Assembly (NCBI RefSeq): GCF_900149695.1
Contig: NZ_LT703003.1
Span: 1,178,001 to 1,242,000, forward strand
DNA: 64,000 nt
Origin: Anderseniella sp. Alg231-50
GTDB taxonomy: Bacteria > Pseudomonadota > Alphaproteobacteria > Rhizobiales > Aestuariivirgaceae
Reading direction: 5' to 3'
A model generated the notes under the pieces. The model did no database searches and was not told the origin of the DNA. It saw only the letters and a list, made by a program, of their open reading frames with translations. A program made the position numbers and the translations under genes. Shown piece after piece: positions 1 through 64,000 of this stretch. How positions within the stretch are numbered: position 1 is the first letter of the stretch; each line of letters starts with the position of its first letter.

Positions 1-364
1 ATACAGTGGTGCCGTCGGGATCTTTCGGGCCCGGCGCCTTTGATAGTTTTGCCCTGGTGCAGAAACACGGATACAGCAGCCCCAGCCTTTCCAGCCGATC
101 GATGATCACGGTGTAGTCGTGCATGTGCCGGGACTGGTGGCGCACCGGTTGCGGCCAGTCCAGGCCGAGCCATTCCAGGTCGGCCAGGGCCTGCTCGGCA
201 AATTCGGGCTTGCATCGTGCCCGGTCGATGTCTTCGATGCGCACCAGGAATTGAGCGCCGTGATCCTTGGCCTGCTGCGCTGTAAACAGGGCTGAATAGG
301 CATGGCCCAGATGCAACCTGCCATTGGGACTGGGGGCAAAGCGAAAAAACGATCCTGCCATCAT
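1..364 (-). CDS. gluQ: Glutamyl-Q tRNA(Asp) synthetase, 3' end cut off by window edge
   Basis: Glutamyl-Q tRNA(Asp) synthetase activates glutamate and attaches it to queuosine in the anticodon of tRNA-Asp. The visible N-terminal 121 residues begin with FAPSPNGRLHLGH, the class I aminoacyl-tRNA synthetase signature with the HxGH-type ATP motif. It is followed by VRIEDIDRARC and a YPCFCTRA stretch, which is typical of GluQ. Two adjacent ATGs (364 and 361) can serve as start. A short GltX is the alternative, but the start directly at the FAPSPNG motif favours GluQ. The C-terminus lies outside the window, so total length cannot be checked. Confidence 0.85.
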   Translation of the reverse strand, partial: MMAGSFFRFAPSPNGRLHLGHAYSALFTAQQAKDHGAQFLVRIEDIDRARCKPEFAEQALADLEWLGLDWPQPVRHQSRHMHDYTVIIDRLERLGLLYPCFCTRAKLSKAPGPKDPDGTTV

Positions 365-434
365 TCAACTTTCATAACTCGATTTTCACGCCAACCGTCT
401 GGCCAGACATCAGCAAGGATCTATACTGGCCTTC

Positions 435-1085
435 ATGAGACAACCCGCCTTTACCATCAATACGATAGATGACCTTGCCGCCGGAGCGGAAGCCCTGTTC
501 GAGCTTGATCCCCGGTTTCGAGTGCTGCACGAGCAGAACGGATTGCCGAGGCTGCGCAGGCGTGAAGGCGGACTGGCCGGTCTTGCCCACATCGTGGTCG
601 GGCAGCTGATCTCCACAAAGGCCGCCAATTCGATCTGGGCAAGGGTTGAAACCGCACTGTCGCCCTTCGACGTGGCGCGCATCAGCGAAATGCAGGTATC
701 CGACCTGGCCAGCCATGGCCTGACCCGCGCCAAGGCGACGGCCATCATCAATGCGGCAAGAGCTGAAAATGAAGGCGCTTTCAGCTTCGAACTGCTTGCG
801 GGGCTCGACGACGACGGCGCTGCGGCGGAACTCAAGAAGCTGCGTGGTGTCGGCCAATGGACTGCCGACATCTACCTGGTGACCTGCCTTGGCCGTTGTG
901 ATGCCTGGCCGGCCGGCGATCTTGCGGTGCGGGTCGGGGTGCAGCTTTTTGAACAACTTGGTGATGTACCATCCATCGCCGACATGCCGGTTCATGCGGA
1001 ACGCTGGCGGCCCTGGCGCGCGGTTGCGGCGTGTTATCTATGGGGTCTTTATGCGAGCAACCGCCAGCGCGAGGTGGGGATCTGA
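435..1085 (+). CDS. DNA-3-methyladenine glycosylase II (AlkA-like, HhH-GPD)
   Basis: This is a base-excision repair glycosylase that removes alkylated purines such as 3-methyladenine. The 216-residue protein has the HhH-GPD fold. The helix-hairpin-helix LRGVGQWTADIYL is at about residues 137-149, and the catalytic aspartate of AGDLAVR is at about residue 162. A Trp occupies the position where bifunctional glycosylase/lyases have a Lys, which fits a monofunctional enzyme. It lacks the N-terminal extra domain of E. coli AlkA (282 aa) and resembles the short MAG-type forms. An AAGGA about 14 nt upstream is a weak ribosome site. It is divergent from gluQ. Confidence 0.88.
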   Translation: MRQPAFTINTIDDLAAGAEALFELDPRFRVLHEQNGLPRLRRREGGLAGLAHIVVGQLISTKAANSIWARVETALSPFDVARISEMQVSDLASHGLTRAKATAIINAARAENEGAFSFELLAGLDDDGAAAELKKLRGVGQWTADIYLVTCLGRCDAWPAGDLAVRVGVQLFEQLGDVPSIADMPVHAERWRPWRAVAACYLWGLYASNRQREVGI

Positions 1086-1214
1086 TACCCTGGCATGTCA
1101 CGGCTGACGGGCGGGTAAGTCGCAAATTTGCACCCTTCACACGCCCGTCGCACAAGATATAGTAGATACGAATCGTTGCTCGCATCTGTTGTAACCAACC
1201 TGGAAGGACAGGAC

Positions 1215-1775
1215 GTGCTGCACCCGAATGTTGCGCCGGACAGTTGCCCGGCTCTTGTGCTGAATGCAGACTACCGGCCGCTGAGTTATTATCCGCTGTC
1301 GCTGTGGGGCTGGCAGGATGTGGTCAAGGCGGTGTTTCTGGAACGCGTCCACATCGTTTCAGAATACGATACGGTTGTGCGCTCGCCCAGTTTTGAAGTG
1401 CGGCTTCCGTCGGTGGTGTCTCTCAAGACCTATGTGAAGCCGGCGCGCTACCCGGCGTTCACCCGCTTCAACGTGTTCCTGCGCGACAAGTTCATGTGCC
1501 AGTATTGCGGCGAGGGCGAAGACCTGACGTTTGATCACCTGATCCCGCGGTCAAAGGGCGGGCAGACAACCTGGGACAATGTCGTGGCTGCCTGCAGCCC
1601 GTGCAATCTGCGCAAGGCCAACAAGATGGCCCGGGACTGCGGCATGCATCCCGCGATGCATCCGATCAAGCCGACGGTGCATCAGCTGCATGCCAATGGC
1701 CGGCATTTCCCGCCCAACTACCTGCACGAAAGCTGGCAGGATTATCTCTACTGGGATACCGAACTTGATCCGTAG
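1215..1775 (+). CDS. HNH endonuclease family protein
   Basis: The protein carries a compact HNH domain: CQYCGEG, then DHLIPRSKGG, then CSPCNLRKANK. The two CxxC pairs are the structural zinc knuckle and DH is the catalytic pair. HNH proteins with this N-terminal ALVLNADYRPLSYYPLSLW block are widespread chromosomal genes whose biological role is not established; they are not obviously part of a restriction system. I chose the GTG at 1215 because GGAAGGA sits 6 nt upstream. An ATG at 1128 in the same frame would add 29 residues of unlikely sequence and has no ribosome site. The last 28 nt overlap the convergent dsbB gene. Confidence 0.85.
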   Translation: MLHPNVAPDSCPALVLNADYRPLSYYPLSLWGWQDVVKAVFLERVHIVSEYDTVVRSPSFEVRLPSVVSLKTYVKPARYPAFTRFNVFLRDKFMCQYCGEGEDLTFDHLIPRSKGGQTTWDNVVAACSPCNLRKANKMARDCGMHPAMHPIKPTVHQLHANGRHFPPNYLHESWQDYLYWDTELDP

Positions 1776-2257
1776 GTCCGCTTGACGCCGAGCGCTGCGA
1801 CGCCGGCGATCAGAGCGGAAATGACCATGTTCCAGCCGGCGAACGACAAGCCAAGCATGCGCCACTGCACGTCGGAACAGTTAATGACGGTCGCCTTGCT
1901 GAGATCCGGCAGGCCACCGGACAGACCGGCACCGGATGAACATGCGGCAGGGCCTTCAAACCAGCCCCATTCGACACCGGAATGATAAAACCCCATGCCG
2001 GCATTGATCGCCATGGCAATGGTAACGGCAATCAGACCCCAGCGCACGACGTCGAGGTCCGCCTGCTGCGTTGTCATGCGAATCCAGATCAGGCCCAGGA
2101 CCGGTAGCGAGAAGTAGTAGGCCCAGCGCTGCTGCAGACACAGGGCGCAAGGCTTGTAACCGCCAATGATTTCGAACGCCCACGCGGCGGTAATGGTTGC
2201 CAGCGCGATCAGGAATGCGTTAAGCGCGAGTTCCCGAACAGAATTGGTCTTGATCAC
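1748..2257 (-). CDS. dsbB: Disulfide bond formation protein B
   Basis: DsbB is an inner-membrane quinone reductase that re-oxidises the periplasmic thiol oxidase DsbA. The roughly 169-residue protein shows four hydrophobic helices. The first periplasmic cysteine pair is in GGYKPCALCLQQRW, and the second pair is formed by the Cys of AACSSG and VINCSD. The N-terminal QQRW stretch is a family signature. The start is taken as GTG 2257 because GAGGAGG lies just upstream. An ATG at 2314 is in frame but would run back into the upstream gene. It lies 19 nt after the YqaA-type gene, so the two are probably co-transcribed. Confidence 0.88.
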   Translation of the reverse strand: MIKTNSVRELALNAFLIALATITAAWAFEIIGGYKPCALCLQQRWAYYFSLPVLGLIWIRMTTQQADLDVVRWGLIAVTIAMAINAGMGFYHSGVEWGWFEGPAACSSGAGLSGGLPDLSKATVINCSDVQWRMLGLSFAGWNMVISALIAGVAALGVKRTYGSSSVSQ

Positions 2258-2276
2258 TGGGGCCTCCTCGATTGCT

Positions 2277-2858
2277 TCACAGCAGGAACTTGACGGCAAC
2301 GAAACCGCCCACAAGGGCAGTGCCGGCAGCCAGCGTCAGCCAGCCGAGATACTTCTCGATGAACTCGCGCATCGGCTCTCCCAGCCAGTACAGCAGGCCG
2401 CAAACCAGATAAAACCGAAGGCCGCGCGAAACCACGGACGCTGCAATAAATACCGGCAATGCCATTTCAGTAACACCGCTCATCAAGGTGATGACCTTGT
2501 AGGGAAACGGTGTCAGGCCCGCAAAGAACACGATCGGCAAACCCCACTCGTTGAACTTCTGCTGGAAGTCAAAAAACTTGTCGTCAAGGTTATAGACGCT
2601 CAGGATCCACTGTCCGAGTGTGTCAAACAGCGCATAGCCGATGTAATACCCCATCAGCCCGCCAAGTACCGAGGCGATGGTGCAGATGGTGGCATAGCGC
2701 CATGCATTTGCAGGCTTTGCCAGTGTCATCGGGATCAGCATTGCATCCGGGGGTACCGGGAATACTGAACTTTCAACGAAAGACACAACCGACAGGTACC
2801 ATTGCGCATGGCGGTGGCCGGCAAGTCTCATCAACCAGTCATAGAGTCGTCTTAACAT
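2277..2858 (-). CDS. YqaA/DedA (SNARE-associated, VTT) family membrane protein
   Basis: This is a polytopic inner-membrane protein of the YqaA branch of the DedA/VTT superfamily, whose members are linked to lipid-carrier handling and envelope homeostasis. The 193-residue sequence has the family features: ESSVFPVPPDAMLIP near the N-terminus, a Gly-rich GGLMGYYIGY re-entrant segment, and FAGLTPFPYKVITL in the middle. The ATG at 2858 gives the usual length. A longer reading in the same frame reaches back through the tRNA region and is rejected. It sits immediately upstream of dsbB. The substrate is unknown. Confidence 0.85.
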   Translation of the reverse strand: MLRRLYDWLMRLAGHRHAQWYLSVVSFVESSVFPVPPDAMLIPMTLAKPANAWRYATICTIASVLGGLMGYYIGYALFDTLGQWILSVYNLDDKFFDFQQKFNEWGLPIVFFAGLTPFPYKVITLMSGVTEMALPVFIAASVVSRGLRFYLVCGLLYWLGEPMREFIEKYLGWLTLAAGTALVGGFVAVKFLL

Positions 2859-2998
2859 GGGCGAAGGCAATACGCCGGGAGCTGCGATTTGTCCATCGAA
2901 CTTGTGAATTGACTGCCGTGGGGATGACTCATTTCGGTTGTGGCGATGTTTGATATTGACGGGTGACTGCTGTTGCCTATTATCCGGCTCGATTTGAG

Positions 2999-3085
2999 GC
3001 CCCTGTGGCGGAACTGGTAGACGCGATAGACTCAAAATCTGTTGTCCGTGAGGGCGTGCCGGTTCGAGTCCGGCTGGGGGCACCA
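2999..3085 (+). tRNA. tRNA-Leu, anticodon CAA
   Basis: This is an 87-nt class II tRNA. The acceptor stem GCCCCTG pairs with TGGGGGC using two G-U pairs, the discriminator is A, and CCA is encoded at 3083-3085. The D-arm contains GGTAGACGC. The anticodon loop CTCAAAA has the CAA anticodon at 3033-3035, flanked by the 5-bp stem ATAGA/TCTGT. A long variable arm (about GTTGTCCGTGAGGGCGTG) and the T-arm GGTTCGAGTCC follow. The long variable arm and CAA anticodon identify a leucine tRNA that reads UUG. Confidence 0.97.
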
Positions 3086-3256
3086 AAGTTTTCGATGAAA
3101 TGATTGACTGTCGCGGTTGCGTGCTGATTTTTCCTGGCGCGCTGCCTGAGCTGTGTAACAATTGGATGAGCAGTGAATTGTCCCATTGATCCACCTGCCG
3201 TCGAGGTGTTAGGCATAACTGACCCCGGGGGCGCGGTGAGTTTACAGGAACATGTT

Positions 3257-4519
3257 TTGGCAACTTCATTCACGACCATGATCCGGGTTTTGCTGGCATC
3301 CGGATTGATCCTCCTGGCCAGCCTGACGGCGGTTAACGCAAATCCGGTTGTGGTCTATGACGGCAAGACCGGCAAGGTCATGGTTGCCAAGGATGCCGGC
3401 AAACCGTGGTTCCCCGCTTCCCTGACAAAGCTGATGACGGCCTATATCGTTTTTCAGGCCATCGAACAGGGCAAGATCACAGCCAAGACCAAGGGTACCG
3501 TCACCAAGACGTCTTCGGCGCCTCCGCCCAGCAAGATCGGGTTCAGGCCGGGCAAGAAGGTGTCGGTTGATCTGGCGCTGAAGGCGCTGCTGATCTACTC
3601 GGCCAATGACATGGCGTCCCTTCTGGCTGAAATCGTTTCCGGCACGCAGGCAGACTTCGCCCGGCTGATGAACGCCACGGCCCGCGACCTCGGCATGACC
3701 GGTTCGCACTTCGTCAATCCGCACGGCCTGTACCACAAGGAGCAGTACACGACCGCCCGCGACATGGCGATCCTGTCCTATGCGCTGCTGAACAAATACC
3801 CGCAGGCGCGCAAATACTATTCCGCGCCGCACCTGAAGCTCGGCAAGAAAAGGCTCCGCAACCGCAACTACCTGCTGCGCATATGGGACAAGGCCGACGG
3901 CATGAAGACCGGCTTCATCTGCCCGTCCGGTTTCAACCTGGTCGCCACTGCCAAGGTAAACGGCCGGCTGGTGGTCGGCGTGGTGTTCGGCACCCGCAGC
4001 GGCCGGGCGCGGGCGCACAAGGCCAAGGTTGTCATGGAGACCGCGGCAGGCTATCCGGCGACAACTTCGATAACGGCACTGCAGAATGAGGGCGGTACGC
4101 CGCCGAACCTGCGCAAGAGGGTTTGCGGCGGCACCGGCCTGCGCATGGTAAGTGCCGACAAGTTTTCCGGCTGGGGCGCGACCTTCGGCAAATTCAAGAG
4201 CGCGGCTGAAGCCGAAGCCGTCATCAACGGCATCCAGGCGGTCAAGGTAAACGCCTTCAGCAAAGCCGGAAGCGGCGTGGTGCGGATACCGTTCACCAAG
4301 GATTTCGTGCCGGTCACGTATAATATCTCGAAAAGCACCAGCCAGTCATTGTGCCAGCAGGTCAAGGGAGCCGGCGGCAAGTGCGAAGTGGTAACACCAT
4401 CGGTGTTTGCATCCTTTGCCAGCCTGTCCGGACGTGAAAAGGCCAAGGGCGGCAAATCTGCACGCAAGACCGCAAAGAAGAAGCGCCGCAAGCGCCGCAA
4501 GCCGGCCTCCGACAAATAA
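3257..4519 (+). CDS. D-alanyl-D-alanine carboxypeptidase with SPOR-like domain
   Basis: This periplasmic DD-carboxypeptidase trims peptidoglycan stem peptides. A signal peptide (hydrophobic LLASGLILLASLTAV, cleavage after VNA) precedes an S11 peptidase domain with the three active-site motifs SLTK, SAND and KTG (in MKTGF). After the catalytic part, a WGATFGKFKSAAEAEAVI segment looks like a SPOR peptidoglycan-binding repeat. The protein ends in a very basic Lys/Arg tail. TTG 3257 has AGGAA 6 nt upstream; ATG 3278 is the alternative start but lacks a ribosome site. Domain order matches alphaproteobacterial DacA-like enzymes with C-terminal SPOR. Confidence 0.87.
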   Translation: MATSFTTMIRVLLASGLILLASLTAVNANPVVVYDGKTGKVMVAKDAGKPWFPASLTKLMTAYIVFQAIEQGKITAKTKGTVTKTSSAPPPSKIGFRPGKKVSVDLALKALLIYSANDMASLLAEIVSGTQADFARLMNATARDLGMTGSHFVNPHGLYHKEQYTTARDMAILSYALLNKYPQARKYYSAPHLKLGKKRLRNRNYLLRIWDKADGMKTGFICPSGFNLVATAKVNGRLVVGVVFGTRSGRARAHKAKVVMETAAGYPATTSITALQNEGGTPPNLRKRVCGGTGLRMVSADKFSGWGATFGKFKSAAEAEAVINGIQAVKVNAFSKAGSGVVRIPFTKDFVPVTYNISKSTSQSLCQQVKGAGGKCEVVTPSVFASFASLSGREKAKGGKSARKTAKKKRRKRRKPASDK

Positions 4520-4581
4520 TGCCTGCCGAACGTACGGCCGAAAGTGCGGCGGCATTGCTACCGGCATCTCGAACGCGATAG

Positions 4582-4604
4582 TGTCTGCCGATGTAACGCA
4601 GACA
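4582..4604. promoter_or_regulatory. Inverted repeat upstream of the CobW gene
   Basis: Arms TGTCTGC and GCAGACA (7 bp each) are separated by 9 nt, and the right arm ends about 23 nt before the CobW-family start codon. It could be an operator or a leader hairpin. It does not resemble the known alphaproteobacterial Zur box, so no regulator is assigned. Confidence 0.3.
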
Positions 4605-4627
4605 TCGCCTCAAACGAGTTCACAAAA

Positions 4628-5806
4628 ATGGCAACACTTCCATCCATTCCGGTTTCGGTTCTCACAGGTTTTCTGGGCGCCGGGAAAACCACCCTGCTGA
4701 ACCGGCTGCTCAAGGATCCGGCCCTGTCGAACGCAGCCGTCATCATCAACGAGTTCGGTGAGATCGGGCTTGATCACCTGCTGGTGGAGACCGCCGACAG
4801 CAATGTGTTCGAGATGGCGTCAGGCTGTCTGTGCTGCACCATTCGCGGCGATCTTGTCGATACGCTGCTTGACCTGATGGCGCGGCGTGATGGCGGCACT
4901 ATCAAGGCGTTTGACCGAGTTATCATAGAGACCACCGGGCTTGCGGACCCGGCACCGGTCCTGCAAACGCTGATGTCGCACCCGGAGCTTCTGCAGCGCT
5001 ACCGGCTGGAAGGGGTGGTGACCCTGGTCGATGCGGTGAACGGGCCTTCGACACTGGATCAGCACGACGAGGCGGTCCGGCAGGTCGCGGTTGCCGACAA
5101 GCTGGTCCTGTCGAAGGCGGACCTGTTGTCGGGGGCAGACGGCGAAGACGCCCTGCATGAGATCATTGCGCGGCTGCGTAAACTGGCGCCGGCGGCCCGT
5201 ATCCTGACGACACACAATGGCGAGGCAACCGCGCAGCGGCTTTTTGAGGCGTCAGCGGCAGACGGTGAGGCCAGGCCCGACCAGATACGGCGATGGCTGG
5301 GTGCTGAAGCATTCGAAGCGCCTGAGCGGGCAGGCCGGCGCCGGTCGCGGCGCGGCGCGGCGGAAACAGGTGATGACCACTCCCATGGTGGCGGTCATGA
5401 TCATTCGCACGACCATGCCCACTCACACGATGTGAACCGGCATGATGAGCACATAAGCTCCTTTTCCATCGCTACCGACAAGGCCATCGGGACGATGCAG
5501 TTCGAGCTGTTTCTGGAACTGCTGCAGAGCTATCACGGGCCGAACCTTTTACGCATGAAGGGTATCGTCAAGCTTGCAGACGATGAGGACCGTCCGGTGG
5601 TTGTGCACGGTGTGCAGCATGTGCTGCATCCGCCGGAGCGGCTGGAACGGTGGCCTGACGAAGATCACCGGACCCGGCTGGTGTTCATCACCCGAGATAT
5701 CCGCCGTGATGAACTGGATGGACTTCTGAAGGCGTTCACGGATCCGATCACCGGCGGCGCGGAAGCGTTTTCCGATGATACATTGTCTTTGCGCAGAGGT
5801 GGCTGA
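4628..5806 (+). CDS. CobW/YjiA-family GTP-binding metallochaperone
   Basis: This G3E-family GTPase is thought to deliver zinc or cobalt to client enzymes. Walker A GFLGAGKTT is at residues 14-22, the metal-binding GCLCC motif is at 66-70, ETTGLADPAP is the switch region and LSKADL is a relaxed NKxD motif. A strongly His/Asp-rich linker (about residues 249-276, DDHSHGGGHDHSHDHAHSHD) separates the GTPase from the C-terminal CobW domain. The linker is presumably a metal-loading loop. The ATG at 4628 begins the canonical N-terminus; an ATG at 4544 is in frame but adds unrelated sequence. Its stop codon overlaps the next gene by one base. Confidence 0.88.
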   Translation: MATLPSIPVSVLTGFLGAGKTTLLNRLLKDPALSNAAVIINEFGEIGLDHLLVETADSNVFEMASGCLCCTIRGDLVDTLLDLMARRDGGTIKAFDRVIIETTGLADPAPVLQTLMSHPELLQRYRLEGVVTLVDAVNGPSTLDQHDEAVRQVAVADKLVLSKADLLSGADGEDALHEIIARLRKLAPAARILTTHNGEATAQRLFEASAADGEARPDQIRRWLGAEAFEAPERAGRRRSRRGAAETGDDHSHGGGHDHSHDHAHSHDVNRHDEHISSFSIATDKAIGTMQFELFLELLQSYHGPNLLRMKGIVKLADDEDRPVVVHGVQHVLHPPERLERWPDEDHRTRLVFITRDIRRDELDGLLKAFTDPITGGAEAFSDDTLSLRRGG

Positions 5807-6150
5807 TGATTGACGTATACGGGTTGAACAACTGCGACACATGCCGCAAGGCGCGCAAGTGGCTGGCGGCTGAGGCAATCGAGCACGAATTTCATGACAT
5901 TCGCAAAGCAGACCTTGATGAAAAGGTGATTGCCGGCTGGGCCGGCAAGGCGGGTTGGGAAACGCTGCTCAACCGGCGCGGTACGACGTGGCGCGGTTTG
6001 CCGGAAGCGGACAAGGAGAGTGTCGACGAGACCAGCGCGGTAAGGTTGATGACGGCGCATCCGGCGCTGATCAAGCGGCCGGTTTTTGTTGTTGGCAGTG
6101 ATGTGCTGGTCGGGTTTACGGCTGACGTGCAAACAGCGCTGGCGCGCTAA
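5806..6150 (+). CDS. ArsC/Spx-family thioredoxin-fold protein (YffB-like)
   Basis: This 114-residue protein belongs to the arsenate-reductase-like ArsC/YffB family. The N-terminal NNCDTCRKARKWL carries a CxxC motif, and FHDIRKADL and KRPVF follow in the family order. It lacks the arginine triad needed to assign true arsenate reduction by eye, and YffB-type members have no settled function. The start overlaps the CobW stop (TGATG), implying translational coupling, so a role in the same metal or thiol context is an inference. Confidence 0.82.
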   Translation: MIDVYGLNNCDTCRKARKWLAAEAIEHEFHDIRKADLDEKVIAGWAGKAGWETLLNRRGTTWRGLPEADKESVDETSAVRLMTAHPALIKRPVFVVGSDVLVGFTADVQTALAR

Positions 6151-6200
6151 AGAACAGTTATTTCAGATGGCGCACATGAACGCCGAGTAATGCAGAAAGC

Positions 6201-6440
6201 TCACTTGGCATGAGTTTTCCTGATGATAAAAACAAGGACCCCGGCTTCTTCATAGTGGCTCACCAGCTCGTTGCCGCTCTCGGCGCAATAGTGCGGGAAA
6301 TCAATGGCTGCAGCCGGATCTGTCGCAAGAATTTTCAATGATTCTCCATAGTTGAGAGACATCAACCGCTTCCTGGCCTTCAATACCGGAAGCGGGCATT
6401 GCAACCCCTTTACATCAATTTCATAGTCGAAATCCTGCAT
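6201..6440 (-). CDS. TusA-family sulfurtransferase
   Basis: A 79-residue sulfur-carrier protein of the TusA/SirA/YeeD family. The signature LQCPLPVLKARKRL contains the CPxP motif whose Cys carries the persulfide. TusA supplies sulfur for tRNA thiolation, and paralogues serve molybdenum cofactor and FdhD-linked pathways. It is divergent from the formate dehydrogenase operon that starts 176 nt away, so a role in sulfuration of that enzyme's cofactor is possible but inferred. The start at 6440 has AAGGTG upstream; an in-frame ATG at 6467 is less likely. Confidence 0.85.
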   Translation of the reverse strand: MQDFDYEIDVKGLQCPLPVLKARKRLMSLNYGESLKILATDPAAAIDFPHYCAESGNELVSHYEEAGVLVFIIRKTHAK

Positions 6441-6616
6441 TAAACTGGACACCTTCAGGTATAACATTTATTTCTGACTGGCAGATTTGACCAGTGTAGT
6501 TGCGCTCTCCGGTCAATGCCAAGGTTTGATGTGCCGGTGAATGCGGCGCTCAAATTCGGCATGATGGCGGTGTAAAGGGCCTCGAAGCGCTGGTCCAGCA
6601 ACAATTCGCAAAAGGT

Positions 6617-8338
6617 ATGGCGAACATGAACAAGCACGCAGGCAGTGACGGTTTCAAACCGATCCGCCCCGGGCGGGGCGGCAAGGGCAAGGGCAGGGCG
6701 TTTCCGAAGGGTCGCCAACTCGATCCGGTTGCCAATCAGGAGGTTGCAGACCTGCTCGAGGCGCATCAGCCGCTGCAGCGCGACATGCTGATCGAGTACC
6801 TGCATCTGGTACAGGACAAATGGGGGCATCTTTCCGCCGGCCACCTGGCCGCACTGGCGAGCGTCATGCGGCTGCCGATGGCGGAAGTCTACGAGGTCGC
6901 GACTTTCTATCATCATTTCGATGTGGTGAAAGAAGGAGAGACCGCACCGGCGGAGATTACCATCCGGGTGTGCGATTCACTGTCGTGCGAAATGGCCGGT
7001 GCCCAGGACATCATCAAGGCGCTGGGCGACAACGCGCCGGACAATGTGCGGGTAGTGCACGGACCGTGCATGGGATTGTGCGACGTGGCGCCGGCAGCCG
7101 CCGTGGGCCACAATTATGTCGGCAATGTCAGCGTTGAAAGGCTGACCATCATGGCCAGGAACAAGGAAACCAGCCCTGAGATGCCGGCTTACCAGTCATT
7201 GGACGATTACAAGGCTGAAGGCGGCTACGAGCAGTTGACCGCATTGCGAAGCGGCTCGAAGACACCGGAGCAGGTTATCGACACACTGCTTGAAGCCGGT
7301 CTCAAGGGACTCGGTGGTGCAGGCTTCCCGTCCGGCCAGAAGTGGAAATTCGTCCGTGCCGGTGCCGGCCCGCGCTATCTGTGCATCAACGGTGATGAAG
7401 GCGAGCCGGGTACGTTCAAGGATCGTTATTACCTGCACACCCGTCCGCACCAGTTTCTTGAAGGCATGCTGATCGCAGCCTGGGGCGTAGATGCATCTGC
7501 GGCCTATATCTACATGCGCGACGAATACCCGGCAGTGGTGCAGTTGCTGAAAGACGAGATCGGCAAGCTGGAGGCTGACGGTATCGTGCCGGAAGGCTAT
7601 GTGCATGTGCGCCGCGGTGCGGGTGCCTATATCTGCGGTGAAGAAAGCGCGATGATCGAATCCATCGAAGGCAAGCGCGGCCTGCCGCGACACCGGCCGC
7701 CTTACGTGGCGCAGGTCGGTGTGTTCGGGTGTCCGACGCTGGTGCACAATATCGAGACGGTGTACTGGATGCCGCCGATCTTGGAAAAGGGGCCGGACTG
7801 GTTCGCTTCACAGGGCAAGGACGGCCACAAGGGACCACGGTCATACTCCGTGTCCGGGCGCCTGAAGAACCCCGGCGTGGTGCTGGCTCCGGCAGGCGCA
7901 TCGGTCAACGAACTGATCGACATGTGCGGCGGCATGGCCGACGGCCACACGTTCAAGGGATACCTGCCCGGCGGTGCGTCCGGCGGTATCCTGCCGGCCT
8001 CGAAAGGCGATGTGCCGCTGGACTTCGGCGGAGAGCTTGCCGAGCTTGGCTGTTTCGTGGGCTCGCACGCAATCGTGGTGATGTCCGACAAGGACTCCAT
8101 GCGCGATGCGGCGGTCAACCTGCTGAAGTTTTTCGAAGATGAATCCTGCGGCCAGTGCACGCCGTGCCGGGTCGGATGCGAGAAAGCCGTCAAGCTGATG
8201 CAGAAAGGCCCGTGGGACGAAGCCCTGCTGGGAGAACTGACGACCGCCATGGCCGATGCATCCATTTGCGGCCTCGGCCAGGCTGCGCCAAACCCGATTC
8301 GTACTGTCATGACGCACTTCAAGGAGGACGTTTCCTGA
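6617..8338 (+). CDS. NAD-dependent formate dehydrogenase beta subunit (fused FdsG-FdsB, Fdh1B type)
   Basis: This subunit passes electrons from the formate-oxidising alpha subunit to NAD+. The 573-residue protein joins two complex-I-like modules. Residues about 45-180 are NuoE/FdsG-like with a [2Fe-2S] site (CDSLSC and GPCMGLC). The rest is NuoF/FdsB-like with the NADH/FMN site (GLGGAGFPSG, NGDEGEPGTFKDR, GAGAYICGEESAM) and a terminal [4Fe-4S] site (CGQCTPCRVGC). In Cupriavidus the two are separate proteins. The fused form and its size match the beta subunit of Methylorubrum extorquens FDH1. ATG 6626 is an alternative start. Its stop overlaps the alpha gene start. Confidence 0.9.
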   Translation: MANMNKHAGSDGFKPIRPGRGGKGKGRAFPKGRQLDPVANQEVADLLEAHQPLQRDMLIEYLHLVQDKWGHLSAGHLAALASVMRLPMAEVYEVATFYHHFDVVKEGETAPAEITIRVCDSLSCEMAGAQDIIKALGDNAPDNVRVVHGPCMGLCDVAPAAAVGHNYVGNVSVERLTIMARNKETSPEMPAYQSLDDYKAEGGYEQLTALRSGSKTPEQVIDTLLEAGLKGLGGAGFPSGQKWKFVRAGAGPRYLCINGDEGEPGTFKDRYYLHTRPHQFLEGMLIAAWGVDASAAYIYMRDEYPAVVQLLKDEIGKLEADGIVPEGYVHVRRGAGAYICGEESAMIESIEGKRGLPRHRPPYVAQVGVFGCPTLVHNIETVYWMPPILEKGPDWFASQGKDGHKGPRSYSVSGRLKNPGVVLAPAGASVNELIDMCGGMADGHTFKGYLPGGASGGILPASKGDVPLDFGGELAELGCFVGSHAIVVMSDKDSMRDAAVNLLKFFEDESCGQCTPCRVGCEKAVKLMQKGPWDEALLGELTTAMADASICGLGQAAPNPIRTVMTHFKEDVS

Positions 8339-11127
8339 TGTCCGGTAGCACAATCAAGTTCACCCTCGACGGACGCGAAGTCGAGGCCCAGGACGGCGAA
8401 ACCATCTGGCAAGTCGCCAAGCGTGAAGGCACCACCATTCCGCACCTGTGCTGGAAGGACGCGCCGGGGTACCGCGCGGACGGCAACTGCCGCGCCTGCA
8501 TGGTCGAAGTCGAAGGCGAACGCGTCCTGGCGGCGTCGTGTGTGCGGACACCTTCTGAAGGCATGGTTGTCAACTCGCAGAACGAGCGCTCGGCCAATGC
8601 CCGCAAAATGGTGATCGAGCTGCTGATGGCAGACCAGCCTGAACGCGCTGATGCCCATGATGACCAGTCGTCATTCCTGAAATGGGCCGACGCGATGGAG
8701 GTGGATGTATCGCGCTTCCCGCGTGACACATCACCGGTACCGGATGTGTCGCACCCGGCCATGGCGGTCAACCTGGATGCCTGCATTCACTGTAACCTGT
8801 GTGTCCGGGCGTGCCGTGAAGTACAGGTCAACGACGTGATCGGCATGGCGTTCCGGGGCCCACATGAAAAGGTGGTTTTCGATTTTGACGATCCCATGGG
8901 CGCGTCGACCTGTGTGGCGTGCGGCGAATGTGTTCAGGCGTGCCCGACGGGCGCGCTGATGCCTTCTACCATCGTTGATGAAAAAGGGCGCGGCAGCCGC
9001 AAGGCGGATCGCCAGGTTGACAGCATCTGCCCGTATTGCGGTGTCGGGTGCCAGATCACCTACAACATCCGCAAGGATGAGAAGACCGGCCAGGATCATA
9101 TTGCCTTTGTCGAGGGCAAGGGCGGGCCGGCCAATGAAAACCGGCTGTGCGTGAAGGGCCGCTTCGGCTTCGACTACATCACCTCGCCTGAACGCCTGAC
9201 CAAGCCGCTTATTCGCAAGCCGGGCCTGCCCAAGGGCCTGAACATGGACCCGGCCAATCCCATGACGCACTTCCGCGAAGCGAGCTGGGAAGAAGCGCTT
9301 GATGTGGCCGCCAACGGCCTGAAGGACATCCGCGACGCCAATGGTCCAAAAGCGCTGGCGGGCTTCGGCTCGGCCAAATGCTCCAATGAGGAAGCCTACC
9401 TGTTCCAGAAGCTGGTGCGGGTCGGTTTCGGGTCGAACAATGTCGATCACTGCACAAGGCTTTGCCACGCCTCTTCCGTAGCGGCGCTGATGGAAACAAT
9501 CGGGTCCGGTGCGGTGACCGCGCCGTTCACCGCGGTTCGTGATTCCGACGTCATCGTAGTTATCGGGGCCAATCCGACCGAGAACCATCCGGTTGCCGCA
9601 ACGTTCTTCAAGCAGGCGGCCCAGCGTGGTGCGGAACTGATCATCCTTGATCCGCGCGGCACGGCGATGAAGCGCTATGCCAGCCACATGCTGCAGTTCA
9701 AGAACGGCGCCGACGTGTCGCTGCTCAACGCCATGATGAACGTGATCGTGGAAGAAGGCCTGTATGACGAACAGTATATCCAGGCCCATGCCGAAGGCTT
9801 CGACAAGCTGAAAGACCATCTGGCGGACTACAGCCCGGAAGCCATGCAGGACATCTGCGGCATTGCGGCAGACGAAATCCGTACCGTGGCGCGCAAGTAC
9901 GCCAAGGCCAATGCGGCGATCATTTTCTGGGGTATGGGCGTATCGCAGCATACCCACGGCACCGACAATGCCCGGTGCCTGATTTCACTGGCTCTGATGT
10001 GCGGCCAGACCGGGCGTGCCGGTACCGGCCTGCACCCGCTGCGCGGCCAGAACAATGTGCAGGGCGCATCCGATGCGGGCCTGATCCCGATGGTGTTCCC
10101 GGACTATTCGAAAGTCGTCGAAGAGGAAAACCTGACCAAGTTCGAAAAACTCTGGGATGCGAAACTGGACCCGGAACCCGGCCTGACAGTCGTCGAGATT
10201 GTGCATGCCATCCACGACGGCGCGATCAACGGCATGTACATTCTGGGTGAAAACCCGGCCATGTCGGACCCGGATGTGAACCATGCCCGCGCTGCACTTG
10301 CCAAGCTGGACCACCTGGTGGTGCAGGACATCTTCCTGACCGAAACGGCGATGTTTGCAGATGTCATCCTGCCGGCATCGGCGTGGCCGGAAAAGAACGG
10401 CACAGTGTCGAACACCAACCGCCAGGTTCAGATGGGCCGCAAGGCGCTCGAGGCGCCGGGTGAGGCGCGCGAGGACTGGGCCATTACCTGCGATCTCGCC
10501 AACCGGCTCGACCTTGACTGGACCTATGACAGCCCGGCCGATGTGTTTGCCGAGATGAAACTGGCCATGCCGTCGCTGGACAATATCACCTGGAACCGGC
10601 TGATCAGTGAAGACGTGGTTGCCTATCCATGTCCTGCGCCCGATCATCCCGGCGAGGACATCGTGTTTTCCGACCGGTTCCCGACGGCGACCGGCCTCGG
10701 CAAGATGGTGCCGGCCAAGGTGTTGCCGCCGGATGAAACGCCCGATGCGGACTATCCCTACATTCTGTCAACCGGCCGCCAGCTTGAACACTGGCACACC
10801 GGCGCCATGACCCGGCGGTCCTTCGTGCTGGATGCGGTGAACCCGGAGCCGGTGGTCCAGATGAATGTGGCGGACATTACCAAGCTCGGCATTCAGGCAG
10901 GCGACAAGGTGCGTGTCACAACGCGCCGTGGTGAAGTGGAGATCATGGTGCGGCAGGACGATCAGGTGCCGGTTGGCGCCATCTTCATCCCGTTTGCCTT
11001 TGTTGAAGCTGCCGCGAACCTGCTGACCAATGCTTCACTTGACCCTTATGGCAAAATTCCAGAGTTCAAGTTCTGCGCTGCCAGGGTTGAGCCTGCCGGG
11101 AGCCCGCAGAGCGTGGCAGCCGAGTAG
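8338..11127 (+). CDS. Formate dehydrogenase alpha subunit (Mo/W-bisPGD, Fdh1A/FdsA type)
   Basis: The catalytic subunit oxidises formate to CO2 at a bis-pyranopterin Mo or W centre in the cytoplasm. Domains in order are an N-terminal [2Fe-2S] ferredoxin (Cys 38, 51, 54, 68), a double [4Fe-4S] segment (CIHCNLCVRAC, CVACGECVQAC), the molybdopterin Fe4S4 domain (CPYCGVGC), the catalytic domain and a C-terminal cap. The metal ligand is Cys376 in CTRLCH, coded TGC, with the conserved catalytic His377 next to it. It is therefore a cysteine, not a selenocysteine, enzyme. AAGGAGGA precedes the ATG, which overlaps the beta stop. At 929 residues it is somewhat shorter than the M. extorquens FDH1 alpha chain. 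Mo versus W cannot be told from sequence. Confidence 0.92.
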   Translation: MSGSTIKFTLDGREVEAQDGETIWQVAKREGTTIPHLCWKDAPGYRADGNCRACMVEVEGERVLAASCVRTPSEGMVVNSQNERSANARKMVIELLMADQPERADAHDDQSSFLKWADAMEVDVSRFPRDTSPVPDVSHPAMAVNLDACIHCNLCVRACREVQVNDVIGMAFRGPHEKVVFDFDDPMGASTCVACGECVQACPTGALMPSTIVDEKGRGSRKADRQVDSICPYCGVGCQITYNIRKDEKTGQDHIAFVEGKGGPANENRLCVKGRFGFDYITSPERLTKPLIRKPGLPKGLNMDPANPMTHFREASWEEALDVAANGLKDIRDANGPKALAGFGSAKCSNEEAYLFQKLVRVGFGSNNVDHCTRLCHASSVAALMETIGSGAVTAPFTAVRDSDVIVVIGANPTENHPVAATFFKQAAQRGAELIILDPRGTAMKRYASHMLQFKNGADVSLLNAMMNVIVEEGLYDEQYIQAHAEGFDKLKDHLADYSPEAMQDICGIAADEIRTVARKYAKANAAIIFWGMGVSQHTHGTDNARCLISLALMCGQTGRAGTGLHPLRGQNNVQGASDAGLIPMVFPDYSKVVEEENLTKFEKLWDAKLDPEPGLTVVEIVHAIHDGAINGMYILGENPAMSDPDVNHARAALAKLDHLVVQDIFLTETAMFADVILPASAWPEKNGTVSNTNRQVQMGRKALEAPGEAREDWAITCDLANRLDLDWTYDSPADVFAEMKLAMPSLDNITWNRLISEDVVAYPCPAPDHPGEDIVFSDRFPTATGLGKMVPAKVLPPDETPDADYPYILSTGRQLEHWHTGAMTRRSFVLDAVNPEPVVQMNVADITKLGIQAGDKVRVTTRRGEVEIMVRQDDQVPVGAIFIPFAFVEAAANLLTNASLDPYGKIPEFKFCAARVEPAGSPQSVAAE

Positions 11128-11203
11128 CTGGTATGCTCTGCTTAATGGTTTCGCTGACGCGCGAAGGTGCTATACACAGGCCCGCAATCGAAAAGGGCGT
11201 ATC

Positions 11204-11785
11204 ATGGCAGTACTTGAGAAATCGAAACTGACCGGCAGGGTCACTGCACTGTTGTCCAGTCCTGACCGTGAAACAGGGCTGGAAAAAGCCCATGTAAACC
11301 GGATGGACATGGTGTTTGACGGCATTGTCGGCGATTGCCATGCCGGTCGCGGATACGAGTCGGACAGCCGCATGCTGGCGCAATACAAGCGCGGCACGCC
11401 GGTGGCAAACACGCGCCAGGTGTCGATTCTGTCGGTCGAGCAGTTGCGCGAAGTGGCCGGCCTGCTCGGAATCCCGGACCTGAAACCGGAATGGGTCGGC
11501 GCGAACCTGGTCACCTCGGGCATTCCCGACCTTACCTTCCTGCCGCCATCAACCCGCATGATGTTTGCGTCAGGCGCAACACTGGTGGTCGACGGTGAAA
11601 ATGCGCCGTGCCGTTATGTTGGTGACGTTATCGAAAAACATCATCCCGACCAGGGCATGGCGTTTCCGAAACTGGCGCGCAACAAGCGCGGACTGGTGGC
11701 ATGGGTGGAGCGCGAAGGCGGCATTTCGGTGGGTGACGAAATCGTTCTGCACATGCCTCCGCAAAGGATCTACAAACACGCATGA
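11204..11785 (+). CDS. MOSC domain-containing protein
   Basis: The protein consists of a MOSC domain (molybdenum cofactor sulfurase C-terminal type). Features are the VGDCHAG region, RQVSILSVEQL, WVGANLVTSGI and a conserved Cys in NAPCRYVG. MOSC proteins bind molybdenum cofactor or carry activated sulfur. Its place between the formate dehydrogenase alpha gene and fdhD suggests help with cofactor sulfuration or insertion, which is an inference. ATG 11204 was chosen. The longer frame starting near 11030 overlaps the alpha gene and is rejected. The last 4 nt overlap fdhD (ATGA). Confidence 0.85.
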   Translation: MAVLEKSKLTGRVTALLSSPDRETGLEKAHVNRMDMVFDGIVGDCHAGRGYESDSRMLAQYKRGTPVANTRQVSILSVEQLREVAGLLGIPDLKPEWVGANLVTSGIPDLTFLPPSTRMMFASGATLVVDGENAPCRYVGDVIEKHHPDQGMAFPKLARNKRGLVAWVEREGGISVGDEIVLHMPPQRIYKHA

Positions 11786-12672
11786 ATACGCCGCGCGACA
11801 TATCGGAATTTGCCATCGTGCCTGATCCGGACGATGAGCGTCTTTCGCGCGCGGTCACCGGTATCGACCAGACCGGTGCGCAAACCGATACCCACGTGGT
11901 GCACGAGCGCCCGCTGACCATTTACCTCAATGCCCAGGAAATCGTGACGTCAATGACCATTGGCGATCACCCGGACTGGCTGGCGGTGGGGTACCTGCTC
12001 AACCAGGGCATGCTACAGCACGACGACGAGATTACCGGCATCGACTATGATGACGAGCTTGAAGTGATTGTGGTGCGCACCGTGCGCGAAACCAACTTCG
12101 AAGAAAAGATGAAGAAGAAGACCCGGACCTCGGGCTGTGCGCAGGGCACGGTGTTCGGGGACATGATGGAAAACTTTGAAACCATTAAGTTGTCTCCGGA
12201 TGCCCGGATCAAGACGTCATGGCTTTATGCGCTGACGAAAAAGATCAATACCGCGCCGTCACTTTACCTCAAGGCCGGTGCTATTCACGGTTGCGTACTG
12301 TGCAAGGGCGACACGCCGCTGGTCTATCTGGAAGACGTAGGCCGGCACAATGCCGTCGACAAGATTGCCGGATGGATGTTCCTGCACAAGGTGTCTCCGG
12401 ACGACAAGCTGTTCTACACCACCGGCAGGCTGACATCGGAAATGATCCTCAAGTGCGCCGCCATGCGCATTCCGATCCTGGTGTCGCGTTCGGGGTTTAC
12501 CGCGTGGGGTGTTGACCTTGCCCGCCAGGTGGGCATGACCGTCATCGGCCGGGCCCGCGGCAAGCGCTTCCTGGCGCTGTCGGGTGCGGAGCGTATCGAG
12601 TTTGATGCCGATGTCTCGCAGATCGAGGATGAAGATCGCAAGCATCGCCGCAAAGGGGCCAGCGGTGAATAA
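11782..12672 (+). CDS. fdhD: Formate dehydrogenase accessory sulfurtransferase FdhD
   Basis: FdhD transfers sulfur to the bis-PGD cofactor, which activates formate dehydrogenase. The fold is recognised from HERPLTIYLN, AVGYLLNQGML, EDVGRHNAVDKIAGW, YTTGRLTSEMILKCA and VSRSGFT. In E. coli a CxxC pair (Cys121/Cys124) relays sulfur. Here the equivalent loop reads TSGCAQGT, keeping Cys119 but with Gly at the second position. A separate CVLC (171-174) appears in AIHGCVLCKG. It overlaps the MOSC gene by 4 nt and mobA by 8 nt, so it is tightly coupled in the operon. Confidence 0.92.
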   Translation: MNTPRDISEFAIVPDPDDERLSRAVTGIDQTGAQTDTHVVHERPLTIYLNAQEIVTSMTIGDHPDWLAVGYLLNQGMLQHDDEITGIDYDDELEVIVVRTVRETNFEEKMKKKTRTSGCAQGTVFGDMMENFETIKLSPDARIKTSWLYALTKKINTAPSLYLKAGAIHGCVLCKGDTPLVYLEDVGRHNAVDKIAGWMFLHKVSPDDKLFYTTGRLTSEMILKCAAMRIPILVSRSGFTAWGVDLARQVGMTVIGRARGKRFLALSGAERIEFDADVSQIEDEDRKHRRKGASGE

Positions 12673-13282
12673 GGTAGTCGGGTGCATACTCGCCGGCGGC
12701 CTTGCCCGGCGCATGGGCGGCGGCGACAAGGGCCTGATCGAACTTGCCGGGCGACCGGTGCTGGATCACGTCATTGACCGGTTCGGCGCCCAGGTCGGCA
12801 ATGTCATACTCAATGCAAACGGTGACCCTGCCCGGTTTGCCGATTATGGCCTGCCGGTCATGCCCGATACGGTTGAGGGCTTTGCAGGACCGCTTGCAGG
12901 CGTGCTGGCCGGATTGTCATGGGCTCAGGAACACGCACCCGATGCCGACTGGGTGGCGACGGCTGCAACAGATACGCCGTTCTTCCCGGCCGATTTTGTT
13001 ACCCGCCTGCTGGCCGCGATTGAGGATCAGGGCGCCGATATGGCGTGTGCCGCCTCGCACGGGCGCAATCATCCGGTTTTCGGCTTGTGGCCGGTGCGCC
13101 TGAAAGATGACCTGCAATCAGCGCTGGTCGACGAAGATATCCGCAAGGTTGATCTGTGGACGGCACGGCACAAGCTGGTCGCGGTCGAATTTACGGCCAG
13201 CGGATTTGATCCGTTTTTCAATGTGAACCGGCCCGACGACGTGTCGGAAGCCGAACGCATTGCCAAAGGACTGGCGGCATGA
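12665..13282 (+). CDS. mobA: Molybdenum cofactor guanylyltransferase MobA
   Basis: MobA adds GMP to molybdopterin, making the MGD/bis-MGD cofactor used by the formate dehydrogenase encoded upstream. The nucleotidyltransferase signature LAGGLARRMGGGDKGL is at the N-terminus, followed by DTPFFP and NVNRPDD near the C-terminus. The GTG at 12665 gives the canonical N-terminus and has AAAGGGG upstream. It overlaps the fdhD end by 8 nt. A longer in-frame ATG lies inside fdhD and is rejected. The end overlaps mobB by 4 nt. Confidence 0.92.
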   Translation: MNKVVGCILAGGLARRMGGGDKGLIELAGRPVLDHVIDRFGAQVGNVILNANGDPARFADYGLPVMPDTVEGFAGPLAGVLAGLSWAQEHAPDADWVATAATDTPFFPADFVTRLLAAIEDQGADMACAASHGRNHPVFGLWPVRLKDDLQSALVDEDIRKVDLWTARHKLVAVEFTASGFDPFFNVNRPDDVSEAERIAKGLAA

Positions 13283-13791
13283 CACAGCGGGTCATCGGGG
13301 TGGCCGGGTTCAAGAACTCAGGCAAGACGACGCTGGTGGAACGGCTGGTGACCGAGCTCACCGGCCGCGGCTACCGGGTCTCGACAATCAAGCACGCGCA
13401 CCATTCCTTTGATATCGACCATGAAGGGCGGGACAGCTTTCGCCACCGCGCGGCGGGTGCTGCGCAGGTGGCAGTGGTGTCCCGGCATCGCTGGGCGGTA
13501 ATTTCCGAATTGCGCGATGATGCGGAACCGCCGCTTGATGAGATGCTGGCCAAGCTGGATCCGTGCGACCTGGTGATTGTCGAAGGCTACAAGCGGGATG
13601 GCCACGACAAGATCGAGGTACGCAACCTCGAAAACACCAACCCGAACCTGAGCGATGAGGATGAAACCATCGTAGCCGTTGCCGCCAATGGCGAGGTTAC
13701 CGGTTGCCCGGTTCCGGTCTATGACCGGGACAATATTTTTGCACTGGCTGATTTTATCTGTGGGCGTACCGGTCTGGTCGAGGTACCTTGA
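13279..13791 (+). CDS. mobB: Molybdopterin-guanine dinucleotide biosynthesis protein MobB
   Basis: MobB is a P-loop GTP-binding partner of MobA. The 170-residue protein starts with VIGVAGFKNSGKTTLVERL (Walker A GFKNSGKT), then VSTIKHAHHSFDID, and the VIVEGYKRDGHDKIEV segment typical of the family. The ATG overlaps the mobA stop (ATGA). It is not essential for MGD synthesis in E. coli but is commonly kept beside mobA. Confidence 0.92.
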   Translation: MTQRVIGVAGFKNSGKTTLVERLVTELTGRGYRVSTIKHAHHSFDIDHEGRDSFRHRAAGAAQVAVVSRHRWAVISELRDDAEPPLDEMLAKLDPCDLVIVEGYKRDGHDKIEVRNLENTNPNLSDEDETIVAVAANGEVTGCPVPVYDRDNIFALADFICGRTGLVEVP

Positions 13792-13795
13792 GGCC

Positions 13796-15058
13796 ATGTC
13801 CCGCAAATTGCTCGATGACTGTTTTCTGCATGACAAGGACCGGATGCGCCATGACGATGCGGTGGCACTCATCCTGGAACGCATGTCGCGGGTCGCCGGT
13901 GTAGAGACGATCCCGCTTTCCCAGGCGCATGGCCGCGTGCTGGCCGAACAATATGCCGCCCCTCGCGACATCCCCGCTTTCAACAATGCGGCCGTGGACG
14001 GTTATGCCTTTGCCGGCAAGGCTCTCAAGCCGGACGGCGATACGCAGTTCAAGGTCGTCATCCGTGTTGCGGCAGGCCACACGCCGCAACGGGCGCTGAG
14101 GAAGGGCGAGGCAGCCCGTATTTTCACTGGTGCCGTCATGCCGAAAGGTGCCGATACCTGCATGATGCAGGAGGATGCCAGTGTTGACGGGACCAAGCTG
14201 GTTGTGCCCAAAGGCCTGAAGCCCGGCGCCAATACGCGCCTTGCCGGTGAAGATGTCAGCCAGGGCGAGGTCATGCTGCCGTGCGGCGAGCGATTGCGGC
14301 CACAGGACGTTGCAGCGATTGCATCGGGCGGCGCCGGCAGTGTCAGGGTGTTCAACCGTCTCAAGGTGGGCCTGATTTCAACCGGGGACGAGATTGTCCG
14401 GCCCGGCATCCTTCTGGGCGACGGTCAGGTATATGACAGCAACCATCATTTGTTGCGCGGGCTGCTGAGCACGGTCGGGGCCGAACCGGTGGACTATGGC
14501 GTGATACCCGATGACCGGGTCAGGGTCGAACGGGTCGTGCGATCGGCGGCCCATGAGTGCGACGTCATCCTCACAACCGGCGGCGCAAGCCGCGGCGAAG
14601 CGGATTTCATTGTCGAGACAATCCAGTCAATGGGTGCACTTCACGCCTGGCAGCTTGCGGTGAAACCCGGCAGGCCGCTGGCAATGGGGCAGATCGCAGA
14701 CACTGTTTTCTTCGGCCTGCCGGGCAATCCGGTGGCGGCCTTCGTGACCTTCCTTCTGTATGCGCAGCCGATGCTGGCGCGTCTGCAGGGAGCCGCATGG
14801 CACATGCCGCAGCGCTATCCGCTGCCGGCCGGGTTTTCCATTGCAAAGAAGAAAACCGACCGCCGCGAATTCTGGCGCGGCTGGGTGGACAATACGGACG
14901 AGGGTCCAGTGTTGCAGAAGTTCCAGCGTGACGGCTCCGGACTGATATCGGGGTTGCGGCAGGCAACCGGGCTCATCGAGGTGCCTGAAGAAACCTCATC
15001 GGTAAACCACGGCGACCTGCTCGGGTTTATACCGTTCAGCGAATTCGGCATCAGTTGA
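13796..15058 (+). CDS. moeA: Molybdopterin molybdenumtransferase MoeA
   Basis: MoeA inserts the metal into adenylylated molybdopterin, the step before MobA action. The roughly 420-residue protein shows the MoeA domains: the N-terminal IPAFNNAAVDGYAF motif, the central MoaB/MogA-like fold with STGDEIV and TTGGASRGEADF, and GLPGNPVAAFVTF before the C-terminal beta domain. The ATG at 13796 is 4 nt after mobB. The stop overlaps the following HAD gene (TGATG). Clustering with fdhD and mobAB indicates supply of cofactor to this formate dehydrogenase. Confidence 0.93.
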   Translation: MSRKLLDDCFLHDKDRMRHDDAVALILERMSRVAGVETIPLSQAHGRVLAEQYAAPRDIPAFNNAAVDGYAFAGKALKPDGDTQFKVVIRVAAGHTPQRALRKGEAARIFTGAVMPKGADTCMMQEDASVDGTKLVVPKGLKPGANTRLAGEDVSQGEVMLPCGERLRPQDVAAIASGGAGSVRVFNRLKVGLISTGDEIVRPGILLGDGQVYDSNHHLLRGLLSTVGAEPVDYGVIPDDRVRVERVVRSAAHECDVILTTGGASRGEADFIVETIQSMGALHAWQLAVKPGRPLAMGQIADTVFFGLPGNPVAAFVTFLLYAQPMLARLQGAAWHMPQRYPLPAGFSIAKKKTDRREFWRGWVDNTDEGPVLQKFQRDGSGLISGLRQATGLIEVPEETSSVNHGDLLGFIPFSEFGIS

Positions 15059-15666
15059 TGGCAATCCGGCACGTCGTCTTTGATATCGGCAATGTGCTTT
15101 TGAATTTTGATCCCGAACTGGCCTACCTGGATCAGATACCGGATCAGGTGGAACGGCATGCATTCCTGCGCGATGTCTGTTCGCGCGCCTGGATAACCGC
15201 GCAGGACCGGGTTCACGCCTGGGCACCGGGCGAAGCAGAGTTGATTGCACGATATCCGGACAGGGAAGCTCTGATCCGGTCGTTTCGTGAGCGCTGGCAT
15301 GACATGGTGCCGAATGCCATCGCAGACAGTGTCGGGATACTTGAACAGTTGTCCGGCACCGGTCTGGATGTAACCGCCCTGACCAATTTCAATGGCGAAA
15401 CCTTTGATGAGGCCGTGCAGCGCTTCGATTTCCTCAAGCTGTTCCGGGGTATTACGGTGTCCGGCCGGGTCGGCATGCTGAAGCCGGAAGCGGACATTTT
15501 CCGGCATCACGTTACGGCTTTCGGCCTTGTGCCCGAGGCGACCCTGTTCATCGATGATGTGGCCGCAAATGTCGAGGCAGCGCAAAATGCCGGCTGGCAT
15601 TCGGTGCAATTCAGCAATCCTGACCGTTTGAGACACGATCTGCGCTCGCATGACGTGATTGTCTGA
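15058..15666 (+). CDS. HAD-family hydrolase (YihX-like)
   Basis: This HAD-superfamily phosphatase has motif I in FDIGNVLLNFD, motif II in LTNFN, the motif III Lys in LKPEADIF and motif IV FIDDVAANVEAA. The order and size (202 aa) match the YihX/epoxide-hydrolase-N-terminal-like subgroup, which acts on small phosphorylated metabolites. The substrate cannot be assigned. The start overlaps the moeA stop, so it is co-transcribed with the cofactor genes and may be the last gene of that operon; 116 nt separate it from the next gene. Confidence 0.85.
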   Translation: MAIRHVVFDIGNVLLNFDPELAYLDQIPDQVERHAFLRDVCSRAWITAQDRVHAWAPGEAELIARYPDREALIRSFRERWHDMVPNAIADSVGILEQLSGTGLDVTALTNFNGETFDEAVQRFDFLKLFRGITVSGRVGMLKPEADIFRHHVTAFGLVPEATLFIDDVAANVEAAQNAGWHSVQFSNPDRLRHDLRSHDVIV

Positions 15667-15782
15667 GACACGTCCATGTGTCGTAATTCTGCGCTGCCCG
15701 GTCGTTTGACTTCACACGTGTTGAGTTGTTTTCACTATGGTTCGGGTCATAAAGTGTCGCTCTGGACCCGGAGGGTTGGATT

Positions 15783-18296
15783 ATGAAGTCGCATGCACGT
15801 GTTGTTGTTATTGGTGGCGGTGTTGTCGGTGTCGGCACGCTTTATGCGCTGACCAAAAAGGGCTGGTCGGATGTTGTGCTGGTTGAGCGCAACGAATTGA
15901 CGTCCGGCTCGACGTGGCATGCTGCCGGGTTGCTGCCGCTGTTCAACATGTCCTACTCGGTCGGCAAGGTGCATCAATACTCGCTTGACCTGTATTCCAA
16001 GCTCGAGGAAGAAACCGGCCAGCATGTCGGCCTGCGTCAGGTGTCGAACATCCGGCTGGCCCAGACCGAGGATCGCTGGGACGAGTTCATGTACTATGCC
16101 GGTGTTGCTGAAACCATCGGCATTCACGTCAACCTGCTGACGCCGGAACAGGTCAAGGAAATCTGGCCGTTATGCAATACCGAAGGCCTGCTGGGTGCAA
16201 TTCAGCACCCGACCGACGGCTATGTGCAACCGGCCGACCTGACCCAGGCCATGGCCAAGGGCGCGCGCGACAAGGGTGCAGAGATTTATCGCAACACCCG
16301 TGTGATCGCCATCGAGCAGAAGGCCAATGACGAATGGCTGGTGAAAACCGACAAGGGCGACATCACCTGCGAGCACCTGGTAACGGCAACCGGCAATTTC
16401 GTCCGCCAGACCGGAGACATGCTGGGTCTCGACATTCCCGTTATCCCGGTCGAGCATCAGTACATCGTCACCGAAGCCCATCCGGAGATCAAACAGCGTC
16501 ATGCAGACGGCCTGCCTGAAATGGGTGTGCTGCGTGATGCGGACTCCGCCTGGTACATGCGCGAAGAGGCAGGCGGCCTGATCCTCGGTCCGTATGAAGC
16601 CGGCGCGCCGGTCTGTTATGTGGACGGTCCCGATGAGGACGCTGAATACGAGCTCTTCCAGGAAGACCTGGACCGGATCGCACCGCACATTGAAAGCACG
16701 TTCCATCGCGTGCCCGCCTTCGGCGAGGTCGGCATCAAGAAAGTCTATAACGGCGCGATCTGCTATACGCCGGACGGCTCGCCGATCATCGGTCCGGCAT
16801 GGGGCAAGAAGAACCTGTGGCTCAATGAAGGCCATTCGTTCGGCGTCACCGCAGCAGGCGGTGCCGGATGGCAACTGGCTGAATGGATTGTCGAAGGTGA
16901 AAGCTCGATCGACATGCTCGGCGTGGACCCGCGCCGCTTCGGGCCTTACGCATCGCGTGGTTATCTCAAGCGCAAGAACGAAGAAGCCTACCGCAATGTC
17001 TTCACGCCGCACTTCCCCGATGAAGAGCGCTGGGATGCGCGCCCGCTCAAGACGTCGCCGTGCTACGACCGGATGAAGGCGCTCGGTGCGGTGTTCGGTT
17101 CCGTTTATGGCTGGGAGCGCCCGAACTGGTTTGCGCCAAGTGCCGATTATGGTTTTGAACCCGATGAAATCGTGCGCCCTGATGTGATTGCCAAAGATAA
17201 TCATGCGCCGGTCAAACCCGGTGAAAAGGTCAAGGAACTATGGTCGTTCCGCCGGTCCAACTACTTTGAGCATGTCGGCAACGAGGTGAAGAATGTCACC
17301 GAGAATTGCGGCCTGCTGGACATGTCGGCATTCGCCAAGTACGAGGTGACCGGACCGAACGCGGCGGAATGGCTGGATTCGATACTGGCGAACCGGATTC
17401 CGAAGACAATCGGCCGTGTCGGCCTGTGCCACCTGCTCACCAAGCTGGGCGGCGTGCGGTCTGAGTTCACTGTCTACAAGCGCGGCGAAAACGATTTCTA
17501 CCTGGTTGGTCCCGGCGCTTATGAACGCCATGACTGGGATTACCTGACCAAGCTGAAACCTGACACAGGTGTCGAGCTGCAAAAGATTACGACACAGATG
17601 GGCGTGCTGGTCCTGGCCGGTCCGAAATCACGTGACGTGCTGCAGAAGCTGACCGACACCGACCTGTCCAATGACAGTTTCAAGTGGCTGACCGGCAAGT
17701 TCATCAATGTCGGGATTGCCCAGGCGCATGCCTTGCGGGTGAACTTCGTCGGCGAGCTTGGCTGGGAACTACATCACCCGATCGAGATGCAGAACCTGAT
17801 CTTTGACCTGGTCATGGAAGCCGGTGAGGAGTTCGGCATCAAGCCGTTCGGGATCCGGGCCATGGGCGCAATGGCGGTGGAAAAATCCTACCGTCTCGTC
17901 GGCCGCGAACTGTCGGTTGAGTATTCGGCCTATGAATCCGGTCTTGATCGGTTCGTGCACCCTAACAAGGGAGATTTCATTGGCCGTGACGAGCTTGTCA
18001 AACGCCATGCTGCCGGTGACGAATGGACCTATGTCACGCTGGATGTGCACGACATCAAGGACTGCGACGCGCGCGGGTCGGAAGCGGTCTATGATGCATC
18101 GGGCACGCTGGTCGGGCGGGTGACCACGGGTTCCTATGGCTGGCGGGTCGGCAAGTCGCTGGCGCTGGCCATGGTCAAGCCGGCGAATTCCGCCGAGGGC
18201 AGCAAGCTGCAGGTGAAAATCCTCGGTGAGATGTTCCAGGCGACGGTCATTGCAGAAAGCCCGTTTGATGCCGACAACGAGTGCCTGAGGGCTTAA
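15783..18296 (+). CDS. Dimethylglycine/sarcosine dehydrogenase-like flavoprotein (FAD oxidoreductase + GcvT domain)
   Basis: The enzyme likely demethylates an N-methylated glycine derivative and hands the methyl carbon to tetrahydrofolate as methylene-THF. The 837-residue protein has an N-terminal DAO-type FAD domain: dinucleotide motif IGGGVVGVG, and His46 in GSTWHAAGLL, which matches the covalently flavinylated His of mammalian dimethylglycine dehydrogenase. A linking domain and a C-terminal GcvT-like folate-binding domain (about residues 480-830; VNFVGELGWELHHP, GAMAVEKSYRLVGREL) follow. Choice between dimethylglycine and sarcosine is not possible by eye. GGAGGGTTGG lies just before the ATG, and a strong terminator follows. 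Confidence 0.85.
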   Translation: MKSHARVVVIGGGVVGVGTLYALTKKGWSDVVLVERNELTSGSTWHAAGLLPLFNMSYSVGKVHQYSLDLYSKLEEETGQHVGLRQVSNIRLAQTEDRWDEFMYYAGVAETIGIHVNLLTPEQVKEIWPLCNTEGLLGAIQHPTDGYVQPADLTQAMAKGARDKGAEIYRNTRVIAIEQKANDEWLVKTDKGDITCEHLVTATGNFVRQTGDMLGLDIPVIPVEHQYIVTEAHPEIKQRHADGLPEMGVLRDADSAWYMREEAGGLILGPYEAGAPVCYVDGPDEDAEYELFQEDLDRIAPHIESTFHRVPAFGEVGIKKVYNGAICYTPDGSPIIGPAWGKKNLWLNEGHSFGVTAAGGAGWQLAEWIVEGESSIDMLGVDPRRFGPYASRGYLKRKNEEAYRNVFTPHFPDEERWDARPLKTSPCYDRMKALGAVFGSVYGWERPNWFAPSADYGFEPDEIVRPDVIAKDNHAPVKPGEKVKELWSFRRSNYFEHVGNEVKNVTENCGLLDMSAFAKYEVTGPNAAEWLDSILANRIPKTIGRVGLCHLLTKLGGVRSEFTVYKRGENDFYLVGPGAYERHDWDYLTKLKPDTGVELQKITTQMGVLVLAGPKSRDVLQKLTDTDLSNDSFKWLTGKFINVGIAQAHALRVNFVGELGWELHHPIEMQNLIFDLVMEAGEEFGIKPFGIRAMGAMAVEKSYRLVGRELSVEYSAYESGLDRFVHPNKGDFIGRDELVKRHAAGDEWTYVTLDVHDIKDCDARGSEAVYDASGTLVGRVTTGSYGWRVGKSLALAMVKPANSAEGSKLQVKILGEMFQATVIAESPFDADNECLRA

Positions 18297-18336
18297 GCTC
18301 ACAGGCGTCTCACACGGTTGTGTGTTGATCCTTTTG

Positions 18337-18372
18337 AGGGCAGTGTCCAGTTAAACGGACATTGCCCTTTTT
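18337..18372 (+). terminator. Rho-independent terminator after the dimethylglycine dehydrogenase-like gene
   Basis: A 12-bp stem (AGGGCAGTGTCC / GGACATTGCCCT with one G-T pair) with an 8-nt loop is followed by five T. It sits between the flavoprotein gene and the peroxiredoxin-like gene, whose ribosome site begins only a few bases later. Confidence 0.85.
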
Positions 18373-18387
18373 GCTGGAGACAAACTC

Positions 18388-18912
18388 ATGCACTCGACAC
18401 TCGTTCCCGGACAGCCCGTACCAGCCCTTACAGTGCCGCTGGTCGGCGGCGGTGAGTTCACGCTGAACGCGGACAAGCCGGAAAACTTCACCATTGTCAT
18501 TTTCTACCGTGGCCTGCATTGCCCGATCTGCAAGGGACAGCTGACGGACTTTCGCGCCAGGCTGCATGAATTTTCAGGTCTCGGCATTGATGTCGTTGCC
18601 CTCAGTATGAACACACAGGAACTGGCGGAACAGACAGCGCGCGACTGGGACGTATCCGGACTGAAGCTCGGTTACGGGTTGACCAGGGACCAGGCCCGGA
18701 CCTGGGGCCTGTTCCTGTCATCGTCGATCAGGGAAGGCGAGCCGGATGTGTTTTCCGAACCCGGCATGGCCATCGTGCGCCCGGACGGCACCCTGTATCA
18801 CTGGTCGGTCCAGACCGCTCCGTTCGGCCGGGCCAAGGCGGCGGAACTTGCCGGTGTTCTGAAATACGTGATCGACAACGATTATCCGGTGCGCGGCACG
18901 CTGGCGGCCTGA
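18388..18912 (+). CDS. Peroxiredoxin-like (AhpC/TSA) family protein
   Basis: The 174-residue protein has a thioredoxin fold of the AhpC/TSA type. The motif FYRGLHCPICKGQL contains a CxxC, with the first Cys in the peroxidatic position, and DWDVSGLKLGYGL and PGMAIVRPDGTLYHWS follow. It presumably reduces peroxides or acts as a thiol oxidoreductase; the exact substrate is unknown. The flavin dehydrogenase upstream could produce peroxide as a side reaction, so co-location may be functional, but a terminator separates them. Confidence 0.82.
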   Translation: MHSTLVPGQPVPALTVPLVGGGEFTLNADKPENFTIVIFYRGLHCPICKGQLTDFRARLHEFSGLGIDVVALSMNTQELAEQTARDWDVSGLKLGYGLTRDQARTWGLFLSSSIREGEPDVFSEPGMAIVRPDGTLYHWSVQTAPFGRAKAAELAGVLKYVIDNDYPVRGTLAA

Positions 18913-18934
18913 AGACGCATCATCTGAAAACAGG

Positions 18935-18970
18935 AAGGGCGCGCAAGGTGTGAAACCTTGCGCGCCCTTT
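18935..18970. terminator. Bidirectional terminator between convergent genes
   Basis: A perfect 15-bp inverted repeat (AAGGGCGCGCAAGGT at 18935-18949, its complement at 18955-18969) has a 5-nt loop. The stem begins with AA and ends with TTT, so it can stop both the peroxiredoxin-like gene and the convergent formate-THF ligase gene. Confidence 0.88.
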
Positions 18971-18999
18971 AATTTGTCAAACCACGAGGGCGATGCTGA

Positions 19000-20679
19000 T
19001 CAGAACAGACCCTCGATCTGACCATCGTCATTGAGCATGATCGATTCCGCGGCCGGTACCGACGGCAGGCCCGGCATGGTCATGATCTCACCGCACACGG
19101 CAACCACGAAACCGGCTCCTGCAGACAAACGCACTTCGCGCACCGGCAAGGTGAACCCGGTCGGCGCACCGCGCATGTTCGGATCGGTGGTGAAAGAATA
19201 CTGGGTCTTGGCCATGCACACCGGCAGCTTGCCATAGCCCTGGTCTTCCCAGGCTTTCAGCTGGTTCATGATCTTGGCGTCGGCGACAACACCGTCGGCA
19301 CGGTAGATGCCCTTTGCGATGGCTTCCATCTTGTCGAACAGGCTCAGATCGTCGCCGTACAGCGGCTTGAAGTCGGCGGTGCCGCCTTCGACCATCTCCA
19401 CCACCTTGTTGGCAAGGTCCTTTGTGCCGTCCGAGCCGTGCGCCCAGTGCTTGCACAGAACCGCTTCAGCGCCCTGTGATTTTACGAACTCGCTCAGGGC
19501 TTCGACTTCGGCATCGGTATCGGTGATGAAATGGTTGATGCCGACAACAGCCGGGACACCGAACTTCTTGATGTTCTCGATATGACGGCCAAGGTTGGCG
19601 CAGCCTGCCTTCACGGCATCGACGTTCTCTGCACCGAGATCGTTCTTGGCAACGCCACCGTTCATCTTCATGGCGCGAACAGTTGCCACGATCACAACGG
19701 CCTTTGGTTTCAGGCCTGCCTTGCGGCACTTGATGTCGAAGAATTTCTCCGCACCAAGGTCTGCGCCGAAGCCTGCTTCGGTCACCACATAGTCGGCGAT
19801 CTTCAGAGCCGTGGTGGTTGCCATCACCGAGTTGCAGCCATGGGCGATGTTGGCGAACGGGCCGCCGTGCACAAAGGCCGGATTGTTTTCCAGTGTCTGC
19901 ACCAGGTTCGGCTGGATGGCATCTTTGAGCAGAACGGTCATGGCGCCGTCGGCCTTGATGTCGCGGCAGTAAACCGGTGACCGGTCACGCTTGTAGGCGA
20001 CGATGATATCGCCCAGCCTGCGCTGCAGGTCTTCAATGTCGGTTGCCAGGCACAGGATGGCCATGACCTCTGATGCCACGGTGATGTCGAAACCGGCTTC
20101 GCGCGGGAAGCCATTGGCCACGCCGCCCAGATTGCACACGATCTGGCGCAGGGCGCGATCGTTCATGTCCATGACCCGGCGCCAGGAAACCCGGCGCACA
20201 TCGATGTCGAGCTTGTTGCCCCAGTAGACATGATTGTCGAGCATGGCTGACAGCAGGTTGTGGGCCGACGTGATGGCGTGGAAATCGCCGGTGAAGTGCA
20301 GGTTCATGTCTTCCATGGGAACCACCTGCGCGTAACCGCCGCCGGCCGCGCCACCCTTCATGCCGAAGCATGGACCCAGCGATGCTTCGCGAATACAGAT
20401 CATGGCCTTCTTGCCGATGGCGTTCAAGCCGTCGCCCAGGCCGACCGTGGTGGTGGTCTTGCCTTCACCGGCCGGTGTCGGGTTGATGGCGGTGACCAGG
20501 ATCAGGTTGCCATCGTCATTGCCCTGGACGGACTTGATGAATTCTGCCGAGATTTTTGCCTTGGTATGACCGTAAGGAATGAGATGCTGATCGTTGATGC
20601 CGATCTTGGCGCCAATTTCCATGATTGGTTTCATGGTTGCTTCGCGGGCGATCTCGATATCTGATTTCACCGATGCCAT
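19000..20679 (-). CDS. fhs: Formate-tetrahydrofolate ligase
   Basis: This enzyme makes 10-formyl-THF from formate, THF and ATP, and can run in reverse to release formate and ATP. The 559-residue protein has the P-loop [18 protein letters not shown], the [14 protein letters not shown] segment and [20 protein letters not shown] lies just upstream of ATG 20679. With the dimethylglycine dehydrogenase-like gene and formate dehydrogenase on the other side it joins folate-bound C1 units to formate, and so to CO2 and NADH. No folD is seen in the window, so methylene-to-formyl conversion must be encoded elsewhere. Confidence 0.96.
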
Positions 20680-20897
20680 TTGGTAGTCCTCCTGAATTCC
20701 GGCTGTCGTGGCTGTTTTGACGTGATTTACCGCTATTCTGCGGTTGATAATGAATGTGCGCGCTTGGCTAAAGCGTGTCCCGGAGCGTGAAACCGTTGTT
20801 AACGAACTTGACCATGCCGATGAGACGCCTAGTTTGAGGCATCTTTAATACGCGTAAGTCACGGTTGCTGCCAATAGATGATGAAAAGGCACTTGAT

Positions 20898-22484
20898 ATG
20901 AGAAATTTTCATGTACCTGGACGGTCTGCGGTGTATGCGGCCGAGGCTTGTGTGGCTACATCGTCGCCACAGGCGTCACTGGCGGCGCTTGATGTTTTGC
21001 GGACGGGCGGCAATGCAGCCGATGCCGCCATCGCAGCATCGGCGGTGTTGTGCATAACCGAGCCACAAATGACGGCGATCGGCGGCGACTGTTTTGCTCT
21101 GATCGGTACGCCTGACGGTGAGGTGACAGGCCTCAATGGATCCGGGCGTTCCAGCATGCATGCGGACGATGCCTGGCTGAAGTCGTCAGGTCTGGAAGAA
21201 ATCGCAGCAGACAATGTGCACGCCATTACGGTGCCCGGCGCCGTGGATGGCTGGGCGGCGCTGCTGCAACGGTTCGGCTCAAGGCCGCTGGGCGACATGC
21301 TGCAGCCTGCCATCGCGCTGGCCCGCGAAGGACATCCTGTCGGCCCGAGAACGGCGCACGACTGGGCCGGGCTTGCGGACTTCATCGGGCTGGATGAAGG
21401 CGGTCGCATGCATTACCTGCCCGACGGCAAGGCACCGGCAGCGGGACAACTGGTGAAACAGCCGGCACTGGCCGATACACTGGAAATCATCGCCGCTGAG
21501 GGGCGCACCGGGTTTTATACAGGTACAGTGGCTGAAGACATTGTTGCAACGCTTCAGGCCAAGGGCAGCCTGATCACCATGGAAGACCTGGCAGCAACAA
21601 AAGCCTCGTGGGTCACGCCGATCAGCACCGTGTATCAGGGCCGTGAAATTCTGGAGATTCCACCGAACGGCACCGGGCTGACGGCTCTTGTGGCGCTCAA
21701 TATTCTCAGCCGGTTCGATCTGGCGCAGTACGCGCCTGAAAGCGTTGAGCGGCGTCACCTGGAAATTGAAGCCATCCGGCTGGCCTGGGTCATTCGCAAT
21801 CGCCACATTGCCGACCAGGATTTCTCAGACATTCCCGTCGAAGAGCTTCTCTCCGACGCCATGACGGACAAGCTGGCGGCGCAGATTGCCATGGATCGCG
21901 TCATCCCCGAACCTGAAGATGTCGTACCGCTGCCAGGCTCCGATACCGTCTATCTGAGTATCGTGGACAAGGACCGCATGGCGGTGTCGTTCATCAACTC
22001 GATCTATCACGGCTTCGGCTCAGGTGTCGTCACGCCGAAAACCGGCATCACCATGCAGAACCGGGGTGCGGGGTTTTCCGCCGTGCCGGGCCATCCCAAC
22101 TGTATCGGTCCCGGCAAGCGGCCGCTGCACACGATCATTCCCGCCATGGTGCGCGAAAACGGCAGCATCGTGCAGTCGTTTGGCGTGATGGGCGGCGCGT
22201 ACCAGCCGATGGGGCATGTGGCGATGATGGTGAACCGCTATGTCTATGGCATGGACCCGCAGCAAGCGCTGGAGTTTCCCAGGGCGTTTCACGAGGACGG
22301 GCAGGTGGGGCTCGAACAGGGTGTGCCGCAGCACGTGGCAGACGGGCTGACCGCGCTTGGCCATAGGGTGCATCGCCCGGAAGAACCCTATGGTGGCGGC
22401 CAGATCATTGCGATCGACCCTGCCAGCAATATGCTGTGTGCAGGCTCTGAACCGCGCAAGGACGGTTTTGCTGTCGGGTATTGA
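20898..22484 (+). CDS. Gamma-glutamyltransferase family protein
   Basis: An Ntn-hydrolase of the gamma-glutamyltranspeptidase family. The proenzyme would self-cleave before the nucleophilic Thr350 (in GSDTVYLS). Conserved GGNAADAA and MTAIGGDCFALI stretches mark the N-terminal large subunit, and GKRPLHTIIPAM and MGGAYQPMGH the small one. No signal peptide is visible, so it is probably cytoplasmic, unlike E. coli Ggt. These cytoplasmic members act on gamma-glutamyl or acyl-amide substrates that are mostly undefined. ATG 20898 is preceded by AAAAGG; an in-frame TTG 11 codons earlier is less likely. Confidence 0.88.
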   Translation: MRNFHVPGRSAVYAAEACVATSSPQASLAALDVLRTGGNAADAAIAASAVLCITEPQMTAIGGDCFALIGTPDGEVTGLNGSGRSSMHADDAWLKSSGLEEIAADNVHAITVPGAVDGWAALLQRFGSRPLGDMLQPAIALAREGHPVGPRTAHDWAGLADFIGLDEGGRMHYLPDGKAPAAGQLVKQPALADTLEIIAAEGRTGFYTGTVAEDIVATLQAKGSLITMEDLAATKASWVTPISTVYQGREILEIPPNGTGLTALVALNILSRFDLAQYAPESVERRHLEIEAIRLAWVIRNRHIADQDFSDIPVEELLSDAMTDKLAAQIAMDRVIPEPEDVVPLPGSDTVYLSIVDKDRMAVSFINSIYHGFGSGVVTPKTGITMQNRGAGFSAVPGHPNCIGPGKRPLHTIIPAMVRENGSIVQSFGVMGGAYQPMGHVAMMVNRYVYGMDPQQALEFPRAFHEDGQVGLEQGVPQHVADGLTALGHRVHRPEEPYGGGQIIAIDPASNMLCAGSEPRKDGFAVGY

Positions 22485-22523
22485 CCCGGAACCGGCAGCT
22501 TCACTCAGGCAGAGGCCGCCAGG

Positions 22524-23138
22524 TCAGTCCTTGCCGGCCAGCTTCTCGATCTGCGACTGCATTGTCTTGATCTGGTTCTGCAGTTCCTTGAGATCCGTTT
22601 CGGACGATGCCTCCGGTTCGGCCTCGGTCTCCGGCTTGGCAGATTCTTCCGCAGCCTCGGGCGCAGCGCCGTTTACATTCTGCATGGCGGCAAACGGATT
22701 GAACAACTGCATGGCGTCCTGGAACATGGCCATGTTCTTGCGCGCCTGGTCCTCCATGGATTTTATCATCTCGGTTCCCGCGGTGCCCACCATCTCTTCG
22801 CGAAGCCGCTCATGCTCGCGGGTCAGGTGTTCCATGGAGAACTGCAGGTAGCTGGGTACAAACGCCTGCATGCTGTCGCCGTAAAACCGGATCAACTGGC
22901 GCAGGAAGTCGATCGGCAGAAGATTCTCGCCCTTTGCTTCTTCTTCAAAGATGATCTGGGTCAGTACCTGACGGGTGATGTTTTCACCGCTCTTGGCGTC
23001 ATGCACGACAAAATCACTGCCGTCCTTGACCATCTGCGAGAGATCATCAAGCGTCACATAGGCCGAACTTGCGGTGTTGTAGAGACGTCTGTTTGCGTAT
23101 TTTTTTATGACAATCGGGTCGCTCTTGTCGTCGGACAT
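22524..23138 (-). CDS. phaR: Polyhydroxyalkanoate synthesis repressor PhaR
   Basis: PhaR binds DNA and PHA granules and represses phasin and PHA genes until polymer accumulates. The roughly 204-residue protein begins with the PHB/PHA regulator DNA-binding domain (IVIKKYANRRLYNT, VTLDDLSQMVKDG, QVLTQIIFEEE). The central PHB-accumulation helix contains FYGDSMQAFVPSYL. The C-terminus is Glu/Ala-rich and then coiled-coil-like (LKELQNQIKTMQSQIEKL). Start ATG 23138 is used; a longer frame to 23240 adds unrelated residues. It is divergent from phaAB with a 288-nt control region between. Confidence 0.93.
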   Translation of the reverse strand: MSDDKSDPIVIKKYANRRLYNTASSAYVTLDDLSQMVKDGSDFVVHDAKSGENITRQVLTQIIFEEEAKGENLLPIDFLRQLIRFYGDSMQAFVPSYLQFSMEHLTREHERLREEMVGTAGTEMIKSMEDQARKNMAMFQDAMQLFNPFAAMQNVNGAAPEAAEESAKPETEAEPEASSETDLKELQNQIKTMQSQIEKLAGKD

Positions 23139-23196
23139 ATTTGCTACTCTGTGGTCTTGAGATGAAGGGGACAGCCGGTTCCTGTTCGAAGCTGTC

Positions 23197-23210
23197 TTTG
23201 CATTGCAGCA
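23197..23210. promoter_or_regulatory. Candidate PhaR site near phaR start
   Basis: TTTGCATTGCAGCA lies about 60 nt upstream of the phaR start codon. TGC/GCA-rich pairs of this kind are described as PhaR targets in Paracoccus and relatives. It shares the TGCATTGCA core with the palindrome at 23341-23357. Assignment rests on resemblance and location only. Confidence 0.35.
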
Positions 23211-23340
23211 TATACACGCCATTGCAAGCTTGTCGAGCAACGCGATGACGACTTTCCATTGACTGGATTGGGGTAAATCGTGTGTGCTGTGTTTTTGCTT
23301 GGCCCTCGCGGCGGCTCATATGCCGCACAGACCGCGACCA

Positions 23341-23357
23341 ATTGTGCATTGCACAAT
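23341..23357. promoter_or_regulatory. Palindromic candidate PhaR operator in the phaR/phaA control region
   Basis: ATTGTGCATTGCACAAT has perfect 8-bp arms around a single central T. It lies 70 nt before the phaA start codon and about 200 nt from the phaR start. PhaR sites contain TGC...GCA half sites, so this is a plausible operator for phaAB. Confidence 0.5.
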
Positions 23358-23426
23358 GGGTTTCGTTGGGGCAAGTGTACCGCAACCCTGAAAGCATGTT
23401 TTACGTAGTTGAAAAGGATGATGCCC

Positions 23427-24614
23427 ATGTCCACTTCCGATAATGATGTTGTTATTGTCTCGGCCGCCCGCACCCCGGTCGGTTCTTTCAATGGAGCGCT
23501 GAGCCCGGTGCTGGCGTCTGAACTTGGCACCACGGCGCTGAAGGCCGCTATGGAACGTGCCGGTCTCGAAGGCAAGGACGTCGATGAAGTGATCCTGGGC
23601 CAGATCCTGACTGCAGGCGCAGGCCAGAACCCGGCCCGCCAGGCTTCGGTCAATGCCGGCATCCCGGTCGAAAGCCCGGCATGGGGCATGAACCAGTTGT
23701 GCGGCTCCGGTCTCAGGGCGGTTGCACTGGGCATGCAGCAGATTGCCAATGGCGATGCGAACGTGGTTGCCGCCGGGGGCCAGGAGTCGATGAGCCAGGC
23801 ACCGCACTGCCAGCATCTTCGCAATGGCGTGAAGATGGGCGACTACAAGATGATCGACACCATGATCAAGGACGGCTTGTGGGATGCCTTCAACGGCTAC
23901 CACATGGGCACGACCGCCGAGAACGTCGCCAAGCAGTGGCAGATCACCCGCGAACAGCAGGACGATTTTGCCGTGGCTTCGCAGAACAAGGCGGAAGCAG
24001 CCCAGAAGGCCGGCAAGTTCACGGATGAAATCTGCCCGGTTACGATCAAGACCCGCAAGGGCGACATCGTGGTTGACCAGGATGAATACATCAAGCACGG
24101 CACAACGAAAGAGTCAGTCGGCAAACTGCGACCGGCCTTTGACAAGGAAGGTTCGGTTACGGCCGCCAATGCGTCCGGCATCAATGATGGCGCTGCCGCG
24201 GTTATCCTGATGAGTGCGGCGGAAGCCAAGAAGCGCGGCCTGACACCGCTGGCCCGGATCGCATCGTGGGCAAATGTCGGTGTTGACCCGGCTATCATGG
24301 GAACAGGTCCGATCCCGGCATCACGCGCGGCGCTCAAAAAAGCCGGTTGGAAGGTCGAGGATCTCGACCTGGTAGAAGCCAATGAAGCATTTGCAGCGCA
24401 GGCGTGTGCAGTGAACAAGGACATGGGCTGGAACCCGGACATCGTGAACGTCAATGGCGGTGCCATTGCGATTGGCCATCCAATCGGGGCTTCGGGCGCG
24501 CGCGTGTTCGTGACCCTGCTGCATGAAATGCAGAAGCGTGACGCCAAGAAGGGCCTCGCCACGCTTTGCATCGGTGGCGGCATGGGTGTTGCCATGTGTG
24601 TCGAGCGCGACTGA
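23427..24614 (+). CDS. phaA: Acetyl-CoA C-acetyltransferase (beta-ketothiolase)
   Basis: PhaA condenses two acetyl-CoA into acetoacetyl-CoA, the first step of polyhydroxybutyrate synthesis. The thiolase motifs are present: the acylated Cys in [40 protein letters not shown], and the second Cys in LCIGGGMG. At 395 residues it has normal length. ATG 23427 follows GAAAAGGA by about 8 nt; two earlier in-frame ATGs at 23418 and 23421 are too close to that site. phaB follows after 31 nt. Confidence 0.95.
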
Positions 24615-24645
24615 GACAATTCAATAGAACAGGGAGTATGATGAC

Positions 24646-25371
24646 ATGTCACGTATAGCAGTCGTGACCGGGGGAACCCGGGGTATTGGTGCAGCCATTG
24701 CCACAGCGCTGAAGGATGCCGGTTACAAGGTTGTTGCCAGTTATGCCGGCAATGATGAAGCAGCCACCAATTTCAAGGCACAGACCGGCATTGAGGTGAT
24801 GAAGTGGGACGTTGGTGATTATGGTGCCTGCGAAACCGCACTGAAAACCATCGAGAACGATTTCGGCCCGGTTGACATTCTGGTCAACAATGCCGGCATC
24901 ACACGTGACGCGATGTTCCACAAGATGACACCGGAAAACTGGAATGCCGTCATAAATACCAACCTCAATTCACTGTTCAACATGACGCGCCCGGTCTGGG
25001 AAGGCATGCGTGAGCGTGGCTTCGGCAGAGTGGTGTGCATTTCCTCGATCAACGGCCAGAAGGGCCAGATGGGCCAGTCAAATTATTCCGCTGCCAAGGC
25101 GGGCGATATCGGTTTCGTCAAGGCACTGGCCCAGGAAGGCGCCAGGAAGGGTATTACCGTCAATGCGATATGCCCCGGCTATATCGGCACGGAAATGGTT
25201 CGTGCCATTCCGCAGGATGTGCTGGACAAGGCGATCCTGCCGCATATTCCGGTGGGTCGGCTGGGTGAGCCGGAAGAAATTGCCAAGTGCGTGTTGTTCC
25301 TGGTGGGAGACGATGCCGGTTTCATCACCGGTTCGACCATCTCCGCCAATGGCGGCCAGTACATGTTGTAA
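24646..25371 (+). CDS. phaB: Acetoacetyl-CoA reductase
   Basis: PhaB is an NADPH-dependent short-chain dehydrogenase that makes (R)-3-hydroxybutyryl-CoA for PHB synthase. Cofactor motif TGGTRGIG is at about residues 8-15, NNAG is present, and the catalytic YSAAK follows SSINGQKGQMGQSN, a stretch typical of PhaB rather than FabG. The length of 241 aa is normal. GGGAG lies upstream of ATG. It ends just before a strong terminator. No phaC is in the window. Confidence 0.94.
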   Translation: MSRIAVVTGGTRGIGAAIATALKDAGYKVVASYAGNDEAATNFKAQTGIEVMKWDVGDYGACETALKTIENDFGPVDILVNNAGITRDAMFHKMTPENWNAVINTNLNSLFNMTRPVWEGMRERGFGRVVCISSINGQKGQMGQSNYSAAKAGDIGFVKALAQEGARKGITVNAICPGYIGTEMVRAIPQDVLDKAILPHIPVGRLGEPEEIAKCVLFLVGDDAGFITGSTISANGGQYML

Positions 25372-25400
25372 CCGGCCAGGCGGTTCGGTGGAACGATCGA

Positions 25401-25430
25401 GGGCGGCAGATTTGGATCTGCCGCCCTTTT
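25401..25430 (+). terminator. Rho-independent terminator of phaAB
   Basis: An 11-bp perfect stem (GGGCGGCAGAT / ATCTGCCGCCC) with a TTGG loop is followed by TTTTAATTT. Confidence 0.92.
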
Positions 25431-25462
25431 AATTTGGCAGCAGGTTACCTAGATAACACCAA

Positions 25463-25497
25463 GAGCAACGTGAGGGGTGCAGCCCCTCACGTTGCTC
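25463..25497. repeat. Perfect 15-bp inverted repeat upstream of the cation exchanger gene
   Basis: GAGCAACGTGAGGGG and its exact complement are separated by TGCAG. No T-run follows on either strand, so it is not a standard terminator. It ends 30 nt before the exchanger start codon and would form a very stable hairpin in the leader of that mRNA if transcription starts upstream. Confidence 0.8.
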
Positions 25498-25527
25498 CGA
25501 TTTCAGGGGCATGCAGGCAAGGGGCTC

Positions 25528-26469
25528 ATGATAATATTTCTCGGATTGCTGGCGGGGTTCGTTCTGCTGCTGGCCGGTGGTGAATTTCTGGTGCGTGGTG
25601 CTGCCGCGCTTGCCCTTCGTCTCGGCCTGTCCAATCTGGTGGTCGGTATCATCATTGTCGGGTTCGGCACCTCCGTGCCGGAACTGGTTGCCTCGATCCA
25701 GGCCGCGCTCGCCGGCGCCCCCGGTATCGCCATGGGCAATGTCGTGGGATCGAACATTGCCAACATACTGCTGATCCTCGGCGTTGGCGCGGCGATCTAC
25801 CCGATCGTATGTTCGAAGGCGGCTGTGTTCCGGGACGGCTTTTTCATGATCTTCACCGCGGCATTGCTTGGCGTGGCGTGTTATTCCGGCGTCTTGTCCC
25901 TGCACTGGGGGCTGATCTTCATTGCGATTCTGGTCACATACATGGGTTTCCTGTTGTATTCCGACCGCCGCAAGAACGGCAAGCAGCCGGTGGAACCGGA
26001 CGATGACCTGCCGAAACCATCCAAGGCGCTCTGGCTGGACATCATGTTCGTGGCCTGCGGCACCGCAGCCGTTTTGTTCGGCGGCAAGCTTCTCGTCGAG
26101 AATGCCATTGTAGTTGCCAAGTCTTTTGAAGTGTCTGATGAAGTTGTCGGCCTGACGCTGGTTGCCATAGGTACGTCGCTGCCGGAACTGGCGACATCCA
26201 TCATTGCCGCCATGCGAAAGCACTCGGACATCGCGCTGGGCAACGTGCTGGGGTCAAACATCTACAATGTTCTTGGCATTGCCGGGATCACTGCGGTGAT
26301 TTCGCCGATCCCGGTTTCAGATGAAATGCTCAAGGTCGACATACCGGTGATGATCGGTGTGTCGCTGGTGCTGTTCTTCCTCGCCGTGGTGGTAAAGCGG
26401 TTCGGCAAGCGCGTCGGCTTCGCCTTCCTGGCAGGCTATGCCGCCTTCATCTATGCTGTTGTCGCATGA
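25528..26469 (+). CDS. Calcium/sodium antiporter (CaCA family, YrbG-like)
   Basis: An inner-membrane cation/Ca2+ exchanger. The 313-residue protein contains two inverted alpha repeats, the family hallmark: GTSVPELVASI with GNVVGSNIAN in the first half, and GTSLPELATSI with GNVLGSNIYN in the second. About ten hydrophobic helices are visible with a charged loop (RRKNGKQPVEPDDDLPK) in the middle. AAGGGG precedes ATG 25528. An in-frame start at 25477 falls inside the hairpin and is rejected. It ends one base before the convergent gloB gene. Confidence 0.92.
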   Translation: MIIFLGLLAGFVLLLAGGEFLVRGAAALALRLGLSNLVVGIIIVGFGTSVPELVASIQAALAGAPGIAMGNVVGSNIANILLILGVGAAIYPIVCSKAAVFRDGFFMIFTAALLGVACYSGVLSLHWGLIFIAILVTYMGFLLYSDRRKNGKQPVEPDDDLPKPSKALWLDIMFVACGTAAVLFGGKLLVENAIVVAKSFEVSDEVVGLTLVAIGTSLPELATSIIAAMRKHSDIALGNVLGSNIYNVLGIAGITAVISPIPVSDEMLKVDIPVMIGVSLVLFFLAVVVKRFGKRVGFAFLAGYAAFIYAVVA

Positions 26470-26470
26470 T

Positions 26471-27199
26471 CTAAAAACTGTCCTTGGCCCTTCTCACTTC
26501 CGCAAAACGGGCGGCAGAGCCGGCACGCAGGAACGGATTGGTCTGCATTTCCTCGGCAATGGTTGTCGGAACGGTCGGTTTGCCGTCGGCCCGGAGTTTA
26601 GCAATCTCCCCGGCACGGGCGCGCAATGCCGTGTTGTCAGGTTCGACGCTCAATGCGAATTCCGCATTGGCTGCGGTGTATTCGTGGCCGCTGTATACGA
26701 TTGTTTCAGGCGGCATGGCCTCGAAAACCTGCAAGGACGACCACATCTGTTCCATGGTACCTTCAAACACCCTGCCGCAACCCAGTGTGAACAGCGTGTC
26801 TCCGGCAAATACAATTCCGTCATCTGCGAAATGCCAGGTGATATGGCCGAGCGTGTGTCCGGGTGTATGGATGATCCGGGCGACATGACCGGCAAAATCG
26901 TATGTACCGCCAGGTGTCACTGTGTCGGTCAGGCCGGGCAGGGCATTGGGCTCTTCGGAAGAGCCGACAACAGCGCAGTTCCATTTGTCCTTGAGTTCAA
27001 GCACGCCGCCGACATGGTCATGATGATGATGGGTGACCAGTATATGAGTGAGCTGCCAACCGGTATCCGCCAATGCCTTTTCTACCGCGGCTGCTTCCGG
27101 TGCGTCAATGGACGCGGTTTGCCCGCTATCGGGACAATGCATCAGCACGCCGTAATTGTCGCTGAGGGCCGGGAACAGATGATACTGGAGACTGGACAT
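26471..27199 (-). CDS. gloB: Hydroxyacylglutathione hydrolase (glyoxalase II)
   Basis: Glyoxalase II hydrolyses S-lactoylglutathione to lactate and glutathione, completing methylglyoxal detoxification. The metallo-beta-lactamase site THHHHDH (residues 56-62) binds two metals; HTPGHTLGH, FAGDTLFTLGCGRVFEGT and YSGHEYT supply the rest. The C-terminal helical domain with NPFLR is the substrate-binding part. The 242-residue length is normal. It is divergent from the methyltransferase gene 47 nt away. Confidence 0.94.
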   Translation of the reverse strand: MSSLQYHLFPALSDNYGVLMHCPDSGQTASIDAPEAAAVEKALADTGWQLTHILVTHHHHDHVGGVLELKDKWNCAVVGSSEEPNALPGLTDTVTPGGTYDFAGHVARIIHTPGHTLGHITWHFADDGIVFAGDTLFTLGCGRVFEGTMEQMWSSLQVFEAMPPETIVYSGHEYTAANAEFALSVEPDNTALRARAGEIAKLRADGKPTVPTTIAEEMQTNPFLRAGSAARFAEVRRAKDSF

Positions 27200-27246
27200 G
27201 TTGATCCTGTTGTAACGGGGTGAATTTCGGATAGGTTGAAAAGACT

Positions 27247-28002
27247 ATGGATGTTGTCGATCTCAAAGAGTTTTACGCCAGCAGGCTTGGGCTTGCAACG
27301 CGTCGCATTATCGTGTCACGGCTTCGTGCGCGGTTGCGCGGCGTAAAGGGCGCGCGCGTGCTGGGGCTCGGATATTGCACACCCTATCTGGACGGCCTGT
27401 TCGATGAAGGGCGCAATGTGATGGCGATGATGCCGGCACGTCAGGGGGTCGTGCACTGGCCGGCCAGGGGCAACAGCGCCAGCGCCCTGGTGGATGAAGC
27501 CTGCCTGCCCCTGGCAGACGGCAGCATGGACTTCGTGCTGGTGGTGCATGGGCTGGAACTCACCGATCAGCTGCCGGACATGCTGCGCGAACTATGGCGC
27601 GTGCTGGCGCCGCAGGGGCGCGCGGTGTTTGTCGTTCCGAACAGGCGCGGCCTTTGGGCCCGCTTTGACAACACGCCGTTTGGTCACGGCAGGCCGTTTT
27701 CACGCGGCCAGCTGACAACGCTTTTGCGCAATGCGCAGTTTTCGCCGGCCGGGTGGACCTCGATGCTGTTCATGCCGCCAAGCGAACGCCGTTTCATGGT
27801 ACGCAGCGCCACACTGTGTGAACGGATGGGATCGTGGATCGGTCCGGGGTTTTCGGGGCTGATCATGGTTGAGGCAATCAAGCAGGTTTACGCGGTTACC
27901 GGGGGCAAGCAGAAACGCCAGCTGGTGCCGTCATTGCGGCCGAATATCATCCCGCAACCGGCGCGCACGGGACTGAATGTGCGATCCCAGTCCCAGACCT
28001 GA
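27247..28002 (+). CDS. Class I SAM-dependent methyltransferase
   Basis: A 251-residue protein with a class I methyltransferase core. Motif I is VLGLGYCTPYL, an acidic-loop stretch ACLPLADGSMDFVLVVHGLE spans motifs II-IV, and LRELWRVLAPQGRAVFVVPN is the post-motif helix and strand. It is related to the UbiE/COQ5 and methyltransferase-11 group and is commonly found next to gloB in alphaproteobacteria. The substrate is unknown. The C-terminus is basic and carries no extra domain. Confidence 0.82.
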   Translation: MDVVDLKEFYASRLGLATRRIIVSRLRARLRGVKGARVLGLGYCTPYLDGLFDEGRNVMAMMPARQGVVHWPARGNSASALVDEACLPLADGSMDFVLVVHGLELTDQLPDMLRELWRVLAPQGRAVFVVPNRRGLWARFDNTPFGHGRPFSRGQLTTLLRNAQFSPAGWTSMLFMPPSERRFMVRSATLCERMGSWIGPGFSGLIMVEAIKQVYAVTGGKQKRQLVPSLRPNIIPQPARTGLNVRSQSQT

Positions 28003-28036
28003 TGTTTTGTGAAACTTGTTTGTCTTTGATTTTTTG

Positions 28037-28080
28037 CCAAGGACTCTCTAGAGCATATCTGCATGGCGGGGTTGAACCCC
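28037..28080 (+). repeat. Possible partial copy of the composite palindromic repeat
   Basis: CCAAGGACTCTCTAGAGC followed by a GGGGTTGAACCCC inverted repeat resembles the left half and core of module 2 of the repeat at 50651-50753 (CCAAAG..CTAGAGC..GGGTTCAATTGAACCC). The closing GCTCTAG arm is missing. The match is loose. Confidence 0.3.
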
Positions 28081-28117
28081 CGACGTGGAATGTAACGTGC
28101 ACGGGCAGTTCTCCCTG

Positions 28118-28921
28118 ATGGAAAAACCGGACATTCAAACACCTGAGCTTAGCGGTATCAGGCAGGAGATCGACAGCATCGACGAGCAGATCGTCGAACT
28201 GTTGTGCGCCCGGTTTGCGGCCAGCGAAAAAGTGCGGCTTGCCAAGACGTCAGACCTGCTGACCGGCGCAATGCCATACCGGCCGGGCCGCGAAGCCGTC
28301 ATACTTCGCCGACTGGTTGAGGTCGCTGCCGGTCAAGTTCCTGTCGCAGTTATCGAGCGGGTCTGGCGCACGGTTATTTCCGCTTCCATTCTGGCCCAGG
28401 CGGACGTCCGTATTGTCACCATTCCTGAAGTGATGAGCGACCTGCGCTACAGACAGGCGACAGACCTGTTCGCGTCGCTGTTGCCGGTGGAGAAGGCGAG
28501 CTCGATGAAAGCCGCGCTCGCCGCGCTCTCGGATGGTGAGCAGGTGCTGGTGGTGGTGCCGATGAAACTCGACTGGCGCAGTGTGCTGGAGCAGACGCCC
28601 GAGGGCAAACCGGCGCGCGTGGTTGCGGTTCTGGCTGCCGGTTCCGACAAACCGGGACGGTCACTGGCAGTGCTTGGCCATGCGGCCAGTGAACCGACCG
28701 GAGAAGATGAAACGCTTCTGGTGACGACTGGCAAACTGCCGCGTGATTTTGTCCCCAAACCCATTTGGCATCTGAAGCTTGCCGATGATGTGTACCTGAC
28801 GTCGATACCGGGTTACCTGGACATGTCGGAACAGCCACTGGTCAGCCTGAAGGGCAATACCGGCCTGGGGCTCAGGATCGCCGGCAGATACCCCAGTGCG
28901 ATGGAGCTGAGCAAACCATGA
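28118..28921 (+). CDS. Chorismate mutase with C-terminal extension
   Basis: The N-terminal 90 residues form an AroQ-type chorismate mutase ([20 protein letters not shown], then [14 protein letters not shown]), converting chorismate to prephenate. About 175 further residues follow that I cannot assign to a domain. They are probably cytoplasmic, with a [16 protein letters not shown] segment near the end. The gene leads an operon with hisC2 and tyrC, so the product feeds tyrosine and phenylalanine synthesis. ATG 28118 is used; a GTG at 28085 in frame is possible. Neither start has a clear ribosome site. Confidence 0.82.
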
Positions 28922-30021
28922 GCAATGCAGCGGACATGCCCCGGCCACGCGATGGTATTTTGGAGATTGCAGCCTATGTGCCCGGCAAGTCCGGCGGGTC
29001 AGGGAAAGGCAAGGTTCATAAACTGTCATCGAACGAGTCGCCGCTGGGCCCCAGCCCGGAAGCGATGCAGGCCTATGCCGAATGCACGCAGAACCTGGCG
29101 CTGTATCCTGATGGCGGTTCGGGCGCGCTTCGTGAGGCACTGGCCGAGACTCATGGAATCAATCCGGCAAACATTGTCTGCGGTGCCGGGTCTGACGAAC
29201 TGCTGCAACTGCTGGCGAGCGGCTACCTGCAGCCGGGTGATGAGGCTATTCACACAGAGCACGGGTTTCTGGTTTATCCGATCGTCATTCGGGCCAACGG
29301 GGCGACGCCGGTGGTGGTGGCCGAGCGCAATCTCACGGCTGACATAGACGCAATTCTTGGCGCGGTCACACCTCGCACGCGCATGGTGTTTCTGGCCAAC
29401 CCGAATAACCCGACGGGGACCTATGTCAGCTTTGACGAGGTCAAGCGGCTGCACGTCGGCCTGCCGGCAGACTGTTTGCTGGTGCTGGATGCGGCCTATG
29501 CGGAATATGTCCGCCGCAACGACTACGAAGCCGGGCTGGAGCTGGTATCAACGTCGAAGAATGTGGTTATGACCCGCACCTTTTCAAAAGCTTACGGGCT
29601 GGCGGGCCTGCGCCTGGGCTGGGCTTACTGCCCGGCCAATGTGGCCGATGTGCTGAACCGCATTCGCGGGCCGTTCAATGTGGCCATGCCGGCCATTGCC
29701 GCCGGTGCGGCGGCCATTCGCGATGCCGGCCATCTGGCGAAAGCGGTTGAGCACAACGACATCTGGTTGCCGAAGGTCACGGCTGCGGTCGAGGCGATGG
29801 GCCTGAATGTAATACCGAGTGTCGGCAATTTTGTGCTGGTTCAATTTCCGCAGGACGGCACAAAGACCGCTGCGGAAGCTGACGCGTTTCTGGCGGCAAA
29901 CAATGTGATCGTGCGGCGCATGGACGCTTACGGGTTACCTGGTGCGTTGCGGGTATCCATCGGTGATGAGGCCGGGTGCGGCGCGTTTATCGACGCGCTT
30001 CAGTCCTTTGTGGCGGATTGA
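28918..30021 (+). CDS. hisC: Histidinol-phosphate/aromatic aminotransferase (HisC2 type)
   Basis: A PLP-dependent class I/II aminotransferase of 367 residues. The PLP lysine is Lys224 in [17 protein letters not shown], with NPNNPTGTY and DAAYAEYV for cofactor binding. Placement between chorismate mutase and prephenate dehydrogenase points to transamination of aromatic keto acids as well as, or instead of, histidinol phosphate. The gene overlaps the chorismate mutase stop (ATGA) and is followed by tyrC after 6 nt. Confidence 0.9.
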
Positions 30022-30027
30022 GCAGGC

Positions 30028-30981
30028 ATGGCATTTGACCCGTTTGAAAAAGTCGCCCTGATCGGATTGGGCCTGATTGGCTCATCGCTGTCTCACATCA
30101 TGCGGCGGGAAAATCTGGCGAAGGCGATATCGGGGCATGCACGGTCTGCTGAAACCCGCGACCGCGCCATGCAGCTGGGCCTGGCTGATACCATGCATGA
30201 GGACCCTGCAGACGCTGTGCGCGATGCTGACCTGGTGGTGCTTTGCGTGCCGGTCGGTGCATGCGGGCCGGTGGCAAAGGCCATCAGTGCGGCGCTGAAA
30301 CCGGGTGCGATTGTCACTGACGTGGGATCGGTCAAGGCGGCGGTTATCAGTGCAGTGTCGTCGCATATTCCGGACAATGTCCATTTTGTCCCAGGACATC
30401 CGATTGCCGGTACCGAGTATTCAGGTCCGGACTCCGGTTTTGCTTCCCTGTTTGAAAACCGCTGGTGTATCCTGACACCCCTCAGCGGAGCCGATGATGG
30501 CGCCACAGCGCGATTGACCGCGTTCTGGCAGGCTTGTGGTAGCGATGTCGACATAATGGACGCCGATCATCATGACAGGGTGTTGAGCATCACTTCTCAC
30601 CTGCCGCAACTGATTGCCTTCAACATCGTGACAACGGCGGCAGACCTTGAAGAAGTGACCCAGCAGGAGGTCATCAAGTACTCGGCCGGTGGATTCAGGG
30701 ATTTTACCCGTCTTGCGGCATCAGACCCGACCATGTGGCGGGATGTTTACCTGAACAACAAACAGGCCGTGCTGGAACTGCTTGGCCGGTTTTCGGAAGA
30801 CATGTCGGCCCTGCAAAGAGCGATCCGCTGGGGCGACGGCGACATGCTGTTTGACACGTTTACCCGGGCGCGGGGTATTCGTCAGCGCATTATCGAGGCT
30901 GGTCAGGATACCGACGAGCCGGATTTCGGGCGCAGTGGCCAGCATGGCGAGGCGATCGCTACCAAAGACGGCCAGGATTGA
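30028..30981 (+). CDS. tyrC: Prephenate/arogenate dehydrogenase (cyclohexadienyl dehydrogenase)
   Basis: The enzyme makes 4-hydroxyphenylpyruvate or tyrosine by NAD(P)-linked oxidative decarboxylation. The Rossmann motif GLGLIGSS is at residues 13-20, DVGSVKAAV and PGHPIAGTE follow, and ITSHLPQLIAF is in the helical dimerisation domain. The 317-residue protein lacks a regulatory ACT domain. It is the last gene of the aromatic operon and is convergent with the DUF2125 gene. Confidence 0.92.
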   Translation: MAFDPFEKVALIGLGLIGSSLSHIMRRENLAKAISGHARSAETRDRAMQLGLADTMHEDPADAVRDADLVVLCVPVGACGPVAKAISAALKPGAIVTDVGSVKAAVISAVSSHIPDNVHFVPGHPIAGTEYSGPDSGFASLFENRWCILTPLSGADDGATARLTAFWQACGSDVDIMDADHHDRVLSITSHLPQLIAFNIVTTAADLEEVTQQEVIKYSAGGFRDFTRLAASDPTMWRDVYLNNKQAVLELLGRFSEDMSALQRAIRWGDGDMLFDTFTRARGIRQRIIEAGQDTDEPDFGRSGQHGEAIATKDGQD

Positions 30982-31006
30982 TAACCGGGCTTTTTGCCCT
31001 GAAGCC

Positions 31007-31819
31007 TCACTTTGATGTTGCGACGGCAAAGGGTCCCCAATACCAGGTCTGGTCTTTCAACTGGATGGGCAGTTTGTTGTCGTTGGCTTTCAGCAGCGGG
31101 TTGATAACCGCCTGAGCCGCATTCATTTCGGCATCATCCAGGTCTCCCAGGTATCGGGCAATCCATACTGCGTCGAAATAATTGGACGGTTCCGACAGGA
31201 GCTCGAAACTTCCTTCTCTGGGTATTGTCTGATCCAGGGCGCCGGTGACAGTGAAACTGTCCAGTTGAGCTTCGCCGGTGGACAGGTTGGACAAGGTGAT
31301 GGACAGGTCGAGCCGCGGCGTGTCTGCTGCCGGTCGCAGATGAGCTTCGGTTTTTGCGATTGTCAGCTGTTTGTCTGCACTCAGCGCAATGGATTGTTTT
31401 TCGGCCAGCAGCGAGGCGAGCGCCAGGCTGCCGTTCTTGGAGCGATAACTGAACCGCACCGGGTCTCCGCTGATCTTGAGACCGTTGATGTTTACCGGGC
31501 CGAACAGGGCGCCGATGATATGGCTGGGGTTCCAGGCCTGGCCGATCAGGCGAAGTTTGTCGGCTGTAAGGTCGGTTCCCGACAGGTCGGCGCTCACGCC
31601 GGTACAGTCAAAATGGACACGGAAAGGATAACCGCCCCAGCTGCGCTGGTCGCATTTCAATGTGACATGTGCGGCTTCCAGTGCGGCCAGTTTCTGTTTG
31701 GCTTTGCCCAGGGCAATGTACCAGTAGACACTCCAGGCCAATGCAATGCATAGAAACACAATCAGCGGTGCCATCGTCTTTAACGGCGAGGTGCGTTTGA
31801 CTTCGAGAGGGTTGCTCAT
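31007..31819 (-). CDS. DUF2125 family membrane-anchored protein
   Basis: A 270-residue protein with one N-terminal transmembrane segment (MAPLIVFLCIALAWSVYWYI), after which the chain is probably periplasmic. The sequence matches the DUF2125 pattern: RSWGGYPFRVHFDCTGV near the start of the soluble part, and QTWYWGPFAV at the end. The fold resembles AsmA-like repeats of amphipathic strands, but this is only an impression. Function is unknown. It is often found near tyrC and the ChaC gene in this group of bacteria. Confidence 0.8.
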   Translation of the reverse strand: MSNPLEVKRTSPLKTMAPLIVFLCIALAWSVYWYIALGKAKQKLAALEAAHVTLKCDQRSWGGYPFRVHFDCTGVSADLSGTDLTADKLRLIGQAWNPSHIIGALFGPVNINGLKISGDPVRFSYRSKNGSLALASLLAEKQSIALSADKQLTIAKTEAHLRPAADTPRLDLSITLSNLSTGEAQLDSFTVTGALDQTIPREGSFELLSEPSNYFDAVWIARYLGDLDDAEMNAAQAVINPLLKANDNKLPIQLKDQTWYWGPFAVATSK

Positions 31820-31943
31820 GGTTGCAGGACCGGGACGGTTGATTGGTTGGGCGTTTGATTCTCGGTCAATTTATCATGGTGTTTGTTGAAGCGGAATGAA
31901 TGTGTCTGCTATGCATTCAAACCGATAAACATTTGGTAAGCGG

Positions 31944-32483
31944 ATGAACTTGGATTTTTGGGTATTTGGTTACGGTTCGCTGATGTGGCGGCCGGGGTTT
32001 GAGTTCGAGGAACGCTGTGGCGCCATTATGCACGGCGTTCATCGCCGGCTGTGTATCTATTCGCACGTGCATCGCGGTACACCGGAAAAACCCGGCATGG
32101 TCCTGGGCCTTGATCGGGGTGGTTCGTGCAGGGGTATCGGATATCGTGTGGCTGTCGGCAGACGGGATGATACGATTGCCTATCTGCGCGAACGCGAACA
32201 GGTAACCATGATCTACAAGGAACGGTGGCGCGAAATGTTCGTCGACCGTGACGGCACACCTCACAAGGTGAATGCACTTGTGTACCTGGTTGATCAGGAC
32301 CATGTGCAATATGCCGGCAAGCGGTCTGCCGAAGACCTGTTGCCGTTTGTCCTGCAGGGACACGGCAAGGGGGGGCCGTGCATCGACTATATTGCCTCAA
32401 CGCTGGATCACATTGAGGAACTGGGTTTCAAGGACAGGCATCTTTCGGAAGTCATGACGCTTGCCCGAAACCAGCGATTATAG
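31944..32483 (+). CDS. Gamma-glutamylcyclotransferase, ChaC family
   Basis: ChaC-type enzymes cleave glutathione to 5-oxoproline and Cys-Gly. The 179-residue protein starts with VFGYGSLMWRPGF (substrate-binding loop) and has the catalytic Glu in LREREQ. The later YAGKRSAED and IDYIASTLDHIEELG stretches are typical of the family. It is divergent from the DUF2125 gene. A gamma-glutamyltransferase is also in the window (20.9 kb), so two gamma-glutamyl enzymes occur here. Confidence 0.9.
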   Translation: MNLDFWVFGYGSLMWRPGFEFEERCGAIMHGVHRRLCIYSHVHRGTPEKPGMVLGLDRGGSCRGIGYRVAVGRRDDTIAYLREREQVTMIYKERWREMFVDRDGTPHKVNALVYLVDQDHVQYAGKRSAEDLLPFVLQGHGKGGPCIDYIASTLDHIEELGFKDRHLSEVMTLARNQRL

Positions 32484-32507
32484 CCAACCTTGGAAAACGG
32501 CTTTGAA

Positions 32508-32936
32508 CTAGGCTGCCATTTCTGAAAACAGAGGAAGCACGGGCTGAACAAAGCGGCCCGTGTCGCGCGCAGGCAAGGGGCGGCAAATGGCCGGCGCATC
32601 GGCTGCATCCAGCTCAAGGGACGCAGCGAGATCGTCGTAAACACGCAATGCCTGGCTTTCATCGCCTGCCAGCAGGTGCACATGAATTTCACAGGCACCG
32701 TCGGTCATTTCTGTTGGCAGCGGGAAATCCCACAAGGGTGAAAACCGCCCCATGCGAACAGGCGCCCGCGCACCGCTCTCAAGCCGGCGGACCATTACAT
32801 AAATGGCACCCGGCAAGGGCGGGCAGTTTTCAGTGCTGTAGACCGAATGGATGTAACGCTTGCCGGACACGCCGGTCCAGAACCAGAATCTGTCACTGAA
32901 CTCGTTTTCCAGCTCGGCACTTACGCTAAATCCCAT
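32508..32936 (-). CDS. Uncharacterised protein, apparently SOS (LexA) controlled
   Basis: A 142-residue soluble protein I do not recognise. It starts MGFSVSAELENEFSDRFWFW, has a VYSTENCPPLPGAIYVMVRR stretch, and ends PVLPLFSEMAA. No signal peptide, membrane segment or nucleic-acid motif is visible; aromatic residues cluster at the N-terminus. ATG 32936 has AGGAG 6 nt upstream; an earlier in-frame ATG at 32978 lies inside the operator region and is rejected. An exact LexA box within a sigma-70-like promoter lies 26 nt upstream. It follows the class II ribonucleotide reductase gene but has its own promoter. A DNA-damage role is inferred from regulation only. Confidence 0.8.
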   Translation of the reverse strand: MGFSVSAELENEFSDRFWFWTGVSGKRYIHSVYSTENCPPLPGAIYVMVRRLESGARAPVRMGRFSPLWDFPLPTEMTDGACEIHVHLLAGDESQALRVYDDLAASLELDAADAPAICRPLPARDTGRFVQPVLPLFSEMAA

Positions 32937-32961
32937 GACTTTTCTCCTGCTCTCTTGATGA

Positions 32962-32995
32962 GAACAAAAGTAGAACAAAAAATCTCTGAGGTCAA
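32962..32995 (-). promoter_or_regulatory. Sigma-70 promoter with LexA (SOS) box
   Basis: Reading the minus strand, TTGACC (-35, 32995-32990) and TACTTT (-10, 32972-32967) are 17 nt apart. An exact alphaproteobacterial LexA box GTTC-N7-GTTC lies at 32976-32962 and covers the -10 hexamer, so LexA binding would block RNA polymerase. It drives the unknown gene at 32936-32508. Confidence 0.75.
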
Positions 32996-33011
32996 GATGA
33001 AAATTGCCGGT

Positions 33012-35387
33012 TCAACCGCATTTCGAGTATCCGCAGGACATGCAAGTGGCGCATCCTTCCTGAAAAACCAGGGAAAACTCGTTGCATTTGGGGCATTGCG
33101 GACCGGCGGGCCCCGCATCATCCCCGACGGCCAGGCGTTTCGCGTCAACCGAAGCCGGATCAGCCGCAGACAGGTTTTCCACATTCTTCAGGAACCCGGT
33201 CGCCAGCATGTGCTTTTCGATAACACCGCCAATGGCAGCCAGCAGCGAGGGGACATACTTGCCTTCCATCCAGTGACCGCCGCGCGGGTCAAACACGGCT
33301 TTCAGTTCCTCGACCACAAAGGACACATCGCCGCCGCGCCTGAACACGGCAGAGATCATGCGGGTCAGCGCCACGGTCCAGGCATAGTGTTCCATGTTCT
33401 TTGAATTGATGAAGATCTCAAACGGCCGCCTGCGGTCGTTCTCGATGATGTCGTTGAGCGTGATGTATATGGCGTGATCGCTGTCACCCCATTTCAGCTT
33501 GTAGGTAAAGCCCGGCAGCACAGGATCGCGGTCGAGCGGCTGGCGCATGTAGACAATGCCCGCTTCGGTTTGCCCAACCGGTGCGGCAGGGGCTTCGAGC
33601 GGCAGGGCGGCTTGCGCTTCGGCCCCTTCGTCAGCCAGCGCCTCGGACAGCACTGATCCGGTGATGTCATTGGGCCTGTAGGTCGTGCATCCCTTCAGCC
33701 CGAGCTCCCAGGCTTCCATATAGACATTGCCGAAGTCCTCGAACGAGATGTTTTCCGGGCAATTGACGGTTTTGGAAATGGAACTGTCGACATGGCCCTG
33801 CAGGGCGGCCTGCATGACAAGGTGATCGTGCGGTGACAGGTCTGCCGTGGTTACCAATGCATCCGGCAGGTCGGCTTCGTCGCCGCGCAGCGCGCGAAAA
33901 GCCCGCAGCGCGTAATCTTCAACCTGCTCGATCCGGTGACTGCCGTCCGGCTGCAGGACCTTGCGGTTGTAGTTCAGCGAAAACACCGGTTCGACGCCGG
34001 ACGACACATTTCCGGCAAACAGGGAGATGGTGCCGGTCGGCGCAATCGACGTGAGAAGGGCGTTGCGGATGCCGTTTTCGCGAATTGCGCCGCGCACGTC
34101 ATCATCAAGGTCGCGGACATGACCCGACGCCGGGTATTCCTCAGCATCGAACAGCGGGAAGGAGCCTTTTTCCGCAGCAAGTCCGGAGCTCGCCAGGTAG
34201 GCAGCGCGCTCGATTGCCTGCATCCAGATTTTTGCAGCCGCTGCGGCGTCTTCAGAGCCATAGCGCAGCCCGCACATGGCGAGTGCATTGGCGAGACCGG
34301 TAACCCCCAGGCCGATGCGCCGCTTGGCGCGGGCCTCGGCAGCCTGGGCTTCCAGCGGGTAGTTTGACACATCCACCACATTGTCCAGCATGCGCACGGC
34401 GATGCCGGTTATGCGCACAAGCTCTTCCATGTCCAGGTGAGCTGCATCTGAAAACGGGGTTGTCACCAGGCTGGCCAGGTTGATCGAGCCGAGCAGGCAG
34501 GCGCCATAGGGCGGCAGCGGTTGTTCCCCGCACGGGTTGGTGGCGTGAATGGTCTCGCAATAGGAAAGATTGTTGCGCGAATTGATCCGGTCGATGAAAA
34601 TCACGCCGGGTTCGGCATAGGCATAGGTCGCCTGCATGATCCGGTTCCACAGGTCACGGGCCCGTACGGTTTTGAAAACGGTGCCGCCGAACACCAGCGG
34701 CCAGTCCCCGTCGGCCTTCACGGCCGCCATGAACGGATCGGTGACCAGCACCGACAGGTTGAACATGCGCAGGCGCTGGGCTTCATGTTTCGCTGTAATG
34801 AAATCTTCAATGTCGGGATGGTCGCAGCGCATGGTCGCCATCATGGCGCCGCGCCGCGAGCCCGCCGACATGATGGTGCGGCACATGGCGTCCCAGACGT
34901 CCATGAAACTCAGTGGCCCGGAGGCGTCCGCGCCGACGCCCCTGACCGGCGCGCCCTTGGGCCGAAGCGTTGAAAAGTCATGGCCTATGCCACCACCCTG
35001 CTGCATGGTCAGTGCGGCCTCGCGCAATCCATTGAAGATCGCGCCCATGTCATCCTCGATGGTGCCCATGACAAAGCAGTTGAACAGCGTCACCGAACGG
35101 TTGGTGCCGGCACCGGCAATGATGCGTCCTGCCGGCAGGAACTTGTAGCCGGACATGACCTCGGCAAAGGCCTTCTCCCAGCGTGTTCGGACTTTTGCCT
35201 TTTCAGGTGCCGCCAGTGCCTTGGCGACACGGGCCCATGTGTCGTCGATCGTCTGATCAATGGCTGAGCCGTCCGGCGACTTGAAGCGGTACTTCATGTC
35301 CCAGATTTCGCGGGAAATCGGATCAAGTGCGGTGTCTGTAGCCACGATGGTTACCCACAACTGGTGTGATGGACGGAACATCATCAC
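33012..35387 (-). CDS. nrdJ: Adenosylcobalamin-dependent (class II) ribonucleotide reductase
   Basis: NrdJ reduces ribonucleotides to deoxyribonucleotides using a radical generated from adenosylcobalamin, with or without oxygen. The 791-residue protein has the active-site NPCGEQPLPPYGACLLGS (finger-loop Cys), FNCFVMGTIEDDM with the reducible N-terminal Cys, TGTISLFAGNVSSG, and a C-terminal zinc-ribbon-like tail (CPKCNEF...CATCMSCGYSKCG) that re-reduces the active site. Two further in-frame starts (a GTG near residue 12) are possible. A cobalamin adenosyltransferase gene lies at 53.4-53.9 kb. No B12 riboswitch fits in the 43-nt gap upstream. Confidence 0.95.
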   Translation of the reverse strand: MMMFRPSHQLWVTIVATDTALDPISREIWDMKYRFKSPDGSAIDQTIDDTWARVAKALAAPEKAKVRTRWEKAFAEVMSGYKFLPAGRIIAGAGTNRSVTLFNCFVMGTIEDDMGAIFNGLREAALTMQQGGGIGHDFSTLRPKGAPVRGVGADASGPLSFMDVWDAMCRTIMSAGSRRGAMMATMRCDHPDIEDFITAKHEAQRLRMFNLSVLVTDPFMAAVKADGDWPLVFGGTVFKTVRARDLWNRIMQATYAYAEPGVIFIDRINSRNNLSYCETIHATNPCGEQPLPPYGACLLGSINLASLVTTPFSDAAHLDMEELVRITGIAVRMLDNVVDVSNYPLEAQAAEARAKRRIGLGVTGLANALAMCGLRYGSEDAAAAAKIWMQAIERAAYLASSGLAAEKGSFPLFDAEEYPASGHVRDLDDDVRGAIRENGIRNALLTSIAPTGTISLFAGNVSSGVEPVFSLNYNRKVLQPDGSHRIEQVEDYALRAFRALRGDEADLPDALVTTADLSPHDHLVMQAALQGHVDSSISKTVNCPENISFEDFGNVYMEAWELGLKGCTTYRPNDITGSVLSEALADEGAEAQAALPLEAPAAPVGQTEAGIVYMRQPLDRDPVLPGFTYKLKWGDSDHAIYITLNDIIENDRRRPFEIFINSKNMEHYAWTVALTRMISAVFRRGGDVSFVVEELKAVFDPRGGHWMEGKYVPSLLAAIGGVIEKHMLATGFLKNVENLSAADPASVDAKRLAVGDDAGPAGPQCPKCNEFSLVFQEGCATCMSCGYSKCG

Positions 35388-35430
35388 ACATATTCATGGT
35401 TTGTTCTAGCCAAAAGGTATTGCCAGCCGG

Positions 35431-36150
35431 TTAACCTGCGCGCCCTTCGGCGACCAGCCGGCTGGTTGCTTCTTCAACGACGTCCTGCAGGCGGGCTGAA
35501 AACTGCTTGCGGGTGAGACCGGCTTCGATCGGCGGCAGGAACTCCACGATGATGGTGCCCGGGTGCCGGATGAACCGGCGTCTGGGCCAGTACAGGCCGG
35601 AATTCAGCGCAAATGGTGTGCATGGCACGCCAAGTTGCATGTAGAGCGCGGTTGCGCCCGGTTTGTAGTCCGGCTCGGCATCCGGACCCATTCGCGTGCC
35701 TTCGGGAAATATCAGGACCTGGCGTCCAGCGGCAATGGCCTGTTTTGCATCGGCAATCATCTTTTTCAGGGCAGACGGACCTGCCGACCGGTTCACCGAG
35801 ATCATCTTGAACTTGAGGCAGAACCAGCCGAACACGGGGATGAAGGTCAACTCGCGCTTCAGCACCAGGGCAGGGTCTGCCAGCAGGGGAAGCAGGGCAA
35901 ATATGTCCCAGGCTGACTGGTGCTTGCCGGCCAGCAGGCCGCCTGTTTGCGGTATGTGCTCGCGGCCACGGACTTCCATCCTGGTGCCGGTGATCAGCTT
36001 CATCCACCACAATGACGTTCTCGCCCAGACCCTCAGGGCGGCTATGGACCAGCTTCTCGGCGTGAACATGAACCAGAACCCGAGCACCAGAAACAGCACC
36101 AGATTGATGTAGAAAACCAGATTGAACAGTAAGGACCGAAACGCCAGCAC
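35431..36150 (-). CDS. plsC: 1-acyl-sn-glycerol-3-phosphate acyltransferase
   Basis: PlsC converts lysophosphatidic acid to phosphatidic acid at the inner membrane. The acyltransferase motifs HQSAWD (HX4D), FPEGTRMGP and VPCTPFALNSG are all present, and an N-terminal hydrophobic stretch (LVFYINLVLFLVLGFWFMF) anchors it. GTG 36150 is chosen because GGGAG lies 8 nt upstream; the in-frame ATG at 36237 would overlap the upstream gene. It lies between ydcF and nrdJ, all on the same strand. Confidence 0.9.
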   Translation of the reverse strand: MLAFRSLLFNLVFYINLVLFLVLGFWFMFTPRSWSIAALRVWARTSLWWMKLITGTRMEVRGREHIPQTGGLLAGKHQSAWDIFALLPLLADPALVLKRELTFIPVFGWFCLKFKMISVNRSAGPSALKKMIADAKQAIAAGRQVLIFPEGTRMGPDAEPDYKPGATALYMQLGVPCTPFALNSGLYWPRRRFIRHPGTIIVEFLPPIEAGLTRKQFSARLQDVVEEATSRLVAEGRAG

Positions 36151-36191
36151 ACCCAATTCTCCCGTACCGCATCCTGATTGTCGCCGCAGTT

Positions 36192-36815
36192 TCAGAGCAG
36201 CAGCGCAAGCAGGTATTTGACATATTCGCTGATCCACAGGCGCAGCATTGAAAACGAACGTGCAGTCTTCCCGGTGTCATCACTGGCAACCGGATAGGGC
36301 ACCAGTTCAACGTCGGGCATGGCACGCGAAAACTCAACGATGGCGCGCAGAATATGATAGTCGCTTGTTACGACCGCAATTTTTCTGAATTTATGCCTGG
36401 TTGCCCAGTCGGCTGCTTCTGCTGCATTGCCGCGGGTGTCGGGAGCGCGTTTGTCCAGATCCACGCAGCAGTTGAACAAACTGGCTTCGGCCTGTGTAAT
36501 CCGGCTCAGCTGCCGGGCCGTGGTTGCCGGGTAAACACCTGAAATCAACAGGCGTCTGGCGGTTTTCTGTTCAAGCAGGCGAACCGCTGCGGAAATACGT
36601 TCCGGCCCGCCGGTGAGAACCACAATTCCATCCACCGACAGGTTGGCCGGTCCGGCAATCTTGCGCGACTTTTCGGAAAATGACGCAAACCCTGCTGTTG
36701 CAGCAAGAAGCATGCACACAACGATACCCAGTCCGACCCACCAGCTATTGCCACGCCGTCGCTGCGTGTCGCTGTCATGCGTCTCGGCACTGGATTTTCC
36801 GGAAGGGTCAGACAT
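36192..36815 (-). CDS. YdcF/SanA-like (DUF218) membrane protein
   Basis: A 207-residue protein with one N-terminal membrane helix (WWVGLGIVVCMLLAATAGFA) and a DUF218 domain: DGIVVLTGGPERISAA, LLISGV, DTRGNAAEAADW and VVTSDYHILRA. Members of this family act in envelope biogenesis, including control of lipid carriers and barrier function, but the biochemical role is unsettled. It lies just upstream of plsC and downstream of ftsEX on the same strand. Confidence 0.87.
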   Translation of the reverse strand: MSDPSGKSSAETHDSDTQRRRGNSWWVGLGIVVCMLLAATAGFASFSEKSRKIAGPANLSVDGIVVLTGGPERISAAVRLLEQKTARRLLISGVYPATTARQLSRITQAEASLFNCCVDLDKRAPDTRGNAAEAADWATRHKFRKIAVVTSDYHILRAIVEFSRAMPDVELVPYPVASDDTGKTARSFSMLRLWISEYVKYLLALLL

Positions 36816-36902
36816 CAAAAAACATCACCGGGTGAAATAACGTTCCAGGCCCTGGCCTGCTGCTCCATGGTCATTCACGGCGCAGCACAGGTTTATGCCG
36901 TG

Positions 36903-37880
36903 TCAGAACATGGCCTTCAAGACCCGTGATATGGAAATACGCGCCGTGATAAGTGAGATCATTGTAGCAACAACCGGCACGACAATAAAGGCGGCGTAGT
37001 TCGCGCTGCCGCTGTCCAGCGGGTGATACAGGAATGCCTTGACCGGCTCCGACAGCCGGCCGCTGCCCAAACCCAGGACAACGAAGGTCGCAAAACCCAA
37101 CAGGGATCCGATCAGGCCGGCTTTCAACCCGGTCAGGCAGAAGCGCCACAAAACCTCGCGCGATATGAAGCTGTCGCGTGCGCCTGCCAGATACAGGACT
37201 TCGATGACCTCCCGGTTTGCCTCCATCGCGGCGCGTGTCGCGTAAATGACAAGTACAATTGCCGCTGTTGCAATCAGGCTGAGCACCGCGATGGCCAGCC
37301 ATGTAAGCGAACCGGCCATGCTGATCAGCTCGGCCTGCCAGCGCCGATGCGTGTCGAGGGTGGCGGACGGAACTTCGGTGGCGAGTGTGGCGCGCAGCAA
37401 TTCAAGATCAGGCGGCGACGACTGATCGATACTGACATTGATCAGGCGCGGTATTGGCAGATCATCCAGGATGCCGCCTTCGCCAAGCCACGGCTCAAGC
37501 AGCTTGCGTGCCGCATCCGGGCTGACGACATCAATGCCGGCAATACCCTTTGTGGCGGTCAGGATGTCGGCAACTTTTGCGGCGTCGCCGTCAACGTCGA
37601 CCCCATCTGCCGCGGTGATCTGCACAGTGACCTGGCTGGCGATTTGTGACGTCCAGCTGTTGACGGCGGCATCCGTCATCAGCAGGGCGCCGATTGCCAG
37701 CACGGCGAGGTAACACATCGCCGCCATTGCCGTCATCAGTGTCATGTGCGGCGCTGTTGCCTGCGGAATGACCTTGGAGCGCCCTTTGCCGACCACCTGC
37801 AATTTCCGGTTGTCGCCGTCACTGAAACCGGACGCATGGCCCTCGAATTTCTCTGCACCGGCGTTCTTGTTCATTGCCAT
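36903..37880 (-). CDS. ftsX: Cell division ABC transporter permease FtsX
   Basis: FtsX works with FtsE at the division site, relaying ATP hydrolysis to periplasmic amidase activation. The 325-residue protein has a cytoplasmic N-terminus, a first membrane helix (about 50-68), a periplasmic domain (about 75-190, containing VSPDAARKLLEPWLG), then three further helices with REVIEVLYLAGA, which is conserved in FtsX coupling regions. The start overlaps the ftsE end by 10 nt. Confidence 0.92.
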   Translation of the reverse strand: MAMNKNAGAEKFEGHASGFSDGDNRKLQVVGKGRSKVIPQATAPHMTLMTAMAAMCYLAVLAIGALLMTDAAVNSWTSQIASQVTVQITAADGVDVDGDAAKVADILTATKGIAGIDVVSPDAARKLLEPWLGEGGILDDLPIPRLINVSIDQSSPPDLELLRATLATEVPSATLDTHRRWQAELISMAGSLTWLAIAVLSLIATAAIVLVIYATRAAMEANREVIEVLYLAGARDSFISREVLWRFCLTGLKAGLIGSLLGFATFVVLGLGSGRLSEPVKAFLYHPLDSGSANYAAFIVVPVVATMISLITARISISRVLKAMF

Positions 37881-38533
37881 GTCGTCCTGCCGTCTTCGAG
37901 CCGCAGAACGGGAGCCTTGATGGTGTCCAGCAAATGAGTGTCGTGGGTTGCGATCAAAACCGTCGTGCCAAACTGGTTGAGCTGCTGGAACAGGCGCATC
38001 AGACGCAGTGCCAGGGCAGGGTCCACATTGCCGGTCGGCTCGTCTGCAAGCAGCAGTTCGGGGCTGGAAATGACCGCCCGTGCGATGGCCGCGCGTTGCT
38101 TTTCGCCGCCGGATAACACAGCCGGGTAGGCATTGGTGTGCTGGTCGAGGCCGACCCAGTCGAGCAGCTCAAGCACATTGTCGCGATAGTCTTTGAGCTT
38201 GTTGCCGCGAACCCGCAAGGGAAGCGCAACATTCTCGAATGTAGTCAGGTGATCCAGCAGCCGGAACTCCTGAAACACGACGCCGATCCGCCTGCGTACA
38301 TCGGGCACTTTCCCGCGCCGCAGCCCGTTGGTGTTTTCTCCGAACAGCGAGATCATGCCGCGGGTCGGCTTGAGTGCCAGAAACAGCATGCGCATGAGCG
38401 ACGTCTTGCCGGCACCCGATGCGCCGGTCAGAAAATTGAACGACCCCGTTTCAAGTGTCAGGTTGAGATCTTTCAGGATCTCCGGTCCATTGCCATAACG
38501 CAAACCGACATTTTCAAATCGAACGATCGACAA
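37871..38533 (-). CDS. ftsE: Cell division ATP-binding protein FtsE
   Basis: The ATPase partner of FtsX. Walker A GASGAGKTS, the signature LSGGEKQRAAIARA, Walker [13 protein letters not shown] and the H-loop IATHDTHLL are all present in a 220-residue single-domain protein. Its promoter must lie in the 190-nt divergent gap shared with the zinc-ribbon gene, where I see no strong motif. Confidence 0.93.
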   Translation of the reverse strand: MSIVRFENVGLRYGNGPEILKDLNLTLETGSFNFLTGASGAGKTSLMRMLFLALKPTRGMISLFGENTNGLRRGKVPDVRRRIGVVFQEFRLLDHLTTFENVALPLRVRGNKLKDYRDNVLELLDWVGLDQHTNAYPAVLSGGEKQRAAIARAVISSPELLLADEPTGNVDPALALRLMRLFQQLNQFGTTVLIATHDTHLLDTIKAPVLRLEDGRTTWQ

Positions 38534-38723
38534 GCGGGTTCCTCAAGATCAGGCTGCCATTTCTACAATGGTTTGATACCGGATAGGCATTTACGCCGAA
38601 TTAACCGTATTTCCGTTTTACTGTCAGTATCGAGAAGCAAGGTTTCTCTGGTCAGGCGAAAAAGCCGCAATCACTGGCGCCTTATACCAGAATGAGCCGA
38701 ATCACCGGAACCGGACGTAACAG

Positions 38724-39437
38724 ATGATAGTCTCCTGCCCCTCATGCGCAACCAAGTTTGAAATGCCAAATGAATCAGGCTCTGATGCGACCGTGATGCG
38801 ATGCGGAAGCTGCGGGCATGGCTGGATCGAGGCGCATGCGACCGATGTAAGCGACCTTGTGCCGGTTCACGCGCAGCCCAGTAAACCTGATGTCGCTGAT
38901 GAAGATGCCGAAGACCGGATCATCGCCGAAGCGCGCAAGATCGCCCGGGCAGCGCAGGTTGCGGAGCACAAGGCCAGGACTGCACGCCATCGCCGAAACG
39001 CACAGATGCGGGGCTGGACCGGACTCGCGGCCGGCATATGCCTGGTGCTTGGAGCTGTGGTCGCGATGCCCGAACGTATCGTGCAGGCGGCACCTGCGGC
39101 AGCAAAACTGTACTCGCTTGCCGGCAAGACGGTGAATGTCTACGGCCTGAATATCTCATCGATCCAGCAGCAGTACATGATCGTCAATGGCCAGCCGGTG
39201 CTGGCGCTGCGCGGGCGTATTGCAAATATCACCGAGCAGGACCGACGTGTGCCGCCGCTGCGATTCGTGCTCCGGAACGCAAACGGCAAACAGCTCCATA
39301 CCTGGACCCTGAACAGCGTGGGCAAGGGTCCGATTGGGGCAGGCGTGGTGTCGACGTTCGTGACCCGGCTCGCTGCGCCGCCGGCAGGTGTGGAGAGTGT
39401 CGAGATTCGCTTTGCCAGACCTGGCGAAATCGGCTGA
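38724..39437 (+). CDS. MJ0042-type zinc-ribbon membrane protein (DUF3426)
   Basis: The 237-residue protein starts with an MJ0042 zinc ribbon (CPSCATKFEMP, then CGSCGHGW). An Ala/Arg-rich helical linker and one membrane helix (GLAAGICLVLGAVVAMP) follow, then a periplasmic DUF3426-type beta domain (VLALRGRIANITEQDRRVPPLRF). The arrangement next to ftsE and hpt is common in this bacterial group. Function is not known. No ribosome site is obvious before ATG 38724. Confidence 0.87.
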   Translation: MIVSCPSCATKFEMPNESGSDATVMRCGSCGHGWIEAHATDVSDLVPVHAQPSKPDVADEDAEDRIIAEARKIARAAQVAEHKARTARHRRNAQMRGWTGLAAGICLVLGAVVAMPERIVQAAPAAAKLYSLAGKTVNVYGLNISSIQQQYMIVNGQPVLALRGRIANITEQDRRVPPLRFVLRNANGKQLHTWTLNSVGKGPIGAGVVSTFVTRLAAPPAGVESVEIRFARPGEIG

Positions 39438-39461
39438 ACTGCCGTCCGGGATTCTGACCTG

Positions 39462-39562
39462 GATCAGCATGGTTTTAACCGGAACAACCAAAACCATTAA
39501 ACTGATCGTTTCCCAAGTTCTGGAGCAATTTTATGGGTTCAATTGAGCCCGTGACGCTCTAG
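39462..39562 (+). repeat. Composite palindromic repeat, copy 1 (modules 1 and 2)
   Basis: Starts GATCAGCATGGTTTT and ends GCTCTAG. It aligns over about 100 nt with the copy at 50651-50753. Module 2 keeps the core GGGTTCAATTGAGCCC. It sits between the zinc-ribbon gene and hpt. Confidence 0.8.
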
Positions 39563-39625
39563 AATATTTGCAACGATCTTGTCTGTGGTCAGATGAGACA
39601 ACTTCTGATTGCGGGATGAGCAGCC

Positions 39626-40177
39626 ATGACCGGTATTACAATTGACGGGCATTCAATCGAGATCTTGTTCAGCGAAACCGAGATCGCAGCCCGGGTCGCG
39701 GAAATTGCCCATGCGGTTGCCGACCGGGACCCTGAACGGCTTCTCGTTGTTCCGGTACTGAAAGGCAGCTTCATTTTTGCCGCCGACCTGCTGCGTGCCA
39801 TGCATGGCGCCGGGCTGTCACCGGAAGTGGATTTCATGATGCTTGCGAGCTATCGCGCGCAAACCTCGTCGTCCGGGCAGGTCGAGGTGTTGCGCGACAT
39901 TCAGACAGACGTGACGGAACGCGATGTGTTGTTGATAGACGACATACTCGAATCCGGCAGGACACTGGCCTTTGCCAAGGACCTGCTGGCCGCACGTGGA
40001 GCCAGCCAGGTGCTGACCGCCGTGCTGCTTGACAAGCCGGGTCACCGGGCAGCGGAACTTGATGCCGATTTCACCGGATTTGAATGCCCGGACAAGTTTG
40101 TCGTCGGTTACGGCATGGACATGGCGCATGCGTTCCGCGAACTGCCGTTTGTCGGCTATGTCACAAATCCCAAATAA
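39626..40177 (+). CDS. hpt: Hypoxanthine phosphoribosyltransferase
   Basis: A purine salvage enzyme that joins PRPP to hypoxanthine or guanine. The 183-residue protein has VPVLKGSFIFAADL, the PRPP-binding VLLIDDILESGRTL, and the base-binding KFVVGYGMD region near the end, in the usual order for bacterial Hpt. ATG 39626 lacks a strong ribosome site. A terminator hairpin follows 54 nt after the stop. Confidence 0.93.
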   Translation: MTGITIDGHSIEILFSETEIAARVAEIAHAVADRDPERLLVVPVLKGSFIFAADLLRAMHGAGLSPEVDFMMLASYRAQTSSSGQVEVLRDIQTDVTERDVLLIDDILESGRTLAFAKDLLAARGASQVLTAVLLDKPGHRAAELDADFTGFECPDKFVVGYGMDMAHAFRELPFVGYVTNPK

Positions 40178-40602
40178 TGGCCTGAAAGGCCGGCGCGGGA
40201 CCTGTTGAGGCACAGGCCGCGGCAAAACAGAAAAAGGCAGCTTTTCCGTGGAGGACAAGCTGCCTTTTCCGTTTTGGGACCAGCAGGAGAGGGGCAACCT
40301 GCCGGGACCTTCATTTTCTGTCCGGCCAGGGGAAACCGGAGAGAGGGTTAAGAAACGCTGTCGCTTGAGGGGCAAGAGCTGTTCGCGTTTCTGTTGGTAA
40401 TGACCATAGGAACACGCTGCTTCTGCAGATGTGCATTTTATCACATCGCAGACATGGTGCTCTGAAACCGGTGCAAACCTGAGATGAAATCACATGGCCG
40501 GGGCTGGTGCCGGGCAACGGTCACACAGGCTGCAAGAGCGCATGGCGGTTTGCTTAAGATGTTGAAATTCATCAGGTTTACGGGTTGAAATACCCGCTGG
40601 CT
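40178..40602. other. Intergenic region between hpt and the TIGR02302 gene (425 nt)
   Basis: The left part holds the hpt terminator (40232-40270) and the right end holds a degenerate palindromic repeat. In the remaining roughly 300 nt (40271-40572) I find no coding frame with family features, no RNA gene and no clear promoter. Confidence 0.6.
40232..40270 (+). terminator. Terminator hairpin of hpt
   Basis: Arms AAAAGGCAGCTT (40232-40243) and AAGCTGCCTTTT (40257-40268) form a 12-bp stem with a 13-nt loop. The stem is bounded by A-rich and T-rich ends, so it may act in both directions. Confidence 0.75.
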
Positions 40603-40606
40603 CTAG
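40573..40606 (+). repeat. Composite palindromic repeat, degenerate copy 2 (module 2)
   Basis: TTTACGGGTTGAAATACCCG...GCTCTAG matches the right part of module 2 in the copy at 50651-50753 with several changes. The final CTCTAG contains the TAG stop codon of the TIGR02302 gene on the minus strand (40605-40603). Confidence 0.5.
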
Positions 40607-43203
40607 TACAGGCCCTTGAGCAGGCGGTCGATATAGTCCAGTTCCAGTTTCGGCCGCCCGGCCTCATTGGCGCGCGAGCGCAGAGCATCCAGGATTCGCC
40701 TGGCGCGCTCCACTTCGGCTTCCTGGGGCACCATGTTGTCGCGCTGGCCGTATTCTTCTCCTTGCGAGGGCAGCGGCCTGCCCAGGGGATCGCGCTGCTC
40801 GCCGCGGCCTTCACCGTGGCGACCGACATTGCCTTCGTTGCCGGTGCCCTGCTGCATCAGTTGCTGGGCCATGTTGCGTGCGCCCTCGCGAAGTCCGCGC
40901 ATGGCTTCGCCCTGGCTGCCCAGCGCCTCATCACGCTGGCCCTGGCCCAATTCACCGGCTGCCTCGCCCATTTGCTGTTCGGCCCGTCCCAGACCGTCAG
41001 GTGACTGCAGGCCCTGCTGCTGCATCTGTTCCATGAGGCGTTCAAGCATTTTGCCCAGATCGCCCTGCTGTTGCGACAGCTGGCCGTTGCCGGGCACTTG
41101 CTGTTCGGACTGGCCACGCCCGCCCGGTTCCTGGCCCTGCTCGCCCTGCTGCTGGGACTGGTTCTGGTCGCCCGAACGCTGCTGGCCGTTTTGCGGCATC
41201 TGGAAGGTCTGGTCCATCAGCTGCTGCTGGCGGCGCATCATCTCGGACAGCTGGTCGAGCATTTTCGCCATCGGCGATGTGCGCTGCGGATTGGCCTGGC
41301 GCCGGCCGGGCTGCAGGTTCTGGAGGATGTTTTCCAGTTCGGACAGCATTTGCTGTGCGGCATCGCGCGCGCCCGACTTGGCGAGATTCTCGATCATGTC
41401 CATCATGCGCTGCAGGTCCTGCGAACGCACTTCCTGCTGGGCGCGGTTTTGCTGCTGCTGGTTCTGCGCCTGCGGATTGTTGCGCTGGTTTTCCTGCATC
41501 TGCTGCTGCATGGCCTGCAGGTACTCGTTCATGGCTTCGCGCAACTGCTTCATCAGGTCTGCGATTTTTTCTTCCGGCGCGCCTTCCGCCAGGGCTTTTT
41601 CAAGTTCTTTCTTGATCGCCTGCAGCTTTTTCAGCGAGTCATGCAGATTGCCGCTTTCTATGGTCAGTGCAATTTCCCAGAGAGTGTCGGCAACCTGTTG
41701 GGATTCTTCATGGGTGCGTGCGCGGTACAGCTTGGCCGCCGCATGCCGGATCCCGAGATAGACGCCTGACTTCTCGACCACGCCTTTCGGCCATACCAGG
41801 ATGGCGGACAGTGCGCGTACGACGTCACGCTGATTGTCCGGCTGGAAGAAGATATTCTTGCGCTGCTCGACCAGGGCCTGGGCAAGCGGCTTGGAAAACT
41901 GGCGTTCCGGCAAGGCAAGCTTCACCACATCACTGCGGCCGGACTGGCCTGCCTGATCCATGCCCTCGATGACAATTTCAACCGGCAAACCCGCCCAGGG
42001 ATGCGCTGTCAGGTCCTGGAAGCTCTTGCCTTCGGCCTGCCTGGGATTGACCTTGCGCATCGAAATGGCGAATTCCGGTGCTTGCGACAGGAACGGACTG
42101 TCAATATCGATCTTGTCGACATCCAGGCCGTCTCGCCTCAGTGAAACCTTGCCGGACAAAGACGTCACACCATAATCGTCTGCCACTTTCCACGGCAGCG
42201 AGAATGCACCGGACGGGGTGATCTGTATCTGCTCGGGTACGGTCACGACAGGCGGCAGGTCGGGGATGACGTTTACGGTCCACATGCCCAACTCACGGCC
42301 TGCTCCGCTAACGGATACAATTGCTGATTTCTGGACTTTTGTGCGCAACTCCTGTGTCGCAGACGGAGGTGCCGCTTTCTTGTCTGCCGCGTCGGCCCTG
42401 GGTGTTTGGGCTTCAAGAGTGTCAAAGACGGCAGGTGCTCCGGTGGTTGCTGCGGGATCAGACAGGGTAACCTTGAGATCGTCCGCACCGTTGAGCCGGA
42501 CCACCAGTTCTGAGCCTTGCGGAACAGAAATCACCGCGACTTCGCTGGCACCTGAAGCAGCCTGCGCACGGCGTGTCAGCAGGACAGGCGGCTTGGCGGT
42601 GTAGGAAGGCGGATTGAGCCACGCATCCATTGCTATTGCGTTGACAGGAGCCGGCGCGGTCACGGCAACAGCTTCTGCAACTTTCTCGCGCCAGGTACCT
42701 GCGGTCAGGACGCCTGCCGCGATCAATGCAATCGCCAGTGCGTTGCGCAGGGCGTTCTGATCGATGCGCGGCAATGGTGATCGCGGCGCCCCGGCCTTCA
42801 GATCATGCAATTGTTTCGCCATGCGCTGACGGTGGGCTCGCCACAGTGCTTTCTGTTCAGAACTGGCAGAAGGCTCATCAGCCAGGGTGTCGGTCCAGCC
42901 AGAGGCCGGGCGGTGCTTTTTGCCCGACCTGCGTTCAATGCGTGAAAGGGCTGCTGCTTGCGAAGGCCAGGACAGGCTGCCCAGGCTTTTCAATGAGTAT
43001 AAAAACCCTGCACCGGCTGCGCCAAACAGGGTCAATTTCAACCAGACAGGCAACAGGTTCAGTACGCCGGACAACACGCACAGCAGCACAATTCCTGCAA
43101 TCATCATTGCGGGAAAAAGCCGCTCCAGCAGCCGTTCCCAAAAGATCGAGACCTTGGCCAGCGAGAGCTTGCGGGCAATTATCTGTGCCGGATCAAATTT
43201 CAT
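40603..43203 (-). CDS. TIGR02302 family protein (DUF4175), Gln/Met-rich C-terminus
   Basis: An 866-residue alphaproteobacterial protein. Two N-terminal membrane helices (about 30-85) and another near 150-170 precede a large, probably periplasmic region. The last 300 residues form a low-complexity helical segment very rich in Gln, Met, Gly and Glu (runs such as QAMQQQMQENQRNNPQAQNQ). The family is named for this composition and has no known function. It follows lysA on the same strand with a 102-nt gap. Its TAG stop is provided by a palindromic repeat. Confidence 0.9.
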   Translation of the reverse strand: MKFDPAQIIARKLSLAKVSIFWERLLERLFPAMMIAGIVLLCVLSGVLNLLPVWLKLTLFGAAGAGFLYSLKSLGSLSWPSQAAALSRIERRSGKKHRPASGWTDTLADEPSASSEQKALWRAHRQRMAKQLHDLKAGAPRSPLPRIDQNALRNALAIALIAAGVLTAGTWREKVAEAVAVTAPAPVNAIAMDAWLNPPSYTAKPPVLLTRRAQAASGASEVAVISVPQGSELVVRLNGADDLKVTLSDPAATTGAPAVFDTLEAQTPRADAADKKAAPPSATQELRTKVQKSAIVSVSGAGRELGMWTVNVIPDLPPVVTVPEQIQITPSGAFSLPWKVADDYGVTSLSGKVSLRRDGLDVDKIDIDSPFLSQAPEFAISMRKVNPRQAEGKSFQDLTAHPWAGLPVEIVIEGMDQAGQSGRSDVVKLALPERQFSKPLAQALVEQRKNIFFQPDNQRDVVRALSAILVWPKGVVEKSGVYLGIRHAAAKLYRARTHEESQQVADTLWEIALTIESGNLHDSLKKLQAIKKELEKALAEGAPEEKIADLMKQLREAMNEYLQAMQQQMQENQRNNPQAQNQQQQNRAQQEVRSQDLQRMMDMIENLAKSGARDAAQQMLSELENILQNLQPGRRQANPQRTSPMAKMLDQLSEMMRRQQQLMDQTFQMPQNGQQRSGDQNQSQQQGEQGQEPGGRGQSEQQVPGNGQLSQQQGDLGKMLERLMEQMQQQGLQSPDGLGRAEQQMGEAAGELGQGQRDEALGSQGEAMRGLREGARNMAQQLMQQGTGNEGNVGRHGEGRGEQRDPLGRPLPSQGEEYGQRDNMVPQEAEVERARRILDALRSRANEAGRPKLELDYIDRLLKGLY

Positions 43204-43305
43204 TGCCTGATCATTCTAGCATAACAAGGCGAAAGCAAGGGCCGTTATTGGCCAATTGGCACTGCGGTAAACGCAAAAGTGATCAGTGCGGATTGCGAGC
43301 CGGGA

Positions 43306-44574
43306 TTATTGCTGCCATCCGGCAAGCCTGTCCATGCCGATCAATGCTTCGTAGGATTGCCGGGGCCGGACAATGGCAAACCGCTCGCCATTGACCAGGA
43401 CTTCCGGCACCAGCAACCTTGAATTATAGGTTCCGGCCTGTACGGCACCGTAGGCACCGGCCGTCATGACCGCAATCAGGTCACCGGCCTTCACCGGGGG
43501 CATCTGACGGTTCTGGGCGAGATAGTCGCCGGATTCACATACGGGGCCCACCACATCGGCGATTGATGTCGCACCTGACTGGTCCGGTTCTGCAACGGTG
43601 ATGATGTCATGCCAGGCATCATACAGTGTCGGCCTGATCAGATCGTTCATCGCCGCGTCCACGATGATGAACTTCTTGCCTTCTTCCTCTTTCACGTGAA
43701 TGACGCGAGTGACCAGAATACCGGCATTGCCGGCAATCATGCGGCCGGGCTCCATGACAAACTTGCAGTCAAGATGGCCCAGGGTGTCACGCACGACGGA
43801 AGCATACTCGTCCGGATGCGGCGGTACGTCATTGGTGCCGCGATAGGGGACGCCCAGGCCGCCGCCGAAATCAATGTGGGTGATGGTATGGCCATCTTCG
43901 CGCAGTTGCTGCACCAGTTCACCCAGCAGGGTGTAGGCTTCGTGATAAGGCTCAAGGGTTGTGATCTGGGATCCGATATGTACATCGACGCCACTGATCC
44001 GCAGGCCCGGCAACGATGCCGCGCGGGCATAGATTTCCCGTGCCCGGCTCATGGAGATGCCGAACTTGTTTTCCGATTTGCCAGTGGTTATTTTTGCGTG
44101 GGTCTTGGCATCAACATCCGGGTTTACCCTGATGGAGATGGTTGCCGTTTCGCCCAGGCGACGGGCAACTTCAGACAAAAGCTCCAGCTCGGGTTCACTT
44201 TCGACATTGAAGCAGGCAATCCCCTCACGCAACGCATAGGACATTTCTGCTGCGGTTTTGCCAACGCCGGAAAAAACGATCTTGCGGGCCGGCACGCCGG
44301 CGGCACGGGCACGGCGCAATTCGCCTTCCGACACCACGTCCATGCCGGCACCAAGGTCTGCAAGCGTCTTGATCACGGCCTGGTTGGAGTTTGCCTTCAT
44401 GGCATAGCAGATGGTCAGGTCGAGGTCGTGAAAAGCCGCCTTCAGGACTTCAAGATGCCGGGTGAGCGTTGCCGTCGAATAGCAGTAAAACGGGGTTTCC
44501 ACGTCCTCAGCCAGTTCGGCCAGATCAATGTCTTCCGCGTGAAGGGTGCCGTTTCGATAGGAAAAATGATGCAT
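43306..44574 (-). CDS. lysA: Diaminopimelate decarboxylase
   Basis: LysA catalyses the last step of lysine synthesis, decarboxylating meso-diaminopimelate. A PLP barrel enzyme: the cofactor Lys60 is in CYAMKANSN, HIGSQI and FGGGLGVPY bind the phosphate, and CESGDYLA supplies the active-site Cys from the partner subunit. ATG 44574 is used; an in-frame TTG/ATG five codons earlier is possible. lptM lies just upstream on the same strand, as in many proteobacteria. Confidence 0.95.
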   Translation of the reverse strand: MHHFSYRNGTLHAEDIDLAELAEDVETPFYCYSTATLTRHLEVLKAAFHDLDLTICYAMKANSNQAVIKTLADLGAGMDVVSEGELRRARAAGVPARKIVFSGVGKTAAEMSYALREGIACFNVESEPELELLSEVARRLGETATISIRVNPDVDAKTHAKITTGKSENKFGISMSRAREIYARAASLPGLRISGVDVHIGSQITTLEPYHEAYTLLGELVQQLREDGHTITHIDFGGGLGVPYRGTNDVPPHPDEYASVVRDTLGHLDCKFVMEPGRMIAGNAGILVTRVIHVKEEEGKKFIIVDAAMNDLIRPTLYDAWHDIITVAEPDQSGATSIADVVGPVCESGDYLAQNRQMPPVKAGDLIAVMTAGAYGAVQAGTYNSRLLVPEVLVNGERFAIVRPRQSYEALIGMDRLAGWQQ

Positions 44575-44704
44575 GGAACAACCGGTCAAACTGCTGGATC
44601 AAAAAGTGTGGGGGCAACATCGTGCGCTCGTCCGAATGCATGTCGCCCTACATATGTGTCATGGCTGGAGAAACCGCATGAACACGAATGATGGGGTCCG
44701 ATGT

Positions 44705-44854
44705 TCAGTTCGGTTTTATTAGCGGGTCAATGGCGGCAGGCTCATCCGGATCGGGAGCTGCAACACCGGGCGGTGGTTCCAATGGACCGCGGATACCGCA
44801 TGCCGACAGCGAAATTGCCAGCAGGGCAAGAACGATAAGTTTGCGCAGTTCCAT
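44705..44854 (-). CDS. lptM: LPS-assembly small lipoprotein LptM
   Basis: A 49-residue lipoprotein. The N-terminus MELRKLIVLALLAISLSAC is a lipoprotein signal with lipobox LSAC. The mature start CGIRGPLEPPP matches the LptM (YifL) family motif CGLKGPLYxP, which helps the LptD outer-membrane translocon form correct disulfides. The rest is a short Pro/Asp-rich tail. Its position directly upstream of lysA is the classical location. The gene is short enough to be missed by length cut-offs. Confidence 0.88.
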   Translation of the reverse strand: MELRKLIVLALLAISLSACGIRGPLEPPPGVAAPDPDEPAAIDPLIKPN

Positions 44855-44950
44855 GGATCCGATTCCAGACGATATTTCTTTCAGTTCGTTTCTTGTACCC
44901 TAAACCGGGGGTACAGGCAAAGCGGCAAGTTGCTCTGAAACCTCATAAGT

Positions 44951-44999
44951 GGTCAGGTTTATGATTTCTGGCGATTACACCCAAAATCATCCCGGTCTA
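44951..44999 (-). repeat. Composite palindromic repeat, copy 3 (module 1)
   Basis: GGTCAGGTTTATGATTT and AAATCATCCCGGTC are imperfect arms matching module 1 of the copy at 57404-57454. The right end supplies CTA, the TAG stop of the unknown membrane protein gene (44999-44997). Confidence 0.6.
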
Positions 45000-45623
45000 A
45001 TCCCCCAGTTTTGCGGTAACCGTCTGTACTTTGATCCAATAGCGTGGATTGCGGGGTTCGGGCTGGTTGGGGAAGGTGACAATCTGCTCGCCCTGGTAGT
45101 TTCCAGCGGGTTTCAGCTGTATCGGGTCAAAGCCGACCGTGCGTGTGCCGATCACGGTGCAATTGGCGTTGAGTTTGCCAGGGTCGATATCGGCCTGCAC
45201 CACATCATAAAATACCGGGCAGGAATACAATGTGACCTGCAGGGTCAGGCTGGTGACCGTGAATTCCGTCGAGCGGTTGGTGAGCAGTGTCCGCAACTGC
45301 CATTTGAACAGGTCAGCTTCAACACGCTCCCTGCCGGCGCTGTCAAAAACAGTCCGGCTCGGATTGGTCAAACTTGTCTTGCCGATAGCGATGTCGGTTG
45401 ATTTCACCGCGCCAAAGGTCACGCTTTCCTGCTTGCGCACCTCGGAGAACCGGTCAGCGGTTTTGATATCTGCTTCGATATCCCGCTGGGTGAGCGTGAA
45501 TATCAGCATGAACACGCCAAACACAATGGTGGAGAATGCCAGCAGGCCACGCCGCCACACCGTATTGGTGACAAACAGCCAGATTACAGCGATCAGCAGC
45601 AGATAAATTATCAGCCAGCGCAT
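44997..45623 (-). CDS. Uncharacterised two-helix membrane protein
   Basis: A 208-residue protein I do not recognise. Two N-terminal membrane helices (about 3-19 and 27-46) are followed by a roughly 160-residue soluble domain with ESVTFGAVKSTDIAIGKTSL and, near the end, NPRYWIKVQTVTAKLGD. Repeated statements of beta-type sequence (TVTSLTLQVTLYSCPV) suggest an immunoglobulin-like or beta-sandwich fold, as a guess. It shares a divergent promoter region with the phosphoesterase gene. Together they separate argH from lptM-lysA, so they look like an insertion. Confidence 0.75.
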   Translation of the reverse strand: MRWLIIYLLLIAVIWLFVTNTVWRRGLLAFSTIVFGVFMLIFTLTQRDIEADIKTADRFSEVRKQESVTFGAVKSTDIAIGKTSLTNPSRTVFDSAGRERVEADLFKWQLRTLLTNRSTEFTVTSLTLQVTLYSCPVFYDVVQADIDPGKLNANCTVIGTRTVGFDPIQLKPAGNYQGEQIVTFPNQPEPRNPRYWIKVQTVTAKLGD

Positions 45624-45679
45624 GCGTTACCTCTTTCCCGGCAAATAAGTTGCTGCTCGGTACCAATCACTTAATCACT

Positions 45680-45691
45680 TACCGTTCGGTA
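45680..45691. promoter_or_regulatory. 12-bp palindrome, possible TetR-type operator
   Basis: TACCGTTCGGTA is a perfect 12-bp palindrome of the ACCG-NN-CGGT type used by several TetR-family repressors. It lies midway in the 174-nt divergent gap between the unknown membrane protein and the phosphoesterase. No TetR gene is in the window. Confidence 0.35.
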
Positions 45692-45797
45692 TGCAATTCA
45701 TGTAAAGTGCGGCCAAACATCCTTCATGGCGAACATGTTTGAAAACCCGTCATTGATGATATCTTTGTGATAACGGGTATTTTGGGGTTTCTGGATT

Positions 45798-46721
45798 GTG
45801 AGAATGATTTCACGAAGGCAATTCCTCAGGCTTGTGGGAGGCGGTTTCATAGCTTCGGCCGCCTTGAGCACCTATGCATTTGCAATTGAGCCAATGTACC
45901 GGCTGCGTCTCGCGACATACAGGTTTACACCGCCAAACTGGTCTGCCGGGCTGAAACTGCGGGTGGCACTGATTGCCGATATCCATGCCTGCAAACCCTG
46001 GATGACCATCGAGCGCATCGAGGAGATTGTTGCAAGGACGAACGATCTCAGACCCGACGTAATCCTGCTGCTGGGGGACTACAGTGCCGGCATGCGCCTG
46101 GTGACGGAGTACGTGCATTCCAGTGCGTGGGCACCGGTCCTGGGTAAGCTGAAAGCGTCTTTGGGGGTTTACTCCGTTCTGGGAAATCATGACTGGTGGG
46201 AGGACAAAAGCGCGCAACGCGCCGGTCACGGGCCCACTTTCGGCCAGCTCGCCTTGCAAGGGCAAGGAATTCCGGTTCTGGAAAATGACGCCGTCAGGCT
46301 CCTTAAGGACGACAAGGCCTTCTGGATCGCCGGCCTGGGAGATCAACTGGCTTTGCTGCCACATAAAAAATATGGCCGGCATCACTGGCAGGGAATGGAT
46401 GATCTTGAGGGCACCCTGGCCAAGGTAACCGACACCGCGCCGGTATTGCTGATGGCGCACGAGCCGGACGTTTTCCCCACTGTTCCGGATCGCGTATCTG
46501 TCACAATGTCAGGCCACACTCACGGCGGGCAGGTTCGGCTGTTCGGTTATTCACCTGTGGTGCCGTCGCGGTACAAGAACCGTTATGCCTATGGCCATGT
46601 TGTTGAAAATGGCCGCCACCTGGTCGTTTCCGGCGGGCTCGGGTGCTCAATTGCACCGGTACGATTTGGTTCTCCGCCCGAGATCGTCATGCTGGAGCTG
46701 GGTGAGAGCGCCGCAGTGTGA
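45798..46721 (+). CDS. Metallophosphoesterase with twin-arginine signal
   Basis: An exported calcineurin-like phosphoesterase of the YkuE/YaeI type. The twin-arginine motif SRRQFLRLVGGG is followed by a hydrophobic stretch. Metal ligands are in ADIHACKP, LLLGDYSAG, LGNHDWWEDKS, MAHEPD and SGHTHGGQ. At 307 residues the length is usual. YkuE-like members hydrolyse lipid head groups or cyclic nucleotides; the substrate here is unknown. The start may be GTG 45798 or ATG 45804. It converges with argH, and the two stop codons lie in one hairpin. Confidence 0.88.
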   Translation: MRMISRRQFLRLVGGGFIASAALSTYAFAIEPMYRLRLATYRFTPPNWSAGLKLRVALIADIHACKPWMTIERIEEIVARTNDLRPDVILLLGDYSAGMRLVTEYVHSSAWAPVLGKLKASLGVYSVLGNHDWWEDKSAQRAGHGPTFGQLALQGQGIPVLENDAVRLLKDDKAFWIAGLGDQLALLPHKKYGRHHWQGMDDLEGTLAKVTDTAPVLLMAHEPDVFPTVPDRVSVTMSGHTHGGQVRLFGYSPVVPSRYKNRYAYGHVVENGRHLVVSGGLGCSIAPVRFGSPPEIVMLELGESAAV

Positions 46722-46741
46722 CCGGCAGGCCCAGCCGGTCA
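46719..46741. terminator. Hairpin spanning both stop codons of convergent genes
   Basis: TGACCGGC and GCCGGTCA form a perfect 8-bp stem with a 7-nt loop. The outer TGA on each strand is the stop codon of the phosphoesterase (+) and of argH (-). No T-run follows, so termination strength is uncertain. Confidence 0.5.
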
Positions 46742-48118
46742 GGCCAGGATTTTCAACCAGCGCTTGGCCTCGCGCCTTACGTTTGCCGGTGCCGTGCCGC
46801 CGAAACTCTTGCGAGAACCCGCAGATGCACCCGGCGTCAGGACCTTGAATACATCTGAAGTCATGCGCTGTTCTACTGCCTGCATGTCCTGAAGGCTCAG
46901 TTCGTCCAGCGCCACACCGCGTTTTTCCGCCATCGCAACCAGCGTGCCGGTGACATGATGGGCATCCCGGAAAGGCATGGCGAGAACCCGAACCAGCCAG
47001 TCGGCAAGATCGGTTGCGGTTGAATATCCGGAACCGGCAGCGTCTGCGAGCCTGGCGGTCACAGGTTCCATGTCTGACGCCATGCCGGTCATGGCGGCAA
47101 TTGCCAGCGAAAGTGCGTCAATGGCGTCGAAAGCCGGTTCCTTGTCTTCCTGCATGTCCTTGGAATACGCCAGCGGCAGGCCCTTCATGACCAGCAGGAG
47201 GCTGGTGAATGCGCCCAGAATGCGGCCCGGTTTGGCGCGAATGAGTTCGGCTGCATCGGGGTTCTTCTTTTGCGGCATGATGGATGAACCGGTGGTGAAG
47301 CGGTCCGACAGTCTGATAAAGCCGAACTGCGGTGTCGACCAGATAACCAGCTCCTCGGCAAATCGCGACAGGTGCATGGCGCAGATCGAGGCCGCGGCAA
47401 GGGTTTCCAGCACAAAATCACGGTCTGCCACACTGTCGAGCGAGTTGCGTGTCGGGCGGTCAAACCCGAGCGCCTTTGCGGTCATGGCCCGATCAATCGG
47501 AAACGATGTGCCTGCCAGTGCCGCTGCGCCGAGCGGGCTTTCGTTCATTCTCCTGCGGGCGTCGGCGAACCGTGAGCGGTCACGCGCAATCATCTCCACA
47601 TAGGCCAGCAGGTGATGACCGAAAGTGACCGGTTGCGCGGTCTGCAGGTGGGTGAAGCCCGGCATCACGGCATCGGCGTGGGCCAGCGCCTTTTCGGCAA
47701 GTGCGCGCTGCAGGCCCGACAGCTGCTCATCGAACATGTCCATGCAGTCACGGACATAAAGCTTGAAATCCGTCGCCACCTGGTCATTGCGCGAGCGCGC
47801 CGTGTGCAGCCTGCCGGCAGCATCGCCAATGCGGTCCTTCAGGGCGGCTTCCACGTTCATGTGAATGTCTTCGAGCGCTGCGGAGAACGTAAACCGGCCC
47901 GCTTCAATATCCTTGCCGATGGCCTTGAGCCCGCGCACGATGTCACGGACATCTGATTTGGCAATGATGCCGCATTCCCCCAACATGGTGGCATGGGCTA
48001 TCGATCCTGCGATATCCTGTGCAAAAAGACGTTGATCAAAGCTGATCGAGGCATTGATCTTTTCCATTATCTCATCGGGACCGGTGTTGAACCTGCCGCC
48101 CCACATCTTATTTGTCAT
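46739..48118 (-). CDS. argH: Argininosuccinate lyase
   Basis: ArgH cleaves argininosuccinate to arginine and fumarate. The 459-residue protein carries the fumarase/aspartase-superfamily signature [12 protein letters not shown], plus [20 protein letters not shown] at the N-terminus and [17 protein letters not shown]. It is divergent from tlpA, an arrangement common in Hyphomicrobiales. Normally lptM and lysA follow directly; here two extra genes intervene. Confidence 0.96.
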
Positions 48119-48169
48119 CTATGACCTGCCATCAGTTTGCATGTTCAAAAACCCAGAGCCCGGAAAACC

Positions 48170-48850
48170 ATGACCAGTAACAACCCCAAGCCGCAATCTT
48201 CATCATCACGCAGCAAGATGCTCGGCGTTGTCGCGGCCGGTCTTGCTGTTGCCGTAGCCGGGGTTTACGCGATGTTGGGCAGCAATGGCAATGAAGAGGT
48301 TAGCCAAAAAGCTGTCGCGGTGACTGCGCCAGCCGCGCCGGGCAGCGCACCGTCGCAACTGGACAAGTCCCTGTCCGCCGGTGCAATGGCGGCATTTGTG
48401 TTCAAGAAAGACCGGCCCGAGGTCGTGACCGGCGAGTTCAAGGATGCCGACGGCAACACAATCGACATGAGCAACTGGAAAGGCCGGGTTGCGCTGGTCA
48501 ACCTGTGGGCGACCTGGTGCGGGCCGTGCCGTGCAGAAATGCCCCACCTGGCCAAGCTCCAGGAACTTTACGGCAGCGATCAGTTTGAAGTCGTGGCGCT
48601 CAGCGTTGATCTGAAAGGTGCAGAAGCGTCATCTGCATTCCTGAAGGAGATCAAGGCCGACAATCTTGCGCTTTATGTCGACCAGACTACCAAGGCGATG
48701 AAAAAACTGGGTGCGTACGGATTGCCCCTGACGGTCCTGGTTGATCGTGACGGCAGGGAAATCGGCCGCTTGCTCGGCCCGGCTGACTGGGCGGGAGAAG
48801 AAGCCAAGCGGTTGATAGAAGCAGCGATTGCGGAAAATCCGCAATCCTGA
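48170..48850 (+). CDS. TlpA-family thiol:disulfide oxidoreductase
   Basis: A membrane-anchored periplasmic thioredoxin. One N-terminal membrane helix (MLGVVAAGLAVAVAGVYAML) is followed by a thioredoxin domain with NLWATWCGPCRAEMPHL (active site WCGPC) and the cis-Pro loop YGLPLTVLVDRDG. TlpA reduces cytochrome oxidase assembly factors. It is divergent from argH. The stop codon overlaps the first base pairs of a palindromic repeat that fills the gap to the next gene. Confidence 0.9.
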   Translation: MTSNNPKPQSSSSRSKMLGVVAAGLAVAVAGVYAMLGSNGNEEVSQKAVAVTAPAAPGSAPSQLDKSLSAGAMAAFVFKKDRPEVVTGEFKDADGNTIDMSNWKGRVALVNLWATWCGPCRAEMPHLAKLQELYGSDQFEVVALSVDLKGAEASSAFLKEIKADNLALYVDQTTKAMKKLGAYGLPLTVLVDRDGREIGRLLGPADWAGEEAKRLIEAAIAENPQS

Positions 48851-48909
48851 TCATCTCCAGAGTGCCAGAAACACGTTATCGGTTCAATTGAACCCCTGTG
48901 CCGTCCTAG
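48849..48909 (+). repeat. Composite palindromic repeat, copy 4 (module 2)
   Basis: GATCATCTCCAGAGTGCCAGA...GGTTCAATTGAACC...CTAG aligns with 50693-50753. It exactly fills the space between two convergent genes: its left end overlaps the TGA of the tlpA-like gene and its CTAG contains the TAG of the membrane protein on the other strand. Confidence 0.75.
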
Positions 48910-49544
48910 CGGGGTTGTTGTGCGAGCCAGCCATGCGCTGCGTCCAGGTTTTGCAGGCGGCGCCAGCCGAGCGGCGTTTCAACCGCAACCGTGCCGTCTT
49001 CCAGCGTCATGGCCAGATGCCCGTCAATATTGAATTCATCTATGGCAAGCGGCCATCCGCGCGGATCAGACGTATCCGGAATGATCGGGGCCGGCGGTGG
49101 AGCGTAGGGTGCGGGTTCAAACGCCTTTTGCGCAGATGCCTCATCCGCCCCGGCGCTCTGGTCTTCAGTGCCATCGGGTTCAGGCGCCGCCGCTTCGCCA
49201 TCCGCATCCGGTATCGGTTTCATTGGCGGCAGATCGTCATCACCGGTCGGGGCGACCATCATCGCACTGCCTGCAACCGGACTGCTGTCCAACAGTTTTG
49301 CCGTGTTATTGGCGGTTATGATCATCGCCTTCGCCATCGTCGCATTGATGACGCACAGCAGGCCGAGAGTAAGCGTTGCAGCACCACCGGCCATCAACGG
49401 TCCGCCGGCAGCGACGCCGAAATCACTCTGCATCAAAAGATAAACGCCGTAACCCAGAAGACCGCCGCCACCGAGCACGGCCAGCCATCCCAACGCCCCC
49501 ACAAGACCGGCGATACCGCGGCCGGTTGTCACTTCTTCAGACAT
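48906..49544 (-). CDS. Uncharacterised membrane protein
   Basis: A 212-residue protein not recognised as a known family. Two hydrophobic Gly/Ala/Leu-rich helices (about 10-36 and 44-70) are followed by a Pro/Asp/Ala-rich spacer (about 95-155) and a small C-terminal module (WPLAIDEFNIDGHLAMTLED...LGWRRLQNLDAAHGWL). The C-terminal module would be exposed. ATG 49544 is preceded by GGGGG about 7 nt upstream. Its TAG stop lies within a palindromic repeat. Confidence 0.75.
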   Translation of the reverse strand: MSEEVTTGRGIAGLVGALGWLAVLGGGGLLGYGVYLLMQSDFGVAAGGPLMAGGAATLTLGLLCVINATMAKAMIITANNTAKLLDSSPVAGSAMMVAPTGDDDLPPMKPIPDADGEAAAPEPDGTEDQSAGADEASAQKAFEPAPYAPPPAPIIPDTSDPRGWPLAIDEFNIDGHLAMTLEDGTVAVETPLGWRRLQNLDAAHGWLAQQPR

Positions 49545-49609
49545 ATATGTACCCCCGTACCAAATCCCTCACAGCCAGTTGACCACAAAACTGCCTTTTG
49601 GGCAATTCG

Positions 49610-50485
49610 TCATCTGGTTGGAACGGGCGTCTCGCCACGATAGTCATAGAACCCACGATTGGTTTTGCGGCCAAGCCATCCAGCCTCAACATATTTCACC
49701 AGTAACGGACAAGGCCGGTACTTGCTGTCGGCAAGTCCGTCGAACAACACCTGCATGATGGACAGGCAGGTATCAAGCCCGATAAAATCGGCCAGTTCCA
49801 GCGGTCCCATCGGGTGATTGGCGCCGAGTTTCATGGCCTTGTCGATGGCTTCCACCGATCCGACCCCTTCATATAGCGTGTAAACGGCTTCGTTGATCAT
49901 GGGCAGCAAGACCCGATTAACGATGAATGCCGGGAAATCCTCCGCAACAGCTACCGACTTGTCCATGGTGCCGACAAACTCGCGCACCTCCTGGAAAATT
50001 TCGTCGACCGTGGCAATGCCCCGAATAAGTTCTACCAGTTCCATCACCGGTACCGGGTTCATGAAGTGGATGCCCATGAACCGCTCCGGGCGGTCCGTTC
50101 CGGCAGCCAGCCGGGTGATGGAAATTGACGACGTGTTGGAGCCGATCATGGCTTCCGGTTTGAGATGTGGGCAAAGATCGTTGAAAATCTTGCGTTTTAC
50201 GTCTTCGTCTTCAACCGCTGATTCAATAACCAGATCAACATCACCAAACTGGTCGAAACTGCCATAGGGCGCGATCCGTTCAAGCGCCGACTTGCGGTCG
50301 GCTTCCGTTATTTTTTCCGATTTGACCTGGCGGGCCATGTTGCCGTTGATGGTTGCAAGGCCTTCTTCGATCTTGTCTGTCGAAACGTCGTACAAACCCA
50401 CATCATAGCCCGACAACGCGCAAACATGTGCGATGCCAGAGCCCATCTGGCCCGCACCGATAACCCCGATTTTTCTGATCGTCAT
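49610..50485 (-). CDS. 3-hydroxybutyryl-CoA dehydrogenase
   Basis: An NAD(P)-dependent dehydrogenase interconverting (S)-3-hydroxybutyryl-CoA and acetoacetyl-CoA. N-terminal Rossmann motif [17 protein letters not shown], catalytic region SNTSSISIT and [15 protein letters not shown], and the C-terminal domain ending [10 protein letters not shown]. The length of 291 aa equals Hbd/PaaH. With EtfAB just upstream on the same strand it fits fatty-acid or branched-chain acid oxidation; a terminator separates it from etfA, so it is probably transcribed from its own promoter. Confidence 0.92.
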
Positions 50486-50574
50486 ATTTTTCTATGTCTC
50501 TTCATACCGCGAAGTTCGGGAGCCTATCGCGGGTGTTGCCGCGCGGCAAGAGAGTTTATCGCAGTGCAATATAA

Positions 50575-50604
50575 AACCCGCCTGACGTTTCCATCAGACG
50601 GGTT
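50575..50604 (-). terminator. Terminator after etfBA
   Basis: AACCCGCCTGA / TCAGACGGGTT form an 11-bp stem with one internal mismatch. On the minus strand the stem is followed by TTTTATATT, placing it about 150 nt downstream of etfA. A T-run also follows on the plus strand. Confidence 0.75.
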
Positions 50605-50650
50605 GAAGTGTGTTTTTTTGAGACTTTCCCGGCTCGGGTCTTACCCAATA

Positions 50651-50753
50651 GATCAGCATGGTTTTTGATTTGCTCAATCAAAAACCACAAAGCCGATCGT
50701 TTCCAAAGTGCTAGAGCAACTTTATGGGTTCAATTGAACCCATGTCGCTCTAG
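50651..50753 (+). repeat. Composite palindromic repeat, copy 5 (best preserved, modules 1 and 2)
   Basis: Module 1: GATCAGCATGGTTTTTGATT, a short loop, AATCAAAAACCA, ending at GATCG. Module 2: CTAGAGC, an inner perfect palindrome ATGGGTTCAATTGAACCCAT, and GCTCTAG. The final CTAG contains the TAG stop codon of etfA (50752-50750). Confidence 0.85.
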
Positions 50754-51691
50754 TAACCGGCTTTTGCCAATTCATCGTCGAAAGCCGGCACGGCTTCGAA
50801 CAGGTCCGCAACCAGGCCGTAATCAGCGACCTGGAAGATCGGTGCTTCTTCGTCCTTGTTGATCGCCACGATGACCTTGGAGTCCTTCATGCCTGCAAGG
50901 TGCTGAATGGCGCCGGAGATACCGACGGCAATGTACAGGTCCGGCGCAACCACCTTGCCGGTCTGGCCAACCTGGTAGTCGTTCGGCACATAGCCGGCGT
51001 CGACCGCGGCGCGTGACGCACCAACGGCGGCATTGAGCTTGTCGGCGACTTTTTCCAGCATGGCAAAGTTTTCACCGTTCTGCATGCCGCGCCCGCCGGA
51101 CACGATGATGCCGGCAGAGGTCAGTTCCGGCCGGTCCGACTTGGACAGGTTTTCACTGACGTAGGATGTAAGACCCGGATCTGCAGGTGCATCGATCTTT
51201 TCGATTGCCGCGGAACCACCGGTGCCGGCGGAGTCAAATGAGGCTGTCAGGACCGTAACGATCTTCTTGGCACCTGTTGCCTGCACGGTCTGCACGGCGT
51301 TGCCGGCATAGATCGGACGTTCGAACGTATCGGCGCTTTTCACCGCAATGATGCCGGAAACCTGCATTTCGTCGAGCAGGGCTGCAACGCGCGGGGAAAC
51401 GTTTTTGCCGCTGGTTGTTGCCGGTGCGACCATGGCATCGTGACTTGCCATCAGGCCGACGATGAGCGCCGCCATTGGTTCAGCCAGTGGCCGTTCAAAC
51501 ATTGCGTCATCGCAATGCAGAACTTTGGCCACGCCGGCAAGTGCTGCGGCTTCCTTGGCGGCACCGTCAGCATTGTGTCCCGCCACCAGCACATTGATAT
51601 CACCGCCCATCTGGGTGGCGGCGGTCAGTGCCTTGTGGGTTGCGTCCTTGAGACCGGCATTGTCGTGCTCGGCTATGAGGAGAATGGCCAT
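50750..51691 (-). CDS. etfA: Electron transfer flavoprotein alpha subunit
   Basis: EtfA binds FAD and carries electrons from acyl-CoA and N-methylglycine dehydrogenases to ETF-ubiquinone oxidoreductase. The C-terminal FAD domain has [45 protein letters not shown] and [15 protein letters not shown]. The length of 313 aa is normal. It starts 2 nt after etfB. In this genome a likely electron donor is the dimethylglycine dehydrogenase-like protein at 15.8 kb (inference). Confidence 0.95.
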
Positions 51692-51693
51692 GA

Positions 51694-52443
51694 TCAGATT
51701 ACTCCTGCTTCGTTCTTCAGCTTGTCAACAAGCTCGGCAACCGATGCCACTTTCTTGCCGCCCTGGCGTGCCGGTGGTTCAACGGTCGTTACAACATTCA
51801 GTTTCGGTGCGAGATCAACACCCATGTCAGCGGCGACCTTTTCATCAAGCGGCTTTTTCTTGGCCTTCATGATGTTCGGCAGCGACGCGTAACGCGGCTG
51901 GTTGAGACGCAGGTCAGTGGTGACGATCATCGGCATCTTGACCTTGATGGTCTGCAGGCCACCGTCGATTTCGCGGGTAATGTCGGCACTGTCGCCGTTC
52001 AGTTCGATCTTGGAGGCGAACGTGGCCTGCGACCAGCCCATCAGAGCGGACAGCATCTGGCCGGTCTGGTTGCAGTCGTCGTCAATGGCCTGTTTGCCGA
52101 GGATGACCAGGTCGGGCTTTTCCTCTTCGATGACGGCCTTGAGCAATTTGGCGACACCGAGCGGTTCAACATACTCGTCATGCTTGATCAGGATGCCGCG
52201 GTCAGCGCCCATTGCAAGTGCGGTGCGGATGGTTTCCTGGGCCTGCTGGGGGCCGACCGAGACCGCAATAACCTCTGTTGCAGTACCGGCTTCCCTGAGG
52301 CGAAGGGCTTCTTCCACGGCGATTTCGTCGAAGGGGTTCATCGACATTTTGACATTGGCCAGTTCGACACCCGAACCATCGGCCTTGACGCGGATCTTGA
52401 CATTATAGTCAACCACCCGCTTGACAGCGACCAGTACTTTCAT
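51694..52443 (-). CDS. etfB: Electron transfer flavoprotein beta subunit
   Basis: EtfB binds AMP and forms the heterodimer with Etf[20 protein letters not shown] at the start, [15 protein letters not shown]-like [18 protein letters not shown], and the [18 protein letters not shown] signature are present; the 249-residue length is usual. ATG 52443 begins the canonical N-terminus. The 207-nt upstream gap to the rhomboid gene carries a TTGACG-N16-AATAGG promoter-like pair on this strand. Confidence 0.95.
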
Positions 52444-52650
52444 CTGAGGCAATCTCTTTCATTAATGGTGACAGCCGCCCAATTGGGTAGCGCCCGTGAA
52501 TTCAGCCGCCACAAGCAAAAATGTGCGAGGCGTGGACGGGACCCTATTGGCGAGTTATCGGGTCCGTCAATGCGATATTCGTCAATTTGGGGTCAATTGC
52601 GACGTCTGGTCACAATTTTTCGGCATAATTGGCATGACAGCGCCTGACGG

Positions 52651-53340
52651 TCACGCTGCCCGTGCGCCCAGGGTGCTCCTGAACAGGGCGGTTATCAGGA
52701 ATCCGGTTGCAAACCCGCCTATATGCGCCCACCAGGCCACGATTACCTCGCCCTTGGACTCGTCCAGGTAAAGCGACAGGAACTGAAAGCCGATCCAGGC
52801 TGCCAGCGCCCAGCCGGCGGATATGCGCAGCGGGATTTTCATGAACAGCAGCACCCACACGCGCGCCTTTGGAAACAGTACCAGATAGGCTCCCAAAATC
52901 CCCGAAACGGCACCCGACGCGCCGACCAGCGGTGCGGCCGAATCAGGATTGGCGATCACATGGGCCGACGCGGCAACGATGCCGCACACGAAGTACAGCA
53001 CCAGAAATCCGAAATGGCCGAATGCATCTTCAACATTGTCGGCAAATACCCACAGGAACGCCATGTTGGCCAGAAGGTGCATCCAGCCGCCATGAATGAA
53101 CGTGTAGGTGATCAGCGTCAGCGGTTCGGGAATATTGGCCAGCGACATTTCGCTGAATGACAGATCGCCGATTTCGCCGGGCACCAGGCCAAGTGATGTT
53201 GCAAAGGCAAGCTGGCTCATGCCGAGATTGCCGTACTGCATCATCAGAAAGACGCCTACATTGGCCAGGATCAGCGCGCCGGTTACAAACTGGAAGCGTA
53301 TGATCGTCAGAGGCGTATTGTCGTGCAGTGGCAGAAACAT
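52651..53340 (-). CDS. Rhomboid family intramembrane serine protease
   Basis: A six-helix membrane protease. The catalytic Ser is in GASGAVSGILGAY and the His in WWAHIGGFATG; HGGWMHLLANMAFLWVF is the conserved HxxxHxxxN region. The 229-residue length and lack of an N-terminal cytoplasmic domain fit the short bacterial form. Substrate unknown. It starts 14 nt after the cobalamin adenosyltransferase gene, so the two are one operon. ATG 53340 is preferred over 53382, which overlaps that gene. Confidence 0.9.
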   Translation of the reverse strand: MFLPLHDNTPLTIIRFQFVTGALILANVGVFLMMQYGNLGMSQLAFATSLGLVPGEIGDLSFSEMSLANIPEPLTLITYTFIHGGWMHLLANMAFLWVFADNVEDAFGHFGFLVLYFVCGIVAASAHVIANPDSAAPLVGASGAVSGILGAYLVLFPKARVWVLLFMKIPLRISAGWALAAWIGFQFLSLYLDESKGEVIVAWWAHIGGFATGFLITALFRSTLGARAA

Positions 53341-53354
53341 GTGGTTGGTTCCGG

Positions 53355-53942
53355 TTAGTCTTGCGTTGCTCCGGGTTGCCACAACACATCGCCATTATGA
53401 CGGGCATTGACCCAGCGGCTGGCCACGAACATGAAATCAGACAGCCTGTTGAGATAGGTAGAAGCTTCCAGCGATACCTGCTCTCCGGGAATGGAGGCAA
53501 GTTCGACAATATGGCGTTCAGCGCGGCGGCACACGGTTCGGGCCTGATGCAGGTAGGCTGCCGCCGGGTGACCGCCGGGCAGGACGAATGACCGCAATGG
53601 CTCCAGCTTGTCGTTCAGCTGGTCAATTTCGGCTTCCAGGCGATCGACCTGGGTCTGCTTGATACGCAACGGTTCCCAGGCGAGTTCCTCGCCGTTATCC
53701 GGTGTGCACAGATCGGCCCCGAGGTCGAACATGTCATTCTGGATGCGTGCCAGCATGACATCAAGTTCGCTCATCTCGTCGCCGGCAGTGTGCAGCCGCA
53801 CGACGCCGAGCACAGAGTTGGCCTCATCTACCGTGCCGTAACTGGCGATCCGGGCGTGGAACTTGGGCAGCCGCTGGCCGGTGGACAGCCCCGTGGTCCC
53901 GTCGTCCCCGGTCTTGGTATAAATCTTGTTCAGAACCACCAT
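53355..53942 (-). CDS. Cob(I)alamin adenosyltransferase, PduO type
   Basis: The enzyme transfers adenosyl from ATP to cob(I)alamin to form adenosylcobalamin. KIYTKTGDDGTTGL is the ATP-binding start, ASYGTVDEANS and RTVCRRAERHIV are conserved, and LNRLSDFMFVASRW is the C-terminal signature. At 195 residues it is a normal PduO/MMAB length. Its product is the cofactor of the NrdJ encoded at 33-35 kb. Confidence 0.93.
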   Translation of the reverse strand: MVVLNKIYTKTGDDGTTGLSTGQRLPKFHARIASYGTVDEANSVLGVVRLHTAGDEMSELDVMLARIQNDMFDLGADLCTPDNGEELAWEPLRIKQTQVDRLEAEIDQLNDKLEPLRSFVLPGGHPAAAYLHQARTVCRRAERHIVELASIPGEQVSLEASTYLNRLSDFMFVASRWVNARHNGDVLWQPGATQD

Positions 53943-54010
53943 GATGCCAGCATCCTGCCTGTCGGATTGTCGTTGTGCAGTTTGGCCGGACTGTACGCAT
54001 CTGGATCAGG

Positions 54011-56542
54011 TCAGTCTACCCGCAGAACACGGGCCGGATTGGCACGCAATGCCGACCAGGTCGTGATCAGTCCCGCAGCTACCGTGACAACCAGTGCCAC
54101 CAGAGCAGTTGCAATGGCAATCAGGCCGGAAAATTGCCATTCAAGGCCCAGTATCTGGGTGATAACCGCCCAGGCGCTCAGGCCGCCCGCGATAATGGCG
54201 AAACCCGCTGTTGCCAGGCCGAGCAGCGCATATTCGATGACCAGCGCCCGCAACAATTGCGAGCGGGTGGCGCCGTAGGTCTTCAGCACAACCGCGTCAT
54301 AGATGCGGCCGGACAGGCCGGTTGCCAGTGCGCCGCCGAGGACCAGAATGCCGGCCAGCACGGTAACGGCATTGGCGCCACGGATTGCGGTGATGAGCTT
54401 GCCCATGAGCGAGTTTATCGCATCCAGCGCGTCACGAACCCGGATCGACGTGATGGTCGGGTAGGGCCTGGAAACCGCATTGAGGATATCCAGTTCACGT
54501 GCTGGATCTGCCTGTGCCGTCACCACAAACATGTGCGGCGCGCCTGCGAAGGTATTTGGCGAAAACATCATGACGAAGTTGATCTGGAGGGAGCGCCAGT
54601 CAACGGCACGGAAATTTGCCACTTCCGCTGTGATTTCCCGGCCCAGCACGTTGACGCTGACGGTGTCACCGATTTCGAGCCCGACACCCTCTGCGATGTC
54701 GGCGGAAAATGACACCAGCGGTTTGCCTGAATAATCCGCCGGCCACCATTCGCCTTCGGTCAATTGGCCGCCTTCGGGTGCTGTGGCCGAATAGGTGATG
54801 CCGCGATCACCGCGCAAGGCCCAGGCCGCATCAGCGCTGACCTTGACTTCACCGGCCGGCACGCCGTTCACCTTGACGATGCGGCCGCGCAGCATGGGAG
54901 CCCGGCTGACTGTTGAAGCGCCTGACTGTACCAGCGTCTTGCCGAATTGGTCGGCTTCGCTGGAATGGACATCCAGGAAGAAGAAACTGGGGGCCCGATC
55001 AGGCAGGTTGTCCCGCAGCTCCTTGGAAATATTGCTGTCGACGAGCGCCAGGCTGACAAACAGGGTCAGGCCCAGGCCAAGTGACAGCACGACGGACGGC
55101 GTCGGGGTGCCGGGCCGGTGCAGGTTTGCTATGGCGAGGCGCATCACTGCTGATCTGGCGCGCGTGGTGCGCGCTGCAATCCACATCATCAATCGTGCCA
55201 TGCCGGTCAAAATGGCGAAGCTGGCGACGATGCCGGCAGCATAGCCATAGGTGACGCGTGGATCCGGGAAAGCCGTGAGTGTGAGGATGAAGATGCACAC
55301 AAGCGCGGTGGCAATAACCAGCCATGACGCAGGTCCTGGCCAGGCGATCCTGCTGGTCAGCATGTCGCGGAACAGGGCGCTGGGCGGGATGCGCCCGGCG
55401 CGCGCCAGCGGCCATACCGCGAATGCGATCACGATCAGATAACCGAACAAGGCTGCGCGCATGACCGGCCAGAACTCGATGCCGACTGATACCGGGATCG
55501 GCAGCAGGCCCGACAGCAATGCCGCTGCCAGCGGTGGCGTGGCGAGACCGGCCAGCACGCCGATGATGATCCCGCCGGTGGCGACGATGAGCACCTCCAT
55601 GAAATAGGTCCAGAACACCAGACGCGCAGATGCGCCAAGGCATTTCAGTGTTGCAATGTTTTTGGTGCGCCGTTCCAGAAACGCCTTGACCGCATTTGCC
55701 ACGCCGACACCGCCGACAATAAGCGATGTCAGGCCGACAAGAGACAGGAAGAAGGTGAGCCGGTCTATGAAACGGCGTACGCCGGGTGCCGCGTTCTCGC
55801 GGGAACGCACTTTCCATCCCTGGTCCTGCAGAAGGGGACCTGCCTGGTCGACAAGCTGTTTCACCATGGTATCGTTTGCCGGTTGCGGCAGCGCCACCCG
55901 GTAGCGCCAGTTGATCAGGCTGCCGGGGCGCGAGAGGCCTGTCGGGGCCAGGGCGTCGGTTGAGATCATCAGGCGCGGGCCAAGCACGAACCCGTCTGAT
56001 ATGCGGTCCGGTTCGCGGACGATGGCCGCGTTGATCACCAGATCCGACGTGCCCACCCGCACAATGTCGCCAACCTTCACATCGAGACGCGCAAGCAGGG
56101 CTGTTTCGACCACGGTGCCGGCCCGGCCCGACGCATCGCGCTGCAAGGCATCGCTGAGCGGCATTTCCGGTTTGAGCTGCAACTTGCCGTAAAGCGGGTA
56201 GGCGCCGTCCACCACCTTGACCTCGACGAGGGCGGATGACTGGTCGGGAACAGCCGCCATGGCACGCAGCGTGGCCACCTTGCTGACCCGTCCGGCGGCA
56301 GCGATAAAACTGCGCTGGTCGCTGCTTGGAGTGTCGTAAAGCGTGGAAAATTCTATGTCTCCGCCCATCAGGGAGCGGCCTTCATCGGCAATGCCGGTGT
56401 TGAGCGCCGACGACAGCGCGCCAACCACGGCAATGGCGCTGACGCCAAGGATCAGGCAGGCCAGGAATATCCGGAACCCCTGAAGGCCGGACCGCAGTTC
56501 ACGCAAAGCGAGGCGCAGCGCCGTTGACAGAATATGCATCAT
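54011..56542 (-). CDS. ABC transporter permease, YbbP type (FtsX/MacB fold)
   Basis: A large permease with FtsX-type domains. The 843-residue protein has an N-terminal helix (LACLILGVSAIAVVGAL), a periplasmic domain, then paired blocks of three or four helices (around residues 240-470 and 690-840) with FLERRTKNIATLKCLGASARLV and VLKTYGATRSQLLRALVIEY coupling motifs. The order ybbP-ybbA with divergent tesA equals the E. coli locus. Substrate unknown; lipid or lipoprotein handling is suggested for the family. The start overlaps the ybbA stop (ATGA). Confidence 0.9.
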   Translation of the reverse strand: MMHILSTALRLALRELRSGLQGFRIFLACLILGVSAIAVVGALSSALNTGIADEGRSLMGGDIEFSTLYDTPSSDQRSFIAAAGRVSKVATLRAMAAVPDQSSALVEVKVVDGAYPLYGKLQLKPEMPLSDALQRDASGRAGTVVETALLARLDVKVGDIVRVGTSDLVINAAIVREPDRISDGFVLGPRLMISTDALAPTGLSRPGSLINWRYRVALPQPANDTMVKQLVDQAGPLLQDQGWKVRSRENAAPGVRRFIDRLTFFLSLVGLTSLIVGGVGVANAVKAFLERRTKNIATLKCLGASARLVFWTYFMEVLIVATGGIIIGVLAGLATPPLAAALLSGLLPIPVSVGIEFWPVMRAALFGYLIVIAFAVWPLARAGRIPPSALFRDMLTSRIAWPGPASWLVIATALVCIFILTLTAFPDPRVTYGYAAGIVASFAILTGMARLMMWIAARTTRARSAVMRLAIANLHRPGTPTPSVVLSLGLGLTLFVSLALVDSNISKELRDNLPDRAPSFFFLDVHSSEADQFGKTLVQSGASTVSRAPMLRGRIVKVNGVPAGEVKVSADAAWALRGDRGITYSATAPEGGQLTEGEWWPADYSGKPLVSFSADIAEGVGLEIGDTVSVNVLGREITAEVANFRAVDWRSLQINFVMMFSPNTFAGAPHMFVVTAQADPARELDILNAVSRPYPTITSIRVRDALDAINSLMGKLITAIRGANAVTVLAGILVLGGALATGLSGRIYDAVVLKTYGATRSQLLRALVIEYALLGLATAGFAIIAGGLSAWAVITQILGLEWQFSGLIAIATALVALVVTVAAGLITTWSALRANPARVLRVD

Positions 56543-57276
56543 GACCGCGTAGCGCTGTCTGAGTGGATCAGGCCATCCCTGATTTCGATGGTCCTTGAAC
56601 ATCGTGCCGCCAGGTTGGGATCATGGGTTACCAGCACCAGTGTGGTTTCACCGGTTGCCTGCAGATCGAACAACAGGTCCATGATGGTATGGCCGGTTTC
56701 CTGATCAAGGTTGCCGGTGGGTTCGTCTGCCAGGATAATGTTGGCTCCGGCTGCCAGGGCGCGGGCTATCGCCACGCGCTGCTGCTCACCGCCAGACAAC
56801 TGGCCGGGATAGTGATCCAGGCGATGATCGAGGCCGACGCGCTTGAGTTGCCGGCGGGCCATATCGAAGGCATCGCCGGTGCCGCGCAGTTCCAGCGGCA
56901 CAGCAACGTTTTCCAGCGCGGTCATGGCGGGGATCAGGTGGAACGACTGGAACACGATACCGATATTGTCACGGCGAAACACCGCCAACTGGTCCTCATT
57001 GAGCCCGTTCAGGGTCTGTGATGCCACCTGCACGGTACCACCGGTCGCCGCCTCGAGACCTGCAATCACCATGAGAAGCGTGGTTTTGCCTGAACCTGAC
57101 GGGCCGATAATGGAAACAGCCTCACCGTCTGCGATGGCGACATCGATACCCTTTAGGATTTCGACGGGTCCAGCCCGTGACGAAAGCGTGACCTTCACGG
57201 CGTCAAGGCGCACGGCACCACCTTTGTCGGCAAGTCCTGAAATGCCAGGTTCGGTTTTGTCTACACGAGCGTCCAT
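56539..57276 (-). CDS. ABC transporter ATP-binding protein, YbbA/LolD type
   Basis: ATPase partner of the permease downstream. Walker [12 protein letters not shown], signature [15 protein letters not shown], Walker [13 protein letters not shown] and the H-loop [12 protein letters not shown] are all present; 245 residues. The start overlaps nothing upstream; the 220-nt gap to tesA holds a composite palindromic repeat that takes up most of the divergent promoter region. Confidence 0.93.
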
Positions 57277-57339
57277 GAGCTTCCTAACGTTTGTGTGTCC
57301 GGTTCAGACCACGTCTTGTTGCAGGTAGGTTTCGTTTCC

Positions 57340-57454
57340 GAAGCGGGATGAGCAAAAGTGCGCGCGGTTTTGCGCCCGCATCCCGCTTCAGATTATTGTC
57401 GTCGATCAGGCTTATGACTTTTTGATTGAAATAATCAAAAGTCATCCTGATCTA
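57340..57454. repeat. Composite palindromic repeat, copy 6 (hairpin module plus module 1)
   Basis: First hairpin: GAAGCGGGATG (57340-57350) and CATCCCGCTTC (57379-57389), with inner arms GCAAAA/TTTTGC. Second hairpin at 57404-57454: GATCAGG, ATGACTTTTTGATT, then AATCAAAAGTCAT and GATC. The combination resembles intergenic palindromes known from many Rhizobiales. It lies in the divergent ybbA/tesA promoter gap. Confidence 0.8.
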
Positions 57455-57496
57455 TGTGTGTACCAGACGTAATCATGCAAGGGATTCCGACGCATC

Positions 57497-58141
57497 ATGC
57501 AATCACATTCTCGACGGCAGGCCGTAAAACTGCTGGCGGCAGCCTCCCTGATACCGCTGGTCACGCCTGCAATGGCGGAGCAGACCTTCTCTATCGTTGC
57601 CCTGGGCGACAGCCTGACCGCCGGGTATGGCCTGCCGCCGGAAGATGCGTTTACCACGCGCCTGGAACAGCGCCTGAAGGCAAACGGGCTGAATGTCGAG
57701 GTTGTCAATGCTGGTGTGTCAGGAGACACAAGCAAGGGCGGGCTGGCGCGCATTGACTGGTCGGTGCCGGATGGTTCCGGCCTGGTGATTGTCGAACTGG
57801 GCGCAAATGATGCGCTGCGCGGCATCTCGCCGGCAGAAACCGCCAAAAACCTGGATGCGATTATCGCCCGTCTCAAGCAGCGTGGCATCGGTGTGCTGCT
57901 GACCGGCATGCTGGCGCCGCCGAACATGGGCAAGGATTACGAGGCTGCGTTTAACGCGATTTACCCGAAACTGGCAGAAAAGCACGGTGTGGAGCTGTAT
58001 CCGTTTTTTCTGGATGGGGTCGTGGCGGACCCGAAACTCAACCAGGCAGACGGTATTCATCCCAATGCGGCCGGTACTACCGTGATTGTCGAGCGATTGT
58101 CTCCAACTGTCGACAAGCTGGTACGCTTGCTGGCATCGTGA
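57497..58141 (+). CDS. Arylesterase / thioesterase I (TesA-like SGNH hydrolase)
   Basis: A secreted SGNH hydrolase. Cleavable signal (LLAAASLIPLVTPAMA), block I GDSLTAGYGLP with the Ser nucleophile, block III GANDALRG, and block V DGIHPNAAG with Asp and His. At 214 residues it equals TesA. SRRQAVKLL near the start resembles a twin-arginine motif, but the context fits a Sec signal as well. Divergence from ybbA is as in E. coli. Confidence 0.92.
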   Translation: MQSHSRRQAVKLLAAASLIPLVTPAMAEQTFSIVALGDSLTAGYGLPPEDAFTTRLEQRLKANGLNVEVVNAGVSGDTSKGGLARIDWSVPDGSGLVIVELGANDALRGISPAETAKNLDAIIARLKQRGIGVLLTGMLAPPNMGKDYEAAFNAIYPKLAEKHGVELYPFFLDGVVADPKLNQADGIHPNAAGTTVIVERLSPTVDKLVRLLAS

Positions 58142-58217
58142 CTTGAGATTGTCATGTGGGGAGGTTTAGCCTTGGGATGCGTACACTGATTCGGCGATAG
58201 CACAGGAGGGACTTACC

Positions 58218-58796
58218 ATGCCTCGACTGTTCACTGGCGTAGAACTACCACCAGATGTGGGCCAGGACCTGGCAATCATGAAAGGCGGCATTGAAGGTGC
58301 GCGCTGGATTGATCCGGACAACTACCATCTCACCTTGCGGTTTATTGGGGATATTCCCGACCGGGCGGCTGATGAACTGACGGGCGAACTGCAACGGGTC
58401 GTTGCCATGCCTGCATTCAATATCGGGCTTGCCGGCATGGGGGTATTTGGAACCAAAAAGCCCCATTCCCTCTATGTGAAAGTCGAGGAAAGCCCGGATC
58501 TCAGGCGTCTGCAGGCAATACATGAGCGTGTGTGTCAGTCACTGGGCATGCCGCCGGAGCAGCGCAAATTCACCCCGCACGTGACAATTGCCCGCCTGCG
58601 CGGAGCCATACCGCGCCAGGTGCAGGCTTATGTCGGAGCGCATAACCTGTATCGTTCGCGGATTTTCGATGTCAGCCAGTTCGTGCTGTTTTCAGCCCGT
58701 TCATCGCGCGGCGGCGGGCCCTACGGGCGGGAAGAGGTTTATCCTCTCGAGCAACATGGGTTCGGTGGAACCCATAAAGTTGCTCGAACACTTTAG
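58218..58796 (+). CDS. thpR: RNA 2',3'-cyclic phosphodiesterase (2H family), tail derived from a repeat
   Basis: The enzyme opens 2',3'-cyclic phosphates. Two HxTx motifs of the 2H fold are present: YHLTLRFIGD (about 35-44) and HVTIARLRG (about 122-130). AGGAGGG lies upstream of ATG 58218. The last 16 residues ([16 protein letters not shown]) are encoded by a palindromic repeat, so the native end was probably near YGREEVYP. The stop overlaps that of the convergent phosphatase gene by 4 nt. Confidence 0.88.
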   Translation: MPRLFTGVELPPDVGQDLAIMKGGIEGARWIDPDNYHLTLRFIGDIPDRAADELTGELQRVVAMPAFNIGLAGMGVFGTKKPHSLYVKVEESPDLRRLQAIHERVCQSLGMPPEQRKFTPHVTIARLRGAIPRQVQAYVGAHNLYRSRIFDVSQFVLFSARSSRGGGPYGREEVYPLEQHGFGGTHKVARTL

Positions 58797-58806
58797 GAAC
58801 CTGATC
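58747..58806 (-). repeat. Composite palindromic repeat, copy 7 (module 2, reverse orientation)
   Basis: On the minus strand it reads GATCAGGTTCCTAAAGTGTTCGAGCAAC and has the core TGGGTTCCACCGAACCCA, aligning with 50693-50750. It covers the last codons of thpR and the stop codons of both convergent genes. Confidence 0.75.
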
Positions 58807-59272
58807 TCGAACGGGCCGCTATGTGAGTGACAAGGCCGCGGGCAGCCAGTTCTATCAGGTCGAGTGCGTGGTCAAAGCCGTCCTCACCGCCATAATAGGG
58901 GTCAGGCACTTCACGCACCGGCAGTTCTCCGGCGAATTCAAGGAACAGGTGCACCCTGCCTGCTGAGCCATCGGGCTGTAATTCGCGCAGGCGGGCGTAA
59001 TTGTCCCGGTCCATGGCGGCAATGATGTCGAACCTGTCGAAGTCTGCAGCCTCGACTTGCCGGGCGCGCTGGCCGGATATGTCCATATCGCGCATCAGGG
59101 CGGCCTTGACGGCGCGCGGATCAGGCGGGCCACCGACATGCCAGCCGCTGGTGCCGGCGCTGTCTGTTTTTACGCCGGCCATACCGGCCTCATCGAGAGC
59201 CAGGCGCACAGCGCCTTGCGCCATGGGCGAGCGGCAAATGTTGCCGAGACAGACGAGAAGGATGCTTTTCAT
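58793..59272 (-). CDS. Low molecular weight protein-tyrosine phosphatase
   Basis: A 159-residue phosphatase of the LMW-PTP family. The P-loop CLGNICRSP (C-x5-R-S) is at residues 8-16, the AGTSGWHVG segment follows, and the general acid Asp is in [15 protein letters not shown] 59272 begins the canonical [11 protein letters not shown] start; a longer in-frame start at 59320 is rejected because it overlaps the divergent gene. Its TAA stop lies inside a palindromic repeat. Confidence 0.92.
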
Positions 59273-59319
59273 GGGAATTTTCGATACCCTTGTGTGATTA
59301 TGTGAGAGGATCATCAGCA

Positions 59320-59616
59320 ATGGCAGAAAAACTTCAAGGCCCGGATCGGGACAAGGCGTTGGCGGACCTGACTGGATGGACGGAAGTGGCCGGACGCGAT
59401 GCCATCTCGAAAACCTTCGTATTCAGCAATTTCAACGAGGCTTTCGGCTGGATGAGCCGTGTCGCCATGCAGGCGGAAAAACTCGATCATCATCCGGAAT
59501 GGAGTAATGTCTACAAAACCGTTGAAGTAACGCTTGCAACGCACGATGCAGGCGGGGTAACTGATCTTGATGTCAAATTGGCACATTTCATGGATAAATG
59601 CGTAACCATCCGGTGA
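59320..59616 (+). CDS. phhB: 4a-hydroxytetrahydrobiopterin dehydratase
   Basis: Pterin-4a-carbinolamine dehydratase recycles pterin cofactor after aromatic hydroxylation, and can act in folate-related pathways when no hydroxylase exists. The 98-residue protein has [17 protein letters not shown], the active-site [13 protein letters not shown] (two His) and LTH-type [21 protein letters not shown] is about 11 nt before ATG 59320. No hydroxylase gene is in the window. Confidence 0.92.
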
Positions 59617-59716
59617 ATTCACCCTAAATAAAACTTAATCCTGACCGGACTTGTCAGGCATGCAGTTTATCCTCATATTCAACCTTGTATAAATCCGTTC
59701 TCCAAGGGAGTTGAAA

Positions 59717-60442
59717 ATGGCAGACCTTAAATACCAATCCCAGGCACCTGCAGGCAGGCGGGCGCAAGAGATTGACGAGGGCCTGCGGTCCTACATGCTC
59801 GGCGTCTACAATTACATGGCGCTCGGCGTGGCGGCTACGGCCATCATAACATTGTTCGTGGCGTCTTCACCTGCACTGCTTGCGGTGGCCAGTTCACTGA
59901 AGTGGGTGTTCTTCATCGGCATTCTGGGCCTGGGTTTCCTTGCTCCGCGCCTGATTTTCTCAAACAGTGCGGCTGTTGCCCATGGTGCCTTCTGGGCCTA
60001 CTGCGCCCTGTGGGGCATGGGCATCGCGCCGATGGTCGGCCACTATATGGGGGTCAGCCCCGGTATGGTCGTCCAGGCCTTCGGTATCGCCGCTGCCACG
60101 TTTGGCGCCACCAGCCTGTTTGGCTACGTCACCAAGCGTAACCTGTCCGGTCTTGGCACTTTCTTCATGATCGCCACCATCGGCATCATTATCGCCATGG
60201 TCGTGAACGCGCTGTTCATCGGATCGATCGGGTTCAGCCTGGTTGTTTCTATCATTACGGTGCTGCTGTTTGCCGGTATCACTGCTTATGAAACCCAGAT
60301 GATCAAGGAAATGTACGTGGAAGGCGATGGTACCGTCGCAGCCCGCGGCAAGTCGATCTTCGGTGCCTTCATGCTGTACGGCAGCTTTATCACCATGTTC
60401 ATCCATATCCTGAACATTCTCGGGATCATGAACTCGGACTGA
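59717..60442 (+). CDS. Bax inhibitor-1/YccA family membrane protein
   Basis: A seven-helix membrane protein of the TMBIM/YccA family. Seven hydrophobic segments run from about residue 35 to 238, with the family signature ITAYETQMIKEMY near helix 6 and a hydrophilic N-terminus (DLKYQSQAPAGRRAQEIDEGL). Bacterial members associate with the FtsH protease or act as pH-sensitive Ca2+ leak channels. AAGGGAG lies 6 nt before ATG 59717. A strong terminator follows. Confidence 0.92.
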   Translation: MADLKYQSQAPAGRRAQEIDEGLRSYMLGVYNYMALGVAATAIITLFVASSPALLAVASSLKWVFFIGILGLGFLAPRLIFSNSAAVAHGAFWAYCALWGMGIAPMVGHYMGVSPGMVVQAFGIAAATFGATSLFGYVTKRNLSGLGTFFMIATIGIIIAMVVNALFIGSIGFSLVVSIITVLLFAGITAYETQMIKEMYVEGDGTVAARGKSIFGAFMLYGSFITMFIHILNILGIMNSD

Positions 60443-60471
60443 CGCCGGCAAGCTGATCAAGCAAAAACTAT

Positions 60472-60508
60472 AAACCCCCGTCGTGCTGCTGCACGGCGGG
60501 GGTTTTGC
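60472..60508. terminator. Bidirectional terminator
   Basis: A 15-bp stem (AAACCCCCGTCGTGC / GCACGGCGGGGGTTT, one G-T pair) with a 4-nt loop is flanked by A-rich and T-rich ends. It serves the Bax inhibitor gene and probably the convergent DUF2794 gene. Confidence 0.9.
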
Positions 60509-60545
60509 TGTCCGGGTATTGCAAGCCTTGCAGCAAGCCGGAAGA

Positions 60546-60947
60546 TCAGGCGCCGACCAGCTTTGGACGTTTCAGCAGGACTTTGAGAACCTGCCCGAGA
60601 TCATGACCGCGGCGCAGGATCAGGCCGCCGGGTGCTGTAACCGAATACGCACCTTGTTTGCGGGCGAGTTTGGGGTTCTTTTCGATGCGGTAGAGCGGTT
60701 GTTCGGAGCTGCGGCGAAACACGGCAAACACGGCACGGTCCCTGGTGAAATCCATGGCGTAATCACGCCATTCTCCCGCTGCTACCTTGCTTCCGTAGAG
60801 ATTCAGGATTGTTGCAAGTTCCATCCTGTTAAATGCGATCTGGGTGGCCTTTTTTGCATGTAGGGGTTGCTTTTCTTGCGTATCATCGTTCGCCTGCGGG
60901 CTGGCAAAAGCCGCCCCCAGCGCAACAATCTCTGGCTCTTCGCTCAT
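60546..60947 (-). CDS. DUF2794 family protein
   Basis: A 133-residue soluble protein matching the DUF2794 pattern: FNRMELATILNLYGSKVAAG, EWRDYAMDFTRDRAVFAVFRR, LYRIEKNPKLARKQGAYSV and the C-terminal LGQVLKVLLKRPKLV. The domain is confined to alphaproteobacteria and has no known function. The first 30 residues are variable and Ala/Gln-rich. It is divergent from the candidate small RNA and htpG. Confidence 0.85.
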   Translation of the reverse strand: MSEEPEIVALGAAFASPQANDDTQEKQPLHAKKATQIAFNRMELATILNLYGSKVAAGEWRDYAMDFTRDRAVFAVFRRSSEQPLYRIEKNPKLARKQGAYSVTAPGGLILRRGHDLGQVLKVLLKRPKLVGA

Positions 60948-61024
60948 CCAACCTCCGCTTAACTGTTTGTATTAAGGCTGTAATATCTTTGGCGCGAATG
61001 TAAATTCAGTCAAGACCGTTTGAT

Positions 61025-61220
61025 GGAATTGGGTGCTGAAACCGGTCGATCTGTCATGCAAAGATAATGAAACTGCCCAATTCCAGACACAAATAGACCC
61101 AAGAATCGTCAGGAACGCGGAACAGTATTCACTTGTTGCCTCAAGGCCCGGCTCCAGATCGTTTCGGATATCTCAGCCCCCCAGCCCCCCGTGGCGAATT
61201 CGGAGCCGGGCCTGTTTTTT
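61025..61220 (+). ncRNA. Candidate small RNA with C-rich terminator loop
   Basis: The 5' part forms a 9-bp stem GGAATTGGG/CCCAATTCC (61025-61033 with 61076-61084). The 3' part is a strong intrinsic terminator: a 12-bp stem AGGCCCGGCTCC/GGAGCCGGGCCT (61144-61155 with 61202-61213), then six T. Its 46-nt loop contains CAGCCCCCCAGCCCCCC, C-rich runs able to pair with Shine-Dalgarno sequences. No reading frame overlaps it. It does not match tmRNA, 4.5S or RNase P by eye. The 5' end and promoter are not defined. Confidence 0.45.
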
Positions 61221-61295
61221 AAGTTAGTGAGTTTGTGAGTTGTGTTTGTTTTCAGCCTTGTAAGGCTAGTTAGTCAGTAAAGTTTAGTAAGATCC

Positions 61296-61327
61296 GGCGG
61301 CACCTGATGGGGCCGCTGTTTTCTTTT
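61296..61327 (+). terminator. Second terminator-like hairpin upstream of htpG
   Basis: GGCGGCACC/GGGGCCGCT form a 9-bp stem with one mismatch and a TGAT loop, followed by GTTTTCTTTT. It may stop transcripts from the region upstream before the htpG promoter. Confidence 0.6.
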
Positions 61328-61350
61328 GCCCGCATAAGTTTTGTGCCGGG

Positions 61351-61380
61351 CTTGATCTGAACTCGCAATATTCCAATATT
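61351..61380 (+). promoter_or_regulatory. htpG: Candidate RpoH (heat-shock) promoter of htpG
   Basis: CTTGAT at 61351 and CCAATATT at 61373 are separated by 16 nt. This resembles the alphaproteobacterial RpoH pattern (CTTGAA, then CC-A/T-rich -10). It lies 96 nt before the htpG start codon, and HtpG is a classical RpoH target. Confidence 0.55.
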
Positions 61381-61475
61381 CTGCTACACCGAAGACTCAT
61401 TTCTGCAACTCTGACCGGGAGACCGGTCGGGAGTGCAGTGCATTGGTGTGTTCAACCGGGAGGCAATTGTTCAAC

Positions 61476-63359
61476 ATGTCCAGCAGCACAACACAGTCGG
61501 GCGCCAAGCCTAAGGAATTCCAGGCCGAAGTTGCCAAGCTCCTGCACCTGATGGTGCATTCGGTTTATTCCGAGCGAGAGGTGTTCCTGCGTGAGCTAAT
61601 CTCCAACGCTTCAGACGCCTGCGACAAGCTTCGCTATGAGGCGCTGAAGAACGAAAAGCTGATGCAGGCTGGCGGTGACCTGCGCATCACCATCAGCCTG
61701 GACAAAAAGAGCAAGACACTGATCATTGCCGATACCGGTATCGGCATGGATGCAAAGGAGCTGGCGGACAATCTCGGCACCATCGCGCGCTCCGGCACGC
61801 AAGCCTTCATGGAGCAGCTGGAGACGGCCAAGAAAAAGAAGGAAGACAAGGACGTCAACCTGATCGGCCAGTTCGGCGTCGGGTTCTATTCCTCGTTCAT
61901 GGTCGCCGAACAGGTTGACGTGGTGTCGCGCAAGGCAGGCGCGAAGAAAGCCACCGTCTGGAGTTCCGACGGCACCGGCACCTATACGGTTTCCGACTAC
62001 AAGGGCGATGATGCACCGGAACGTGGAACATCGATCCGGTTGAAACTGCGCAAGGATGCAAAGGAATTCCTGGAAGACCAGCGCCTGCAGTACATCGTAC
62101 GCACCTACTCCGACCACGTCAGCCACCCGATCTATCTCGGCGAAGAGCAGGTCAATTCCGGCAGCGCAATCTGGGCGCGCGGCAAGTCCGACGTTACTGA
62201 GGAGCAGCATCGTGAGTTCTTTGGCCATGTCGCCGGTGTCATCGGTGATCCGGCCATGACAATTCACTACAGGGCCGAAGGCCGAAACGAATACTCGGTA
62301 TTGCTGTATGTGCCCGGTGAAAAGCCCTTTGACCTGTTTGATCCCGAGCGCAAGGGAAAGCAGAAGCTGTATGTGCGCCGGGTTTTCATTACCGATGAAG
62401 CGGAGATGCTGCCGTCGTACTTGCGGTTCGTGCGCGGTGTGATTGACAGCGAAGACATGCCCCTGAACATCTCCCGCGAAATGCTCCAGGACAATCCGAC
62501 GGTTCACACGATCCGCAAGGCGGTCACCAAGCGCGTGCTCAACGAACTCAAGAAATGCGCTGACAAGAAGCCGGAGGTGTTTGCAAACATCTGGTCGGCA
62601 TTCGGTCCGGTGATCAAGGAAGGCCTGTATGAAGACATGGAGCGCCGTGATCAGCTTTATGACATCTGCCGGTTCCGGTCCACCACCAGCGACGGCAAGG
62701 AAACAGTGGGGCTGGCGGATTACGTCTCGCGGATGAAAGAAAACCAGTCAGGGATTTACTACCTTACCGGTGACGATGCCGCCAAAGCCGAAGTCAGCCC
62801 GCAGCTTGAAGGTTTCAGGGCACGTGGTATCGAGGTCCTGCTGCTGACCGACCCGGTAGATGCATTCTGGGTACGCACCTCGCTGGGCTATGACGGCAAA
62901 TCGTTCAAGTCGGTGACCCAGGGCGGCGCTGACCTGGATGAGGTGCCGCTGGAAGACAAGAAAGACAACAAGGACCAGACCGACGACGCGGCGACCGCCA
63001 GCCTTGTCACGGCTCTTAAAACGGCACTGGGGGACACGGTACAGGACGTGGCAAAGTCAAACCGGCTGACATCGTCTCCCGTGTGTATCGTGGCCGGTGA
63101 CCAGGGCTTTGACCGCACCCTGGAGAAGTACCTGGCGCAACAGGAGGGCAAGACGTCGATTTCCGCGCCGGTGCTGGAGATCAATCCGGACCATGCGCTG
63201 ATTGCCAAGCTGGCCGAACGTGCCGGCAAGGGTGAGGACATGGGCGAGGCTGCGAAGTTGCTGCTCGACCAGGCGGTCATCCTGGAAGGCGAGGTGCCGG
63301 CAGATGCAGCCGGATTTGCCGAGCGCCTGTCGAAACTGATGCAGCAGGTATATGAATGA
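61476..63359 (+). CDS. htpG: Molecular chaperone HtpG (Hsp90)
   Basis: Bacterial Hsp90. The 627-residue protein has the GHKL ATPase site: LISNASDACDKLRY, DTGIGMDAKEL and GQFGVGFYSSFMVAE. Middle-domain DSEDMPLNISREMLQ with the conserved Arg follows, then a C-terminal dimerisation domain. Length is as in E. coli (624 aa). ATG 61476 has GGGAGG about 12 nt upstream; a longer start at 61443 adds unrelated residues. Heat-shock control is likely from the upstream promoter. Confidence 0.96.
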   Translation: MSSSTTQSGAKPKEFQAEVAKLLHLMVHSVYSEREVFLRELISNASDACDKLRYEALKNEKLMQAGGDLRITISLDKKSKTLIIADTGIGMDAKELADNLGTIARSGTQAFMEQLETAKKKKEDKDVNLIGQFGVGFYSSFMVAEQVDVVSRKAGAKKATVWSSDGTGTYTVSDYKGDDAPERGTSIRLKLRKDAKEFLEDQRLQYIVRTYSDHVSHPIYLGEEQVNSGSAIWARGKSDVTEEQHREFFGHVAGVIGDPAMTIHYRAEGRNEYSVLLYVPGEKPFDLFDPERKGKQKLYVRRVFITDEAEMLPSYLRFVRGVIDSEDMPLNISREMLQDNPTVHTIRKAVTKRVLNELKKCADKKPEVFANIWSAFGPVIKEGLYEDMERRDQLYDICRFRSTTSDGKETVGLADYVSRMKENQSGIYYLTGDDAAKAEVSPQLEGFRARGIEVLLLTDPVDAFWVRTSLGYDGKSFKSVTQGGADLDEVPLEDKKDNKDQTDDAATASLVTALKTALGDTVQDVAKSNRLTSSPVCIVAGDQGFDRTLEKYLAQQEGKTSISAPVLEINPDHALIAKLAERAGKGEDMGEAAKLLLDQAVILEGEVPADAAGFAERLSKLMQQVYE

Positions 63360-63463
63360 GATTGCTTCATGCAGTCATCATGGAGTTGTCACAGACCGGT
63401 TGAACAACTGAGATGATTGCGAGGCAGGTTTGAGCATCTTGTTCCACGAAAGAGGCTAAACCC

Positions 63464-64000
63464 ATGTCCATCAAGATTGATCGTCTTTCCCTCACCCGCC
63501 GCAACGTGCTGCGTACTGGCGCGGCTGCATCAGCCAGCCTTGTCGCAGGCGGGCTGTTTGCACCTTCCATAAGCCGGGCATCATCAAGGCCGGTCATAAG
63601 CCACGGGCTGCAGTCAGGCGACGTTACCGGCTCGTCAGGTGTCGTCTGGGCACGCGCTGACAGGCCTGCGCGCATGAAGGTGGAATGGTCCACAACCGAG
63701 AGCTTTGCCAGTTCCACGGCAGTTCAGCCGCTCGACCTGATCGATGGAACAGATTTTGCCGGCAAGCTGCCGCTGACAGGTTTGCCGTCTGACCAGGACA
63801 TTTTCTACAAGGTTGAGATGCTTGACCTGGCGGACTTTTCCACCAGGGGTGAGGCGATGGTCGGCAAATTCCGTACCGCGCCCGTGAACAAGCGTGACGT
63901 TTCGTTTGTCTGGTCTGGTGACACCGCCGGACAGGGCTGGGGTATCGATGTGGATCGCGGCGGTATGAAGACCTATCGCACCATGGCTGGACACACGCCT
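63464..64000 (+). CDS. phoD: PhoD-like alkaline phosphatase, 3' end cut off by window edge
   Basis: The visible 179 residues start with a twin-arginine signal (LTRRNVLRTGAAASASLVAGG, cleavage near SRA). The N-terminal PhoD_N domain follows: ISHGLQSGDVTGSSGVVWAR, then FYKVEM and KFRTAP. The start of the metallophosphatase core (SFVWSGDTAGQGWGID, with the metal-binding Asp) is reached just before the end. PhoD enzymes are Ca/Fe-dependent exported phosphomono/diesterases, usually induced by phosphate limitation. AGAGG lies 8 nt before ATG 63464. No Pho box is evident in the 104-nt gap. Confidence 0.9.
   Translation, partial: MSIKIDRLSLTRRNVLRTGAAASASLVAGGLFAPSISRASSRPVISHGLQSGDVTGSSGVVWARADRPARMKVEWSTTESFASSTAVQPLDLIDGTDFAGKLPLTGLPSDQDIFYKVEMLDLADFSTRGEAMVGKFRTAPVNKRDVSFVWSGDTAGQGWGIDVDRGGMKTYRTMAGHTP

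Follow-up and report, generated by a model that had tools for sequence, protein, structure and literature searches.

A small gene under a conserved LexA box in the Hyphomicrobiales: a candidate SOS regulon member encoding a degenerate protein of probable GIY-YIG descent

Introduction

Cho of E. coli is an SOS-inducible GIY-YIG nuclease and a catalytically active homologue of UvrC. SidA and DidA are small membrane inhibitors of cell division, and SocB is a protein that binds the sliding clamp. In Caulobacter, the SOS box has been given as GTTCN7GTTC (PMC9578287; PMC12700426). ImuB is described as a Y-family polymerase without catalytic activity that connects ImuC/DnaE2 with the clamp (PMC9578287), and the toxin SocB of Caulobacter is removed by ClpXP with the help of the adaptor SocA (PMC5422525). 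In ClpXP degrons of the ssrA type, the terminal Ala-Ala is the crucial part (PMC7652416), and many SOS proteins of E. coli are protease-labile (PMC3374874). The clamp-binding motif is given as QL[S/D]LF or QxxLF, and the QLSLPL found in Hda binds tightly (PMC12309361); it is often C-terminal and is present in transposases and other enzymes (PMC4549789).

The gene described here encodes a protein of 142 aa and resembles each of these systems in part. With the GIY-YIG superfamily (UvrC, Cho and the small GIY-YIG proteins) it appears to share homology by way of seven intermediates, whereas its catalytic residues have been lost and other residues, including an N-terminal W-x-G-x-S-G-x-x-Y segment, are near invariant instead. 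GIY-YIG ancestry together with SOS control, as is proposed for the 142-aa family, is the combination found in Cho; unlike Cho, the family has no catalytic residues and gives no direct alignment with UvrC. To ImuB the likeness would be that of a protein that descends from a DNA enzyme but has lost catalysis, stands under LexA and is linked to the clamp, and the differences lie in the ancestry (Y-family polymerase versus GIY-YIG), in the separate operon and in the occurrence of the gene without a convincing ImuB. The possible likeness to SocB is one of logic, in that a small protein that binds the clamp would be held at a low level by ClpXP; SocB, however, needs the adaptor SocA, and LexA control is not described for it in the available part of its source (PMC5422525). 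Among the literature matches listed, the gene was not named in titles or abstract openings.

Results

The window, that is, the whole 64-kb stretch of DNA that was analysed, carries on its minus strand a gene of 142 codons with its ATG at 32936 and its stop codon at 32510-32508. The features of the gene and of the region upstream of it are as follows.

32508..32936, minus strand: gene for the 142-aa protein P0001, stop codon included, with the same start in relatives of the genus
32944..32948, minus strand: ribosome-binding site AGGAG, read from the sequence
32962..32976, minus strand: LexA box GTTCTACTTTTGTTC, an exact GTTC-N7-GTTC that overlaps the -10 element
32967..32972, minus strand: -10 element TACTTT, inside the LexA box, after a 17-nt spacer
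32990..32995, minus strand: -35 element TTGACC, read from the sequence and recurring in relatives as TTGA[CT]

An earlier note on this DNA had described a TTGACC-N17-TACTTT promoter overlapped by an exact GTTC-N7-GTTC, and a good ribosome site before the gene; the former was confirmed on the minus strand at 32962-32995 and the latter as AGGAG at 32948-32944. The box was indeed exact, while its distance from the start codon, stated as 26 nt, was counted as 25 nt. In a promoter scan, the promoter of the 142-aa gene stayed below the sigma-70 threshold. It should be mentioned that a single GTTC-N7-GTTC in 64 kb is unremarkable and not significant alone: three exact copies were found in the window against 1.82 expected, and the whole genome contained 170 exact copies against 116 for the reversed pattern. 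The two other copies of the window lie at 58786-58800 on the minus strand and at 63711-63725 on the plus strand, and their number is at chance level. Elsewhere in the window, positions 61145-61215 gave a partial Rfam match to the Bradyrhizobiaceae sRNA BjrC174, with a score of 45.2 against a gathering threshold of 45.

Relatives of the protein were collected from several sets of genomes. A search with the single protein found the gene in 52 of 80 related genomes, and a profile search of 397 sampled Hyphomicrobiales genomes found the family in 223; a wider profile reached 13 of 385 class-wide genomes, two of which belong to the order, one of them being that of the window. The loci fetched represent only part of the matches of the 397-genome search. 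All 182 of them gave a match, and 161 distinct proteins were obtained after identical cores had been merged, two weak partial matches (L005 and L006) having been excluded ahead of all counts. No relative of the family was found in the viral contigs scanned, and a search of phage records with the relative L003 gave no match.

An exact GTTC-N7-GTTC was present at most 300 bp upstream of the gene in 103 of 160 distinct relatives (L061 has no upstream sequence, and the upstream counts rest on the 160 relatives with 300 bp), while only 12 of 2248 other 330-bp windows from the same loci, which served as the control, carried the exact box. The reversed motif was found upstream of the gene in none of the 160. 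The check that the earlier note had proposed, namely whether the box is kept upstream of orthologues, was therefore answered in the affirmative, and it is from this conservation in relatives, not from the motif count in the window, that the box takes its significance. In the window's own family, 35 of the 36 distinct proteins (the window protein counted) had the box; the one member without it, L047, belongs to a gene that runs off its contig.

The arrangement of the promoter recurred as well. In 83 of 102 cases TTGA[CT] preceded the box by no more than 40 bp, against 8.2 expected from shuffles, and in 76 of the 102 it stood at 18-20 nt from the box; the interior of the box in the relatives was skewed to TA-n-n-TTT. 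This skew and this spacing together indicate that the box covers the -10 element of a standard-looking promoter. The 57 of 160 relatives in which the exact box was absent are largely whole subfamilies, and the box-less groups include subfamilies with an LNLAxLR segment as well as relatives outside the order. Mapped on a core-domain tree, the presence or absence of the box needed only five changes, as would be expected of an old, stable feature. At two loci, L211 (genome G777) and L214 (genome G717), the box was located more than 200 bp upstream of the core.

The same box also precedes lexA and the gene taken as imuA in the genome of the window, in the other orientation in both cases, and ends about 90 nt before the ATG of lexA and 27 nt before that of the presumed imuA. 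Here lexA was assigned by a family model and ImuB by its IMS domain, and imuA and dnaE2 were assigned by position and size beside the IMS-domain protein. The lexA model scored over its cut-off in 70 of 80 relatives. It gave no match in G387, G389, G394 and G437, all with a boxed copy of the gene and with a completeness of 78%, 86%, 100% and 94%, respectively; fragmented assemblies may account for this and are the sole explanation that we can offer. LexA control of the gene is strongly supported by comparative genomics, and binding of LexA at the box with induction of the gene is predicted as very likely. The gene had been put forward as a candidate new DNA-damage response gene, a proposal that the conservation of the box across relatives supports. 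It is a candidate member of the SOS regulon that is common in its order, under a kind of regulation that is not new.

The window protein itself gave no usable match in Pfam, NCBIfam, PHROGs, PADLOC or the PDB sequences. In a comparison of 53 relatives with Pfam and NCBIfam, every family that matched did so in a single relative, and one member had a marginal match to the NCBIfam model of Cho (E 0.02). The earlier statement that the protein contains no recognisable motif was thus borne out for Pfam and NCBIfam, and it has to be revised for the ancestry, since a GIY-YIG origin can be recognised via intermediates. A tblastn search of plasmids with the window protein returned a Bradyrhizobium protein annotated as 'GIY-YIG nuclease family protein' (33%, E 1e-7), and the Pfam GIY-YIG family (PF01541) appeared, below its cut-off, only in L003 (E 0.0074) and L124 (E 0.014 and 0.051). 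A profile that included L003, L124 and L190 brought in eight further proteins from outside the order, and four of them (L253, L255, L257 and L259) looked canonical by eye; Pfam gave no name to these four.

With these seven canonical-looking proteins as intermediates (97 aligned columns), a profile of 73 degenerate members, from which L002-L004, L124 and L190 had been removed, was aligned by hhalign with a probability of 99.67 (E 1.4e-25). The seven in turn were aligned with six GIY-YIG segments of UvrC with a probability of 94.2 (E 1.2e-7), three of the seven having belonged to the profile that found the other four. When the degenerate members were compared with UvrC directly, no alignment was obtained (probability 0.17). 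The degenerate set is therefore joined to UvrC only through the canonical-looking set, and on these profile comparisons the window protein is assigned to the GIY-YIG nuclease superfamily through intermediates only. Profile comparisons and conserved residues delimited the following domain.

32604..32885, minus strand: degenerate GIY-YIG-derived core, about residues 18-111

The family profile showed no sequence resemblance to the solved structures of the PDB (best E 4.3), and AlphaFold2 models built from five sequences had pLDDT values of 39 and 44.

Two of the canonical-looking relatives deserve a separate description. L190, a second copy in genome G548 (core 3001-3297), is a paralogue with complete-looking GIY-YIG residues IGET..ER...NH (IESDLLQTHRPPLN) and a LexA box 115 bp upstream of its core. 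Pfam does not name it, and it may be an active SOS nuclease and represent an intermediate in evolution. L124 is located on the conjugative plasmid NZ_CP088103.1 of Bradyrhizobium barranii, in surroundings that contain transposase and group II intron genes.

The window protein differs from an active GIY-YIG enzyme at each of the four catalytic columns, with R in place of the Tyr of YIG, F in place of the Arg, Y in place of the Glu and A in place of the Asn. Residues were counted over 156 members, the truncated L047 and L061 and the canonical-looking L003, L124 and L190 having been left out of the 161. Tyr or Phe was found in 8 of them, Arg in 8, Glu in 47 and Asn in none, and no member of the 156 had Y/F, R and E together. 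Another set of residues was near invariant in the same 156 members, comprising G22 (156), D102 (156), W20 (155), Y28 (155), H85 (152), S24 (151), E83 (151) and H87 (146). To judge from these columns, the GIY-YIG-derived domain probably acts through binding to DNA or to a protein and not by the original chemistry.

The tail beyond the core is poorly conserved, and two short signals recur in it, both of which are seen in the window protein.

32511..32516, minus strand: C-terminal Ala-Ala (end SEMAA), ClpXP-degron-like by sequence (PMC7652416)
32526..32546, minus strand: QPVLPLF, residues 131-137, clamp-binding-like when compared with QL[S/D]LF, QxxLF and QLSLPL (PMC12309361)

An Ala-Ala end was found in 48 of the 103 boxed members and in 1 of the 57 box-less ones, as compared with 22 of 704 background ORFs (at least 300 codons, any frame, from the same loci, some of them not genes). 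For the narrower end [LVMI]AA, the corresponding numbers were 24 boxed members, 1 box-less member and 2 background ORFs. The 49 Ala-Ala ends were spread over nine families, or eight if the box-less L059 is set aside. Turnover of the 142-aa protein by ClpXP would, on the strength of this terminus, stand at even odds.

The clamp-binding patterns were composed after the tails had been viewed; the loose one occurred in 21 of 103 boxed tails (shuffles: mean 1.6, maximum 6), the strict pentamer in 9 of 103 (shuffle mean 0.03) and QxxLxLF in 6 of 103, including the QPVLPLF of the window, which fits QxxLxLF and not the strict pentamer. No clamp-like pattern was found in the tails of the 57 box-less members; 82 of the 103 boxed members have no such motif either, and a similar pattern had no match in the ImuB of this genome. 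Binding of the 142-aa protein to the clamp is suggested by the motif at odds just short of even. A tree-based test of the box against the tail motifs yielded 1 to 5 independent pairs, which is too few to separate the association of the box with the Ala-Ala end or with the clamp motif from the effect of kinship. In L211, a clamp-like QLNLL segment was seen upstream of the core and not in the tail.

The gene is flanked in the window by the following neighbours.

31944..32483, plus strand: ChaC-like protein, the convergent downstream neighbour
33012..35387, minus strand: short class II ribonucleotide reductase NrdJ of 791 aa, an optional upstream neighbour with no GTTC-N7-GTTC near its start
35431..36237, minus strand: acyltransferase (PF01553), the next gene upstream of nrdJ

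That the gene follows a class II ribonucleotide reductase, as had been noticed before, is true of the window and of 72 of the 160 relatives, box-less members included, in which a recognised nrdJ adjoins it, a tally in which divergent NrdJ may be undercounted; as a clue to function this position proved to be weak evidence. An NrdJ-like sequence was also found upstream of L002-L004, three relatives outside the order, and the adjacency may therefore be old. On the other side, 58 of the 103 boxed copies were not beside a recognised nrdJ. Flanks of 2.9 kb or more upstream and 1.4 kb or more downstream were available for 105 loci, of which 34 had the acyltransferase upstream and no nrdJ in the available flank, and 55 had the convergent downstream chaC. 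As the acyltransferase and chaC are kept where nrdJ is absent, the slot can be written as acyltransferase-(nrdJ)-gene-chaC. The box was present at none of the 24 nrdJ promoters examined.

Discussion

The best explanation of these data, to which we give a probability of about 0.5, is that the gene is a LexA-repressed SOS gene of the Hyphomicrobiales whose product is a transient effector at the replication fork. LexA bound to the box would cover the -10 element and block the promoter until DNA damage triggers the cleavage of LexA. The GIY-YIG-derived domain, devoid of catalytic residues, would bind DNA or a protein, and in this lineage the QPVLPLF tail would bring the protein to stalled forks via the sliding clamp. 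The final Ala-Ala would hand the protein to ClpXP, and it would be gone once the damage is over. A role directed at DNA or at the fork, however it is carried out, appears on balance probable.

A fuller version of this scheme can be offered as a tentative possibility with the odds against it. The product would be an SOS effector old in the Hyphomicrobiales, a pseudo-GIY-YIG protein recruited by the clamp, acting as a brake or shield at damaged forks and cleared by ClpXP. At the forks it might occupy branched DNA or displace other clamp clients, and its origin would lie in a small GIY-YIG enzyme, still seen as the boxed L190, that lost its chemistry. A damage-response component that is conserved in a large order of bacteria has probably escaped notice, and the family is covered by no model of Pfam or NCBIfam; if the scheme is true, it would provide a clear case of a nuclease fold put to another use.

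Several other explanations have to be weighed against a transient effector at the fork. The box could be a chance match and the gene not SOS-regulated, as the 1.8 exact matches expected in such a window and the four boxed relatives that gave no lexA match might suggest; the promoter box in 103 of 160 relatives versus 12 of 2248 controls, and a promoter geometry that is fixed across relatives, make this extremely improbable. The main rival is an active enzyme, in which E83-x-H85-x-H87 and D102, together with S24, Y28 and W20, would form a new site on the GIY-YIG scaffold, giving a metal-dependent SOS nuclease or other hydrolase. These seven residues are near invariant (146-156 of 156), and the boxed paralogue L190 is, by eye, still a complete-looking GIY-YIG enzyme. 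However, the E, H and H are also found in the canonical-looking L003 and L124 and partly in L190, and being common to such relatives they may be ancestral structural residues; moreover, no solved structure is alike by sequence to the family profile, and models of such low pLDDT give no support to a clustering of the residues. We consider an active enzyme unlikely. The earlier note had also mentioned cell-division inhibitors. An SOS inhibitor like SulA, SidA or DidA would agree with the SOS control indicated by box conservation, with the small size of the protein and with its possible rapid proteolysis, but the protein, unlike SidA and DidA, has no membrane-like segment and no hydrophobic stretch (best 19-residue hydropathy 0.53), and its ancestry is in a superfamily of nucleic-acid enzymes, which leaves such a function highly improbable.

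The same note had suggested a mutasome part. Membership of the ImuA-ImuB-DnaE2 mutasome could be read from the LexA box that the gene taken as imuA shares in the same genome, and from the clamp-like motif, ImuB being said to use one for the clamp (PMC9578287). The presence of the gene also correlated with that of ImuB in 80 relatives (both 44, gene only 14, ImuB only 9, neither 13; Fisher p 0.007, kinship uncorrected), in a table tallied by hand in which a convincing ImuB had a best E below 1e-20, 8 of the 22 gene-negative genomes were tested by single-sequence search only and the gene-positive G457 rests on an E of 8.7e-4. Against this stand the position of the gene outside the imu cassette of this genome and the 14 of 58 gene-bearing genomes without a convincing ImuB, of which eight have boxed and five box-less copies (counts from the fetched loci, 13 of the 14). 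A gene that is present without a convincing ImuB is not an obligate part of the mutasome; membership as a necessary role was rejected on this count, the box-bearing copies in such genomes speak against the suggestion, and we hold it to be improbable.

A similarly low standing is given to the proposal that the gene serves the neighbouring class II ribonucleotide reductase as an accessory or a regulator, being expressed upon damage and tuning the dNTP supply. The adjacency, with nrdJ directly upstream in 72 of 160 relatives and an NrdJ-like sequence upstream of L002-L004 as well, is the only tie to ribonucleotide reductase function that was found, and against it are the 58 of 103 boxed copies away from a recognised nrdJ, the 34 of 105 loci with the upstream acyltransferase and no nrdJ in the flank, and the 0 of 24 boxed nrdJ promoters. 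With nrdJ missing from many loci and its promoters without the box, the adjacency was rejected as the main functional clue. Many relatives have a second, long NrdJ elsewhere in the genome. In G396, G402 and G414, about 1.1 kb of additional in-frame sequence seems to split the short nrdJ at profile position 282, and the resulting open frames of 1156-1243 aa, where about 780 would be expected, are intein-like.
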